From: Candida dubliniensis CD36
Taxonomy: Eukaryota > Ascomycota > Pichiomycetes > Serinales > Debaryomycetaceae
DNA length: 64,000 nucleotides
Assembly (NCBI RefSeq): GCF_000026945.1
Contig: NC_012865.1
Coordinates: forward strand, 806,001-870,000
Reading direction: 5' to 3'
Shown: in pieces, positions 1 to 64,000 of the stretch
Layout of the letters: each line of letters opens with the position of its first letter
Numbering within the stretch: position 1 is the stretch's first letter
Position numbers and translations under genes: made by a program
The notes under the pieces: generated by a model
The model's database searches: none
The model's input: only the letters and a program-made list of their open reading frames with translations
Told to the model about the DNA's origin: nothing

Positions 1-2
1 AT

Positions 3-2912
3 ATGATAAAGACATTGTTCCGAAGAATGTCAAGTAATACCACTATACCAACTCCTAACGGGTCCAATCATTGGACAGCTTCTAAAGTTAGATCTACATT
101 TTTAGATTATTTCAAACAACAGCAACACACTTATGTCCCATCTTCATCAGTTGTTCCTCACAATGACCCAACTTTATTATTTGCCAATGCTGGTATGAAC
201 CAATATAAACCAATTTTTTTGGGTACAGTTGATCCAGCTAGTGATTTTGCCAGTTTGAAAAGAGCTGCTAATTCTCAAAAATGTATTAGAGCTGGTGGTA
301 AACATAATGATTTAGAAGATGTTGGTAGAGATTCTTACCATCATACTTTTTTCGAAATGCTTGGTAATTGGTCATTTGGTGATTATTTCAAAAAAGAGGC
401 CATTGATTATTCATGGGAATTGTTGACCAAAGTTTATGGATTAAAAGAAGATAGATTGTATGTCACTTATTTTGGTGGTGATGAGAAGCAAGGATTAGAA
501 CCAGATTTAGAAGCCAAAAATTTTTGGTTGAAAGTAGGTGTTCCAGAGGATCATATTTTGCCAGGTTCAGTTAAAGATAATTTTTGGGAAATGGGTGATC
601 AAGGTCCATGTGGTCCATGTAGTGAAATTCATTATGATAGAATTGGGGGGAGAAATGCTTCTGATTTGGTCAACATGGATGACCCTAATGTGATTGAGGT
701 TTGGAATGTTGTTTTCATTCAATATAATCGTGAAGCTGATGGGAACTTGCGTACCTTGCCAAACAAACACATTGATACTGGTATGGGATTTGAAAGATTA
801 GTTTCAATTTTACAAAACAAATTTTCAAATTACGATACTGATGTGTTTTTACCAATTTTCGACAAAATCAGAGAAATTACTGGTGTTAGACCATATACAG
901 GAAAGTTTGGTAATGAAGATAAAGATGGTATAGATACTGCTTATAGAGTTATTGCTGATCATGTTAGAACTTTGACATTTGCTATTTGTGATGGTGGTGT
1001 TCCTAACAATGAAGGTAGAGGTTATGTTTTGAGAAGAATTTTGAGAAGAGGTTCTCGTTATGTTCGTAAATATATGAATTACCCAATTGGTGGATTTTTC
1101 CAACAATTAGTCGATGTTGTTATTGAACAAAACAAGGAAATTTTCCCAGAAATCTCCAGTGGTGCCCAAGATTTGAAGGAAATCTTAAACGAAGAAGAAT
1201 TGTCATTTGCAAAGACTTTAGATCGTGGTGAAAAATTGTTTGAACAATATGCTATTATTGCTTCCAAGACTCCAGAACAAACTTTGTCTGGTAAAGATGT
1301 TTGGAGATTGTATGATACCTATGGGTTCCCTGTTGATTTAACAAGATTAATGGCTGAAGAAGCTGGCTTGAAAATTGATGAAGACGGGTTTGAACGTGCT
1401 AAAGAAGAATCTAGAGAAGCCTCAAAGGGGAGTGGTACCAAAGATGGTAAAACTTTAGTCAAGTTAGATGTTCATGCTCTTTCTGAATTGGATCAAAATG
1501 ATACCATTCCTAAGACCAATGATGAATTTAAATATGGTCTTGAAAATGTCAAGGCTAAAGTTGTTGGTATTTATGATGGTTCCAAGTTTGTTGAGTCTAT
1601 AGAAGATCCAAGTATCCAATATGGTATATTGTTGGATAAAACCCCATTTTATGCTGAACAAGGTGGTCAAGAATATGATACTGGTAAATTAGTAATTGAT
1701 GGGAAACTGGAATTCAATGTTGCTAATGTTCAAGTTTATGCTGGTTATGTGTTACACACTGGTAACATTGTTGATGGGAAATTAAATGTTGGTGATGAAA
1801 TCATTGCTACTTATGATGAATTGAGAAGATGGCCAATTAGAAATAACCACACTGGTACTCATATTTTGAACTTTGCCTTGAGAGAAGTTCTTGGTGATGG
1901 TGTTGATCAAAAAGGTTCATTGGTTGCTCCAGAAAAATTAAGATTTGATTTCAGTTATAAACAAGCTGTTACACCTAAAGAATTGGAAAAGATCGAAGCT
2001 ATTTCTAATAAATACATCAAAAACAATGATAAAGTTTACTACAAAGATGTTTCCTTGACAAAAGCTAAAGAAATTAATGGGTTAAGAGCTGTTTTCGGAG
2101 AAACTTATCCTGACCCAGTTAGAGTTGTTTCCATTGGTGTACTGGTTGATGATTTATTAGCTGATCCTACTAATGCCAAATGGCACGAAATTTCTATAGA
2201 ATTTTGTGGGGGCACTCATGTTGCCAAGACTGGTGATATTAAAGATTTAGTGATTGTTGAAGAATCTGGTATTGCTAAAGGTATTAGAAGAATAGTTGCT
2301 GTTACTGGTCATGATGCTCATCATGTTCAAAAAGTTGCTAATGAATTTGAACAAGAAATCGATGCTGCTGCAAGTTTACCATTTGGTGTTGTCAAGGAAT
2401 CTAAATCCAAGGAATTAGGGGTTGCGTTAAAGAAATTATCAATTTCCGTATTGGATAAACAAAGATTAACTGAAAAATTCAACAAATTGGATAAATCAAT
2501 CAAAGATAATTTGAAGGCTAGACAAAAAGAGGAAACCAAAAAGACATTAGATGTAGTTAACAATTGGTTGAATGATAAAGAAAATGTTTCATCATTTTTG
2601 GTTTCTCATGTTCCAATTACTGCTAATGCAAAGGCAATTACTGAAGCTATTAACTTGATCAAAAAGCAAGACAAATCTAAATCAATTTATTTGTTGACCG
2701 GCGAAACCGATAAAGTTGCTCATGGATGTTATGTTAGTGATGAAGCTATTGCCAAGGGAATTAATGCCAATGAGTTAGCTAAGTCTGTATCTGAAAACAT
2801 TGGTGGTAAAGCTGGTGGTAAGGGCAACATTGTTCAAGGTATGGGTGATAAACCAGAAGGTATTAACACTGCTATTGAAGAAGTAACTAAATTATTCAAA
2901 GAGAAATTGTAG
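3..2912 (+). CDS. ALA1: Alanyl-tRNA synthetase, cytosolic and probably mitochondrial
   Basis: This 969-residue class II aminoacyl-tRNA synthetase attaches alanine to tRNA-Ala. The N-terminal catalytic core starts near residue 24 with the family's typical [14 protein letters not shown] stretch. The C-terminal editing domain keeps its zinc ligands: HTGTH at 616-620 and CGGTH at 735-739. The last ~100 residues form the glycine-rich C-Ala domain (GGKAGGKGN). There are two in-frame ATGs, M1 and M9. The residues between them (IKTLFRR) are basic and hydrophobic, like a short mitochondrial presequence, while M9 would give a cytosolic form; dual forms from one ALA1 gene are known in yeasts. Only two bases lie upstream in the window, so further upstream or non-AUG starts cannot be judged. 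CTG codons occur, for example in the DGK-CTG-EFN context near 1705. Confidence 0.96.
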
Positions 2913-3084
2913 AATAAATTGTTTACCAAAGTGACAAGCGATTACAAATATTGTGTATGGAATAGATGATCGTGTATAGAAAAAGAATAAAACCTCCATG
3001 ACTATAACTTGATTCTAATAATGATTAATTTTAACTATTTACAAACAAACAAAAAATAATGGGCGCCAAGGAGACTTACATCAT

Positions 3085-4473
3085 TTAAGCTTTAACCACT
3101 TTACCATCATTTTCTTCTAATTTTTTAATAGCAGAAATACGTTTTTGTAAACCAGATTCTGCTGATTTACTCATTATACCCAACATTAAATTAACTGATC
3201 TAACGGAATCATCATTACATGGAATTGGGTATGTCAACAACGAAGGTTCCATATCGGTATCACATAACCCAATGGTTGGAATACCAGCAGAAATACATTC
3301 TTTAATACAATTTCTATTTTCTACTGGGTTTAACAACACCACTAAATCAGGTTTAATGATTCTATTAGAATTTTTGGTGGTAATTTTTTGATCTTTCATA
3401 TCTACTTCCATTTTAGTTTTGATTTGACCATATTGTTTAGTGACTTCGGTATAATTGGTTATAGTACCTGGAATCCAACGTTTATTAACATAATAACCAT
3501 GAGATCTTTCACTGGCTTTAACTAATGCTTCTTGAATTGATGAATTATTTTTATGAGTACCCACATATAAAACAACCCCACCTTTTTCAACAACTCCTTC
3601 AATCACTTTACATGCTAAAGTCAATTTTTCTAAAGTTTTGTTTAAATCAATAATGTGGACTTTATCATATATACCATAAATGAAAGGTTGCATGCTTGGA
3701 CGGAAAGATGAAGTTGAATGACCCAAATGACATCCCGCAGCCATTAATTTAGCTATGGTGGTATTATCAAATTGTGGTGGGTTATTGATATCACGTTGAG
3801 GTTTATAAACTTGGGTTAAACGAGATCCTATTCTTCCATTTATTCTGGTGTGATTCAATTGTCTAATATATAATTCTTGAGAAGAATAAGGTTTATAATC
3901 AGGAGTAGGTTTTAAATTAGGAAATTGTTCAGTGTATCGAGATGAAGTTGTAGTAGTAGTAGTAGATGTATGATTTGAATCAGATGAAGTGTTTGTTGTA
4001 GCTTTCAATTTTTTGGATACATCATTATCATTACTGATACTATCATTTGATTTGAGCCATGGACGATTAGCTTTTAAATGATCTGGCAAAATCATATTTT
4101 GATTTAAATAATCTCTCAATTCTTCATCTAATTGTTTGATTTTATCTTGAGATAATTTTGATAAATCTTCATTTAATTTGTTTAATCTTTCATTAATCAA
4201 AGTTGTTGGGGTTTTATTTAATGCCGATATCAAAGTTTGACTTTCTTGAGTTAATTCTCTTAATTTTTTCGTTTTTAAAATTGCTTCTTCTTCTCTAGCT
4301 AATGCTTCAGCAATTGCTTGTTCACGTAATTCCTTATGAGATAATGTATGTTCCAAAGGTGGTTCATTTGGGTTGGTTTGGGAATTTTCAGTAGAATAGT
4401 TTCTACTGATATTTCTGAGAACCTGGACACAATACCTTGATGGTGTACTTCTAGTTGTTGCTGATCTTATCAT
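3085..4473 (-). CDS. MRP4: Mitochondrial small-subunit ribosomal protein uS2 (Mrp4)
   Basis: The C-terminal half (about residues 235-450) is a ribosomal S2 domain, recognised from AAGCHLGHSTSSFRPSMQP, YDKVHIIDLNKTLEKL and the region ending GLCDTDMEPSLLTYPIPCND. The protein is 462 residues, longer than bacterial S2. The extra N-terminal half starts with a basic, Ser/Thr/Arg-rich presequence-like segment and then a charged, probably helical region, as expected of a yeast mitochondrial ribosomal protein. A low-complexity Thr/Ser run lies near residues 168-178. The gene converges with ALA1, with about 170 bp between the stop codons. It diverges from the next gene across a short promoter with a long A/T tract near 4520-4550. 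Confidence 0.93.
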   Translation of the reverse strand: MIRSATTRSTPSRYCVQVLRNISRNYSTENSQTNPNEPPLEHTLSHKELREQAIAEALAREEEAILKTKKLRELTQESQTLISALNKTPTTLINERLNKLNEDLSKLSQDKIKQLDEELRDYLNQNMILPDHLKANRPWLKSNDSISNDNDVSKKLKATTNTSSDSNHTSTTTTTTSSRYTEQFPNLKPTPDYKPYSSQELYIRQLNHTRINGRIGSRLTQVYKPQRDINNPPQFDNTTIAKLMAAGCHLGHSTSSFRPSMQPFIYGIYDKVHIIDLNKTLEKLTLACKVIEGVVEKGGVVLYVGTHKNNSSIQEALVKASERSHGYYVNKRWIPGTITNYTEVTKQYGQIKTKMEVDMKDQKITTKNSNRIIKPDLVVLLNPVENRNCIKECISAGIPTIGLCDTDMEPSLLTYPIPCNDDSVRSVNLMLGIMSKSAESGLQKRISAIKKLEENDGKVVKA

Positions 4474-4639
4474 TGCCCCTCAACCTGATTCTTTCTATTG
4501 CAAGACTACTGTTAATATACCAAAAAAAAAATTTTTTTTTTTTTTTTAATCAAACCGCTTTGAAAAATTTTGGTGATTATTCCTAAATAACCAATCGCAC
4601 ACGACTAAAGTTATTTGTTACCACCAACAACCAATCCAT

Positions 4640-5260
4640 TTGACTATATCCCATATGTTAAAGTATTATAATCGATCACTGACGTTCGATGAATTGGTTT
4701 TAAAACTATCTGCATTGAAAGATACAACATGTTATATACTAATTTCTGATCCTGCTCTATATTATTCACACCACTCTAGTGATACTATTAAATTGTCATT
4801 GAAAGGGATCCATAATCTAAGTAATTGTCAATTAATATTGATTGAATCATGGTCAGAAATCAAAGATTTTGTATCCAGTATAGTTGATCGATGTCTTATT
4901 GTGTTTTATGGTATTTTCAAAACGTTTATTGAACTTGGATTGAATGATGATGTAGGAAAGAAGAACGTGTTTTTGCAACATCATCAATTTTGTGGATGGG
5001 AATTGAATAAATTGTTTCATCTTCTTTTACTTAAGCAATCAAAGTATGGAGTAGATGTACTTGTGAACGATTGTATTGGTCAAGATAATGATAATGATGA
5101 TAGTGAACCATTAATTTGGAGTTTACAAATACCTAATGTGAGAGAAAAACTACGTAACGATATAACAACTACTAATCAAGAAGAAAAGATGATCTCGTTG
5201 CGAGTGATATTTATTAAATGGTTTGAAACGACTAATAGAATAGACTATTCAATTGTATAA
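4640..5260 (+). CDS. Uncharacterised 206-residue protein
   Basis: The reading frame is intact and gene-like in codon use, and it starts 166 bp from the divergent MRP4 start. I do not recognise a definite family. It alternates hydrophobic strands and helices (for example CYILISDPALYY and RCLIVFYGIFKTFIEL), with a charged C-terminal third. It has no signal peptide, no convincing transmembrane segment and no obvious catalytic motif. The size and alpha/beta layout recall small Rad51-paralogue-like proteins such as the Shu-complex subunits Csm2 and Psy3, but no Walker A motif is visible and the resemblance is weak. An alternative start is M6. It converges with SBA1, leaving only about 26 bp between the stop codons. 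Confidence 0.72.
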   Translation: MTISHMLKYYNRSLTFDELVLKLSALKDTTCYILISDPALYYSHHSSDTIKLSLKGIHNLSNCQLILIESWSEIKDFVSSIVDRCLIVFYGIFKTFIELGLNDDVGKKNVFLQHHQFCGWELNKLFHLLLLKQSKYGVDVLVNDCIGQDNDNDDSEPLIWSLQIPNVREKLRNDITTTNQEEKMISLRVIFIKWFETTNRIDYSIV

Positions 5261-5286
5261 TTTTTGTATTTCTTTGTTACCTAAGA

Positions 5287-5913
5287 TTATTCTTTTTTTG
5301 TAGCATTGGTGTTTGATTCTGCTTCTTCTTCTGTTTCTTCCTCTTCGCCACCTTCTTCACCAGCAGGATTAGCAGCACCACCGGCTTGGCCTAATTGAGA
5401 AGCCAATGCACTAAGATCAGCAGCACCGGGACCACCACTTCCGCCCATGCCGCCCATGCCGCTCAACATTTGTGAGAAATCCATGGCTCCACCAGGTCCA
5501 CCAAAATCATTTGGATCATCTTTAACTTCATTTTGTTCATCTTCATCCACCCATTTATCAAAATCAGTTTTAATATAATGATATTTCAATTTTTCTTTAG
5601 TTAAACGTGGCCAATATTCTTCTTGTTTGTCTTTTTTACGAAGAATCATAAAAATATGAGATCCATTTTCAGTATTTATTTTTGATTGATCAGGATCTAT
5701 TTCTTTGAAAAAGTCAATGTGTAAATGATAATCAATTGATGAATAAACAGAATCATTAGATTTAGAATCAATGGTTAAATGATCATTTTTCAAATCTATT
5801 TTCAAATCAACTGGATCAGATATAGCAATGGTTAAATAAATGATATTTTTGGCAGCGTCATCTTCAGAGGAACGTTGAGCCCATAATACAGTTGGAGTTT
5901 GAGTTGTAGACAT
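5287..5913 (-). CDS. SBA1: p23/Sba1-type Hsp90 co-chaperone
   Basis: Residues 1 to about 115 form a CS (p23) beta-sandwich domain starting TPTVLWAQRSS, close to the p23 consensus for Hsp90 binding, and continuing through LTIAISDP, IDYHLHIDFFKEI and YWPRLTKEK. The signature WPRLTKEK and the following FDKWVDEDE are diagnostic for p23. After the fold comes a Gly/Met-rich linker (MGGMGGSGG) and then an acidic Glu-rich tail, both typical of fungal Sba1. Length (208 residues) fits the family. The protein stabilises the ATP-bound Hsp90-client complex in the cytosol and nucleus. Confidence 0.95.
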   Translation of the reverse strand: MSTTQTPTVLWAQRSSEDDAAKNIIYLTIAISDPVDLKIDLKNDHLTIDSKSNDSVYSSIDYHLHIDFFKEIDPDQSKINTENGSHIFMILRKKDKQEEYWPRLTKEKLKYHYIKTDFDKWVDEDEQNEVKDDPNDFGGPGGAMDFSQMLSGMGGMGGSGGPGAADLSALASQLGQAGGAANPAGEEGGEEEETEEEAESNTNATKKE

Positions 5914-6375
5914 AATAAATTGTAACTTGTTCGATGATATTTCTATTCCAAAAAGAAAGCCTTCAATTGAATATTATTAAAATGGAAAAGACAAAGAAAA
6001 AGAAAAGGATCAATTGTCAAGTAATTTGAAGGTTGATTGGAAAGAAGGAAAAAGATAATATTATATAAAATGGGCGGGAGAAATTTCGCACAAACTGTTG
6101 TGTGCAATTCCATATATGCGCCGCCAACTAATAAGAAGAGAAAAATGGAGATTCAATCTTGAACTCGCACGAACAAAAAAAAAAAAAAAACCTTCTCGAA
6201 AGTTCCACTAAAAAAAAGCCTGCATGTAGTAATTCTATACCACCACCACCACCACCAACACATTATCAATATCTACGGATCTTGTTAATAGCAATACTAC
6301 CAGCCTATGGCAATCCAAACATCACAATAATTAATATTTACATTATTTTCTTTTTTGTTTATATAAACTATATTC
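5914..6375. other. Intergenic: SBA1 upstream / SHM2 downstream
   Basis: These 460 bp hold the SBA1 upstream region and the SHM2 3' flank. An A-rich tract lies at about 6175-6190, with a CACCAC microsatellite at 6241-6257. A short reading frame starting at 6159 is made of low-complexity Lys and Pro runs and overlaps the SHM2 3' end, so I do not regard it as a gene. A TATA-like TATTATATAAAATG lies at 6057-6070, about 150 bp upstream of the SBA1 start. Confidence 0.6.
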
Positions 6376-7788
6376 TTATACTGCTAATGGGAAAGAGCCA
6401 GCCCATTGGTAAATTTCATCTCTGACAGCTTTAAGTTTTTCCAGATCACCAGAAACAGCATTTTTGAAATCTTTCAATTTATTAGCATCTTTTGGTAATT
6501 GTGATTGTACTTCTTTAGCATAATTGACAGCAAAATCAATATAGCTAACGATTTTCTTGAAATCTTCTTCACCTAATCCTCTTGTAGTCATAGCTGGAGC
6601 ACCAATTCTAACCCCACCTGGGACTAAAGCTGATTTATCTCCAGGAATAGAGTTTTTGTTCAAAGCAATATTGATTTTTTCACAAACTGTTTCAACTCTA
6701 GCACCATCAATTTGTTTATCTTTCAAAGAAACTAATACCATATGAGAATCAGTACCATCAGAAACCAATTTATAACCTTTATTTTTGAATTCAGATTCTA
6801 AAGCTTTAGCATTCTTCAAAACTTGTTCTTGATATTCTTTGAATTCTGGAGTGTTAGCTTGTTTCAAAGCAGTAGCCAAGGCAGCAATGGTATGGTTATG
6901 TGGACCACCTTGATGACCAGGGAAAACTGAGAAATTAATTGGGTTTTCTAAATCATACAAGATTTCTTGACCAGTCTTTGGATTGATTGATCTGATACCT
7001 CTTCTAAAGAAGATCATGGCACCTCTTGGACCTCTCAATGATTTATGAGTAGTGGTGGTGACGATATCAGCATATTCAAATGGTGATGGGATAACACCAG
7101 CTGCAATTAAACCGGAAATATGGGCCATATCGACAACAAGGTAAGCACCGACTTTATCAGCAATTTCTCTCATTCTTTTGTAGTCAATCAATCTACAATA
7201 AGCAGAAGTACCAGCGACTAAAACTTTTGGTCTGAACAAGACAGCAGTTTTTTCCAACATATCGTAATCGATTAATCCAGTTTCTAAATCAACTCTGTAA
7301 GGCATGGTTTCAAAATAAGTGGAAACAGCAGAAATCTTTCTTGAATCAGTTTGATAACCATGAGATAAATGACCACCATGAGGTAAATCCAATCCCATTA
7401 ATCTTTCATGTGGTTTCATAATGGCTTGATAAACTTGTAAATTAGCTGGAGATCCACTCAAAGTTTGGACATTAACTCCCCATTTATCTGGAGTTAAACC
7501 AAAAGCTTTCAAAGCTCTTTCTTGACACAAGATTTCCATTCTATCAATATGTTCATTACCACCATAATATCTAGCTCCAGGGTAACCTTCAGAGTATTTG
7601 TTACACATTGGAGTTCCCAAGGCATCGAAAACAGCAGTTGTAGTGAAATTTTCTGAAGCAATTAAAACGATGGAATGTTGTTGTCTATCAATTTCATCTT
7701 TAATGATTTGATCAACTTCAGGATCAGTTTCTTTCAAATGACCTTCAGTCAATTGTCTATGAGATTCAGATAAAGCGTAAGGGGACAT
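6376..7788 (-). CDS. SHM2: Cytosolic serine hydroxymethyltransferase
   Basis: This 470-residue PLP enzyme converts serine and tetrahydrofolate to glycine and 5,10-methylene-tetrahydrofolate, feeding one-carbon metabolism. The active-site lysine is K249 in [14 protein letters not shown]. Other family marks are [17 protein letters not shown] near residue 66, the [13 protein letters not shown] segment and [14 protein letters not shown]. There is no N-terminal targeting sequence, since it starts directly [13 protein letters not shown], which marks it as the cytosolic (SHM2) rather than mitochondrial (SHM1) form. A TGACTC element lies upstream at 8093-8098. Confidence 0.96.
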
Positions 7789-9012
7789 AATTAATGGATA
7801 AGTGAGTTGGATTAAAAAAAAAAAAAAAAAAAAAAAATAAACGATTAATAAAAACTGAAAAATTCTAAATGTAACAATTATCGTTAATTTATATATTAAT
7901 TTTTTTTGTTGAGTAAAAGAAGGGGGAAGTTAAAAAAGAAGAACGAGATGATGAAAAATCTCAGGATTTAGAAATGAGAGAGACAGAAAGGACATCATTA
8001 TTATTGTGTGTAGTGTCCATGTGTATGTTGATGATTATGATGAGAAAGAAGAAGTTAAAAAAAGAAAAGAATTGCGGTACTAAATTTGGTCGGAGTCAAG
8101 AAAAAAGAAAGAATCTATTACTATGGATGTCTTGATTGATCACCACCGTTACAGGATCTCTGAGAAACAAAAGAAAAAATTAGGGCGTATTTGGATGGTT
8201 TTGCAACACCCAATAATCTTCTCTATAACATAATCATATCATGAATATTTGTTTCAAACTCATAAGGCAATCATCATTAGCAAGACATTAACAATGGTAA
8301 GACATTACTTGATAGGTTGAAGAATAGAGGTAAAATTGCAGCAACTGTTCACCAAGTCCCATTCAAGTTTTGGTTGTTCTTTTCTGTAGTTGTTCACATT
8401 TCAAATATAATGTAATGTCATTGTTTCTAATGTTATCTTACTGGTCATATACAACAACACTATATTACTTTAACAGGATTGTTTGTAATAGTAATTTCAG
8501 GACTGTTTTGAAGTGAAAACAAAATATGTAGATCACTACAATTACTGCATTATTATTCCCCGATTATGTGAATTGGGAAGCAGTTCGTATTTTTGAGATC
8601 CTTCTACTGTCAGTATGAGGTTTCATGTGATTTTTTTTACCAAAACTGTTCCAAAAAAAAAAAAGGAACCCTTTTCAATAGCCAAGAAGAATCGATGGCT
8701 TTACTACAAATATAATTCGATAACGTATTCTTATGATGGATTCAGTTTATATTCAATGCTATACAGACAAAAAAAAAAAATGATTAAAAACAACAAAAGG
8801 CAAAGCTAAAAAAAAAAAACCACTAGTAATTCGCCCCTATATGATCGCCATATACTAGCTGTTTCTATCTCTGGTAGTTTTTCCATGTAACTTGTAAATA
8901 CTTCTTCTTTTCAGTTGTTTCTCTGTTCAAATTAATAATAATACTTGAATGTCCAAAGTTTATTTATATGCTTATTTGCTTATTTTGGTTTTTTATTCAT
9001 TCATTCATTCAT
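7789..9012. other. Intergenic: SHM2 upstream region
   Basis: This is 1.2 kb of non-coding DNA upstream of SHM2 and downstream of ORM1. It holds a long poly(A) run at 7816-7837, next to the SHM2 start, a TGACTC site, and further A-tracts near 8650, 8770 and 8808. A tetranucleotide ATTC repeat at 8996-9014 abuts the ORM1 stop. A 64-codon frame at 8615-8809 consists mostly of A-tract lysines and is not convincing. Confidence 0.6.
8093..8098 (-). promoter_or_regulatory. Candidate Gcn4/Bas1 site (TGACTC) upstream of SHM2
   Basis: The minus strand reads TGACTC about 305 bp upstream of the SHM2 start codon. This is the core recognised by Gcn4 and Bas1 in Saccharomyces, where SHM2 and the glycine-cleavage and purine genes are controlled by Bas1/Pho2. 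A single 6-mer can occur by chance; position and target gene make it plausible. Confidence 0.4.
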
Positions 9013-9804
9013 TCAAAATAACGTCACTCTTAATCTATGAGCAAAAGCTAATTTAGGAACAACCACACAAAGACAACTAAGTCCATTTAATATGAACAAA
9101 TTCAAATTATAACTTGAATAATGAGTACTAATTAAAAACAATCCAATAGGAACCAACATCAAAAATTTTTTCGATGGAGTATATTGATCACCATTATCAA
9201 TTTGTTCCCACATGGTTAAATTATCATAGGCCCCACTATTAAATTCAAATGGAGTTCCTTTAACTTGATGAAACATAATATATGAACCAATATTATAAGT
9301 CAAATTAGTTAAAGTCCATTTCCAATCATTATTTAAAACACTAATAAAATTGAAAATCATTTTCACTAATATAATAATGACAACATGAATCACCCATGCA
9401 CCTTTTTGATGAACCCAATTGGCATTAACATTAGGATTCAATGCTTGATCGATTTTCGTGTCTAAAGTATCTGGTTCCAAATGTTGGATCAATGAAGATG
9501 ATCTCCGTTGTCTAGTTATTGAATGTGCTGGTTGATGATGAGATGGAGTTGGAGTCAAGGCATTCGCACTATTGCTATTGCTTCTATTACGAGAAGGTGA
9601 ATTGGAACTACCTATACTACTACCTCTTCTATGAGAAGGCAGTGGGGTTGGAATAGGTGTAGTAAGGTGATCTTCAGCTATAGATGTTGATGTTGAAGCT
9701 GATGCTGATGTTGACGATGAAAATGGTGGTTGAGGTGGAGCAGTCACGGTTATATTATCGGGTGTCAAATGTTCAATTTTTGAATTAGGTGAAACGTCAG
9801 TCAT
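9013..9804 (-). CDS. ORM1: ORMDL-family regulator of sphingolipid synthesis
   Basis: Residues about 125-263 form an ORMDL domain, recognised from NANWVHQKGAWVIHVVIIIL, NDWKWTLTNLTYNIGSYIMFH, VKGTPFEFNSGAYDNLTMWEQID and GDQYTPSKKFLMLVPIGLFL. ORMDL proteins sit in the ER membrane and hold back serine palmitoyltransferase. The ~120-residue N-terminal extension is Ser/Thr-rich with basic-Ser clusters (RRGSSIGSSNS and RQRRSSSLIQ), the type of site phosphorylated by Ypk1 to relieve inhibition in yeast. At 263 residues it is somewhat longer than Saccharomyces Orm1/2 because of this extension. Confidence 0.94.
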   Translation of the reverse strand: MTDVSPNSKIEHLTPDNITVTAPPQPPFSSSTSASASTSTSIAEDHLTTPIPTPLPSHRRGSSIGSSNSPSRNRSNSNSANALTPTPSHHQPAHSITRQRRSSSLIQHLEPDTLDTKIDQALNPNVNANWVHQKGAWVIHVVIIILVKMIFNFISVLNNDWKWTLTNLTYNIGSYIMFHQVKGTPFEFNSGAYDNLTMWEQIDNGDQYTPSKKFLMLVPIGLFLISTHYSSYNLNLFILNGLSCLCVVVPKLAFAHRLRVTLF

Positions 9805-10690
9805 TATTAATTAAAGTTGAAGGAAGTGGAGGTGGGTGGGTGGGTGGGTGGATTAATTAAAGATTAAGATTAAATTAGGCCTAATATATCAATCAATAAG
9901 ATATTGATTAGTGATGGTATAACAGACAAGAAGAAAGTAGATGGATAAATAAATACTTGGGGACTAGGAATGGGGACAGGCAGGAGGGGGAAGAAGAAGA
10001 CTATATATTTTAAAATGACAACAAAAAAACAAAGAAATATGTTTTGAGGAAGGCAAAAAAAAAAAAAAAAAGAAAAAAAAAAGTGTTAAGATTTTTTTTT
10101 TTTCCCTCTCTTGTTTTGTTTTGTTTTGTCTTGTCTTGTCTTTTCTCAGGGCAAAAATACAAACAAAAACAATTCAAAAAAAGAACTCAAGAGACCATCA
10201 ATACAAGTTTAACTAGTCGGTTGTGTTTATATTGTAAGATTAATGATTGATAATGGTCTTTAATTATACCCTTAACTTAGTAAAAATATTGGGTACTATC
10301 AAATTAAGTGTGAAAACTTGAATTTGAAAAATTAAACGATAAAAAATTAATGACCCGTCCCCCCCCCCACCTCTCTCCCTCACTCCAAATTACAATAGAT
10401 TAATGTTGATGATGATGTTGTTGTTGTTTATTTAACGATGATTTGATTGATATGTTTTTCATATCTTTCTTTCTTTTTTATTTTTTGTGTACATTTTGTG
10501 ATATATAATATCAAATGTGAGATCATCGTTTCCGCATCTTGGTCGTATAGTCGCCCCCACCATCATCACCACCACCAGCAAATATCTGACAGTTTCTTTC
10601 CTGTCGTCACAACAACAGAGATGAATAATGAACATCGGAATTGGATATATATATATACTATAAGACTGATTAACTAACTAAACATTTACT
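9805..10690. other. Intergenic: ORM1 upstream region
   Basis: About 890 bp without a convincing gene. It contains a GGTG microsatellite (9828-9850), A-tracts around 10054-10082, TTTTG/TCTTG repeats (10111-10145), a run of nine C at about 10361 and a CAC run near 10559. Short frames at 10044-10250 and 10447-10677 are built from these repeats. Confidence 0.55.
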
Positions 10691-12598
10691 CTATGTAGGT
10701 ACATATATCCCACCAGAATGCCAACCACTAGCAGCAATACATACCCATTTCCCCTTATATGGTGGAGGTTTCACAGGTAATGGTTTGAGCACTACCAAGT
10801 TATTCCCTCGTAAACTAACTTCATCACCACCTCCACTGGTATTATGATTATTATACTGATCAATAATATCTTGTTTACTTCCTAAACCTAAACATCCACA
10901 AAATCTTGATTCAGTACCCCAACTCAATAATGATCCATCAGTAGTTAATGCTAAATAATGATAATCACCAATTTCTATTCTTTTAATATTCTTACCTTGT
11001 AATTCATTAATAATTATTGGTTCAATTCCTTGTTCATCATTATTATTTTCATAATATTGTAAATGATGAAGATTACCTAATAATACTTGATCATAATTTG
11101 TGAAAACGGCAAAATCATTAAAACAACTACTAACTTTAGTGAAAATAATATTTTCTTTACCAATTTCTGATTGTTGTTGTTGTTGTTTCCAATTATTAAA
11201 ATTATTCATTGGATTAGTAATTTGATTTATTTCATCAAAAGTTATTAATGTATCTCTTGTAGCAAATTCATGAACATCAAATCTTGTTTGATATAATTTC
11301 CCATCAGATTTTTTAATAAAAATTATAAAATTTGATCCAACAGCAAAATCAATAATATCATTTTTAGTAAATGGTATAATAAAATATTTAACTTTAGAAA
11401 TAAATTCTCGAGAATTAAATTGTGATTCAGTTATACCTATTCTAGTATACCATACAATTAATCCATAATTATCAATTAATGCTGTTGATAAATTCCAACC
11501 AGCAGAAATTTTAATTATTCGATTGGAATTAATTGGTATATTAGGGAATTCAAGCATAACTCCAACATTTGATTGACAACCAGTGTCCCATGTATAAATA
11601 TTATTATAATTGTCTAAAGCAATAATATGTTCTCTACCAGCACTAATAGAAATAATTCTTCGTTTTTCTAAACTCTGTTTTCGATTTGGAGGAAGTGGAG
11701 GTAAAAATAATCTTGATATAAAATTTGATTCTTTAATTTTTGAAGGACGATGAGACAATGCCGGTTGATTTTGTTCTTGTTGTTGTTGAGTAGTAATTTT
11801 CCTTCTTCCTTGAGGTAAAGAAGAACTTGTTTTTGGAGCAGGTAAAAACGGTGGCACTATACTACTTGTTGCTTCCGTTGTAGTCGTAACATCCGGTGTG
11901 ATTCCATTATTATCATCTTCTTCATCTTCTTCTTCATCATCATTGTTAGCATATCTTCTATTCATCATTGGCATTGGTGGAACTCCTCTAGCAATATTTC
12001 TTCGTGATCCAATTGGTTGAAGAGTTTGATTATTTGTCAATGTATATAATGCCATTGTTCCAGGAGTTGGACGATAATCTTGAGTTTGAATAGGACCTGG
12101 AGTAGTTCTATTATGACTTTGTTTCCAATCATTTCCTGTGAAAAATAATTCTCCATCATTAGTAAGAATTATAAAACTGAAACCATTAGCAACAATATCA
12201 ATAATTATATGATCATTAAAATTGGTAATATTAGTTGGAGTATGAACCATCATCCAACCAAAATTCTCTGATCTATTCTCTATAGGTACTTGTGATAAAC
12301 TATACCCTAATCTCCCCATCAGAGATTGTCCCCAAGTATAAATTTTTTGATGACGATTACATCGTAAATCAAATAATTGTTTCCAATTAAGATTTTCTTT
12401 TAAAGATAAAGTATAATTATTTTCATTATTAGTGAATTTTTTGTTATATAAATATTGATAAATTATCGATGAATTTTGATAAATTGAATATAATGTTTTT
12501 GAAAGACTAAAAAATTTGAAAATATCTTCTGGTGATAAATAATTGGATATTTGAGATGTTAAAATATCTTCTCCTAAATCGTAGATAGACAATGTCAT
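10691..12598 (-). CDS. SAF1: F-box protein with RCC1-type repeats (Saf1-like)
   Basis: This 635-residue protein begins with an F-box-like segment (about residues 6-45, LGEDILTSQISNYLSPEDIFKF), which would bind Skp1 in an SCF ubiquitin ligase. It is followed by RCC1-like propeller repeats: KIYTWGQSLMGRLGYS near residue 84, ISISAGREHIIALDNYNNIYTW, IKISAGWNLSTALI, IEIGDYHYLALTTDGSLLSWG and CIAASGWHSGGIYVP. A low-complexity insert (Asp/Glu, Thr and Gln runs, about residues 215-310) splits the propeller. Architecture and length match Saccharomyces Saf1 (637 residues), which recruits adenine deaminase Aah1 for degradation. Symbol given by resemblance only. Confidence 0.83.
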   Translation of the reverse strand: MTLSIYDLGEDILTSQISNYLSPEDIFKFFSLSKTLYSIYQNSSIIYQYLYNKKFTNNENNYTLSLKENLNWKQLFDLRCNRHQKIYTWGQSLMGRLGYSLSQVPIENRSENFGWMMVHTPTNITNFNDHIIIDIVANGFSFIILTNDGELFFTGNDWKQSHNRTTPGPIQTQDYRPTPGTMALYTLTNNQTLQPIGSRRNIARGVPPMPMMNRRYANNDDEEEDEEDDNNGITPDVTTTTEATSSIVPPFLPAPKTSSSLPQGRRKITTQQQQEQNQPALSHRPSKIKESNFISRLFLPPLPPNRKQSLEKRRIISISAGREHIIALDNYNNIYTWDTGCQSNVGVMLEFPNIPINSNRIIKISAGWNLSTALIDNYGLIVWYTRIGITESQFNSREFISKVKYFIIPFTKNDIIDFAVGSNFIIFIKKSDGKLYQTRFDVHEFATRDTLITFDEINQITNPMNNFNNWKQQQQQSEIGKENIIFTKVSSCFNDFAVFTNYDQVLLGNLHHLQYYENNNDEQGIEPIIINELQGKNIKRIEIGDYHYLALTTDGSLLSWGTESRFCGCLGLGSKQDIIDQYNNHNTSGGGDEVSLRGNNLVVLKPLPVKPPPYKGKWVCIAASGWHSGGIYVPT

Positions 12599-13184
12599 AG
12601 TAGAGTAATGATTGTGGTGTTAGAGTTGTTGTTGTTAGTAGTGGTGGTGGTGGTGGCGATGATAGAGAAAAGGAGAGAAAATCAGGGGGGTGTTGTGGCG
12701 ATGTTTATATAAACTAAGAAAAAAAAAAAAAATACACTCCCAAGTTTTCTTTGTCTTTTGGGTAAGAGTGGTACTAACTATTTGTCAACTGACAAGCAAA
12801 ACAGGTAAAACAGGTAGAACAAACTCTTGGGGTTAAATTATTTACTTACTTCAAACAACTATCCAAACAACTCCCCCTTTTCCTTTATCCCAAAAAAATT
12901 GAATATTAAAAATTTATATAAATTAAATTAAATTGAAACTATAATTTGATTACATACAATAAATAAAACATAAAGTGAAAAAAAAAAAACAAAAAAACAA
13001 AAAACAAACAAAAGCAAGCAAGCAAGCAAGCAAGCCACATACAAAAAGAAACTATTACTATAGGTTTAATTCTTTATCTCTTTATCTCTCTCTCTCTCTA
13101 AAATGATTATTATAATTTATCATATAAGTTTATAGTACTAATGGGAAACAAGTTCTTTATATTTTTTTTTTTTTGTTTTTTTAT
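12599..13184. other. Intergenic with short tandem repeats
   Basis: This is the SAF1-like gene's upstream region and the HGT10 3' flank. It holds a GGT/GGTGGC run (12635-12659), A-tracts near 12720 and 12980, a CAAG tetranucleotide array at 13013-13034 and a CT dinucleotide run at 13086-13099. I see no gene. Confidence 0.6.
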
Positions 13185-14825
13185 TTAAACATTTTCTGGT
13201 TTTTCAAAAACACCATTAGTGTTTGAGACAGTACCATCAGAAATATCTTCTTTAGTTTCGAAATTATCTTTTTCAAAATCATCTTCATAAAGACCCAAGT
13301 TTTTAGCTTCATCTTCAACTTCTTGTAATGATAATTTTGGTAAAGTGGCAGCAACTCTCCAAGGTTGTCTTTTTTCAACATAAGCTTTAGCGAAAATAAT
13401 ATCGATTTCTTCCAATGATCTACCAGCAGTTTCTGGATAAAAGAAAAAGATGATTGGAACAAATAAGAAATTCATAATGGCAAAATAAAGGTAACAACCC
13501 CAACCACTAGCAGCAATAAATGGTGGAGTAAACATAACAACTGCAAAATTGGTTAACCAATTGGTACAAGTGGAAACAGCAGAAGCAGTAGTTCTTGTTC
13601 TTAATGGGTTGATTTCTGGTGGGTAAATCCATGGTAATGGTAAAATGGTGAAAGCAAAGAAAACAATAAATAAATAAATACCAACGGCAGCACCTTTAGC
13701 ATTTTGTTCAGTTGGTTTAATTAAACAAGCAAAAGAAATAATAAATGAAATCCCTTGTCCAATAGCACCAATTAAAAATAAATTTCTTCTACCTAAAGTA
13801 TCAATTAAAAAGAATGATGGGAGAGTAGCTAAAGCATAAATGGTAGCAAACACCCCACCTAAAATCATTGATAAACGATATTGACTATGATTGAAAACGG
13901 TTTCATAGAATAATAAAGTAGAATAATAGATAGCAGCATTACAACCAGTAAATTGTTGGAAAAATTGGGTTGAAGATCCAATAAGCATTCTTTGGAAATG
14001 AGCAGTTTTACCACCAGTAAACAAATCTTTGAAACCGGCTTGTACTTTAGCGTTTCTTCTAACAGCATCAACAATAACACTAGCTTCAGCAACAATGGCA
14101 TCATCATCAGGAGTAGTATCATTTAATGCTGCTAAAACTTCATAAGCTTCTGGTTTTCTATCTTTAGAAATTAACCAACGAGGAGATTCTGGTAATTGAA
14201 GAATTCCAAAAATAACCCATAAAGCAAAAAAAATTTGGAAAGCAACAGGGAATCTCCATGAAACTGAAGTATTAACATAAGATAATCCAAAATCTAACCA
14301 ATAAGCAATTAAAGTACCAAATGCCACTACGGCACCTTCTAAATTAACTAATTTACCTCTATTTTCTGGTTTTGACATTTCTGATTGCCAAACTGGAATA
14401 GTAGCAGTATTCATACCATTACCAATCCCAGTAATAACTCTACCAACAACAAATTGACCTAATGGCCAATGAGGTCTAAATGGAGTAACAGAAATAATTG
14501 TACCAAGAACAATAATAGTAGCACCAATGAAAATAATTGGTTTTCTACCTAAAGTATCACCTCTAAGTAAAGCAAAAATAGCACCAAAAAAACAACCCAA
14601 TTCATAAGATGCAGTAACAGCACCTTGAATAACACTATTATCTTTAGTAGCAGGAAATTCCCAATTGAATTGTTCAGCAGAAATTAATCCTGCCATTAAA
14701 CCTTGATCATATCCGAAAAGTGAAAATCCAAGAGTTGCAGTAATAGTGACTGCTGCACGTAATTTTCTACCGGTTAATCCAGCAGTTGTGGTTCTTTTGA
14801 AAACTTTATCTATGAACCCACTCAT
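13185..14825 (-). CDS. HGT10: MFS sugar/polyol transporter, HGT10/STL1 type
   Basis: This 546-residue sugar-porter family protein has about twelve membrane helices. Family motifs are visible: FGYDQGLMAGLIS in TM1, the R-G-D-x-L-G-R-K type loop (LLRGDTLGRKP), VVGRVITGIGNGMNTATIPVWQSE, LPESPRWLISKDR after TM6, FFQQFTGCNAAIYYS in TM7, and FFYPETAGRSLEEIDIIF after TM12. The N and C termini are cytosolic; the tail is acidic. The sequence is of the Stl1 glycerol-proton symporter type, and the corresponding Candida gene is named HGT10. The upstream region is exceptionally long (4.4 kb), which suggests complex regulation. The substrate is inferred from family resemblance. Confidence 0.88.
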   Translation of the reverse strand: MSGFIDKVFKRTTTAGLTGRKLRAAVTITATLGFSLFGYDQGLMAGLISAEQFNWEFPATKDNSVIQGAVTASYELGCFFGAIFALLRGDTLGRKPIIFIGATIIVLGTIISVTPFRPHWPLGQFVVGRVITGIGNGMNTATIPVWQSEMSKPENRGKLVNLEGAVVAFGTLIAYWLDFGLSYVNTSVSWRFPVAFQIFFALWVIFGILQLPESPRWLISKDRKPEAYEVLAALNDTTPDDDAIVAEASVIVDAVRRNAKVQAGFKDLFTGGKTAHFQRMLIGSSTQFFQQFTGCNAAIYYSTLLFYETVFNHSQYRLSMILGGVFATIYALATLPSFFLIDTLGRRNLFLIGAIGQGISFIISFACLIKPTEQNAKGAAVGIYLFIVFFAFTILPLPWIYPPEINPLRTRTTASAVSTCTNWLTNFAVVMFTPPFIAASGWGCYLYFAIMNFLFVPIIFFFYPETAGRSLEEIDIIFAKAYVEKRQPWRVAATLPKLSLQEVEDEAKNLGLYEDDFEKDNFETKEDISDGTVSNTNGVFEKPENV

Positions 14826-15083
14826 AATGGAATATATATATATATAATAATTTGTTATTATCTTTTTATTTTAAGTAGTTTTGTCTTGTCTTGTCTTGTC
14901 TTGTCTTGTAGTTGAATATGTATATGGTGAAATGGTATCCCAAAAAAAAAAGAAAGAAAGAAAATAAAAACTGTCCAGATGAAATAACAAATTTGAGCAA
15001 CAGAAGAAAGGATGAACTAAGACTACATTGAATTTGGGAAGACATTTGAAGCTATATTTATATTGTTTTTTTTTTTTTTTTTT

Positions 15084-15113
15084 TAATTTAATTTAATTTA
15101 ATTTAATTTAATA
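15084..15113. repeat. TTTAA pentanucleotide repeat
   Basis: Six contiguous pentamer units of TTTAA follow a 22-base T tract in the HGT10 upstream region. It is a simple-sequence repeat and likely length-polymorphic. Confidence 0.75.
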
Positions 15114-17771
15114 TAACCAACATGAAAAGACAATCCAATCCAATCCAAATAAACAAAACAAAACAAAACAAAAAAAAAAAAAAAAAATTTGGCAATTAAG
15201 ATATTACACAAACATAATCATTAGAAGAGCAAGCAACAACAATAAACTAAATGAGGAAAAATTTAATATTGTTCTATTTTTTACTTTTTACTTTTTATTA
15301 CTTTTTATCATTCATCATCACTGTACTATGACGTAAAACGATTTACCCAAAAGTAAGACCTACATTATTACTACTACACACCAAATTAAACACAAAAACT
15401 AATTGGAATCCACAATATATGGATTAATTTTACCTAAACTTATACACACTATACTTTCGCCGTGTGCGTCATAAGTTTATAAAACCAGATATGATACTTC
15501 TATAAAAACAGAAAAACCAAAAAACCAAAAAAAAAGTTGAATTGGTTAAAATGCCTTGAGAAAAGTTGTCACAAAACTTTTTGATTTAAAAAAAAAACAA
15601 TGAAGTTTCAATAAAACCAGTAAAGTGATACATTTTCTTTCTTTATGTGGTGGGGGAGAAATGAAAACAAAAAAAAAACAGAAAGAGAATTGAAACAATA
15701 AAACAACAACTCATATTAGTAATATTATTGTTCTTCCATTCAAAAAAATTCTCTTTTCTCTTCTCTACCTCCAATAATAATAACCTTGATGTTATTTTAT
15801 TTTATATTTTCATGAGATTGCTCATCTCTAATCATATTTTGTTAACCAGCAGCAACAACAACAACGACAGAGGAAAAAGAAAAAAGAAATTGCAAAAAAG
15901 AAAAAGAAAAAGAGATTTGGTAAATCTAAAATGGATAAACGGAATTAGTCAAACTAAAAGAAAAGAAAAGAAAAGACAAATCCCTCTCCCTCTCCCTCTC
16001 CCCCCCTCCCTTCGCCCCACCCCGGATTAATTAATGGCCAAGAAAAAAAAAATATACCACCCCCAAAAAAAAAAAAAAGAACATATATATTCCACTTGAC
16101 ACATATTACACGCCTAATTACACATTCACACACATCACACACATCACACTATATACAAATCTTTAGTAATTTAACACACCATTACGACTATTGCAATCAC
16201 GACAACAACAACAATAATAATAATAATAATACTAATGATCTTCAAATAAGACCATCCTGTTGTCGTTGTCGTGGTCTTTGTCGTTGTTATTACTATTTTG
16301 TGTTTTGAAAAACTAATTGAATACGATATTAACTATGAATCTTTTATGTTTGATTTTTTTCGAGGTTGAATTAGAGGATAATGATACATATTGATAAATC
16401 TCTTTTTACCAAACAATAATGATTGGATTTACTTTTCAAAATTAGAAATTAAACAAAACAAGGATGTTCAATAAAATCAATTTATTATAGAACCTCTTTC
16501 TTTTCTTTCTTTTCTTTCTTTTCTTTCCTTCATTTCTAGAACCATATCAAGAAATAATGAATATTATATATGGCGGGGGGGTTGAATTACGTTTTTTTTT
16601 TTTTTTTTTGTTTTTCTCCACCATTTCAACTAAGCCTTATCTATAAGATAATAATAATAATAAGAAGAAGAAGAAGAAGAAGAAGAACCATTTGGTAGTC
16701 GATCTTTTCCCCACACAATTGAATTCTCGAGTCTCGAATTAACATCTTATATATATATATATATATATATGTATGGCTGGTGTACATGACTAGCCACATT
16801 CTTTCCCTCCACTTCGTTTACTGTCAAATTAACTAACTTATTTAAATTCCAACATATATTAACCAGCCCAACAACAACAACATTGACACAATTATTTTTG
16901 TGCATTTGTTTTTTTCTTTTTTATCTAATTTCTAATTTCTTTAGTTAATAATTTTGATGATTTTTTAGTTATTGTACTTCCACTTTGTCTTTACATCATT
17001 AAAAAAAAAAAAAGAACATCCCATATATATAGATATATATATATAGATATAGATATATGTATTCATGAAGTTATGTCTATATTTACACGACTTAAGTCAT
17101 TATACATATAATTTATGTGTGTATGTGTGCAAATTATTATTATTATTATTATTATTACAATTTCATGACTAAAAACCCATTTTTCAAACTTCCTCGGGTA
17201 TATAGCAGCAGCTCTTGTTTCTTTTTTTTGTGTACGTTTGAAGTTATAGTCGATCTTTTAAATATTACTTCAAAGGAAATGACTATATGACTCACGTCAC
17301 ATATAGTTCAAAACAGTGACAAATCTTAGGAACCAATCTATTATTAATATTATTGAAGAAGAAGAAGAAGAAGAAGAAGAAAAAGAAAATGCCTCAAATT
17401 GTTTCCCTGCGTCACTCCCCCCCCATTAATAAATGCTAGATGAGATTAAATTATGTATAATTAAGGCTTATAACTGCAGTATTATTTTGTAAAGAGTTAA
17501 GAGAAGATTTATCATTTTTTTTTTTTTATAAACCAATTAAAATGCTTGTTGAATTTTCGTCTCTTGTTCAATTTTTGTGTGTTTCCAAAGAAGAAGAAGA
17601 AGAATGTCTTTTGTGACACAATAATAATAATTTCTTTTTTTTTCGTCATTATACACGCGCATATTTGGTCTAGACTATTGCTGCTGGTGCTAGTACTCCT
17701 AATACTCCTAATACTACTACTACTACTATTAAAACAAACCTTGCAGGTCTTTTTATACAAAGAATGAAGTC

Positions 17772-17807
17772 AAACGCCAAACGCCAAATGCCAAACGCCA
17801 AACGCCA
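17772..17807. repeat. CCAAACG heptamer array
   Basis: Five heptamer units of the form CCAAACG stand in direct tandem, the second reading CCAAATG. They lie in the HGT10 upstream region about 3 kb from its start. The unit is not a simple dinucleotide or trinucleotide and is spaced less than one helical turn. Confidence 0.7.
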
Positions 17808-18464
17808 AAACAAAAGAAGAATACAAAAGGTCCAAGTTCTATGAAATGTGGAGTAATAAAATCTTCCCCTTCTCTACCACCACCCACCCGCCCCCTCTAT
17901 GAAAGAAAAGAAGAGTTATTATTACTCCATTGGGTTGTGTGATTCCAACTTGTACATTGGTTCAAATTGGATGATTAGTTGAAACAAATTCCTTAATGGT
18001 CTGATAGTTTTAAAATATCATCATCGTCATCAATTTAGGAAGGAAGAATTTTCTAATTGTTGGTCATACTTGTAGAGATATTGATAATGTGATTGAAAAC
18101 ACGAAAAAAAAGAACAATGATGTTATGATTTATGGGGGAGGACAAGAGATTCATTTTATTTTCTTAGTTTTTAAAGTATTGTTCTTATTTCCTTTCCTTT
18201 CATCCTCCAGTTTTTTCCCCAGAAAATTTAAAAAAAACAAAACAAAAAGTGGAACAATAATTGAACAAAGTAATATTGTATCGTAAATGTGAAAAAAACA
18301 AAAAAAGGAAAAAAGGAAAAGGAAAAGAAAAGTTCCATTAGTATGTGTAATTCAAGTCAATCTATGGGTTAAATCAAATGGTTGAATGTAGGAAAGTTGG
18401 TTCGTTGGGTGATTATTATCAACAATGACCAACTACCACTTGTTTATTCACATATTTATTGAAG

Positions 18465-18509
18465 CCGGGGGGTGCCGGGGGGGCCGGGGGCCGGGGGGAG
18501 GGGGGGGAG
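18465..18509 (+). repeat. G-rich island, possible G-quadruplex
   Basis: Six runs of four or more G within about 45 bases, separated by one to three bases, in otherwise AT-rich DNA. It fits the pattern for an intramolecular G-quadruplex on the plus strand. A second island (18698-18737) lies about 190 bp downstream. Confidence 0.6.
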
Positions 18510-19182
18510 CGAGTAGTACCAACTCAATAAATAAATACTTTTTCTAATTACAATAATGAATAAAGTCAATGTTTCTTTCATTCTCAATCACTATTAGTTC
18601 TCTCTCCTTCACATATTTCAATTTTTATGGATTCATTGTGTAAAATTAGAATAAACATGTATACGTATATATTTAATATTTCATCTCTTCAAATCTTGGG
18701 GCCGGGAGGGGGGGACGGGTGACGGTTGACGGGTGGGCTATTCTAGTTTTTTGGGCCGGTTGCAATTCCCCGAGGGATGGAGGATCTCGTAACGTTATTT
18801 CCCTCAGGATATTTTATTGTCATGACAACAACAACAACAACATCATCATCAACAACAACAATAGAAAGTATTAATTGTCCAATCAATAAACTTGGTCTTG
18901 TTTGTTTGTATGATTTTCTTCACCCAAGTACAAAAAAACCCATATAATTGATAAACGGTTTTTCGTTTAATTCGTGACTTATTTCCTGTTGAAGAGAAGA
19001 TACTTTACGTGTTGGAAAAGCACAGAGAGAGGGAAATATGGAGGATATATCGGAATATATCAATTCATCTACTACTACTACTGCTACTGCTACTACAACA
19101 ACAACAACAACAATTTAAAAACACACACACAATCACACACACAAAAAAAGAAAAAATTCCAATACATTATTACTTACTATTA

Positions 19183-21114
19183 TTATACCAATTTTTCCAA
19201 CCCTCTAAACATATCTAAAAGACAAACATAATGACCTAAAATACCTAAAACAACACAAATATGCCAAATATTATGACTAGCTAAAAAATAATCAACCCAC
19301 CAAAGTGATAAGAAATTATTAGCATAAGGAGTGTTTATGGGATTTGGTTTAAAATGTTTAGCAATCAATTCTTCAAATTTTTCATCATGATCAAAAATAT
19401 CATGATTAGTAGTAGTAGTAGTACTAGTACTAGTACTAGTAGTAGTAGTTGTTGTTGTATTATCTGATATATGTTGATCAACAATTTCTTCAAATTCTTC
19501 TTCAATTTCTTCCATTTCATCTTCACCATCATGACCCATTTTTTCTAATATAACATCAGTTGGTTTATAAGTATGACGATTATTAAGATGATTTTCTTCA
19601 ATTATTATATCATATCTCCATCTTTCTGGAATTAATCCACCATAAAATCCAACACCAATTAAATACCATATAAAACTTTTATATAAAAGTGGAGAAAAAA
19701 ATGATAAAGTTATCATAATTCCTTCATAATAAGATTTACAAATCATTGCTGTAGCTCCTGAAAATGATAATCCAAGGAAAAATCCAATTCTAATTGATCG
19801 ACATTCAGGTTTATCAAAATATGATGACCAATTAAAAATAAATCCTGCTAATCCACATAATGTTGAAAAAATCATATACCCCATTAATAATTTAGGATAA
19901 TTATATAAACTACAATATTCAACACTAATAATTGAACATGTAATTAAAACTGTAATACCAGTATAATCAACACAAGCAAATGTTTGTCTTGTTGGATAAT
20001 GAGCAAAACAAGAAAAAGTATGCCATAATGAAGAATTAATTAAACATTTAATTGCTGCAAAAAGAAACATATACATGATTAAATTATCCCCCCAAGTAAT
20101 TTGTTGGAAAATATTACTATTAGGGAAATGATTAATACATATATAAATAATAATTATTAAACCAATTAAATGACTCCAAATATTCATTGATTCATTATGA
20201 TTAAAATGAAATATCAGTTTTAACATCAGAATATGACTAAGGGAAAATCTATATCCATTAATAATATATTTATTTTCTCGCCAAATTAATGGTAATTCAT
20301 AATAATGTAAATATCTATTATTGGAATTTTGAAGAGCACGATTAAAATTAAAATAACGAAGCTTACTAAATATAATATCATGAGTATAATCATCAGTTGC
20401 TGAAGGTTTATTTTCTTTAATAAAATCATCAATTTTAATTAATTTTTCATCAAAATATTGTATGGTAGTAATGATCTTTTGTGATAAGATTTCTCGTTTA
20501 TTTAAAGATTTCATTCCTAAATTTGTAAATTCTTCTTTAAATTGACCAATATTTATACTGTTATTGTTATTGTTGTTATTGTTGTTGGTTCCATTATTGT
20601 CATTTTGATTGTTTTCTTCTTCACTATCACTATCACTATCGATGGCCAGACTAGAAAATAAATAATTATATTGATCAGCAAGTACTTTAGATAAATATTC
20701 TAAATTATTGAATGAATTGGATAACACTGATTTCTTAATTATTCCTAATCGTTCATAAACCATATTTAAATTATTTATTGAAAAATCTCGAAACAGTTGT
20801 AAACTTGAAGTTGATGATGATCTTCTAGATCGTCCTAATGGTCTTCCACCACCACCACCACCACCATTAATGGTGCCTTGTTGTTGTTGTTGTTGTTGCT
20901 CTTTTTTGGCATTCTTATCAAGTTTGAAAAATCGTTCAAAATTATCTAATCTTGATTCTATTGATGAAATGAAAAGATCCAATTTTTCCACTAATAAATC
21001 TTCAGCAGTTTGAACCACTGAAGAAGTAGAAGAATCTTCATCAGTTTTGTTCTTATCATTATTAGATCTATTTCTGATTTCACCAGTAGATGCTAATTCA
21101 GTAGCAGTACTCAT
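19183..21114 (-). CDS. IZH3: PAQR/hemolysin III family membrane protein (Izh3-like)
   Basis: The C-terminal part (about residues 265-643) is a seven-helix PAQR (adiponectin-receptor/Izh) domain. Its marks are LPLIWRENKYIINGYR, NHNESMNIWSHLIGLI, SSLWHTFSCFAHY and the final LASHNIWHICVVLGILGHY. These supply the conserved His, Ser and Asp residues of the family's metal site (SLWHTFSCH-type and HNIWH). The N-terminal ~265 residues are soluble and low-complexity, with Gln, Gly and Asn runs, as in Saccharomyces Izh3, which also has a long N-terminal extension. A Thr/Ser repeat (about residues 555-575) and an acidic stretch interrupt the region before the last helix. Izh proteins affect zinc and lipid homeostasis. 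Symbol assigned by architecture. Confidence 0.85.
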   Translation of the reverse strand: MSTATELASTGEIRNRSNNDKNKTDEDSSTSSVVQTAEDLLVEKLDLFISSIESRLDNFERFFKLDKNAKKEQQQQQQQGTINGGGGGGGRPLGRSRRSSSTSSLQLFRDFSINNLNMVYERLGIIKKSVLSNSFNNLEYLSKVLADQYNYLFSSLAIDSDSDSEEENNQNDNNGTNNNNNNNNNSINIGQFKEEFTNLGMKSLNKREILSQKIITTIQYFDEKLIKIDDFIKENKPSATDDYTHDIIFSKLRYFNFNRALQNSNNRYLHYYELPLIWRENKYIINGYRFSLSHILMLKLIFHFNHNESMNIWSHLIGLIIIIYICINHFPNSNIFQQITWGDNLIMYMFLFAAIKCLINSSLWHTFSCFAHYPTRQTFACVDYTGITVLITCSIISVEYCSLYNYPKLLMGYMIFSTLCGLAGFIFNWSSYFDKPECRSIRIGFFLGLSFSGATAMICKSYYEGIMITLSFFSPLLYKSFIWYLIGVGFYGGLIPERWRYDIIIEENHLNNRHTYKPTDVILEKMGHDGEDEMEEIEEEFEEIVDQHISDNTTTTTTTSTSTSTTTTTNHDIFDHDEKFEELIAKHFKPNPINTPYANNFLSLWWVDYFLASHNIWHICVVLGILGHYVCLLDMFRGLEKLV

Positions 21115-23530
21115 GATGGAGGGGAGACTATGACTATTAAAGTAATAGTTGAATGACTAAATGACTAAATTACTTAATGAATAAATGAATGAATGTAGTT
21201 TTATTTAACAAGAAGAAGAAGTTAAACTAAGGTTGAGTTTTTATCCATGGATAATAATAATAATATAAATAAATAAATAAAATGTAACTTATGGAAAACA
21301 ATAAAAAAAAAAATTTTTCTTTCTCTTTCTCACGTTGTTGTTGTTGTTGTTATAGTTTAATTAAGTTTAATCCCTCATTAATATACAACAACTAAAGAAG
21401 AAGAAGAAGAAGGGCCGATTTAGGTTTCTTTTTTTTTTTTTTTTTTTTTTTCGCTTTGATCTAAAACCGGAAATAAAGAAAATAGGGGAAAGAGGGAGGG
21501 AATAGAAGGAAGGAAGGAAGGATCTGCACTAACTATGTATGTGTGTGTGTATATATATATGTTACATGTGCATCGTACACGCACCATAATTATGTCATGT
21601 GATTATCATCGAATCATTGGAAATAAATTATACAACCCGCCCCCCCCCCCACCGCTAGTAGAAGTGAAAAATGTGGTTATTTACCACCCACCTCCTAATT
21701 AATAAATGAATGTATTTACAATATTAAAAAGATTCGACTTAACGATTCTGTTGGAAATGATTTTGCAATTTTAACTTCTTTGGTCCCATGTTTCTAACAT
21801 AATCGTTCTCGAACTGTTGTCGTTTAATTTGAACGAAAATAAAGGTTGTTGTAAAGGAGTCATGTTTCATGATGTAATGACAACCCCCCCTGTAATAGTA
21901 ATTGTATTGGTAACCATTAATGGTGGTATTCTCCATTCACCAACTATCTATCCTTTCCAAACGAAATTCATTTTCTGCTTCTATTTAGTTTCTACCTAGG
22001 ATAGATTGTAGTTGTAATTTATATTTCTAGCCTTATAACAAGAACTGATATCAGTAATAAAGTTTTGCTTCTGCCTTTGTTTGAAGAATAAACTAAAATT
22101 GTCCCTCTCGCTAAGCTTAAACTGAATAGTGGTGGTTAAGTAGAGTAGTCAATAACAACGACGACGATAGTAGCACCGTTTATAGGCCTTGTCTAGAGCC
22201 AACATTTGATATTATTCTATAAACTGACACATTGATATCACCTGTTACAATTAAACAATGTTTGGTTTAAATAATAATTAAAGGGTACAACAGTACAATC
22301 AATCGAGGAAAAGAAAGAGGGGGGGAGGGGGGCGAGGGGCTTTGGAAATTTTTGTCATAGGCTAGATACAAAATACCACCTATCAACTATTACAAATACT
22401 CTTGAAAAATATGACATCACTATCTTCTATTAAATACAAACAATAAAGACAATTAACAACAACAACAATTAGTAGTCCAAAAAAAAATCTATAAACTTTT
22501 ATTGTCCAGTTGGACTAATTGTGTGGATATCATCTGATAACTTAAATTGTTAATTTGGGCATTATCAACAATCTTATAACTAAAGTTGACAGTTTTTTGT
22601 ACAATATCAAATTAAATCATAATCACACAAAGAATGATAAGCCAGGGTGAACTTTTATCCAAACTCTATATGTACTACTGCATAATCATGTATTAAGTTG
22701 TTGTTGTTGTTGTTGTTGTTGTTGTTGCCGCATATCCCCTTTCAAAGAAATAGTTTTATCCTTATCTTGTGTCATCTAATTATTGGCCACTTTCTACTGT
22801 TTCATGTAGCAATATATTTAATCTTAGTTTTTAGTAAGTGGTGGTGGTGATAGGCGCGAGGGGAAGAGCAATATCAAAACAAGAAGAAAACCCCCTTAGT
22901 ATGTTAATTCATTAGCTGTTTATCAGATAAGTATTATGGTTGGAAAAAGAGTGTTTCGATAAAAGAGGAATCACTTGACACAGGTACAACGTAAGAAACA
23001 AATTATCGTAAAACCATACATGGTGTCAAAACAAAACAAAAAAAAAAAAAAAAAAAAAAAGGTCGTTGCACAAATGACAGCGATAATCCATAATGGTAAA
23101 TTAACTCCACGCCGCCACCACGTGCCCATGTGGGACCGTGCATCACCACCACCACATGGTAGCAACAATATTTAATTAAAAAAATTTGGGATTCTTTTTT
23201 GATGATCAATTTTGTATATTTTCAAGACAACTCCGTCCCACAGTTTCCAGATAATTCCTATAGTACTTAAATCGGCTTAGTTTTGTTGCTACTATTATAT
23301 GATTCTGGGAAAAATCTAACAAAAATAATGGATTATTATTGCTAGTATTACTAGTAATTCTGATATATATATATATATATATTTTGTGTTCAAAACATTA
23401 GCGGCTTCTTTTCCAAACAGAAAACAAATTAAAAGCTGAAAGTGAAAAAAAAAAAAAAAACTATAGATATAAATAAAATATAAATTGACATCAAGAACTT
23501 TCATAACCCCTTTTTTTTTCTAGATCAACT
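21115..23530. other. 2.4-kb divergent intergenic region
   Basis: This lies between two divergently transcribed genes. It contains GAA, GGAA, TG/TA and GTT repeats (for example GTT at 22700-22727), a 25-base T tract at 21428-21452, runs of C at 21639-21651 and a G-rich island at 22318-22339. An A-run of about 22 is at 23039-23060 and a TA run at 23362-23380. Short frames in it are repeat-derived. I see no gene. Confidence 0.55.
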
Positions 23531-24865
23531 ATGCTTGTTGACAACTATATAAAGGCAAGTTCTATAAAGTTCAATATTTCAATAGCACCATGTGTGGAAA
23601 TAGCGAGATATTTGAAATCAAATCAACAACAACAGCAACAACTACGACTACATGAAGATCCAACACAACTACTACATCAACCATACCCACTGTCACAACC
23701 ACAACCACAACCACTGTCACAAGAAACACAATATTACTATCAACAACAACGACGACAACAGCAACAACAGCAACAACAGCAACAACAGCGTGAACATAAA
23801 AGACCACATGCTACCCCAAGAATACGTCGGCCATCATCATCGCTAACACCTATATATTCACCCAAAACCAAGAAATCAACTCCCAATAAAACCACTAAAA
23901 CTCCACTACATAAATCATTAGAATCTCCATCACCACCAATAAAGAAAAAATCCAAGAATAGAATAATTGTCCCTAATGAATTTATAAGATGTGATCTTGA
24001 TATTATAATAACTTTAATAAATCGAATGTTAATTTCATTAATCAAATTAAATGATAATAATAATACCACAAATATCAATACTTCAACACCTTTACCTCCT
24101 CCACCAACTCGATTTCATAGTAAGACTCCACCAGCAATTTCGATTTTTTCATATATTAATCGTCTTACTAAATTCAATAATTTAAAATCTAATGGATTAA
24201 TTACTATGATATATTATATTGATATACTTTCATATATGTATCCTCATTTCCAATTGAATTCATGGACTATTCATCGATTTTTATTAGTAGCAACTATGAT
24301 ATCTCAAAAAGCTATGGAAGATTATTTTTATACTAATGATCATTATGCAAAAGTTGGTGGAGTATCATTAGAAGAATTAAATTGTTTAGAATTGGATTTT
24401 TTAAAAAGAATTGATTGGAGAACTATACCAATAAATAATCCAAATGTTCAACAATTATATTATAATAAATTAGTTGAAATGACTGGAAGGATATCAAATA
24501 TGATTGATGAAGGTAATGATAATGATAATCGGTATAAACATACTAAATTTATTATGGAAAATGAAGATCCTACAGATTATGATGAAGAGGAGGGTCTGGA
24601 AGAAGATCTAGAAGAAGATGACGATGAGGAGGAGGAGGAGGAGGAAGAAGAAGAAGAGGGGTTTTATGATAGTGATGATGATATTAATAGTGAAGATAAT
24701 ATTGATATTGAAATTGAGGTTGACGATTACGATTATGAAATGGAAGAAAATAATTCAAATGTACCTGATTTGCCAAATATACCAATGTATAAATATGATA
24801 GTAATGGGTTTAGTATAGATGGAAGTTCTTCACCTCATTTAAAAAGACGGTATAGTAAAGATTAA
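23531..24865 (+). CDS. Pho80/Pcl-type cyclin, partner of a Pho85-like kinase
   Basis: This 444-residue protein carries a Pho80-type cyclin box at about residues 155-325: FIRCDLDIIITLINRMLISLI, RFHSKTPPAISIFSYINRL, ITMIYYIDILSYMYPHF, LNSWTIHRFLLVATMISQKAMEDYFY, and then KVGGVSLEELNCLELDFLKRIDWR, the strongest family signature. A Gln-rich segment (residues 35-95) precedes it and an acidic tail (about 355-420) follows. Such cyclins bind Pho85 and act in phosphate, glycogen or cell-cycle control. Whether this is PHO80 itself or PCL6/PCL7-like cannot be settled by eye. The first ATG is taken as start; MLVDNYIKASSIKFNISIAP looks like real coding sequence. Confidence 0.82.
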   Translation: MLVDNYIKASSIKFNISIAPCVEIARYLKSNQQQQQQLRLHEDPTQLLHQPYPLSQPQPQPLSQETQYYYQQQRRQQQQQQQQQQQREHKRPHATPRIRRPSSSLTPIYSPKTKKSTPNKTTKTPLHKSLESPSPPIKKKSKNRIIVPNEFIRCDLDIIITLINRMLISLIKLNDNNNTTNINTSTPLPPPPTRFHSKTPPAISIFSYINRLTKFNNLKSNGLITMIYYIDILSYMYPHFQLNSWTIHRFLLVATMISQKAMEDYFYTNDHYAKVGGVSLEELNCLELDFLKRIDWRTIPINNPNVQQLYYNKLVEMTGRISNMIDEGNDNDNRYKHTKFIMENEDPTDYDEEEGLEEDLEEDDDEEEEEEEEEEEGFYDSDDDINSEDNIDIEIEVDDYDYEMEENNSNVPDLPNIPMYKYDSNGFSIDGSSSPHLKRRYSKD

Positions 24866-25014
24866 AAACTCTAGGTATATTTGAGTTGGTATAAAAATTC
24901 TGTCATAATATAGATATTTGTTTACGGTAGTAAATGTATAATATAACAACAAGAACAACAAGAGCATGTTTCATTTTTTTTTTTTTTTTTGTTTTGTTTT
25001 GTTTTGTATTTAAA

Positions 25015-25914
25015 TTATTTACTATATTCATCTTCTTGAGCTTGAGTGATTTCTTTAGCATCACCACCAATATTTTCAATCAATGCTTGTACTATCCAAT
25101 CCAAATCTTCATTATTTAATTTTTGACCAATTATACTAATTGTATTAATATGTAAATTCATATGGGGATAACTACCTAATTTTAATATACCTTTACCATA
25201 TTTTTTATCACATTTTTCTTGTAAATTTGTTAAAAATGGTGCTAATTGAGTTTCTCCTGATTTAGTAACAACATATCTTCTAATTAAATCCGATGATATT
25301 ACTCGTGGTTTCAACATTGGTTCCATATCTTTGATTAATTGAGTAAATAATTGTGGTACTCCTGGTAATATATAAACTTGTTCATTTAATCCAACTATTG
25401 GGAACCATAATTTATCATCAATAAAATATTTCTCAACTATTGTTGTTGTTGTTGAATTAGATTTGGGGTTCAGAATTTGGGGTGGTGCCGGTAGAGTAGC
25501 CATTCGATAAAATGCATTCAATTGTTCAGGATTTAATTTATCAAGATATTCACCACGAATTGATTTCATTCTATCAACTACTTCTTGATCTAATTGATAA
25601 TCTAATTGAAAATAATCACTAATCACTTTATAAGTTATATCATCATGAGTACTACCTAATCCACCAGAAGTTATTATAAGATCTAATTTATCTTGTTTTA
25701 ATAAAATATTTAATGAATTAATTATATCTTGTTCATCATCACCACATACTATTGTTCTTTTCAATGGAATTGATAAATTATTAAAACAAAATCTGGCAAA
25801 ATTATAAGAATTAGTATCTAATATTTTACCATTTAATATTTCATCACCAATAATTAAACATCCAGCATTTCTAATTGGTTTACCTCCCCCTCTAGTAGTT
25901 GTAAATTGAGTCAT
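25015..25914 (-). CDS. MoaB/CinA-fold molybdopterin-binding-domain protein
   Basis: A MoCF-biosynthesis (MoaB/Mog) fold covers about residues 10-190 of the 299-residue form. Marks are NAGCLIIGDEILNGKILDTNS, then VCGDDEQDIINSL, and the nucleotide-loop region LIITSGGLGSTHDDITYK. It resembles fungal proteins related to the N-terminal half of bacterial CinA and eukaryotic FAD-synthase-associated domains; the reaction is not certain. The open frame extends to 26040, but that extension includes phenylalanines coded by a T-tract and looks like leader. I prefer the ATG at 25914 (MTQFTTTRGG). The ATG at 25953 would add 13 residues and could serve as a short mitochondrial signal. Confidence 0.83.
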   Translation of the reverse strand: MTQFTTTRGGGKPIRNAGCLIIGDEILNGKILDTNSYNFARFCFNNLSIPLKRTIVCGDDEQDIINSLNILLKQDKLDLIITSGGLGSTHDDITYKVISDYFQLDYQLDQEVVDRMKSIRGEYLDKLNPEQLNAFYRMATLPAPPQILNPKSNSTTTTIVEKYFIDDKLWFPIVGLNEQVYILPGVPQLFTQLIKDMEPMLKPRVISSDLIRRYVVTKSGETQLAPFLTNLQEKCDKKYGKGILKLGSYPHMNLHINTISIIGQKLNNEDLDWIVQALIENIGGDAKEITQAQEDEYSK

Positions 25915-26040
25915 TCTTGATAATGTGTGATATAAACAATGACTCACACCCATATAATTGACAAAGCAAAAAAAAAAAAATTGCAACGAAAAGTGTTTTA
26001 TATATTGGAACCACACTCCACAACAACTGTCAACTGTCAA

Positions 26041-27047
26041 CTGTCAACAAGAGAGACAGCCAGTATTGTTTTTTGGTGATAGTAGTGGTGGTGAAGATTT
26101 TCGGTCTTGCTCGTACTACCACAACTGTACACGACCTATGGAAAATAAATGATACACAACTATAAGATGTGTACATTCCTAATTAGGAAGTCAACGGAGA
26201 GCAATTATACCACGTGGGGATAATCAAACGTTTTTGGTGGCAAAGTTTAATCTTCGGCTAATAATCCTCACACGACTTGGAAGTTAAACTTTACTATTGT
26301 TTATTAGTGGTAGTGGTGGTTGTAGTGGTAATTAGAAATGATTGGTTATTGGATGGAGAAAAGAAATCTGTGGTAATAAAACGGAAATAGTTACGAAAAT
26401 AAAACGCGGAGCCGACACCGCAATTTAAATTATTGATAGGACAACCAAAAAAAAAAAAAAAAAAAACTTAACCGATATTCTAATAGTTAATCTGTCTACA
26501 AAGAGTCGAAAGAAAGTTTACTATTCAGAAGAAGTTAATCTTGTTTGAAGTATAAACTAATTAAAATCTTGAATAAATGGTGGGACCAATGAACTTGTTT
26601 ATAAGAAGTTGTCGTTGATGATGATGATGATAGGTTGAAACAAAAAAAAAGGGGATATGCGAATTTTACAACCAACAAATAAAAAAGAAGAAGGAGGCTC
26701 TGATTCTTTTGTCGTTTAGCCACTACCTTTTTTTGTTGGGGGGGACAGAAGTAGAAAGAAAGGAATTTCATTATTACTAAGAAACTTGTTAAAACTCAAA
26801 AAAAAAAACTTCTTCTTTTCTCATATCATTTTTTATATTTCCCATTTCATTCAAAACGGTTTTTCTTTTAACAACAGTTTCATAATCCATAAGACACATT
26901 TATATATATATATATATCCATTTATAAACAAGGAAACCAGTTATCAGATCCTCAACAAATTCAAGAACAGCTTTTTTTTTTTTCTTTGTACTCTTCCATT
27001 TTTTTTTTTATTATTTTTGTTTGTTTGTTTGAATATAAATAATTATC
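26041..27047. other. Divergent promoter region
   Basis: About 1 kb separates this gene from the PPZ-type gene. It begins beside a direct repeat of AACTGTC (three units, 26025-26046), with A-tracts at 26444-26466 and near 26800 and T-tracts at 26970-27010. Frames at 26535-26771 and 26786-27058 are low-complexity and not convincing. Confidence 0.5.
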
Positions 27048-28772
27048 ATGGGAAATAGCCCGTCTAAAGATGATCCCCTACCGAAGTCCTCATCAAGTAA
27101 TAAATCAAGTAATGGTGGCAGTTCGTCGTCATCTTCTACCGTCAGTGGTACTGACTTAGATCCTGATGAGATGGCCCCTGCGCTATCTCAATTAATGATT
27201 AATGATAAGTTAAACAAGAAGAGCAATTTCCCCCAACGCTCTTCTTCCTTAAATGTTGGTAACAGTACTAAACATAACAAGACTAGCAACAACAACAACA
27301 ACAGTAACAGCAAGACTATTAGAACACTTGAAGTCGAAGGAATGTCAACATCAACTTTGGTCTCCACCACAGCCACAACAACACCACCACAAAGAATACC
27401 TTCCATACGTTCAAGACAATCGTCAGAGGTTTATGATTTTGATTTGGAAATTGGAATGTCAATGGCAAAATTGTTGAAAAACCAACAAGATTTCCCTTCG
27501 TCTTTGGAGTCACTGAACGCGTCGGTTTCTTCTCCTGTATTCACCACATTAGGAGTTGATACTAAAGATGAAGATCTGCTTCTGTCAATTAATTCAAGCC
27601 CTTGTGATACCAAGAATAATGTCATCGCTAATAAGCAATTGTCGTATCCTGAAAATATGTCAACACTGAAGAAATTAGACGTTATTGATGAAATTAACTC
27701 ATTGGAATCTTCTCCCTCAAATTCAAGTAAACTTTCTCAAGCTAATTTAAGAAAACATAATAAAACCCTTGTGCATCAATTAACGAAAAGGATTTCCGAT
27801 AGTTCTACTTCAAGTGCATCTGGTTCGCCTCCTTTAGTTGGTACTTCTCAAAAATTGGAAGTTGATATTGATAACATCATTGCAAGGTTATTGGCGACGA
27901 AAAAGAGATCAACTTCTCGTAAAACCAAGAGTCGTTTGCCAGTGGAAACAAGTGAACTTAAGTATGTTTTGGCCAAGAGTAGACAGATTTTTTTGGACCA
28001 ACCAACGTTATTAAGATTGTCACCACCAGTGAAAATTGTCGGTGATATTCATGGACAATTTCATGATTTGATCCGTATTTTCAATTGCTGTGGATACCCA
28101 CCACATTCAAATTATTTATTTTTAGGTGATTATGTTGATCGAGGTGAAAAATCTTTAGAAACCATTTTATTATTACTTTGTTATAAGATCAAGTATCCGG
28201 AAAATTTCTTCATGTTAAGAGGTAACCATGAATCAGCCAATATCACAAAAATTTATGGGTTTTATGATGAATGTAAAAGAAGATTGTCAAATCATAAATT
28301 ATGGAAGAATTTTATTGATGTTTTCAATGCCTTACCCATTGCTGCAGTGATTAACGATAAAATTTTCTGTGTTCATGGTGGACTTTCTCCTGATTTAAAT
28401 AATTTTGAACAAATTGAAAATATTAAACGTCCTACTGATGTTCCTGATAAAGGATTATTAGCTGATTTATTATGGTCTGATCCTGATCCTCTGGTTAAGA
28501 ATTTCTCCTTGACAAATTGGCCGAAAAATGATCGTGGAGTTTCCTATGTTTTCGGTAAGAAACACGTTGATTATTTCTGTTCGAAATTCAAATTGGATTT
28601 AATTGTTCGTGGTCATATGGTGGTTGAAGATGGATATGAATTCTTCAATAAACGTAAATTGGTTACGGTGTTCAGTGCTCCTAATTATTGTGGTGAATTT
28701 AATAATTTTGGTGCTATTATGAGTGTTGATAAACATTTATATTGTTCATTTGAATTGATTAAACCAATTTGA
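27048..28772 (+). CDS. PPZ1: PPZ-type serine/threonine protein phosphatase
   Basis: This 574-residue protein has a Ser-rich N-terminal half and a PP1-like catalytic domain (about residues 275-574). All metal-binding and catalytic motifs are present: GDIHGQ (332-337), [22 protein letters not shown] (FCVHGGLSP), [13 protein letters not shown] and [16 protein letters not shown]. The start MGNSPSKD gives Gly2 in an N-myristoylation context, as in Ppz1/Ppz2. Ppz enzymes regulate monovalent-cation transport and cell integrity and are restrained by Hal3-type subunits. The NH2-terminal half has the Ser runs and poly-Asn expected of the family. Confidence 0.93.
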
Positions 28773-29211
28773 TACAATTGGGTTTTTTTTTTTTTTAATT
28801 GCTGTTGAGTTTTTTTTTTTCTTTTTATATTGCTTGTTTGTTTGAATAGTTGTTACTGTTATCCATCATATATTATGAAGTTATGATATTGTTACACAGT
28901 TTTCTATATTTTTTTTTTTTTATTATTTTGGTTACAGTTTATTTTTATTTTATTTTTTATTTTGCTTAGGCATAAAAGAGTTATTTTTCATATTCTTTTT
29001 ATATCTATTGTTATAGTTTGTTACCTTTGTATATGTTTATATGTTTAGAATAAATACATATTGGATTTTATAAATGTTAAGTTTTTTCAACGACTGACTA
29101 GTGTGAGGAATAAACAAGATAATTTACAAAAACACAATCTCTATATTATTTACTATAAACGATATCCCATATAAATATAAAAAAAATTTACTACTAATGT
29201 TGTTGTGGTTG
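28773..29211. other. Intergenic between convergent genes
   Basis: A T-rich 439 bp between the stop codons of the PPZ-type and SNQ2 genes, with several T tracts (28783-28796, 28811-28822, 28910-28922). It probably carries both 3' ends and polyadenylation signals, for example AATAAATAC near 29049. No gene is seen. Confidence 0.6.
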
Positions 29212-32200
29212 TTAGATTTTGGATTTTTTGAATTTGCTAATCAATCCAGTAACATTCAAAGATATTTTTCTATATCTTATAAAGTAATAAAGTATTAAGC
29301 AAATACTAATATTGAAAATAATGTAAGCACAGAAAAATCCAATATTTCTCCATCTATAAGCAAACTTAACTCCAATGGTCAATAAATATTCATCAGCATT
29401 GCTAAAACTACAATACCCACAGTTTGAAGTTGCCCCATCATCAATCAAATACCCACCATGACGACTAATAAATGCACTAGCAAATTCTTTACAAGTTTCT
29501 CCTGATGGTGGATTAAAATATGATAATTCTTTAGCATTGCATCGAATGGTTCTATCATGTAAAAATGATGAAACAAGATTCTGGATGAAATAAGTATATG
29601 GTGATACTTTATTCATAAATGTCCAAAATCCAGGCATAAGATCGACTGGTTGAACAACTCCAGAAAATGATACAATAAATGTATACAAGAATGAAACAAT
29701 CACTGAAGCACTCTCAACATCGGGGGAAACATACAGCACCATTAACCCAAATGAAACAGCAAAGGTTTGAAGGAAAATAGCTTGACTGAAATAAAAAATT
29801 CCAGAATGCAGAGCAACAGTGTTCACTTGGGTAGGGAAATAAAGACAAACAAACATAATTGTCCCACCAATAATCATATAAATCACTTCAAATATGACTT
29901 GTGGTAAAATTAAAAGCGACCAATGATAAGTGTTTGATAATTTCTCACGAACCTCATAAATATCTCTCAGAGCTGCCTTTTCTAACATTTGATTAATAAG
30001 AGGAGCAGCAATAACACATGATAAAAATGCACAAAACATACCATTTTGAGCACCAGTTTTAGTATGTTTCAATCCAAAGAATGTAAACCCAATAAATAAT
30101 CCAGCAATTGTCATCAAGAAAATCTTTGCTGCAATGTAATCTGGATCACGATAAAAGATCAAGGAGGTTCTATGGGTCACATGACGGAATTGGTACCAAT
30201 ACGGAGTAGCATATTTGCTGGTCAGGTTCTTTTCTGATGATGATGTAGTGGTGTCTGCAGCATTTTGAGCTGATTCTTTGATTAATTCATCACGCTTAGC
30301 ATCAGTTTGTACTTTTTCTGGTGATTGAGCCCAAATGTCACCCCAATCAAATTCAGTAGATGCAGTTGCACCAGCACCAATTGCTTCTAAAATATATTCT
30401 GCTGGATTTTCCTTATCATCACAATGACGAGCTCCATTTCTTTCAAAATAATCCAATATGGTACGTGATCTTGGACCAATGTCTCCAAAATAAGTGACAA
30501 TCCCACCTTTTTTCAATAACAACAACCGATCAAATTCTTCAAATAAAGTGGCTGAAGGTTGATGAATAGTACATAAAATCGATTGTCCAGCATTGGCTAA
30601 ATCTCTCAACAATTTAACAATGGCCCAAGCAGATTGTGAATCTAAACCTGAAGTGGGTTCATCGAGGAAAAGCAATAAAGATGGTTTGGCAACCAATTCA
30701 ACCCCAATCGACAATTTTTTACGTTGTTCAACGTTTAATCCATTACCTAACCTTCCAACAACGGCATCGGCATATCCACGCATATCCAACACATCAATGA
30801 TTTTTTCCACATATTCTAATTTCTCAGCATCACTTACATCATTAGATCTTCTTAACCTAGCTGCAAATTGTAATGATTCTCTCACCGTGACTTCAGAAAA
30901 ATGAATATCTTGTTGTTGGACATAACCAGTACGACGACTAAATGATGTATCCAAAGGACGACCATTGACTAACATATCACCAGTTATTACCCCAAAATCA
31001 ATACGTTGAGCCAATACATTTAACAATGTTGTTTTACCTGCACCTGATTCACCCATCAACGCAGTTAATGTACCAGGAACACAGTATCCACTAACATTTT
31101 GTAACAATTGACGCTTTTTGCCTTCATAAGGAATTACATAATCGACATCTTTCCAAACAAATACCCCCTTAGCTTTCAATCCTTCATCGACAATGGCACC
31201 TTTTTCATCATCCAGTTTGCCTTGAGAAAGAGTACCATTAGACGTAGCAGTTGTATCACCGCCCGATTCGATATCTTCTTCTTTTCTTTCCAGGGGCAAT
31301 GTGATATGTTCAGGAACTTTACCTTTTAAAAACAATAATTTATCACCACCTCCAGTAATTGGTTTAACGTATTCAGTACCAAGCGTGGCAATAGTAAGGA
31401 AAAATGCCAAAAACCCAAACAAAATCCCTAAATTTCTCCAAACATGACTGAATCGATAAGTATAAGCAATTCTTAAATAATCATCACCTAAAACCCAACT
31501 TTGTCCTGGAACAGACCCAATAAATGTACAAACTTGTTCACCAGCACCTAAATTCTCATATCCTGGTCCTGATGGGGTAAGGTATTGAGAAGTACATTGC
31601 ATTTTACGACCATGGAATTCAGAAGCAATAACGGCTTCAAAAGCATACAACACTGGGTTGATGTACGAGATCCATTTGAACCATGGATGCATTGAAGGAC
31701 GCTGAATCATATATGATGAATACATTAATGATGCCAACACCGAAATCCCACCCATAGCATTTGCACCAGCAATACTCTTGTTGATTGCGGCAATTGCTTG
31801 AAACATTGATTTCATTGTCAAATGTAGCATGATAACAAACAAATAACAAATGAAAAACTTACCGGCATCACGAGCTAAATTGGATAAGAAATACAAGATA
31901 ATGACAAAGAACGTATTGATGAAAATACTAATTGGAATAGACATGACAAAATTGGAAAGGGAATCTGCTGATGGATGATACATGGTATAATTTTTTTGTT
32001 TCATCAAAATTGGTCGACTACTAAATGAAGCAGAGATTTCTGCTAATCCCATTAAAGACATAAACAAAACAGCAAAGAAAATGACCCCACCTCGAGAAAA
32101 TGCCCCGGAAACATCATCAGGGGTATTATAATATAAAGAACCAGCAACAAAAGCTTGAGCAACTGAAGCAAACATAAGTGTCAATGTATAAGCACTATCA

Positions 32201-33696
32201 CCCAAAATTCTTTGATAACTTCTAATAAAGCATAATTTCAATTGTTCTAAATAACTAATCGTAAAAGGAGATTTGGTTCTAGCACCTTTCATTTTCTCTT
32301 GTTGAATTGATTCATAATATTTACCTCTAGTTTCATCTTCATCAATTTCATCATTGTAGTCTTTAATTTCTTGCATTAATTCTTGGTATTGTGGCGAGTT
32401 CAACCAATAATGTTCAAAATCTTGTGCTGTTCTAGGAACTTTATTTTCCCAACCAGCTCGAGGAAATCTACCAATTGGGTCAGTAATGGCTGTTAAGAAT
32501 TCTGCCGTGGATTGTCTTGGTGGACATTCCCAACCCATATCTTCAAAATACTTCTTGGCTTTATTTGCTGGACCGTAATAAATTTGATGGCCATCGTAAA
32601 GCACAGTGACACGATCAAAAGTTTCATAAATACCTTCACCAGCTTGATAGATGGTGACGAATGCCGTTGTTTTCAATAATTTAGTTGAAGTTCTAATGGC
32701 TTGAGCAAATTCTAAAGCTGTTGATGCATCCAATCCTCTAGTAGCATTGTCCCAACAATAAATTGAGCCATTACATGCTAATGCTTCAGCAATAGATACT
32801 CTCTTTCTCTCCCCACCGGAAACACCACGAACAAAATCGTTACCCACTTTAGTATTATAGGTGTGTCTTAACCCAAACACAGTAGCCAATATTTCCTTTT
32901 TAGCATTGATGAATTCATCTCTAGTGACTCCATTGATTCTCATTTCTGGTGTTTTACAGGCAATAGCAAATGTCAAAGTTTGATCAACAGTCAAATGAGG
33001 GAAATGCACATCCAATTCGGGATTATAAACCAAATCATTCTTGAACAATTTCAACATTTCCGATTGTGGTAATCCATCGTATCTGATATCACCAGTGACT
33101 CCCTTGTATAAATCAAAATCAGTCCCACTTAATGCCTTTAAAAAAGTAGTACACCCAGCACCTGGTCTACCTAAAACCAATACTGATTCACCAGGTTTAG
33201 CAAACCCATTCAAATTTTTCAAGATTTTACGTGGTGGTGTTTTCATTTGTGATAATATTGCTTGAATACCACCAATTGGTCCTTTCAATAAATCGGTGAC
33301 AGTGGGAGCAATGGCAAAGGATTCATCAACTCCATAAACACAAAGATCTTGGAAAGTAATCCCACTTTTCCGTAATACTATTCCTTGTTTTTTAGCAAAA
33401 TAAACAAAATTGGCCAAAATCTTGGCTAAATTGAATTCATCTAATCTTAATTGAAATTCTCCTTCTTTATTAGTCACTTGACGTGAAATTTCTCTTGATA
33501 TAGAATCAAATTTTTCATCAAAATTGTGCCGATTAATCGATGACACCGTTCTTACTAAATGTAATCTTCTGCTTTCATCATTATTTTCATCGTAATCATT
33601 GTAATCCTCATCTGTTGAAGGTTGTGTTTTGTGGTGTTGCTGACCAACATACTCTTGAAGTGATGAACTTGAACTTTCAATATCCTCTGATGACAT
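29212..33696 (-). CDS. SNQ2: PDR-type ABC multidrug transporter
   Basis: This 1,494-residue full-size ABCG (pleiotropic drug resistance) transporter has the reversed NBD-TMD-NBD-TMD order. NBD1 has the fungal Walker A with Cys (GRPGAGCTT, 176-184), signature VSGGERKRVSIAEA and the altered Walker B YCWDNATRGLD. NBD2 has a canonical Walker A (GESGAGKTT, about 880), a degenerate signature (LNVEQRKKLSIG) and Walker B LLFLDEPTSGLD. Thus one composite ATP site is non-canonical, as normal for this family. Two membrane domains of six helices lie at about 500-790 and 1190-1480. The sequence is of the Snq2 rather than Cdr1 type. It would export xenobiotics across the plasma membrane. Confidence 0.93.
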   Translation of the reverse strand: MSSEDIESSSSSLQEYVGQQHHKTQPSTDEDYNDYDENNDESRRLHLVRTVSSINRHNFDEKFDSISREISRQVTNKEGEFQLRLDEFNLAKILANFVYFAKKQGIVLRKSGITFQDLCVYGVDESFAIAPTVTDLLKGPIGGIQAILSQMKTPPRKILKNLNGFAKPGESVLVLGRPGAGCTTFLKALSGTDFDLYKGVTGDIRYDGLPQSEMLKLFKNDLVYNPELDVHFPHLTVDQTLTFAIACKTPEMRINGVTRDEFINAKKEILATVFGLRHTYNTKVGNDFVRGVSGGERKRVSIAEALACNGSIYCWDNATRGLDASTALEFAQAIRTSTKLLKTTAFVTIYQAGEGIYETFDRVTVLYDGHQIYYGPANKAKKYFEDMGWECPPRQSTAEFLTAITDPIGRFPRAGWENKVPRTAQDFEHYWLNSPQYQELMQEIKDYNDEIDEDETRGKYYESIQQEKMKGARTKSPFTISYLEQLKLCFIRSYQRILGDSAYTLTLMFASVAQAFVAGSLYYNTPDDVSGAFSRGGVIFFAVLFMSLMGLAEISASFSSRPILMKQKNYTMYHPSADSLSNFVMSIPISIFINTFFVIILYFLSNLARDAGKFFICYLFVIMLHLTMKSMFQAIAAINKSIAGANAMGGISVLASLMYSSYMIQRPSMHPWFKWISYINPVLYAFEAVIASEFHGRKMQCTSQYLTPSGPGYENLGAGEQVCTFIGSVPGQSWVLGDDYLRIAYTYRFSHVWRNLGILFGFLAFFLTIATLGTEYVKPITGGGDKLLFLKGKVPEHITLPLERKEEDIESGGDTTATSNGTLSQGKLDDEKGAIVDEGLKAKGVFVWKDVDYVIPYEGKKRQLLQNVSGYCVPGTLTALMGESGAGKTTLLNVLAQRIDFGVITGDMLVNGRPLDTSFSRRTGYVQQQDIHFSEVTVRESLQFAARLRRSNDVSDAEKLEYVEKIIDVLDMRGYADAVVGRLGNGLNVEQRKKLSIGVELVAKPSLLLFLDEPTSGLDSQSAWAIVKLLRDLANAGQSILCTIHQPSATLFEEFDRLLLLKKGGIVTYFGDIGPRSRTILDYFERNGARHCDDKENPAEYILEAIGAGATASTEFDWGDIWAQSPEKVQTDAKRDELIKESAQNAADTTTSSSEKNLTSKYATPYWYQFRHVTHRTSLIFYRDPDYIAAKIFLMTIAGLFIGFTFFGLKHTKTGAQNGMFCAFLSCVIAAPLINQMLEKAALRDIYEVREKLSNTYHWSLLILPQVIFEVIYMIIGGTIMFVCLYFPTQVNTVALHSGIFYFSQAIFLQTFAVSFGLMVLYVSPDVESASVIVSFLYTFIVSFSGVVQPVDLMPGFWTFMNKVSPYTYFIQNLVSSFLHDRTIRCNAKELSYFNPPSGETCKEFASAFISRHGGYLIDDGATSNCGYCSFSNADEYLLTIGVKFAYRWRNIGFFCAYIIFNISICLILYYFIRYRKISLNVTGLISKFKKSKI

Positions 33697-35182
33697 ATTG
33701 ACCTGTTTTCAGAATATGTATCTATTGGTTGAAGATATAAATAAAAAATACCGAAAAGTGAAAGGCTATAAGAAAACAAGATCTCGTTTGGAAAGAAAAG
33801 AAAAGAAAAAAGAGAGTCAAAATTCCGAGAGATGCCAAACTGATATATATTTATATGTGCAAATACTCGTTTTTGTTTTAACCTATGCAAGTAACACAAA
33901 AAGAAGAAAATACTTGTGGATACTATTAATCATCAATTAATAAAGAAGAACAACTGGCAAAACAAAACATATTTCCATCCCGTATTTCTCCCTTTTCTTA
34001 TGATATGTGTGTATTACAATGCATTGAAAAGTCCGTTACTTCTTAGTATTGCTAGCATCAGCCGTTTGTTTTTACTAGGTTGGTATCTTGGAGCGAAGCA
34101 ATCTTACAACTATTAACGATTCTCTAATCACTCCCTCCCTCCCCTCTCGTCTCTCATTCACTGTTGTAACATTCACCAAAAGCTAATAATCTCCTTCTCT
34201 GCCTTATTCTTTATTATCAATTTGCGTTCTTGTGTGAGTGATTGATATTATTTTCTTTGTTTTAGTGTAAAGTTTAAACAAGTTTTTAGTAATATTACTA
34301 AGACAGATTGTGAGTGAAGAAATTGATGCAAAATGAAATATACTTTTTTTTTTTTTTTTGCTTGTTTGCTTTTAGGCAATTCCAAATTTTTCACCCTAGT
34401 TATCTCCGTTTTTGTTATTTTATCCCGTTTTTTAATCTCCGTTTTTTTTTTTTTTTTCATTTGTCCATTTCGTCCGTTTATTCCATCTCATCTCTCTTTA
34501 CACATATTTCTGTCCTTTTCCTTTATTTTCCTTTTCTCCGTGTTGTTGAAAAAGATTTTAGACCAGACGGATTTGGGTGTGGCTGAAATAGTAGAATAAA
34601 CCTAATTCCAGATCCTTATTTCGTTTCGAAGTACTATCGTAGTAGGATAATTATAAACACATACTACAAAATCTAGTAATACATGGACTGTTCATTTACT
34701 TGAGATCCATGTATTAATTGTCACATATAAAGTCTACAAACTTCTGGTGTAGACCAATCGTATTAGTCAGTTTCATGGGCCATCAGTTCTTGTTAATTAG
34801 GAAAGTCAAACCTTTATTGTGTTTTTTAATTGTTCTCGGAGACCGCGTAGATTTGTATTGTTTCGTTCCGAGCTTATTGAAAAAAAAAAAAAAAAACATC
34901 AAATGTTAAATATCTGGTTTCATATCGTATATGGTGCAAAATAACACAGATGATTAATAAGTTACTAATTGCCACCTGGTAAGAAAAATATATACCGGAA
35001 GAATGGGTTCTCTCAACCCATGACGATCGTTCTTCACGTACACCAGAAGTTTGACAAACTTTTTCCTATTAAATTATAATTATCCTAATTACTAATCAAC
35101 GAAACTAATATTAAACGCACAAACAAGAATTTAAAACCGAAAATATGTAAAAAACAACGAAGCATTGATCTCAACTTAGACC
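33697..35182. other. 1.5-kb SNQ2 upstream region / IHD1 3' flank
   Basis: No convincing gene. T tracts lie at 34344-34359 and 34443-34458, a CTCCCTCCCTCC run at 34131-34142 and a poly(A) at 34879-34895. Drug-response elements could lie here, but I do not identify a definite one. Short frames overlapping the T tracts are hydrophobic, repeat-derived and unsupported. Confidence 0.5.
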
Positions 35183-36628
35183 TTATAATAAGTTCAAAGC
35201 CAAAGCAACTAAAGAACCAAAAGTCACAGTTGGAAGAGTAGCAGCAATACCACCAGATCTAGTACTGGAACCAGAACCTGAGCCTGATCCAGATGAAGTT
35301 GAAGAGCCGGAACCTGAATCGGAACCGGAACCGGAACCAGATCTAGTCGAAGATGATCCGGAACCAGAACCTGAACCTGAACCTGAGCTTGATGAATCTG
35401 AACCACTTCCACTTCTTGTAGCAGAACTTGAACCTGAACCTGAACCTGATCTGCTGCTTGTTCCATTAGCAGATCCTGAGCCAGATGTAATAGTTGTCAT
35501 ACTACCTGATCTGCTACTTGTTCCATTGGCAGATCCTGAACCTGATGTAATAGTTGTCATACTAGCAGCATTAGAACCTGAACCTGTAGTAGCACCAGTT
35601 CTAGAAGCAGTACCTGATTCTGAACCAGTATTGGTGGCTGTTCTGGCAGCAGCAGCAGCAGAACCAGAGGCATCTGAACCAGAAGCAGCATCAGCAGCAG
35701 TGGATGCGGCATTAGCCTCAGCAGAACCAGAAGCATCTGAACCGGAAGCAGCACCAGAAGCAGTAGCAGCATTAGCAGTGTCTGAGCCAGTGGCAGCACC
35801 AGAAGCAGTAGCAGCATTGGCAGCGTCTGAGCCAGTGGCAGCACCAGAAGCAGTAGCAGCATTGGCAGCGTCAGAACCAGTTGCATTTGCTGGGTCAGAT
35901 GCAGCGTTAGTAGCATCAACAGCAGCAGTAGATCCTGCATTCGTAGCATCTGTAGCACCTGTACCATCAGTAGAACCAACATTCACAGCAACTGCAGTAC
36001 CAGCAGTGTTGGCGTTGTTTGCATCAGCAGTTCCACTAGCACCATCATTACCATTAGTAGCGGCGGCAGCATCAGTGGCAGCACCATCAGTATTGGCTGT
36101 GTCAGCATTAGCATCTGTAGCAGCACCATCAGTATTGGCTGCAGCAGCATTAGCATCTGTGGCAGCACCATCAGTATTGGCTGCAGCAGCATTAGCATCA
36201 GTGGCAGTACCATCAGTATTGGCTGCGGCAGCATTAGCATCTGTAGCAGCACCATCAGTATTGGCTGTGGCAGCATTAGCATCAGTGGCAGCACCATCAG
36301 TATTGGCTGTGGCAGTGGCAGTATCACCGCCTGCAGATTGACCTTGAGAGCCATTACTTACACCAAAGTTACAGTAGTAGGCACGAAGATCTTGGGCAGA
36401 AACGTTGGAGTCATAGTTGGAACAGTCACATTGAGCCAATTCAGACCAATAGCCTTCATCACCACACAAACATCTCAAAGTATCAGATTGAGAACCAACA
36501 GTACCGGCACCACCACATGATTGTTGTTTTTGGTAGGCGTTAGTACAGTGGTCGTTACAAGTTTGGTCAGCTCTTTTTGCGGCAAGGGCAATTTGGAAAA
36601 GTGCAAAGAATAATGGAGTTGATCTCAT
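35183..36628 (-). CDS. IHD1: Secreted GPI-anchored cell-wall protein with eight-Cys module
   Basis: This 481-residue protein has a signal peptide (residues 1 to about 17, MRSTPLFFALFQIALAA). An eight-cysteine module follows: C24, C28, C38, C53, C55, C67, C69, C86, with Asp49 four residues before C53. Then comes a long Ala/Thr/Asp-rich repeat region, a Ser/Gly-rich region and a hydrophobic C-terminal tail (LPTVTFGSLVALALNLL) typical of GPI attachment. Two in-frame arrays lie inside: six copies of a 14-residue unit starting NTDG and three of a 15-residue unit starting GSD. Repeat number probably differs between alleles. In Candida this locus (IHD1) is known as induced in hyphal development. It is the first of three tandem paralogues with the split gene and PGA61. 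Confidence 0.88.
   Translation of the reverse strand: MRSTPLFFALFQIALAAKRADQTCNDHCTNAYQKQQSCGGAGTVGSQSDTLRCLCGDEGYWSELAQCDCSNYDSNVSAQDLRAYYCNFGVSNGSQGQSAGGDTATATANTDGAATDANAATANTDGAATDANAAAANTDGTATDANAAAANTDGAATDANAAAANTDGAATDANADTANTDGAATDAAAATNGNDGASGTADANNANTAGTAVAVNVGSTDGTGATDATNAGSTAAVDATNAASDPANATGSDAANAATASGAATGSDAANAATASGAATGSDTANAATASGAASGSDASGSAEANAASTAADAASGSDASGSAAAAARTATNTGSESGTASRTGATTGSGSNAASMTTITSGSGSANGTSSRSGSMTTITSGSGSANGTSSRSGSGSGSSSATRSGSGSDSSSSGSGSGSGSGSSSTRSGSGSGSDSGSGSSTSSGSGSGSGSSTRSGGIAATLPTVTFGSLVALALNLL
35744..35878 (-). repeat. Three 45-bp repeats in IHD1
   Basis: Three consecutive 45-bp units encode the 15-residue pattern GSDxANAATASGAAx. They lie C-terminal to the 42-bp array in the same coding sequence. 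Confidence 0.8.
36053..36304 (-). repeat. Six 42-bp repeats in IHD1
   Basis: Six consecutive 42-bp units encode 14 residues of the pattern NTDG-A-ATDAN-A-A-x-A. They differ by a few substitutions. Being multiples of three bases, copy changes keep the frame. Confidence 0.85.
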
Positions 36629-37992
36629 GATGACTGTGGGTAAGGTTCTTTTGTTGATTTATTTGTGTTTGTAAAAGAAAGATTCGACAATTTTTGCTTA
36701 AATTGCAACTTCTGGCTGAACTTTGGTGGTATTTATACAATTCGAAACATGTCTATTTCTTAATTTGGCGGCGCTTGGTTGGGCCGAGCAATGTGAGGTT
36801 TGTTATTGCTGTTGTTTACACGGCAATTTGAGCCTGCTTCTTGCATTAGTTACTTACAGAGAAGGAGGCTACTAGTTGCAGCATGATAATTTCAGTACTT
36901 TTTCGTGTTTTACTTTACTAAATTGAGAAATCACGGTGACTGAAAAACCTTCTACCAACTGAAATTTCTATGCATATGAACGACCACAATTCGTTATTAA
37001 TTTTTCTCTTAACAAATTTCAAATTTCAGATTCACGAAGAACGGGTTTGTGTATTTCTTTTCTTTGTCACCAACCAAATACTATGAAGAAACGCGTTGGA
37101 ATGTTGTACAAGTTTGGAGCTAGCAGGGTCTCTCTTGTAACACAAATATCCAATTCCCCAATGTGGTCGGATGTACAAAACAAACCATAACAACTGTGAG
37201 TTATAGTTCTACATAATAAATAAGCAAATATTGGGATCAATTTAATAATGTAGAATCAGGACAGCAAGTTGTCTTGTTGTCACCTGATACTAATAATTTG
37301 CCAATGTGTTCAACAAAGCCCTAATAATAATTTATATGTAGATACTGACGATAAGGATTATTGCTGCTTCCAACTTATAATACTCTTGCATTTGATGTTT
37401 ACATTTCTCGCCAACAAGGAATTGTATTCTCAACTATGTAAACTCCTTGGGCTTTCGACTGCATTGATTGGGCTTTAAATGTGGTTTGAGGTACAATATT
37501 TACCGAGTGGCTGGAATTAATGATTGGATACGATAAAAACATTGTCTGTCTGTTCCCCCCTAAACAAGGTTAAGCCGTGCTCAATTGGCAAAAGGTTTTT
37601 CAAGAGTAATTTAGAGTCGAGTTCTCAACAGATTTATTGATTTTGTGTCTTGTCACGTACGCCAAATTTCTTTCTTCTTTCTAAGCCCAAATTGAGTCAT
37701 TCTTGTACAACATATAACTTTTAATTAATTCAACCCCCCTGAAATTTCGTGACTGGTAAAGAACTAAGCCCAACAATTACTTTTTGTAACGAAATGGTTA
37801 TTTTGTTTTCCTTGACGGTAACTTTTTTTTTTCTTTTTGGTTCATTCCAGTCAAGAAATATTGGTTCTGCAAAAAAAAGAAATTAGCATAAATTGGCCTT
37901 GGCAAAATTTCTGAAACGATATCCCGAAATTTATTCCAACCAAAAATGGTTCTATTTCTTCCTATTTGTTCATTCATTCCACTTGATTATTG

Positions 37993-38023
<31 letters not shown>

Positions 38024-38749
38024 AAAAGAACTTCCTTTCTCCTGAAAACTGTAGTGGTGGCTTCTGATTATTCGTGTCAGTCAGTCAGGCGGGGCCAAGA
38101 AACAAATAAAATTGCAATCGACAACAACAATCTTTGTTTTGTTAATTTTAAAATTTTAAATCGTTCCTTGACACGAATTTTTGATCTAATTTATAATTTA
38201 ATTAGTTATGGGGTATTTTAGTTTCCAACTAATTGCATCGTGTTGGTCTTCTGGATAAAAAACAAAGAGATTCATTAGTGTAAGATTCAGAAGAAACTAA
38301 ATACGTGCTTTCTATTGTTCATGTAAAGCGTTCTATTCGTGTTTTTAATGTTATTAGTCGACAATTTCACTTACAAACTTGCTTCCTAGAAATATTGCCC
38401 ATTTGTGTGTATTTAGCGAGGTATAACTTACATGTAAGATCTGTTAGCTATATCTCTTATCAACTTGATCTAAGGAATAGTAATACAACTTACAAACGAT
38501 TGAATGGAATCACTTAAGTATCACAACCACTTCTCTTCGTGAAAAGTAATGGCTTCAGCAGATAAACAAATATCAAGGGAATACAATCAAGCTGATAATA
38601 CACCATCTAATGAAAGTATACGCTTTTTTTATATACACAGTATAGTCTTCATCATATACTATTTATTCTTATACATATGTTATTTAGTTTCAAACTATCT
38701 AAGTTTACTTTTTGTTGTTAACCTACCAAAAAGTTTTGGGTATCATTAG
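36629..38749. other. 2.1-kb IHD1 upstream region
   Basis: No convincing gene in about 2.1 kb. It contains an uninterrupted A run of about 29 at 37994-38022 and a T tract near 37826. The small frames at 37269-37478, 38305-38517 and 38549-38749 show no domain or coding character. A long promoter fits a developmentally regulated surface gene. Confidence 0.5.
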
Positions 38750-39111
38750 CTATAAAAGATTAAGTGCTAAAACTGCTAATGCACCAACTGACAAAGGAAT
38801 CATCTTTGAACCCAGATTTTCTAATTGAACATTAACTTGTGGTAATGAAGTAGAATCATTCATTCCTTGAAGACTTGGTGCTTGAGCAAGTTCAGGTACT
38901 TCAGTTGTTGGGTCTGTTGCAGCTGCTACTGCTGGCAAAAATGATTCGGTTACAACATAAGTTGGATCCACCAAAATTTCACTTAATGTTGTTGCATTAG
39001 ATAAAGGTGATTGTGGTGCACTTCCAGAAACGTTTGCACAAGTTTGTGATTTAACAAAATCAACATCCAACAAACCAGGATTGATGCAATCACAGTCAGC
39101 ATAGTACAGCC
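38750..39111 (-). pseudogene. C-terminal part of split eight-Cys GPI protein gene
   Basis: This is the 3' exon-like remainder of a surface-protein gene cut by a retroelement. It encodes YYADCDCINPGLL, then a Thr/Pro/Ala-rich stretch with N-glycosylation sites and a GPI-type hydrophobic tail (PLSVGALAVLALNLL). Without the 4.5-kb insert the frame joins exactly to 43654-43840, giving a 182-residue protein with no internal stop. The ADCDCINP motif matches PGA61 exactly. Reading upstream from here the frame runs into the LTR to 39151, which is not part of the original gene. Confidence 0.9.
39107..39111. repeat. Left target-site duplication (CAGCC)
   Basis: CAGCC directly precedes the 5' LTR and is repeated exactly after the 3' LTR at 43649-43653. 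Five bp is the usual duplication length for Ty1/copia-type integrases. Confidence 0.95.
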
Positions 39112-39524
39112 TGTTGTGATATAAGTAATGCAAGCACAAAGACGAATCCACAGTTGAAATATATTACACTGAGGGGTTAAACTGAATATAATAAATTAAT
39201 ATGTTATTGTGATTCACGTGTGAAATAGAATATATAGGAAGAGACTTAACTAACGGGTGTGTTAATCCTCGGCACTTGTCCACAAGAGCGGGGATTAATC
39301 ATAATGTGAAGAGTGTGTTAGAAAGAGGAAGGGAATTATAAGTACTGCAGAATTCCCTTTAGACTAGCCACTAACTGTTGAAGAACCAACGTTCTAAATA
39401 TATTCAGTATGGAGTATCACCTTAATACTTTATGCTATACTTTTCCATCAGTTTTTATTATCATTCTCTATCCATTCAATTATATCTATAACTGGTTCTA
39501 CTTAAGAGGAATAACCAGTTAACA
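39112..39524 (+). repeat. 5' LTR (413 bp)
   Basis: It begins TGTTGTGATATAAG and ends CCAGTTAACA. It matches the right LTR over its full length except for four or five small differences: CC inserted in the right copy, TTG versus AG, a C/T substitution and one T length change. A 9-bp inverted repeat (39489-39497 with 39513-39521) lies at the right end. Confidence 0.97.
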
Positions 39525-39537
39525 GGTTATGAGCCTC
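39525..39537 (+). other. Primer-binding site for half initiator tRNA-Met
   Basis: GGTTATGAGCC begins at the first base after the LTR. It is complementary to the anticodon stem-loop of initiator tRNA-Met (GGCTCATAACC, containing the CAT anticodon). This is the internal-fragment priming used by Ty5 and copia rather than 3'-end priming. Confidence 0.8.
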
Positions 39538-41468
39538 GCACGACTGGAAAACTATAGTAGGTCAAATTGTTGTTGAGATAAAAGAAGAATACATAATTTT
39601 CAAGTTACAATTATTGGAAAACAGCAATCACTACTATTAGTTCCACTGCAACTACTACTGATACTATTGTTATCGTCATAATTATTGTCACCAACATTAT
39701 TATCATATATCTGAATCATTTTTGACGCTCCACGTTTTATTCCCTTATCAAGATACCATCTGCTGATAAATTGAATAAACTTATTGAAGAAGTTGATAAT
39801 CAAGATAAATTACAATTAATTGAAAGAATCAAATCTATATATTAAAACACTTTATGAATTACTACAAGACAGAATAGTTCAATTATCAAATATATTTCGT
39901 CAATTAAAATTCACAGAATCATTACACTAATACAGAAATCAATCCAATCAAATAAAACAAATGATTATAATTATCGAGTAATTAATAATAGTAATTTCAT
40001 TTTTCCTTAGACAATAACAGCAATTTCACTTCACAAATTTTTGATCAAACGTCACCAGATATTAATACCAATAACAATATTTTTCCACGTGATAAATACG
40101 CAATTTAATGAAATCGATAATTTAAAGTAATTATGTTTAAACAATTAACTGATTTAAAATAAAATTAAAATAATTTGAGAATACAAACAAAGTAATGTAT
40201 ATGAGTCAATGGAAGAAATTAATGATAGCTTAGAAAATTATTAAATAACATGGATACACTGGGGGTATTTAGAATAAAATCCTTCAATATTAAGTAATAA
40301 ATTATTTAGAAATCCAGGAATAAAACTAGAACATAGGAGAGAGACTTGAATAAGATGTCAAACTTTACATTATTGGGAGATTTTTAAAGTTATTAAACTT
40401 CAATTGAAATGCCAAGGTGTCTGTGAGATAACTACACTTGGTTGAGTGGGTTGATGTTGGCTAAAAGAAAATAAAGAGACGGAATCTTTAATATTATACT
40501 CAATAGGCTTAGCGTGACATCTGTCCTTGGGATTAAGTTATCCATTTCTTAACTTTAAACTTTTACAAAATTGTCCTGACTAACATGAAACGATTCATTG
40601 GGAATCTTTCTTTACTTCATTATCTGAGCTGAGGTTATTAAGAAAATCAATTGACAACGTGTTCAAAGAAAAGAAATATACAAGTACAATACGTGAGTCA
40701 ATGTTAACAAAATTATTTTGGTAAAGATCAAAGCCAATTGCGAAATGAATGGATGCTATGTGAAATAAAAGTGTTCAGAGTGGAGAAGAATGGTCTACTG
40801 CAAATATTACGACTATATATATGTACAACTATTGGAGACACAAGATGATTAGTGTACAATACTGCTAGGGATAGTTTATTTATGATTGCATTTGACTATA
40901 CTAATTGGAAAAGGAATCACTTCGGAATTTCTTTGTCATTTAAGGTATGTTGTTTTTAATTTATAATGATGAAGGGCTCATCACTCAACAAAGAATACAA
41001 GCCAATAAAGGGAAAATACATGATTGATTAATACTATAAGTAACTAAATGGTATTCAACTACTAGAGTCTTGATTCCACAGCAAACTTATAAATGGGAAA
41101 AGCAAATAATATTCTCATGGATGCCCAATCTCGTGTTCTTAGAGAAATACTCTTATTTGTGGAGAACAATGAATGCCTCTGGCATGCAAAGTACAAAGAT
41201 AGATATGCAAAGAACTCAAATACTATTAACGATTTATGTCTAGCAATTAATCAAGAATATGCCATCAAACTATAGACACTATGACTTATAATTCATGTTT
41301 GTCTTGTTGATTTAAGAGAAAGTTTTTGATTTTGTTTTAAGATTATCATTCTGGGTATTGTTATTTGGCATGTAACTTTTTATGCAGCCATGATAAAAGA
41401 TATCTGAATCTTTCTGAATGTATAAACAATTTTTCATACGATCCTACGATGTTAGGAGTGACCATCCA

Positions 41469-41507
41469 AAGTATATTAAGATACTGAAAGTGTTATACAA
41501 TTTAAAA
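41469..41507 (+). pseudogene. Reverse transcriptase remnant
   Basis: Frame starting 41469 reads KYIKILKVLYNLK followed by a stop; LKVLYNLK resembles the LKALYGLKQ motif of copia reverse transcriptases. Stops on both sides show that it is dead. Confidence 0.5.
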
Positions 41508-42050
41508 TGATGCTGGTTTTACATTGAACAAGATCAGACAAGAGTAAACTAGAGTTTCAATCAGACCTATCTATAGTCTTCAAATTGGTTAGGGTCGTGG
41601 ACTATGCTTATTGTTTAAACGGTCTTTATTAATCACTTGATTGTTAATAGTACGACCAAGATGGCTGGCTACATTGCCTCTAGCAATCATTCACGTGCTA
41701 AAAGCTTAACATCCACTGGTTTGCCCATGAAAGAAAGTCAAATTAACCATGTTAACTACAAGAAGAGATTTATCGAAAGATTAGAGTGCTCCGAAGAAAT
41801 ATTAATTATCAAATAAGTCACCCAGCACTTTTGGGATCTGGTAAACTAGAAATGGACAATGGTGGATATATATTTTTTTACCAGCCCAGTCCGAATTTGG
41901 AAAATATGCATGAATTATGGTCTTTTGAAACGATATTAACTAACTGTACTAGTTGAGGACATCTGATTAATTTTTTTTCCATAACACCAGTTTTGTTTTG
42001 TCTTCACAATGACCTCGTTTTTAATATGGAATACACTTTGGTTACGTGAG

Positions 42051-42290
42051 ATAGATTCTTGCCTTACAGGGGAGAAGCCACATTGTACTAATTCAAGAAT
42101 ATATTCCAGAATCATGATTATAGAAAGTGAGTTTATTTATTGAAATGGTAATTGAAGTCCATTGAATAGAGTCCTGTCTTAAGGGGAGAAGACTTAAGAT
42201 GGCAATACAGGAATACATTGAGTTTGTTTCTTTTATTGAAATGACAGTTTGAAGTACATACAATAGATTCTTGTCTTAAGGGGAGAAATA
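42051..42290 (+). repeat. Three imperfect ~100-bp repeats with purine-rich core
   Basis: Three units beginning near 42051, 42165 and 42262 share ATAGATTCTTGTCTTAAGGG-type sequence with a purine core (AGGGGAGAA), followed by a partly conserved TATTGAAATG segment. The core resembles the element's own polypurine tract at 43226-43235. Confidence 0.65.
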
Positions 42291-42697
42291 GAAGATGGTA
42301 ATTCAAGAATAAATTGTACAATCTGTTGATTCTGGATTAAGACATTAGCCTACTAGAATAAAAGCTAACTATCAGAATTAAGAAACCATCAAGCTTGACC
42401 AAACTGTTAGGATTACAATATGCTCAACATTATAGATTGTTGGAATCATCATCTAATTAGAAAGTTGACAAATGAGAAATCTAATTAAGTGTGACAGTAT
42501 TATGATTTGGTAAATATATGATAACAGGCACAAGAGTCTGATGGATAAGCCTGTTGTAAGAAGAAGAATCAAAACATATTGACTTCTAAAGTTACTATGC
42601 AAACACAAATACTTGAAGTGATTTCCATAGATGTGAGCATAAGAAATGTGATAGAATTTTTGGATAATTATACCTATTGATTATCAATTAACAGCAG

Positions 42698-42763
42698 GTA
42701 CAACATAATTCAAGTACTAAAGTGATTTATGCTGTTGCAGAAGGTGTGAATAAACTCAAAGGA
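42698..42763 (+). pseudogene. RNase H remnant
   Basis: An open 22-codon stretch reads VQHNSSTKVIYAVAEGVNKL, matching the end of copia RNase H (the SSTEAEYxAxxEGV region). It lies 3' of the RT remnant, as expected. Confidence 0.6.
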
Positions 42764-43225
42764 TCATGAAGAATTCTTGCTGAAACAAGAATTGATTACT
42801 TTATGAATAGAGTTTGGAATCTAAGATATCAAGAATATTAATGAAAAAGATTATGCATAAGTGATGTTAAAATCAAGTGTCTGTTGTCCTGAATGTGAAA
42901 TAACTCGTGAACTGTATGTGCATACGGAGATAACTAAAGCTACTTTGGAATAATTGATGTGGCATTGAAAGCTTGAAATATCAAAAATATGTTACTAGCC
43001 TAGATGTTATATTGATAAAAGGAAGCTCATCTTTGCAAATACACTCATATGAATTCATTAATGATCGTTCAAACACAGAGTCAGATAGAAGGAGACTTCT
43101 AAATTAATTACTAAACTTGTGATAGAATTGAAAGTTAAACTGATCAAATGGAGTCTTACCTTATGTGAAAATGTTGTTATAAATAATGTAAGACAACATT
43201 GATCTGAAAACATAGTAGCTTGCAT

Positions 43226-43235
43226 TAAGGGGGAA
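43226..43235 (+). other. Polypurine tract
   Basis: TAAGGGGGAA lies immediately before the TG of the 3' LTR, the expected site of plus-strand priming. Confidence 0.85.
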
Positions 43236-43648
43236 TGTTGTGATATAAGTAATGCAAGCACAAAGACGAATCCCCACAGTTGAAATATATTACACTGAGG
43301 GGTTAAACTGAATATAATAAATTAATATGTTATTGTGATTCACGTGTGAAATAGAATATATAGGAAGAGACTTAACTAACGGGTGTGTTAATCCTCGGCA
43401 CTTGTCCACAAGAGCGGGGATTAATCATAATGTGAAGAGTGTGTTAGAAAGAGGAAGGGAATTATAAGTACTGCAGAATTCCCTTTAGACTAGCCACTAA
43501 CTGAGAAGAACTAACGTTCTAAATATATTCAGTATGGAGTATCACCTTAATACTTTATGCTATACTTTTCCATCAGTTTTATTATCATTCTCTATCCATT
43601 CAATTATATCTATAACTGGTTCTACTTAAGAGGAATAACCAGTTAACA
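43236..43648 (+). repeat. 3' LTR (413 bp)
   Basis: Equal in length to the left LTR and about 99% identical. It ends CCAGTTAACA, followed directly by the right CAGCC duplication. Confidence 0.97.
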
Positions 43649-43653
43649 CAGCC
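43649..43653. repeat. Right target-site duplication (CAGCC)
   Basis: Exact copy of the left flank (39107-39111), which shows that the element inserted as a unit. Confidence 0.95.
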
Positions 43654-43840
43654 AATACTCCTCATTCGATAAAGAACAAAGACAAACAAGATCTTCATCA
43701 GCACAATACTTGCCTCTGGTATCCTCTTCTATTTCACAACTCAAGTTGCAAGAATTTCTGGTCGGTACACTCGAAGCAATAGCCGTCTCGGTGGCAGCTG
43801 ATACGATTGGTAAAATTGCTAATAGAAAAGCTGAATTCAT
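43654..43840 (-). pseudogene. N-terminal part of split eight-Cys GPI protein gene
   Basis: It starts at an ATG giving signal peptide MNSAFLLAILPIVSA, which is like the PGA61 and IHD1 signal peptides. Cysteines at residues 31, 35, 46, 53 and 55 follow, and the piece ends SNEEYW before the interrupted CTG codon. The other three cysteines are in the part at 38750-39111. An upstream in-frame ATG at 43873 would add 11 residues but no better signal. As it stands the piece runs into the LTR and stops after two codons (LC), so no full product can be made. Confidence 0.88.
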
Positions 43841-44338
43841 TCTTAATGATTTTGATTGAATTAAAAGTGACAAATATGTTTGATTGGTGGTTTACTAACA
43901 TAAGCATGTGCTGGGAAGACTGTAGACATTTATATACCGTGTGGTTTAGTTTCTCCCCCCTGTCGTTTGACAATCTCCAAAGGTGGCCAAATTATTGGCA
44001 TATTATTTTGAAACTGGATAAGGGGTTGTTTCACCTAGTATTTTTTTCTTGCATTTTGCAACTAGCTCATTTGGAGCAATGCAGGGGGTTCACTCGTTCA
44101 CTCCGCGTCGCTTTCCTACTCCAATTGCTATTGGTTCAATAGAGAATGCTTTTTAATCAGATAATAGCAATATATATCCCCTAATTGATAAAAATAGAGA
44201 AAGAAAATATGTAAGTTTCTTCCTCAAATACAGTTTTGTTGCATCACAACTACCACAACAATATTGAATCGCGTTACCTAATCAAATTGACAAGCTTTTT
44301 TTTATTATAGTAGAATATATGCTTACATGTAAACTTAA
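43841..44338. other. Upstream region of the split gene
   Basis: Roughly 500 bp that was the promoter of the interrupted gene and the 3' flank of PGA61. A short C tract (43955-43961) and A/T-rich stretches are seen; no gene is supported. Confidence 0.5.
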
Positions 44339-44995
44339 TTAAATAAAATTCAATAACAATGCAAGTAATGAACCTGATCCAATAACAACTGTTCTTCCGG
44401 CATTGTTCTCAAATGCTTGAACTGATACTTGGCTCCAATCAGATCCGTTATTTAGTTGAGGCTGAATTAATGGAGCTTCCTGTGGTGTAGTCTCTGTGTT
44501 TTGCGGTTCGATTAAAGTATTTGTATCGGTATTTGCTACAGCAGCCACAGCTGATTCAGTTAATGGAGCAATAAGACTGCTAGTTGATTCTGCGTCGAGC
44601 TCTTGTATAGATGGGGTTTCGAGAATAGTAGTTTCAGATGACTGAACACTGCTACTACTGCTGGTGCTGCTTGGTTGTTCAGTAGTTTCAGCTTCTGTAG
44701 ATGAAGATGTTGTTGTTGTTGTTGCTGATGATGATGATGATGTGCCCCCACATATCTGAATCTTAAGCTCTGATGCTGAGAATTTCTTGTCTGGATTAAT
44801 ACAATCGCAATCAGCCAATGGTTCCCAATAATCTGAATCTGATAAATCACATAAACAATTGGTATCTGAACCCGATGGACAAGATTCTTGCTGTTTCTGC
44901 AAGACCTTGATACAGCTGGAATTACAACTTTGTTGGTCTTTTTTCACAGCAAAAGCAACTGGTAAAATAACAGCAAATAGTAAACCAGACTTCAT
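44339..44995 (-). CDS. PGA61: Secreted GPI-anchored cell-wall protein with eight-Cys module
   Basis: This 218-residue protein has a signal peptide (MKSGLLFAVILPVAFAV). Its eight-cysteine module is C24, C28, C39, C47, C49, C63, C65, C82, with Asp44 three residues before C47. A Ser/Thr/Glu-rich stalk (residues about 85-190) and a hydrophobic C-terminus (GRTVVIGSGSLLALLLNFI) for GPI attachment follow. It shares ADCDCINP with the split gene and the cysteine spacing with IHD1, so the three are tandem duplicates. Such proteins sit in the cell wall or plasma membrane. The role is not established; the pattern resembles CFEM haem-binding domains. Confidence 0.88.
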   Translation of the reverse strand: MKSGLLFAVILPVAFAVKKDQQSCNSSCIKVLQKQQESCPSGSDTNCLCDLSDSDYWEPLADCDCINPDKKFSASELKIQICGGTSSSSSATTTTTSSSTEAETTEQPSSTSSSSSVQSSETTILETPSIQELDAESTSSLIAPLTESAVAAVANTDTNTLIEPQNTETTPQEAPLIQPQLNNGSDWSQVSVQAFENNAGRTVVIGSGSLLALLLNFI

Positions 44996-45604
44996 CGTTT
45001 CCTCTTGTGTTTAGATAACTAATTTAAATTCAAACTCAATCGTGGATTTTGTTCCGAACATCTAGGGGATTCACACAGCTTTATATATTCCAATCTTTTT
45101 TGTTTGTTTGTTTTCTTTGCAAATTTGAAAAAGTATACCATTTCTAAAGAAATCCTATTGTTTTGCAGTAATACGTAAATTCTGTTTGAGTATCAATAGA
45201 TCGGTAAATATAAAGTGTAGATCTTTCATTAAGTTTCAAATACTTATGGGTAGATCATTTTTCTCTTTATTTGTGAATAATTTCCATTCATCCAACGTTA
45301 TTCTTGTTAAGTAATAGGCATTCTCAAAGTCAAAATTGGCAGGAATTGTGAGTGAGTACTTAGAAGCGACAGTTTCTGTTAAAAAGTTAGTTGATAAACC
45401 ACCGCTGATGGATGAAAAGAAGACATCTTAACATATTTATTTTTGATCAAAGTTGAACAGAAACGGAAATGAAAACTGTCGTTACATTCTCGTAATGAGA
45501 ATTCCAGGATGAAACTTAGACCTATAAAAACAAAGAATGATTTGCAATCTCAGCAAAAAAAAAAAAAATATTAATTGCTACTTAAATCGTAACAAATGTT
45601 TCTT
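44996..45604. other. PGA61 upstream region
   Basis: About 600 bp without a gene. A TTTG/TTTC stretch lies near 45100-45117. It ends with the A-tract used as the tRNA terminator on the minus strand. Confidence 0.5.
45555..45568 (-). terminator. Pol III terminator of tRNA-Ala
   Basis: On the minus strand a run of 14 T lies about 36 nt beyond the tRNA 3' end. RNA polymerase III terminates at T runs; no nearer run of four or more T is seen. Confidence 0.6.
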
Positions 45605-45677
45605 TGGACGAGAAGAGAGTCGAACTCTTGACCTTTTGCTTGCAAGGCAAACGCGCTACCAACTACGCCACACGCCC
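45605..45677 (-). tRNA. tRNA-Ala (anticodon UGC)
   Basis: The 73-nt sequence folds as a cloverleaf. The acceptor stem is GGGCGTG with CTCGTCC and discriminator A. The D arm is GCGT-AGTTGGTA-GCGC. The anticodon stem TTTGC/GCAAA holds loop CTTGCAA, with anticodon TGC. The T arm is AAGAG-TTCGACT-CTCTT. The G3:U70 pair that identifies tRNA-Ala is present. One acceptor pair (6:67) is U:U. There is no intron and CCA is not encoded. The minus-strand gene gives rise to a spurious plus-strand protein frame that should be ignored. Confidence 0.95.
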
Positions 45678-46739
45678 AACTGGTTGTTGGTTGTTGTATA
45701 TTCAACCCTTCCTGAACATTCCGATTCGGTTGTTGTTTCTTTATTAATATTGTTCGTTTATTGACTTGACGATTTGTCGTTTATATTATTTATCTATTTC
45801 TATTTTCGGTGGTTTGCCAAGAAGCTCGTTCCCGACTTCTTGCTATTAATTAATTAGTTAGTTTTGAGAGTGGTGTGACCTACCTCGTCACTCTAATTTT
45901 CGGTCTATTTAAAGGGTCCTATTTTCCTTTAAACTTTTATATATTTTTATACTTTTAATATCAAGCTTATTTTAGATCATCATCTGTCTCCATACACATT
46001 ATTGGTTTTTTAACTTTGGTTTTACATACCTTGAAAGTTTAAATAGCAAAAACTTTCAAATTCTCCGAATATTAACATTAGCAGGTGCTATACCATGATA
46101 TCTGATGTTATCTAGCCATTCATTTGTTTATATCTTGTGTTTAACTCTATTTTTGAGCAATTTGTACTGATTTTAGTTTCTTTCCTAAAATGGTTGTAAA
46201 CGCTACCAGTCAAATAGTTTCGTGAATTATCACCACATTTTAATGCTTTCTGTCAACCTCTATATTGGGAGGGTATCAAAATGTATGATTATAAAAATTT
46301 TGCTACTCTATTGGGTCAGTTTATTGAAAAGGGGAGTTTTTACGATCAGCCAGTATTTTTGCAGAATATATTTACAAAGAATTAGATAAAATTCTTTGGC
46401 AAACTTTGTTTTCAATTCTTAACTACCCCTCACCTAACTGAATTACAGTGAAGCACTAGTTTAATACCTAAAACCAATATTATACATAAGATGAAGACCC
46501 AAACACCACCCATCAATTTCTTTAACTCGTCGTTGGGACTGTACCAGTAGTGTTCTTAAAATAATGAATGCAGTGTGGGGGACGGTTTCTACTAAGAAAA
46601 AAGAATGTGAGCACATCCCCCACAAATTTGGGGGACACCTAGGGGACTTCCTGTAGCAATTCTATAAATACTCCGAAATATCTCCATCCACAAAAGTAGC
46701 AAAACTAGCAATCAAGAAAACTCAACCCATAAGTTTGCA
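45678..46739. other. Intergenic between tRNA-Ala and dehydrogenase gene
   Basis: About 1.06 kb without a coding frame. The first 400 bp next to the tRNA 5' end are AT-rich and contain TATA-like stretches (45938-45960). This is where tRNA-associated solo LTRs sit in Candida, but I cannot find clear TG/CA ends with a target duplication. Closer to the dehydrogenase gene lies GGGGGAC-type sequence (46576-46582, 46631-46637) and a TATAAATA at 46663-46670, a likely TATA box about 70 bp from the start codon. Confidence 0.5.
46663..46670 (+). promoter_or_regulatory. TATA box of the dehydrogenase gene
   Basis: CTATAAATAC lies about 75 bp upstream of the ATG at 46740, a good match to TATAWAWR. Confidence 0.5.
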
Positions 46740-47522
46740 ATGTCTCAATTATTTTCTCTTAAAGGTCAAGTGGCAATTTTAACAGGTGGAACCAATGGTA
46801 TTGGGTTAGGTTATGCCAAAGGTTTGGCTAGTGCTGACTTGAATCAATTAATATTGACTTACAGATCAGAATCCACTTTGGAAAATGCAAAGAAAATAAT
46901 TCATGAAGTCAACCCAAATATTCAAATTGATGGTATTAAAATTGACTTTTTAAAAGATGAAGAAGATGAAATAATCACCAAAATAGTCAAAGAATCCTAT
47001 AAATTATCTAAAACTTCAAATATTGATATATTGGTAAATAATGCAGGTATAACTGAAAGATACCCATTTGAAGATTTCCCACAAGATAAATTCGACGATG
47101 TGATAAAAGTTGATTTAAACATTCCTGTAAAATTGACTAAAGCGGTTGGCAAAAAGATGATTGAAACAAATACCAAGGGTAAGATTGTTTTCACTGCTTC
47201 TTTGTTATCCTTTCAAGGAGGGATGTTGTCAACTCCGTATGCCATCAGTAAAGGTGCTTTAAAACAATTCACACAAGCAGTATCTAACGAATGGTCATCA
47301 AAAGGTATCAGGGTCAATTCAATTGCACCGGGATATATTAAAACCAATTTGACCGACAGTATGAGTGAAGAGAACAAAAAAATCGTTGATTTGAGAATCC
47401 CAATGAAAAGATGGGGTAACCCTGACGATTTCATGGGACCAATAGTTTATCTCACTTCCGATGCATCGAAATATGTTACTGGTGACACATTGTTAGTTGA
47501 TGGTGGTTGGATGGGCAGATAG
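46740..47522 (+). CDS. Short-chain dehydrogenase/reductase
   Basis: This 260-residue protein is a classical SDR. The nucleotide-binding motif TGGTNGIGLG is at residues 15-24, NNAG at about 100-103, catalytic Ser in TASLLS near 145, and YAISK (Tyr and Lys) near 162-166. The C-terminal VTGDTLLVDGGWMG is typical. The closest-looking group is 2-deoxy-gluconate or gluconate dehydrogenases; the cofactor is NAD(P)H and the substrate is unknown. It has no targeting signal. It converges with SKI8; 53 bp separate the stop codons. Confidence 0.88.
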   Translation: MSQLFSLKGQVAILTGGTNGIGLGYAKGLASADLNQLILTYRSESTLENAKKIIHEVNPNIQIDGIKIDFLKDEEDEIITKIVKESYKLSKTSNIDILVNNAGITERYPFEDFPQDKFDDVIKVDLNIPVKLTKAVGKKMIETNTKGKIVFTASLLSFQGGMLSTPYAISKGALKQFTQAVSNEWSSKGIRVNSIAPGYIKTNLTDSMSEENKKIVDLRIPMKRWGNPDDFMGPIVYLTSDASKYVTGDTLLVDGGWMGR

Positions 47523-47575
47523 ATCTAAAGGAAATATATTCAGTATATATACATATCTATATAACACAAGTATCA

Positions 47576-48730
47576 CTATATTCCTCCTGCCTCTCGGTAC
47601 CATCTTATTCCTCTATCGAAACTCACTACACACAATCCTTCATTACTGTCACCACCGGAACCACCTCTCACTCCCTTTTTAATAAAAGCAACTCCAGATG
47701 CAACACTTTCGTCTTGCTCATCATGTGTAGTATCGTCTAAATCAGATACAGATATATTAATTGTTGCCTCTCTTTCGCTTGTTTCTAAATTCCAAACTCT
47801 TATGCATTTGTCAAACCCACAGCTAGCCAAATGCTTACCTTCCTCATCAAAACTCAACCCCAAAATCCAACCTTGGTGGGCAAACCCACCAACAACAGAT
47901 TTTGCCGAGTGTGATGGTGTAGCCAAAGATCCCACATTCTCACCATGATCGACATCGTACAATGTAATTGACCCAGCAGCTTGATTATCTCTTGCTACAG
48001 CCAATAAGGTTCCACCAGGGGAAAATGCCAACACCCTAGGTATAGATGTCGACTGAGAATTTCTACTAGTCACTAAATCCCCCGAACGAAATGTGTATAT
48101 CAATTTCAAGCTGACAAAATCATATAACAACACATCACCATTGATGTACCCCACAGCACATTTCTTGTTCTCTGTTGGACATATAGCTAAAGAATTTGGA
48201 AAAGATGAAGCGTTTCCTTTCAATTGACCATATTTCTCAAATGTGATTAGAGGTTTCCCATCTTGGTCAACAATATTTAATAAATAAACTTCGGTGGTGC
48301 CATTAGTCTTGGTTGTAATAAAATAGTCTTTCTTAGATTCTGGATCACGGTAAAAGCCAGGAGTCCAGCAATTGCTTCGAAATGATTTTACATCATCAGT
48401 TAGACTTTGTATAGTTGAAAAATCATCATTGACATAGTATTTGAAGACGATAGATCCATTGAAACATGCAAATGCCAGCAATGTTACTTTCAATGTGGAG
48501 CTGGGCAACACATTTTCATAGACAGCCACAGCATGGATTCCACTTTTATCTATAAATACCAGTTGGACAAATTCTTTAGGCAGATGAACTTCATCTTGCT
48601 TGTTGTCCCAGAATTTTGCATATCCATCACTAGACACAGACACAGTAAACTTATTGGTAATAGCAACACCAAGAATATCCAGTTTGTGAGCCTGAGATAC
48701 ACTGACTGTAGATATATACTGTTTACTCAT
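47576..48730 (-). CDS. SKI8: WD40 protein of the Ski complex
   Basis: This 384-residue beta-propeller is built of WD40 repeats, such as KLDILGVAITNKFTVSVSSDGYAKFWD near the start and LSFDEEGKHLASCGFDKCIRVWN near residue 305. The end, VVSFDRGIRWYREAGGI, is the distinctive Ski8/Wdr61 C-terminus. Ski8 holds the Ski2-Ski3 helicase complex for 3'-to-5' cytoplasmic mRNA decay by the exosome and has a separate meiotic recombination role in Saccharomyces. The divergent neighbour begins 206 bp away. Confidence 0.9.
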   Translation of the reverse strand: MSKQYISTVSVSQAHKLDILGVAITNKFTVSVSSDGYAKFWDNKQDEVHLPKEFVQLVFIDKSGIHAVAVYENVLPSSTLKVTLLAFACFNGSIVFKYYVNDDFSTIQSLTDDVKSFRSNCWTPGFYRDPESKKDYFITTKTNGTTEVYLLNIVDQDGKPLITFEKYGQLKGNASSFPNSLAICPTENKKCAVGYINGDVLLYDFVSLKLIYTFRSGDLVTSRNSQSTSIPRVLAFSPGGTLLAVARDNQAAGSITLYDVDHGENVGSLATPSHSAKSVVGGFAHQGWILGLSFDEEGKHLASCGFDKCIRVWNLETSEREATINISVSDLDDTTHDEQDESVASGVAFIKKGVRGGSGGDSNEGLCVVSFDRGIRWYREAGGI

Positions 48731-48936
48731 ACTTGACTATTGATAGTTGATTGAAATTAAGTCTATAGAGGGGGTGGTAGATTGAGTCCAGAATTTTCAA
48801 GACATTTTTTTTTTCTCTCCCTTTCACGTACTACGAAAAAGAGAACGAAAAAAAAAAAAAAAAAAAACAAGGAAAGAAAATAAAAGTACAAGAGCTCTTA
48901 CTATCTTATAAATACACCCTTCCGAACCACTTAACA

Positions 48937-51339
48937 ATGCTGTCTATTGGATCAGCTGATCAATTCATTCACCAAATTACACAACAATTTGTGTTTCAAC
49001 GGTTATGGACAGGAAATTCAACACCACCAGAGTTAGTACCAGCGTCAACCCCCTACAATCGATTGGTATGCCGTAATAATACAGATTTATTCTTTGCAAC
49101 TGGTAATATTGTTCGATGCTGCTCAATTAGTCCCAATCATAAAAATTACAAGCTATTTAAGGTTCAACATCAATTTCATGAAGTAGTTTCTTTGTTGATG
49201 AATAAATCAGGTACTTTATTAGCCATTATCGGGGAAGAGCAGATCGATGTAGTGTCTTTACCCACTAATGTCATGAAAAGTGGTGGTATTTATGTTGATG
49301 GTGCATGTTTCAAGATTAATAACTTACAAGGTAAAGTAAGAAAGTGTGTTTGGCAAACAGTTGCAGCGAATGATTCAACATTGGTAGTTTTGAATGATAA
49401 TTCACAGATTCGAGCTTATGATTTGACAAAATCTTTAGATGTCCCTGTGGTAGACATTGATTTGAAAAGCTATCCCAATTTTGCAAATGAGGAAGCTATT
49501 TCTATTACATTTGGTTCGTCTAAGAATTTGGCTGGTGGGTTGACTTTATATGTCTCAACATTGTCAAACATTTATGCTATTTATCCATTCACTTCAAGAT
49601 TTGGTAATTTGGCCACCACTAAAGAAGCAATTGATATAGCTTTGGAAGATACTAAAGCGGCCATGGAATTGATTCAGGAAAAATACCCTGTAAACTTAGT
49701 CGAAACGGCAACTAGTTCTTTGAATAAAGCAGCTATCCAGCAATTTGAGTACTACCTGTATTTCAGAAACCAATTGTGTGGTGAATTACCAATAGTGAAG
49801 GAGGTAAGAGACACCCATACAAATAGCCCATACGAGCTTTTTGTTGTTAGGCAGAATTTAAGTAATTGGACTGACTACAGTTTACAAGGTCCCCTCATTT
49901 CAAGTAATTCTGGTATAAAGGATTTAATTTCAATTGGGGACAATGATTTAGTTAGCATACTTGCTAGTATTGACACTAATGCCACAGTCACTTATTATGC
50001 TCAACTTGCGCCAATGTTGATGAAGTGCAACCTAACGAGTGTAGCAAGTAACGGTGCATCAAATGAATCAAGTCAAACAGTTCATAAGCCAAGATATGTT
50101 AAACCAAAAAGAGGATTTGGTTTTATAGACAACTCAGAAGAAGAAGAAAAAGCATTGGTGAAACAAACACAATCACAGGAAAGCTTTTGGAAAGAGGAAT
50201 TAACAACCTTGGATTTTTTGCAAAGTGACAAGCTTCCTGTTGATGACAATAACGCCATTACTAATTTCCCAACATTCTTTGGAGAAATTGATTCTACCAG
50301 ATTTAGTGTTTGTGTAAATTCCAACAAATTGGTTCTAGTTGATTGTTCTTGGGTTCAGGCTTTTGTTGACGATCTTAAAAATGACAAAATAGATTCTGTG
50401 TCGATCACAACAAATTATGGTATTGCCTCTGCAGAAAAAGAACCTATTACAGCTTTTGCCTACGTAAAAGACGACGTCACTTCCACTGGAGAATACTTGA
50501 TTGTTTGCAGAAGTAAGCTTGTCAATGACATGGAAGTTGTTCAGATTGTCGATAAGGCTGTGAGCGACGATCAAGATGAAGCCGCAGGTACTTTACTATT
50601 GCCTGAAGAGCCTCATAAGGAGTCAACATTGACATACATTCCATCTAAACCTTTCAGTGTGTTGGAAGAAGAATTGGAAAGTTTGGAGAAGATCGATATT
50701 GGCACTGATATTAAGAGCAACGAAGATTTGAATAGTTTGACTGTTGATAATCTTTCAAATTTGAATTCCTTATCTGTGAGAACAATTCAACTTGCTTCTT
50801 CCTATACAATATTTGGAATTAAATTGCAATCAAGAATTTTAGCCAATTTGGATTCTTTGAAGGAACAATTGCACATACTTGATAAGATTAAAAACGATTA
50901 TGATGGAGATCATCCAAAAGACCATACAGATAAATTGGACAAGTTGACAGAGAAACAAACGAAGTTAGATGAACGTATGATGAAATTGCAGCAAAAGATA
51001 TTTGATGGTTTGAATAAATTCAAGCAAGACAAAACATTACCAATATCCAAGGCAGAGAAAGATTGGTTTAAAGAAATCAACTCCATTAATGCATTGTTGA
51101 ATTCTTCAACAGATGATGAGGTAGCATTAACGAAAAAAATTGAGAATTTATCATTACAAGTTCATTCAATTATTGAAAGCAGGGAAAAGGAGAAGACACC
51201 AAAATTAACTGCTGTGGAACAGCTAGAATTAGAAAAACGATTAAGCAAATTAAAAAATTGGTTACAACGTGAAGACAAATCTATTGAAATTTTAAAAGAT
51301 AAACTTAACAATTCATTGAAATTAATAGGCGACAAATAG
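48937..51339 (+). CDS. NUP82: Nup82/Nup88-like nucleoporin
   Basis: This 800-residue protein has an N-terminal beta-propeller-like region (to about residue 520) without FG repeats. A predicted coiled coil fills the last ~200 residues (LDKIKNDYDG to LKDKLNNSLKLIGDK), broken in several helices. This arrangement matches Nup82/Nup88, which anchors Nup159 and Nsp1 on the cytoplasmic face of the pore for mRNA export. The assignment rests on architecture and N-terminal resemblance, so it is moderately sure. It converges with the CUS2 gene, with only about 11 bp between the stop codons. Confidence 0.72.
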   Translation: MLSIGSADQFIHQITQQFVFQRLWTGNSTPPELVPASTPYNRLVCRNNTDLFFATGNIVRCCSISPNHKNYKLFKVQHQFHEVVSLLMNKSGTLLAIIGEEQIDVVSLPTNVMKSGGIYVDGACFKINNLQGKVRKCVWQTVAANDSTLVVLNDNSQIRAYDLTKSLDVPVVDIDLKSYPNFANEEAISITFGSSKNLAGGLTLYVSTLSNIYAIYPFTSRFGNLATTKEAIDIALEDTKAAMELIQEKYPVNLVETATSSLNKAAIQQFEYYLYFRNQLCGELPIVKEVRDTHTNSPYELFVVRQNLSNWTDYSLQGPLISSNSGIKDLISIGDNDLVSILASIDTNATVTYYAQLAPMLMKCNLTSVASNGASNESSQTVHKPRYVKPKRGFGFIDNSEEEEKALVKQTQSQESFWKEELTTLDFLQSDKLPVDDNNAITNFPTFFGEIDSTRFSVCVNSNKLVLVDCSWVQAFVDDLKNDKIDSVSITTNYGIASAEKEPITAFAYVKDDVTSTGEYLIVCRSKLVNDMEVVQIVDKAVSDDQDEAAGTLLLPEEPHKESTLTYIPSKPFSVLEEELESLEKIDIGTDIKSNEDLNSLTVDNLSNLNSLSVRTIQLASSYTIFGIKLQSRILANLDSLKEQLHILDKIKNDYDGDHPKDHTDKLDKLTEKQTKLDERMMKLQQKIFDGLNKFKQDKTLPISKAEKDWFKEINSINALLNSSTDDEVALTKKIENLSLQVHSIIESREKEKTPKLTAVEQLELEKRLSKLKNWLQREDKSIEILKDKLNNSLKLIGDK

Positions 51340-51350
51340 GTTAGCATGTA

Positions 51351-52211
51351 TTATCTCATTATGACTTTTGATTCTTGGACATCCAATGTCAACCCGTCAT
51401 AGTATCGATTATGAAACTTTTTGATACACAGCAACAACAGCTCTTGTTTGGAAAACCTTACCAGGATTGTTGCATCTTCCTCGTTAAATGCTATATCTTC
51501 GATATCAAATACACCTATATTTTTGCATTCTTCTTTGATGTCATCAATTATGTCTTGTTTGATGTGTATATCATTGGCAAGTTCTTCTTTTCTAACCATA
51601 TTTCGTATAACCACAGTTTTAGAAGAGTTTTTCTTTAGATTTTCTTTTTTACTATTATTATTATTATCAAATTTTGCCTCCTCAACTCGTATAGTATTGC
51701 CATTATATTCGGTATTATCCATCATTTCAATAGCCAATAGGGCACTTTCAGGATTCGAATAAATGATCAAAGCTTCTCCTTTGAAAGAACCTTTTTCATT
51801 GGTGTACATTTTTATTCGAGATTTTTCATCTTTTCCAACCGATATTTTCCCATATTTAGCAAAAGTTTCCTCGATTTCTGAAAACCTAGAATCAATTGGT
51901 AAATTTGATATAAATATACTGCTATTCTTTTTCTTTTGTTTCAAACTATTCAATTCTTCCTTCAATTTACTCATGTCTTGTTTCCGTTGTCGTTTAATAT
52001 CTTCTTTGTTCAAGTCATCTTCTGATAATGATCTCTTGGAAGTATTTATCCACTGGTCCTTTATGTAGTCATATTCATATTCTTGGTCTCCATCCTCGAA
52101 TAACCATCTTTGCGATGCCTTATCCAAAACTAACCGGGCATCTAACTTTGATAAATCAATATTCTCAAGAGTGGATGGGTGTGGTGGCTTGACAGGGAAG
52201 TCTTTACTCAT
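51351..52211 (-). CDS. CUS2: Cus2/Tat-SF1-type U2 snRNP assembly factor
   Basis: This 286-residue protein has a short N-terminal segment with RWLFEDGDQEYEYDY, a basic linker (KEDIKRQRKQDMSKLKEELNSLKQKKKN), and two RRM-like domains. RRM1 (about residues 95-180) starts SSIFISNLPIDSRFSEIEETFAKYGKI, with the RNP-like KGEALIIY. RRM2 (about 198-282) holds TVVIRNMV and TILVRFSKQE. Tat-SF1/Cus2 proteins bind U2 snRNA and SF3b and help prespliceosome assembly. Confidence 0.88.
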   Translation of the reverse strand: MSKDFPVKPPHPSTLENIDLSKLDARLVLDKASQRWLFEDGDQEYEYDYIKDQWINTSKRSLSEDDLNKEDIKRQRKQDMSKLKEELNSLKQKKKNSSIFISNLPIDSRFSEIEETFAKYGKISVGKDEKSRIKMYTNEKGSFKGEALIIYSNPESALLAIEMMDNTEYNGNTIRVEEAKFDNNNNSKKENLKKNSSKTVVIRNMVRKEELANDIHIKQDIIDDIKEECKNIGVFDIEDIAFNEEDATILVRFSKQELLLLCIKKFHNRYYDGLTLDVQESKVIMR

Positions 52212-52540
52212 TTGAGAATCGATGCAGTTAAATATCAGGAATAGTGTTCCAATCTAATAGATAGAATGTAAAAGAAAGTAAAAACTTTGAAAGTTAGTTA
52301 GTAACAAGGCGTGTATACACCAAAACAACTGTATTATCATGAAAGACTAACAAAGCAAAAAGAAAAGTAGACAACAAATTTCGGGCGACGAAAGGAAAAA
52401 AAAAAATGTGAAAAGGAAACTTCTGGTGAACATATCCGCTTTTCATAACCAACAAAACGTGCCTACAGTGTCCTGGTTTGACACTTCTTGTTATTATTAT
52501 TATTATCATTATTATTCTGAAATTCAATTTTTATTAGAAA
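52212..52540. other. Divergent promoter of CUS2 and SNF4
   Basis: A 329-bp gap between the divergent starts, with a TTA microsatellite (52489-52514) and an A-tract at 52396-52405. No gene. Confidence 0.55.
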
Positions 52541-53551
52541 ATGACTGATATAGCACCTCCATCGGCAGCTACTCCTAATGATTATATATTGAGCTTGTCG
52601 CCTGAACAAATTGAACATGACCAAAAAATTGGGATCAAAGCTATTAGGTTATTTTTACAAAGTAAAACATCTTACGACGTCTTACCTGTGAGTTATAGAT
52701 TAATTGTTTTGGATACTTCGTTATTAGTGAAAAAGTCATTGAATATTTTATTGCAAAATAATATAGTCTCAGCACCTTTATGGAATAACCAAACATCCAG
52801 GTTCGCTGGATTGTTGACATCGTCAGATTTTATCAATGTAATACAATACTATTTACAATTTCCAGAGAAGTTTGAGTTAGTTGACCAACTAACATTAGGC
52901 GGATTAAGAGAAATCGAAAAAGCCATAGGGGTGGATCAAATCGAAACAGCATCAATACATCCATTCAAGTCTTTGTACGAAGCATGTGTCAAGATGTTAG
53001 AATCAAAAGCTAGAAGAATCCCATTGATTGATGAGGACGAAAAAACTAAACGTGAAATTGTCGTTAGTGTGTTGACACAATACAGAATTTTGAAGTTTGT
53101 GGCTTTGAATTGTAAAGAAACGAAAATGTTATTGAAACCCCTCAAGAATTTGAGTGGATTAGGTGATGTGAAAAAATTATCTACTTGTACCATGGACACA
53201 CCTGTTATAGAAGTCATTCATTTGTTGACTGAGAATTCTGTTTCCTCGATACCAATAGTTGACGAACAAGGGAAATTAATCAACGTATACGAAGCAGTGG
53301 ATATATTGGCATTAGTTAAAGGTGGAATGTACACGGATTTGGATTTGTCTGTTGGAGATGCTTTGTTAAGAAGGCAGGAGGAGTTTGAAGGTGTACACAC
53401 CTGTACTTTGAATGATAGATTGAGTACCATTATGGATACCATAAGAAAAAGTAGATTGCATCGTTTATTTGTTGTTGATGATGAGGGGAAACTTGTTAGT
53501 GTTATCACATTAAGTGACATCTTGAACTACATATTATTTGGAGAGGATTAG
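52541..53551 (+). CDS. SNF4: AMPK gamma subunit (Snf4)
   Basis: This 336-residue protein consists almost wholly of four CBS domains. Marks are FLQSKTSYDVLPVSYRLIVLDTSLLVKKSLNILLQNNIVSAPLW, then ARRIPLIDED, SVSSIPIVDEQGKLINVYEAVDIL and RLHRLFVVDDEGKLVSVITLSDILNYILFG. Snf4 binds nucleotides and activates the Snf1 kinase during glucose limitation. Length agrees with yeast Snf4 (322). Confidence 0.96.
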   Translation: MTDIAPPSAATPNDYILSLSPEQIEHDQKIGIKAIRLFLQSKTSYDVLPVSYRLIVLDTSLLVKKSLNILLQNNIVSAPLWNNQTSRFAGLLTSSDFINVIQYYLQFPEKFELVDQLTLGGLREIEKAIGVDQIETASIHPFKSLYEACVKMLESKARRIPLIDEDEKTKREIVVSVLTQYRILKFVALNCKETKMLLKPLKNLSGLGDVKKLSTCTMDTPVIEVIHLLTENSVSSIPIVDEQGKLINVYEAVDILALVKGGMYTDLDLSVGDALLRRQEEFEGVHTCTLNDRLSTIMDTIRKSRLHRLFVVDDEGKLVSVITLSDILNYILFGED

Positions 53552-53975
53552 ATGTAATATAGTCTGTTTATACAATGAAGTCCATATTATTTGATTCGGC
53601 TCCTTCAGATTTTTGTAGATTTCCGAATTCGGTAAAAAGTTCCGAAAGCATGGGAAGCAAGCAAGGAAGCGAGAAAGAGAGAGGCTTATCTTTGTCCAGA
53701 ATTTATCGGATTCGCTTCGCATCGCAACGTTAGAAATTCGCAATTTCAGCTGACTAATCAATCAATCACAGCAACAACAAACTTACTTTACTAACCTTAC
53801 TACTATTATCGTGCGCGCGGAGTTATTATGAATGGCCCCGAAATTTTTTTTATTGTACGTTTTTTTGCAGTGGATCATTTGCGCAAGTATAAAGCCATAG
53901 TTTTTTTTTTTTTTTTTAAGAGGACTTCTGCTTTTTCTTCTCTTTTTTTATTATATCAACTGGCTATTATTTTAC
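53552..53975. other. Intergenic: OPT-transporter upstream
   Basis: 424 bp; a T tract at 53900-53917 and a TTTTTTTATTATA stretch near 53942. No gene. Confidence 0.55.
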
Positions 53976-56129
53976 ATGATGTCACTAGAAACAATATCGA
54001 ATAATGAAGGAATACGGCAGGGATCAACTAATGAAAGCCCTCACACTCATACATATCTAGATCAATTAGACATCCCGCAAATAACGTTGAGATCCACTAT
54101 AGTTGGATTACTAATAGGTTCATTGATCCTTATATCGAATTTCCAATTTGGATTACAAACTGGATGGGTTTCAATGATGTCCTTACCAGCTGCCTTACTA
54201 GCGTTTTCAATTTTCAAGTTGTTGCCAATATCCATTGCTAAGAATTTCACCGATGTGGAAAATGTATTTGTCCAGAGTATTGCTGTTGCAGTAGGAACAG
54301 GTCCCTTATGTTACGGGTTTATTGGTATAATCCCCGCAATGGAAAAGTTTATGACTAATGAAGAAAGTGGGTTGGGCAGACCTTTGAATTTTGGGTTGGG
54401 TCAGTTAATGATCTGGTCGTTGGGACTCGGATTATTCGGGGTATTTTTTGCCATACCGTTGCGGAAGCAAGTTATCGTAAAGGAAAAATTACCTTTTCCA
54501 TCTGGTAGTGCTACTGCAACTTTGATTTCAGTTTTACATGGAAGTGATATATATCAAGATAAAGAGGTGAGCGATGAAAAGATACTTATCGATGAAGAAG
54601 AAGAAGAAGGGGAAAATGGACTGGAGAATTTAACCCAACAATCATCAAAATCACGACTAATAACTGCAACTACTACCAGCATTCAAGATGATTATGATTC
54701 CAATATGAGATCATTAATAATCACATTTATAATATCAGCAGCATACACCATACTTTCATTTTTCATTCCTATTTTGAAAAAGATTCCTATATTCGGTACT
54801 TACCTATCATCTCACTATCTATGGAATTTTCAGCCATCTCCAGCATACATAGGTCAAGGTATCATTATGGGGTTACCAACAGTCTCGTATATGTTATTTG
54901 GTGCCATCTTAGGTTGGGGTGTATTAGCTCCATTGGCAAAACATATGGAATGGGCACCTGGAAGAATTGACGATTGGATAAATGGGGGACAAGGCTGGAT
55001 CTTATGGATTAGTTTAACGGTGATGATTAGTGATTCCTTGGTGTCTTTTATTGTAGTGAGCATAAAATCAATTAATAATGCTTTAGAAAGTTTTAAACAA
55101 AGAAGAGATTTAGATCAATATCTTGAATTACAACAGAACCAACAAAATGAGTACTTATTACTGGATCAAGAGGAAACTAGATCGCTGACCTCGTCCAATG
55201 AAAATCCCGAAAATAGTACCTATGATGGCAAGAAGAATAAAGAAGATAGCAAATATACAATGGAAGTTCCTGAAAGACATTTAATTTCAACTAAATCGAC
55301 AGTAATAGGAATTGCTGTATCTACATTGCTTTGCATTATTTCTTTGAAACTAGTGTTTGGAAATACAGTTCCCATATATGCATCATTAGCAGCAATTATA
55401 TTGGCAATGTTCTTCTCAATATTAGGGGTAAGAGCATTAGGAGAGACTGATTTAAACCCCGTGAGTGGGATTGGGAAATTATCACAATTGATTTTTGCAT
55501 TGATAATTTCAAATGACCATCCAGCGAAAATTTTGATTAATTTAGTTGCTGGTGGAGTTGCTGAAGCAGGAGCTCAACAAGCAGGAGATCTCATGCAAGA
55601 TTTGAAAACAGGTCATTTAATTGGTGCATCACCAAAATCTCAATTTATTGCTCAGATATTGGGCACTTTATATTCCGTTGGATTGAGCTCAATCATGTAC
55701 AAAGTGTACAATAGTGTGTACCAGATACCGAGCGAGATGTTTAGAATTCCAACTGCAGTGGTTTGGATCGATTGCTCAAGGTTAGTTACTGGTCAAGGAT
55801 TGCCTCCTCACATCCGTGAATTTGCATTGGTTTTAGGGGTTATTTTCGGTCTTATATCGTTATTGAAAAATACTGTTTCTCCCACTTCACTGTATCATAA
55901 ATATTTGGTTTATTTGCCAAGTGGAGTAGCCGTTGGTGTAGGTATTTACAACACCCCAAATTTCACTTTGGCAAGGTTTATTGGCGGGTTGATCTGTTAC
56001 AATTGGCAGAAGATTGGTCCTAATGGTAAAATTGGTATGATTATATTCAGTAGTGGGTTGGTACTAGGTGAGGGACTTTTTAGTGGCTTCACTATGCTTT
56101 TAACTAGTTTGGGTGTTAAGCACTGGTAA
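53976..56129 (+). CDS. OPT-family oligopeptide/metal transporter
   Basis: This 717-residue protein has about fourteen to sixteen hydrophobic segments in the OPT layout: LRSTIVGLLIGSLILISNFQFGLQTGW near residue 40, KLPFPSGSATATLI near 180, and the GVAEAGAQQAGDLMQDLKTGHLIGASPKSQF signature near 528. Two hydrophilic acidic loops (about 196-245 and 370-440) separate the halves. It looks closest to the uncharacterised Saccharomyces Ygl114w-like branch rather than Opt1/Opt2, so peptide, glutathione or metal complex are possible substrates. The first two residues are both Met; the start could be either. Confidence 0.87.
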   Translation: MMSLETISNNEGIRQGSTNESPHTHTYLDQLDIPQITLRSTIVGLLIGSLILISNFQFGLQTGWVSMMSLPAALLAFSIFKLLPISIAKNFTDVENVFVQSIAVAVGTGPLCYGFIGIIPAMEKFMTNEESGLGRPLNFGLGQLMIWSLGLGLFGVFFAIPLRKQVIVKEKLPFPSGSATATLISVLHGSDIYQDKEVSDEKILIDEEEEEGENGLENLTQQSSKSRLITATTTSIQDDYDSNMRSLIITFIISAAYTILSFFIPILKKIPIFGTYLSSHYLWNFQPSPAYIGQGIIMGLPTVSYMLFGAILGWGVLAPLAKHMEWAPGRIDDWINGGQGWILWISLTVMISDSLVSFIVVSIKSINNALESFKQRRDLDQYLELQQNQQNEYLLLDQEETRSLTSSNENPENSTYDGKKNKEDSKYTMEVPERHLISTKSTVIGIAVSTLLCIISLKLVFGNTVPIYASLAAIILAMFFSILGVRALGETDLNPVSGIGKLSQLIFALIISNDHPAKILINLVAGGVAEAGAQQAGDLMQDLKTGHLIGASPKSQFIAQILGTLYSVGLSSIMYKVYNSVYQIPSEMFRIPTAVVWIDCSRLVTGQGLPPHIREFALVLGVIFGLISLLKNTVSPTSLYHKYLVYLPSGVAVGVGIYNTPNFTLARFIGGLICYNWQKIGPNGKIGMIIFSSGLVLGEGLFSGFTMLLTSLGVKHW

Positions 56130-56527
56130 ATAGAAACGTTTGCATTGGTATTACATTTCATTTCATTTCAAATTTCATTTTTTTTTTTTTTTTTTTTTTT
56201 AAAGTTAAGTAGTCTTTTAATACAAGACTTGTATTTATTTATGAATTGTAGAAGTTTATCGAGATGGAGATTCCTTACAATATCCATAAATAGGAGAAAC
56301 GATATTGTTTTATCAAAGTAAAAGTACATTAAGATACTATACAAATATTAGAATACAGATAATTGACTTGAATTAAACAAGCAGAGTAGCAATAAAATTA
56401 TACAGAGTTTTCATTTCCTTTTTCTTTTTTATGGGTACGGGAATACCCATTGCTATTTCTCTCTCTTGATTGTTAAACTTGCAGAATGTACATCACAAGA
56501 TACAAAACAGTCTGACACTTTATCAGC
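56130..56527. other. Intergenic between convergent genes
   Basis: 398 bp between the stop codons of the OPT and PBP2 genes. A T run (56179-56200) and ATTTC repeats are present; probably both 3' UTRs. No gene. Confidence 0.55.
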
Positions 56528-58129
56528 TTAACGGGTGTTTCTCTCTCTATCGGCGTTAATTCGCTGATTGATCAAATAAATAGCAGTCTGAATAGAGTTC
56601 AAGGATCCCGTTAGAGTTAACTTTCTGATATTAGTCATACCTTTACCTCCACCTAACATCATGGATTGTCCCTTATCCGGCTCAATTTTAACATATGTAC
56701 AAGCACTAGTTTCTCTGATGTGTTTGATGTTGTTACCCCCTTTTCCAATAACAGACCCAATACTAGAGTTGGCAACAAAGACATCCTGATTATATTTATC
56801 TTGACCTGCTTGAACAGGTGGGGTTGTTATAACTTCTCCAACTATCGTATTTCCAAACTCATCGGTGTATTGGTTCTGTGGAGGTACATTGATCGAGGGT
56901 TGCATACCAACAGGTGAGATAGCATTGGGGTTTGATGTTACTGGGGTACCAAAGTGTTGAGGTTGAACTGCTGGTTGAAACATCATGGAGAAATTGTAAG
57001 GACTCTGCTGGTGTTGCAGATGGTGTGGTGGCTTACTGAATGGTGGTAATTTAGCTTGATAACCCATAGGATTGTTATATGAATTATTAGGTGGATGACG
57101 CTGTCTACCTCCAAGATTTTGATGATCTGTTGGTTGATAATTAGCAGGGTTATACAACACAACTTTATTCTTCTTCAATACCTCTTTGTGTTCAAGCATA
57201 ACTTGGGCAATATAATAAACAGCAATGTGAATAGCATCTCCAACACCCATAACAGATAATACACGATCAGTAGAGTATGGCAAAGGATTTTCTGCTGCTT
57301 TCAACTTGGCTGCTGAATTTTCTTCAATTTCTCTGAATTTCAATCCTTGTTTTCCAATAATAAACCCAATCATAGGATGGGGTATTAATAGTTTTAAGTT
57401 GTACTGCTGTGAAGTAATACTTGCAGGTTCATCCTCTGGTTCCTCCAAAATGACTCTGGTAATTAATCCAAAAGCTCTAGCAACATTTTCTGCTGGACCC
57501 TTCACAGCAACAATTCTTTCAGGAACTCCCTTCAAGTTTTCACTAACGGTAATTCTTACATTTGCCTTCTCTCTTAAATGATTGATTGTTTCTCCCTTTC
57601 TTCCAACAATTGTACTAGCTTCCTTGACGGGACAATACATTCTCAATTGAATAAATGTAGGATCATCTCTATCACGATGGTTGGATACTGGCTTAGATGA
57701 GGAAGACGAAGCTGTGTTTTGTTCATCTGCATGATCCAGCTCTGGTGGTACGTATGCTGGTTCAAGAGTTTCTTGAGTTTGATTGGCGTCTTCATTCGGT
57801 TTGTCAAACTCTTCAGATTCGGTCTCTAAATGGCTTGTGCTGTTGTTGGTAATAATGGGGGCAGTCTGTTGTAGCTCCTCCTCTTTATCTTGTAAATCTA
57901 ACTGTTCGCTATCTAATGCAATTCTTTTGATCGATGATGAATTGATGGTATCATTGCCTGAATGACTGTTTGCTGATTGTTCATTGCCTTCATTATCATC
58001 TGCATCTTCATTCTTCCTCTTTAACGTAGAAGTAACATTGTGGTTTACTGGTTCAATTGGAGGTGTTAAAACTGACTCATCTGGAGTGTCCACATGAATA
58101 TTGTTTGTATTGTTTGCGTCGTCTGACAT
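56528..58129 (-). CDS. PBP2: Three-KH-domain RNA-binding protein
   Basis: This 533-residue protein has three KH domains with intact GxxG loops: GRKG at 176-179, GKQG at 259-262 and GKGG near 465. The N-terminal ~150 residues are acidic and low-complexity. A Pro/Gln/Asn-rich linker (about 330-440) lies between KH2 and KH3. The architecture matches Saccharomyces Pbp2, a poly(A)-binding-protein-associated hnRNP K-like protein. Hek2 is a related alternative. Confidence 0.86.
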   Translation of the reverse strand: MSDDANNTNNIHVDTPDESVLTPPIEPVNHNVTSTLKRKNEDADDNEGNEQSANSHSGNDTINSSSIKRIALDSEQLDLQDKEEELQQTAPIITNNSTSHLETESEEFDKPNEDANQTQETLEPAYVPPELDHADEQNTASSSSSKPVSNHRDRDDPTFIQLRMYCPVKEASTIVGRKGETINHLREKANVRITVSENLKGVPERIVAVKGPAENVARAFGLITRVILEEPEDEPASITSQQYNLKLLIPHPMIGFIIGKQGLKFREIEENSAAKLKAAENPLPYSTDRVLSVMGVGDAIHIAVYYIAQVMLEHKEVLKKNKVVLYNPANYQPTDHQNLGGRQRHPPNNSYNNPMGYQAKLPPFSKPPHHLQHQQSPYNFSMMFQPAVQPQHFGTPVTSNPNAISPVGMQPSINVPPQNQYTDEFGNTIVGEVITTPPVQAGQDKYNQDVFVANSSIGSVIGKGGNNIKHIRETSACTYVKIEPDKGQSMMLGGGKGMTNIRKLTLTGSLNSIQTAIYLINQRINADRERNTR

Positions 58130-58427
58130 GTCGTACTTCTGGTAGGTATTCCCTTATGTTCCACTTTTTATTTTGTTATTGAACGCTAAGTTATTGTTTT
58201 TTTTTTTTTTTTACTTTTTTCTTTGACTGTGAAGGCTTTGAAATAATAAAAATTTTCGCTGGAAGGATTCAAAATTAAGCTCCTTTTAAGAATTTATCAC
58301 ATATACACTACTTTTTTGCTTCTATTGTGTGGTTTTCTTTACATGATATAGTTCAGACAAGAACAACATTATACAATCTACAAACAATGACCCAATACGG
58401 GAACATACTACTATTCTAGACTTTTAC
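58130..58427. other. Short intergenic region (PBP2 upstream)
   Basis: 298 bp containing a T tract (58197-58213), without a gene. Confidence 0.5.
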
Positions 58428-59435
58428 TCACTTCTGTAGCAATTGTTGATTCCGTATTTTTTCTTTTTCTTTAGCTTGCAAGTATAAATCATCCCGCTTG
58501 GAATTCATTCTGTTTATGAAGTCTTGTTTATCCAAGTAACCAGCTTTATTATGAATTTTCAATTCCTCATTAATATTCCTCTTATCAACAAAACTGGCCC
58601 AATCTAGCCGTGATTTCTCTAGAGTGGACAATTTCATTTTTTTGCTATTAGCACTGACCGATAAAAACCTATCTATCAAAGATGGCCTTTTAAGTTTGAT
58701 GCGTAGTTCCTTTGTTTCATTAGTCACGGGGTCCGTTCTAATCACCTTGACTTGAGATCGTCTATAGGGGATATCATTGTCCGAATTACTGGAAGAAATA
58801 TTGCTTGTCGAGTTTAAGTATGCCTTGGCTTCTTGTGAGTTTTCATCAACGTATTTTGTTTCTGTTATTAGCTTTCCAGCAAATGTGTAATTGATTTGGA
58901 TTTTAATCTGTTTTGGACCTTCAAATTCATTTTCATCTATATTCGACTGTTGTTGTTGATTATTTGCCATTTTTTCATTGTCAATATTTAATTCTTCCAG
59001 GTTATCTATACTTGGACTCCCAGTTTTCAAATTTTCAAATATCGAGTCAACATCGATAGTCGACTGATCCTTGACAAGTCCTGTTTTCGAATCAACCTCA
59101 AAATTTCCAATAAATCTAGATTGATTCAGTAGTTTTTCATGAAGTCTTTGAGATCTAGTTTTAATTTGTGATGTACTTGATTCAATAGTAGAATAGTCAG
59201 GTATTTTGGATGATTTTTCATCTTTATATCGATCATTGTCTTCTTCCTCGTCACTGGAGACACCACTTGCATTATCTGCTTCATTTTTCTTTTCAGGGTC
59301 GTAATCTTCATCCTCTTCGTCGTCATCTTCACTATCAATATTATTTTGCTTACTCTCTATATTATGATTCCTTCCGGATATTGTATCTTCACCTGGCAAG
59401 TGTTCGGTATTCTTATTTATGTTCTGTTTTGCCAT
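58428..59435 (-). CDS. SWC5: SWR1-complex subunit with BCNT domain
   Basis: This 335-residue protein has a strongly acidic N-terminus (DSEDDDEEDEDYDPEKK, then DEEEDNDRY). A C-terminal BCNT domain (about 255-335) contains KKMKLSTLEKSRLDWASFVD, KAGYLDKQDFINR and the final DLYLQAKEKEKIRNQQ. This is the Swc5 layout; Swc5 binds histone H2A-H2B and is needed for H2A.Z exchange by SWR1. Confidence 0.9.
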   Translation of the reverse strand: MAKQNINKNTEHLPGEDTISGRNHNIESKQNNIDSEDDDEEDEDYDPEKKNEADNASGVSSDEEEDNDRYKDEKSSKIPDYSTIESSTSQIKTRSQRLHEKLLNQSRFIGNFEVDSKTGLVKDQSTIDVDSIFENLKTGSPSIDNLEELNIDNEKMANNQQQQSNIDENEFEGPKQIKIQINYTFAGKLITETKYVDENSQEAKAYLNSTSNISSSNSDNDIPYRRSQVKVIRTDPVTNETKELRIKLKRPSLIDRFLSVSANSKKMKLSTLEKSRLDWASFVDKRNINEELKIHNKAGYLDKQDFINRMNSKRDDLYLQAKEKEKIRNQQLLQK

Positions 59436-60174
59436 CGATGCAATCCCTTTTTGTGTTGAGTTCTGCTTTATATTTATAAAAGTAATTCACTTAGAAGTCA
59501 AATTCTTGGATAGGCTAAAAAATAATGTACGTAGCTTTGATTGTTTTCAATGTTATTTAGTTTGGGAAGGAAAGAAAAAAAAAATAAAGAAGCAATTACA
59601 TAAAAAGTCCTCGGTCGTGCCAATTTACTATAAGGCGCGGTAATTAGGCGTAAGCAAAGACTTTTGCCACACCACAATGCGGTAAACGGCGATTCCGATA
59701 TGTGAATCCGTTCACTATATACTTCTCCGGTTTTGTTACTATCTTTGATATATTTTTCACCAATAAACATGGATTATGGTCAGAAAAGTTCACCTGCAAA
59801 ACTATTTGTTGGAGAATTAATATGCTATGTAAGAAGAAACGGAGGTTTAATTAGATTAGTAGATGTTTCTACCAGAGTCAAAACAATTCATTTTTTTTTT
59901 TGCCGTCTGGGTTACACTATTCAGTTAATGTGTGTATTCTACTACAAGTTTATTATACGCCCCAATTTTTTTTTTTTTTTTCAAACATATTAATCCCACT
60001 TTCTCCAAAATCATATAAAACAAAGAACAATTGAAACTTAATTGTTTTTCTTCTTCTTTTTTTTTTTTAATATTATTATTCGTTTATTTTCTTTGAAAGT
60101 TAAATTCACAGTTCTTCAATTGCTAGTAGTATCGTCATTCCATTTAATCCCACCAATATCACTTCTGAAAAACA
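59436..60174. other. Divergent region between SWC5 and DPP3
   Basis: 739 bp with T tracts at 59890, 59966 and 60058-60068; the DPP3 promoter is probably in the right half. Apart from the doubtful small frame at 59769 I see no gene. Confidence 0.5.
59769..59993 (+). CDS. Possible small protein or gene remnant, OB-fold-like start
   Basis: The frame encodes 74 residues. The first ~40, MDYGQKSSPAKLFVGELICY then VRRNGGLIRLVDVSTRVKTI, look like a real protein, with alternating strands reminiscent of an OB-fold beta-hairpin. After that it becomes poly-Phe from T tracts (59890-59901 and 59966-59980), which suggests that the true frame is lost by T-tract slippage, an intron or decay. No good GTATGT or TACTAAC splice signals are visible. 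It lies between the divergent SWC5 and DPP3 genes. An alternative upstream start at 59733 adds 12 residues. Weakly supported. Confidence 0.3.
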   Translation: MDYGQKSSPAKLFVGELICYVRRNGGLIRLVDVSTRVKTIHFFFCRLGYTIQLMCVFYYKFIIRPNFFFFFQTY

Positions 60175-62277
60175 ATGTCCGAGGTGTCCAATAAAAATCA
60201 AGAGAATAAGGAATTATTCTATGCTGATATCGACGCTCCAATCGTTGTGTTATCTGCTTTAAAACATTTTGAGGCATTATCATCCAAGAATGCTAAAAAG
60301 TATGCCCATTATTTGTCAAGGGCATCCTTTGAAGGAACAAGAGCCGTATTAAGATCAGTTTCCCCAGAAAGTGAACCAATTTATGATATGATTTTAACTA
60401 TTCACGGTAAATTGGGAACTCCACAATCTGTCGAAGAGTATCAACAAAAATTGGCACCATTGACCAAACAAGATGTTCAACATTATTTGGAGTATACCTT
60501 ACAATTTTTGGATAATGCTGGAAACTATAAATCATTTGGAGACAAAAAGTTTATCCCCCGTTTAGAACCAGAAACTTTTGATAAATTGATCAAAATTGTC
60601 GACGATACTAAAGTTTCTGAGTTATATAACAAGGTCAAAGAAGCATTGTTCAGTACAGAAAAGGGTTTGTTGGGCTATGCCGAATCTGGCCATTTATCCA
60701 ATTACTACCCTAACAGTGAAACTATAACCAAAAAAGAAATTGATCTGGTTAATCAGTTACTTGCTGAAAACGGTATAATGCCAGAAAATACTAGAGTAGA
60801 GAAGAAATCTGATTCTGAATTCACAGTTCATGTTGCATCTTCGGAAACCACTAACAAAACAACTTATTACCCAAAAGACAAATTAACATCCAAGGATGGT
60901 AAAATCAATGTCACTTTTAAATTTGGTGATCATCATGAACAATTTCAAAAGATAGTTGAAAACTTAACCAAGGCATTACCATATGTTGCTAATGAAACTC
61001 AAGAAAAATTACTCACGTATTACATTGAATCATTTTCAACTGGGTCAATGAATGCACACAAGCAATCACAAATTGAATGGGTCAAGGATTTGAAACCTGA
61101 AGTTGAGTCCAACATTGGTTTTATTGAAACCTACAGAGACCCATCTGGAGTTAGAGGAGAATGGGAAGGGTTAGTTGCTATGGTGAACCACGAAAGAACT
61201 GCTAAGTTTAGTAAGTTAGTTGCAAATGCCGGCACATTTATTAAAGAATTGCCATGGGATAAAATTTATGAAAAGGATACTTTCACTCCACCTGATTTTA
61301 CTTCCTTGGAAGTGTTAACTTTTGCTGGTTCAGGAATACCAGCAGGTATTAACATTCCAAACTATGATGATGTCAGATTAAACTATGGGTTCAAGAATGT
61401 TTCTCTTGGTAACGTATTGTCTGCCAACCCCAAAAATCCTAAGCAAAAAGAAGTTATCACATTTATTGGAGATGATTTACAAGACGAATTCAAAAAATGG
61501 CGTGACGAAGCTTTCGAAGTTCAAGTTGGTTTGCATGAATTATTAGGTCATGGAACCGGGAAATTATTACAAGAGACTTCTCCAGGAAAATTTAACTTTG
61601 ATAACAAAGATGATAGAATCAAGTCATGGTATGGACCAAACGATACTTGGAGTTCATTGTTTGGTACAACTTCTGGATCATATGAAGAATGTCGTGCTGA
61701 GTTGGTTGCATTATATTTAATTTTGAAAAATCCAGACCAAGTATTCCCTATTTTTAACATTGGAAACAAGGATGATCAAACCATAGTCAAATTTATTTCT
61801 GCATTATTGATGATAAGAGCTGGTTTAATTGGGTTAGAATTTTGGGATCCTTCTTCTTCTAAATGGGGACAACCACATATGCAAGCTCGTTTTGCCATAA
61901 TGAAACAATTGCATAAAGCCAACGTCTTTAAATTTGAATATTCGAACCCAGATTATTCTGATTTGGAAATTGTGGTTGACGCATCTAAATTGGACGATGG
62001 TACTGCTGTTGATGCTTTGGGTGAGTTCTTATCTAATTTACATATTTTCAAGAGCACTGGTGATGTTAAACAAGGGTTAGAATATTATTTGAACAAATCA
62101 CAAGTTGATCCAGAATATAGCAGATTTAGGGATGCTGTGTTGAAACAAAAGAAACCAAGAAAGATGGTCATTCAAGCTAATACTTTTTTCAATGAAACCA
62201 CCGATGATATCGATGTTGTTGAATATGAAGAAAGTGAAATTGGTATGATTCAAAGTTATTACGATAGAAAGGTTTAG
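60175..62277 (+). CDS. DPP3: Dipeptidyl peptidase III (M49 metallopeptidase)
   Basis: This 700-residue zinc exopeptidase removes dipeptides from the N-termini of short peptides in the cytosol. It has the M49 zinc motif HELLGH at 454-459, followed by GTGKLL, and the second motif EECRAE at 504-509, which supplies the third zinc ligand. The N-terminal region (YADIDAPIVVLSALKHFEALSSKNAKKYAHYL) and length agree with fungal DPP III. No signal peptide. Confidence 0.96.
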   Translation: MSEVSNKNQENKELFYADIDAPIVVLSALKHFEALSSKNAKKYAHYLSRASFEGTRAVLRSVSPESEPIYDMILTIHGKLGTPQSVEEYQQKLAPLTKQDVQHYLEYTLQFLDNAGNYKSFGDKKFIPRLEPETFDKLIKIVDDTKVSELYNKVKEALFSTEKGLLGYAESGHLSNYYPNSETITKKEIDLVNQLLAENGIMPENTRVEKKSDSEFTVHVASSETTNKTTYYPKDKLTSKDGKINVTFKFGDHHEQFQKIVENLTKALPYVANETQEKLLTYYIESFSTGSMNAHKQSQIEWVKDLKPEVESNIGFIETYRDPSGVRGEWEGLVAMVNHERTAKFSKLVANAGTFIKELPWDKIYEKDTFTPPDFTSLEVLTFAGSGIPAGINIPNYDDVRLNYGFKNVSLGNVLSANPKNPKQKEVITFIGDDLQDEFKKWRDEAFEVQVGLHELLGHGTGKLLQETSPGKFNFDNKDDRIKSWYGPNDTWSSLFGTTSGSYEECRAELVALYLILKNPDQVFPIFNIGNKDDQTIVKFISALLMIRAGLIGLEFWDPSSSKWGQPHMQARFAIMKQLHKANVFKFEYSNPDYSDLEIVVDASKLDDGTAVDALGEFLSNLHIFKSTGDVKQGLEYYLNKSQVDPEYSRFRDAVLKQKKPRKMVIQANTFFNETTDDIDVVEYEESEIGMIQSYYDRKV

Positions 62278-62983
62278 AGAACTGAGAATATTGTTAGTAA
62301 ATAAAAACAATTATACGTTTTATGATTTTTGATCTTTGACTTTTAATAGACCAGATGTTTATGATAAACTGTACTGTAAAAAAATTAGGGACCAGACCTG
62401 TGTATGGAAAATGATATACTTTCTGATTCACAAATTCAAGCTTTAACACAACCGAACAGCAAGATAAGTTGACCACAATGTAAATAAAGTGTACGACCGC
62501 TTTATATATATCACTGCATTACTGGTTATAGGGACTATATTTCCAATAGTAAGTGATAGTCCCCCATTCAACAATTACCTAACTTGTGGCTATTTATTAA
62601 AACATGTGATCTTTTTTGAATGATCATACTGCACCTCAAAACAAGGGTTCAGCTATCTTATCATTTTTTATCAGCCTTGCCATGGCCATGGATTTGCACT
62701 TGACCTAGGGGTTGAGGGCCAGTTTCAAGGGCTATGTTGCTATCTAACTGCCTCTAATTGTATATAAACAATTCCAACACCTCAACACAACAAAACAGTT
62801 GAACTGGTCTTGGAAACAATGTCAATTTTACCCCTTCTCCTTGATCGTACCTTTGGCTGAGGTAGAGCACTGGCAGCAACAACTCAACCAGTCTTAGGAC
62901 CAAATTGTAAACTGGCCTGTAACATACTCTGGTTTGTTTACCAGACGATAACCTCGGAACTGGACTAGACAGCAGGGCCAACT
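62278..62983. other. Intergenic and start of GC-richer region
   Basis: The first ~370 bp are ordinary AT-rich 3' flank of DPP3. From about 62650 the composition shifts to GC-richer DNA with many CTGG/CCAG words. Minus-strand frame 62754-62981 is open but without recognisable features. Confidence 0.5.
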
Positions 62984-63349
<366 letters not shown>

Positions 63350-64000
63350 CTTTGGAACTTGTTGTTCCCACTAGCCCAGCCTTTCTGGCCAAGGGTAGAC
63401 CCGTCCCATTATGTGTGTTGGCGCTAGAGATGGTACAAGTGTTGGCAACCGGCACAACCGTACCCCAGGATAGGATCAAACCGTCCCAGCGGTGGCTCTC
63501 GTACCCCCACTTTGTACCTAACGCCCTGCTTATGAGAGATGCGCTGCACTATGGGAAGAGTTTCGAATCCGTGGATCACCAACTACGTCTTCCTCGGACC
63601 TACTTCTTCCTCCCAAATAGCACCATTCATAACATCGTATCTCCTATCCCCCAGAATATCGTATCCTATACATAATATACAAGTAATATATATCAAGACC
63701 TTTTAAGCTAGCACACAAGGTTTTATAATCAGCTTTTGAAGACCAATATAATACAGCAGCAACTTATTATTTGTTTTTATCTTTTTTAATTCTTTTTTAT
63801 ATTCTTTTATCTTTTTTGATCGTTTTTGATCTTTTTTCTATTTTTTCATGTCTTATATTATACTTCTTTATAGCTTGTTTTATACTCTTATGTCTTTTTT
63901 TATATTTGTTTTGCATTTTTGCATATTTTTTATTTTGTTTTTGCATTTTTGCATCTTTTTTGGTTCCTTTTTTATTTGACAGTTTGATAATATATAACAT
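63350..64000. other. GC-rich continuation, then T-rich repeated tail
   Basis: To about 63680 the sequence stays GC-richer with a 112-codon open frame (63337-63675) lacking recognisable features. From about 63770 the plus strand becomes very T-rich, with short direct repeats such as TTGCATTTTTGCAT at 63911-63924 and 63941-63954. The window ends inside this tract, so the frame on the minus strand (63797-64000) is open and unsupported. Confidence 0.5.

What the first reader, a model, noticed from the sequence alone, without database searches (positions are those of the whole stretch)
38750..43840. Retroelement cleanly splits a surface-protein gene
Removing the 4,537-bp element and one copy of the 5-bp CAGCC duplication leaves 549 bp that are one open frame: signal peptide, eight cysteines, stalk and GPI tail, 182 residues, no internal stop. 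The two halves stay intact although the gene cannot be expressed whole, so the insertion is probably recent and may not be fixed in the species.
Basis: partly seen in the sequence, partly recalled or inferred. Interest (0 to 1): 0.8.

Follow-up and report, generated by a model that had tools for sequence, protein, structure and literature searches.

The report
Parasitic retroelement splits yeast surface gene
In the yeast Candida dubliniensis a mobile DNA element with no recognisable genes of its own, carrying a decayed piece of a chromosome-segregation gene, has landed in a surface-protein gene and split it, and an uninterrupted version of that protein exists in public sequence data.

Summary
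A 4,537-bp LTR element (39112-43648) with identical 5-bp flanks (CAGCC) interrupts a 549-nt gene on the opposite strand. Both halves are open and in the same phase (192 + 357 nt), shown by arithmetic with the halves kept apart. The genome is Candida dubliniensis CD36. An unnamed public protein of exactly 182 residues, P0012, matches the 5' half at 61 of 63 aligned residues and the 3' half at 114 of 118, ungapped. An uninterrupted form therefore exists, probably in the same species. The LTRs differ by 2 substitutions in 411 aligned sites, so the insertion looks young.

It has no recognisable genes and fits a Ty5-like, non-autonomous "large retrotransposon derivative". Its primer site complements 18 nt of a tRNA-Met. 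Its LTR start and polypurine tract match a coding element elsewhere in the genome; its LTR end and body do not. The body carries a decayed 634-nt piece of the host kinetochore gene SPC24 (76% identical, frame broken) and a nested old LTR. The SPC24 piece is roughly 45 times more diverged than the LTR pair, so the element seems to have jumped long after its body stopped coding.

The parts
43649..43840 (-). 5' half of the split surface-protein gene: 64 codons, likely signal peptide and five cysteines
   Evidence: 61 of 63 aligned residues identical to P0012
38750..39106 (-). 3' half of the split gene: 118 codons plus stop, three cysteines, stalk, hydrophobic tail
   Evidence: 114 of 118 residues identical to P0012
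39107..39111 (.). target-site duplication CAGCC, first copy
43649..43653 (.). target-site duplication CAGCC, second copy
39112..39524 (+). 5' LTR, 413 nt, TGTTG...TAACA
43236..43648 (+). 3' LTR, 413 nt; 2 substitutions and 3 indel events against the 5' LTR
39525..39542 (+). primer-binding site, 18 nt complementary to the anticodon arm of a tRNA-Met (initiator type by its sequence, from recall)
39525..43235 (+). interior, 3,711 nt, without recognisable genes; listed ORFs of 60 aa or more are 60-67 aa long (one of the four runs into the 3' LTR); the one tested (41093-41275) has no Pfam match and no other copy in the genome
39702..40335 (+). captured, decayed piece of the host kinetochore gene SPC24, same sense as the element
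   Evidence: 76% identity; source gene named; decay pattern
41491..41728 (+). probable old nested solo LTR of a third family, with GAAAG on both sides; its 3' boundary was set by me where the match to the others ends
   Evidence: two related solo LTRs elsewhere with duplications CTATC and ACAAT
43214..43235 (+). polypurine tract and its neighbourhood, 22 of 22 nt identical to the coding element L020
44339..44995 (-). neighbouring intact relative of the split gene, 218 aa
35183..36628 (-). second intact surface-protein gene of the cluster, 481 aa
   Evidence: related to the 218-aa protein at E 5.4e-15; no direct match to the 5' half alone (E 4.2)

Best explanation
A non-autonomous Ty5/copia-like LTR element (a large retrotransposon derivative, LARD) was copied by the enzymes of a coding relative and inserted recently, antisense, into a small GPI-type surface-protein gene of Candida dubliniensis, splitting it after codon 64 with a 5-bp target duplication. 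Shown: the split, the duplication, matching phase, near-identical LTRs, tRNA-Met primer site, shared LTR start and polypurine tract with a coding element, a captured SPC24 piece, a nested old LTR, and an uninterrupted 182-residue natural form in public data. Inferred: that the coding family supplied the enzymes; that the SPC24 piece entered through an mRNA and template switching; that the LTR start and tract are kept similar to the coding family by recombination during reverse transcription; that the uninterrupted form is a C. dubliniensis allele. The strain with the insert probably makes at most a short truncated product of this gene.
For: Split, phase, duplication. Uninterrupted form P0012. 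LTR pair: 2 substitutions in 411 aligned sites; on the 407 sites used for dating, p 0.0049, 95% 0.0006-0.018. No recognisable genes in the interior. Primer site: 18 nt against tRNA-Met genes; its 12-nt core occurs at 5 places in the genome, of which 2 are the primer sites of the window element and L020, 2 are tRNA-Met genes and 1 (L049) is unexplained; the backwards control pattern occurs once. Coding relative L020 (G000:C1:1376815-1382043): 435 of 435 identical LTR bases, duplication AATAT, RVT_2, rve, SH3_retrovirus and Pol_BBD domains. LTR positions 1-335: 325 of 335 aligned bases identical to L020 (one further indel); positions 340-413: 39 of 72, i.e. no real similarity. A second insertion of the same LTR type: solo LTR L021, duplication CATTA. 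SPC24 piece.
Against: Only one full-length copy was found in this genome; the other young insertion of its LTR type is a solo LTR, so it is not shown that the whole body moved more than once. The genome has 13 RVT_2 matches, so L020 is not the only possible source of enzymes; it was picked because its LTR matches. A 34-nt, 85% match (E 0.005) between interior 1180-1213 and fetched stretches around five of those RVT_2 matches, on either strand, was not followed up. Movement has not been shown. Gene conversion between the LTRs could make them look young, though it would not make the gene halves look young.
Confidence: 0.85

Rival explanations
1. An old, once-coding element sits in an old pseudogene; LTR gene conversion makes the pair look young.
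For: The interior is thoroughly decayed: 111 substitutions in 577 compared sites and 11 of 12 indels frameshifting in the SPC24 piece, and it carries an old nested LTR.
Against: Both gene halves are open and about 97% identical to an uninterrupted form. If they had drifted without constraint as far as K 0.18 (my figure for the captured piece's own branch), the chance of no stop and no frameshift would be about 3e-7. No gag or pol piece was found in the interior by protein comparison with the fetched relatives, of which only L020 was held whole.
Confidence: 0.05
2. The insertion is fixed in C. dubliniensis and P0012 comes from another, closely related lineage.
For: P0012 has no name and one source type; five residue differences in 182, among them loss of cysteine 35. 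A second record, P0013 (106 aa, 2 contigs of at most 1,534 bases, marked by the tool like a protein of the window itself), equals the CD36 3' half apart from its start and a CTG reading, and begins downstream of the break.
Against: About 97% identity is far above the 79% seen for SPC24 between CD36 and the next closest, unnamed relative P0002; no record from a named species was found.
Confidence: 0.15
3. The SPC24-like stretch is a chance likeness, or a DNA fragment that entered without reverse transcription.
For: The stretch is AT-rich, and no intermediate copy is known that shows how it entered.
Against: Chance: 449 bits against at most 41.1 bits in 20 first-order Markov versions of the interior; colinear over most of the gene, in the sense of the element. 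Against DNA entry there is only the orientation and the span.
Confidence: 0.1
4. The split gene still works, for example by removal of the element from RNA or two-part expression.
For: Both halves are open.
Against: The element lies antisense to the gene; reading on from the 5' half meets a stop after one codon of LTR. No RNA data were available.
Confidence: 0.03

Closest known systems
Ty5.L, non-autonomous LARD of Wickerhamomyces anomalus (PMC12711049, one passage seen)
   Same: [quoted passage not shown] thought to use proteins of coding Ty5-like elements
   Different: Ty5.L has a 2.4-kb interior, LTRs substantially different from its coding partners, and is described in centromeric regions; here the interior is 3.7 kb, the first 335 LTR positions are 97% identical to a coding relative, the body carries a captured host gene piece, and it sits in a gene
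LARD elements at Scheffersomyces stipitis centromeres (PMC8546629, two passages seen)
   Same: non-coding, non-autonomous LTR-derived elements in a CTG-clade yeast, differing between isolates
   Different: centromeric; host-gene capture is not mentioned in the passages seen
psi-LTR retrotransposon insertion in TLO-gamma-4 of C. albicans SC5314 (PMC6896093, passages seen)
   Same: a retrotransposon disrupts a gene in one strain background and leaves a truncated gene and a pseudogene
   Different: subtelomeric gene family, other element family
Plant LTR elements with captured host gene pieces (PMC13317346 and PMC2774510, search listing with abstract beginnings only; details from recall)
   Same: host gene sequence carried inside a mobile element
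   Different: plants; from recall, often many copies

Membership tests
LTR retrotransposon insertion | paired LTRs with TG...CA ends | tested here: met
   TGTTG...TAACA, 413 nt each
LTR retrotransposon insertion | target-site duplication | tested here: met
   CAGCC on both sides; 5-nt duplications also around L020, L021 and L022, 3 of 3 checked
LARD (large retrotransposon derivative) | primer site and polypurine tract present, long interior without coding capacity | tested here: met
   3,711-nt interior, listed ORFs 60-67 aa
LARD (large retrotransposon derivative) | mobilised by a coding partner | not testable with these tools
   a candidate partner with matching LTR start, primer site core and tract exists; movement was not tested
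[quoted passage not shown]
   18 nt complementary in the window element, 12 nt in L020; that these tRNA-Met genes are the initiator type is from recall of its sequence
Ty5-like group (copia type) | copia-type polymerase order and RVT_2 domain | tested here: inconclusive
   the window element encodes none; its relative L020 has Pol_BBD, gag-pre-integrase (23.9 bits, below its cut-off of 28.4), rve, SH3 and RVT_2 in that order over two overlapping frames
Ty5-like group (copia type) | heterochromatin targeting (recall) | not tested
   the insertion studied lies inside a gene
CFEM domain protein (split gene) | match to the CFEM profile at its curated cut-off | tested here: not met
   5' half 14.8 bits, cut-off 22; no match at E 0.1 for the 3' half, P0012 or the two neighbours
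CFEM domain protein (split gene) | eight cysteines | tested here: met
   eight over the two halves, seven in P0012
CFEM domain protein (split gene) | fold like solved CFEM structures | tested here: inconclusive
   model of the 218-aa neighbour from 3 sequences: mean pLDDT 46.1, best blocks 67-85 over residues 21-80, helical; pdb search not accepted; the second look had 0 chains to align; profile against solved sequences gave 4 weak hits, best E 0.27, none named CFEM

The most novel reading that the evidence does not exclude
A retroelement lineage without proteins has outlived its own coding capacity in a pathogenic yeast: it picked up a kinetochore (SPC24) transcript long ago, let it and the rest of its body decay, collected a nested LTR, yet kept moving by holding its primer site, LTR start and polypurine tract in step with a coding family through template switching, while its LTR end and body stayed its own. 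It is a natural system for measuring how a retroelement parasite of a retroelement persists.
Probability: 0.5. Interest if true: 0.6.

Novelty: new variant of a known kind. Interest (0 to 1): 0.45.

Why it matters
The locus gives a dated, probably polymorphic gene disruption in a surface-protein cluster of a yeast that infects people, which bears on strain differences. More generally, the element carries its own clock: the decayed SPC24 piece and the nested LTR suggest that the body was non-coding long before the last jump, which is good evidence for mobilisation in trans. The mosaic LTR (shared start, private end) suggests how non-autonomous elements stay compatible with a helper.

Tried and rejected
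Gag/pol remnants in the interior: 79 stop-to-stop pieces of 25 residues or more were compared with 3,422 such pieces from the loci held at that time (the window's own loci L001, L002, L014, L016 left out). The protein hits at E 0.01 or better all fall in the SPC24 piece and its source locus. Of the coding elements only L020 was held whole; the others were stretches around RVT_2. At DNA level the same call also gave weak hits: to AT-rich sequence flanking L020, to other parts of L025, to L024 and L036, 70% over 71 nt at the 3' end of L020, and a 34-nt match to five loci; low-complexity masking was off and I did not follow these.

Further host pieces in the interior: 40336-41472 and 41717-43213 gave no match other than themselves at E 0.1. 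The 60-aa ORF at 41093-41275: no other copy in the genome at E 1, no Pfam match. A second, uninterrupted copy in the assembly: none at E 0.1. Relatives of the split protein: only P0012 and P0013, among 36 candidates for the 3' half and 404 for P0012; these searches did not list even the neighbouring 218-aa relative, so absence of a C. albicans counterpart is not shown. CFEM membership: not met by profile; fold test inconclusive. The bacterial promoter scan says nothing about a yeast. No mutation rate was seen in the passages of PMC6143739, so the generation counts use rates from recall. Literature searches: (10 of 10 used). Passages only were seen of PMC3626586, PMC6896093, PMC6143739, PMC8546629 and PMC12711049.

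Full report
What the window is. The window is G000:C7:806001-870000 of a 14,618,422-base, 8-contig genome. The SPC24 gene on contig C3 is 100% identical to a protein named from Candida dubliniensis CD36 on a record of the same length as that contig (P0001), so the organism is C. dubliniensis CD36, a CTG-clade yeast that infects people. CTG codons were therefore read as serine.

The observation. Two 413-nt LTRs lie at 39112-39524 and 43236-43648, with CAGCC immediately outside each. On the minus strand a gene begins with ATG at 43840 and runs 192 nt to 43649; the rest, 357 nt with the stop, runs from 39106 to 38750. Both pieces put the CTG of the CAGCC duplication in the same codon position. 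Neither half contains a stop, and together they hold eight cysteines.

An uninterrupted form exists. The 3' half alone found a public protein of exactly 182 residues, P0012. It matches the 5' half at 61 of 63 aligned residues and the 3' half at 114 of 118, ungapped and at the expected positions. Two of the mismatches over all 182 residues (64 and 162) are CTG codons, shown as leucine in P0012, which I take for standard-code translation by the source. The five others are residues 35 (C to Y), 60, 86, 96 and 133. The next closest SPC24, the unnamed P0002, is 79% identical to the CD36 protein, so about 97% here suggests the same species or a very close lineage; this is inference. P0013, 106 residues, equals the CD36 3' half apart from its start residue and one CTG reading, starts after the break and is listed with two contigs of at most 1,534 bases; the tool marks it like a protein of the window itself. 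It may represent the split form, or contig ends. The assembly has no second copy of either half.

Age. The LTRs differ by 2 substitutions in 411 aligned sites and by 3 indel events. The dating script used 407 sites, leaving out positions 336-339: 0.49%, 95% range 0.06-1.8%. With rates of 1e-10 to 3.3e-10 per site per generation (recall), that is about 7 to 25 million generations, with wide limits (0.9 to 89 million). The open halves agree, but alone they prove little at this divergence: without constraint they would still be free of stops and frameshifts about 81% of the time at K 0.0025 per branch.

The element has no recognisable genes. The ORFs of 60 or more codons that begin in the interior or overlap its end are 60-67 codons long, and the one tested has no relative. 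A primer-binding site follows the 5' LTR: 18 nt complementary to the anticodon arm of two tRNA-Met genes, which look like the initiator type (recall). The 12-nt core occurs at 5 places in the genome: two element primer sites, two tRNA-Met genes and one place without a tRNA. PMC12711049 calls such a site diagnostic of the Ty5 family and describes a non-coding Ty5.L (passage). The element fits the LARD type also known from S. stipitis centromeres (PMC8546629, passages).

A coding relative. The LTR search gave 13 matches in the genome, two of them the window's own. At G000:C1:1376815-1382043 lies L020, with 435 of 435 identical LTR bases, a duplication AATAT, and two overlapping open frames with Pol beta-barrel, integrase, SH3-like and RVT_2 domains. 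Its first 335 LTR positions are 97% identical to the window's 3' LTR (325 of 335 aligned), and 22 of 22 nt agree at the polypurine tract; the last part of the LTR (39 of 72) and the body show no real likeness, apart from a weak 70% match over the last 71 nt of the body. Another insertion of the window's LTR type is solo LTR L021 with duplication CATTA: 328 of 335 and 71 of 74 aligned bases identical to the window's 3' LTR. Simple divergence cannot give 97% on one side of a point and no likeness on the other, so one of the two is a recombinant. Template switching during reverse transcription of co-packaged RNAs is the likeliest way; that step is inferred. The genome holds 13 RVT_2 matches in all, so other elements could also supply enzymes.

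A captured host gene. Interior 178-811 (window 39702-40335) is 76% identical to SPC24, whose product carries the Spc24 domain. The score is 449 bits; the best of 20 first-order Markov versions of the interior scored 41.1. The piece has the sense of the element. It begins about 54 nt upstream of the codon that aligns with the first codon of P0002; the CD36 protein as annotated starts further upstream, so whether this is 5' leader or coding sequence is open. An mRNA source is a guess from sense and span. The piece is not coding: substitutions are even over codon positions (36 of 194, 36 of 193, 39 of 190) and 11 of 12 indels break the frame. It lacks the histidine run of the CD36 gene, which P0002 and P0003 also lack, so capture may predate that expansion. 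Corrected divergence is 0.22, about 45 times the LTR divergence. The ratio is rough: it includes the SPC24 branch, reverse transcription adds errors, and the LTR figure rests on 2 substitutions.

A nested LTR. Window 41491-41728 resembles three places elsewhere at 66-75%. Two of them, L017 and L018, are solo LTRs with duplications CTATC and ACAAT; the third, L019, was not checked for one. The window copy has GAAAG on both sides, with a 3' boundary that I set where the match ends, four bases short of the others. Its divergence suggests that it too was in the element before the last jump.

Order of events, inferred. The element captured SPC24 sequence and decayed; an element of a third family entered and left a solo LTR; the LTR start and tract stayed in step with, or were renewed from, a coding family; then the element jumped into this gene.

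The split gene. It is related to the intact 218-aa neighbour (5' half E 6e-07; 3' half E 4e-04; single-comparison values). The 481-aa neighbour is related to the 218-aa one but does not match the 5' half directly. CFEM is below the curated cut-off, and the fold test was inconclusive. What the strain loses is unknown; P0012 itself lacks one of the eight cysteines, so constraint on the gene may be modest.

Novelty. Gene disruption by an LTR element is known in C. albicans (PMC6896093, passage), and LARDs are known in yeasts. A yeast LARD with a captured kinetochore gene piece did not appear in the listings; these are word searches of an open-licence library that does not hold the C. dubliniensis genome paper, so this is not proof of absence.

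Noticed in passing
L020 1516-6744 (G000:C1:1376815-1382043): A coding Ty5-like element with fully identical 435-nt LTRs; by eye, the first open frame may begin at an ATG inside the LTR end.
   Followed up: partly
window 42050-42290: Two degenerate repeats 97 nt apart, and by eye a possible third before them, each ending in a motif like the polypurine tract (TTAAGGGGAGAA).
   Followed up: no
P0012 residue 35: The uninterrupted public form lacks one of the eight cysteines (C to Y), which hints at weak constraint or a different variant.
   Followed up: partly
L026 3640-4000 (G000:C8:658735 region): An old LTR-like stretch whose end resembles the window element's private LTR end, suggesting that this LTR type is old.
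   Followed up: partly
interior 1180-1213 (window 40704-40737): A 34-nt, 85% match (E 0.005) to fetched stretches around five RVT_2 matches, on either strand.
   Followed up: no
L049 (G000:C3:769083-769094): A third genomic place with the 12-nt tRNA-Met arm sequence but no tRNA called; may be chance.
   Followed up: no
P0008: A record labelled as an Asgard archaeon MAG carries a yeast-like SPC24, probably contamination.
   Followed up: no
window 44339-44995 and 35183-36628: Surface-protein relatives flank the split gene; by recall the C. albicans counterpart region holds IHD1 and PGA61.
   Followed up: partly
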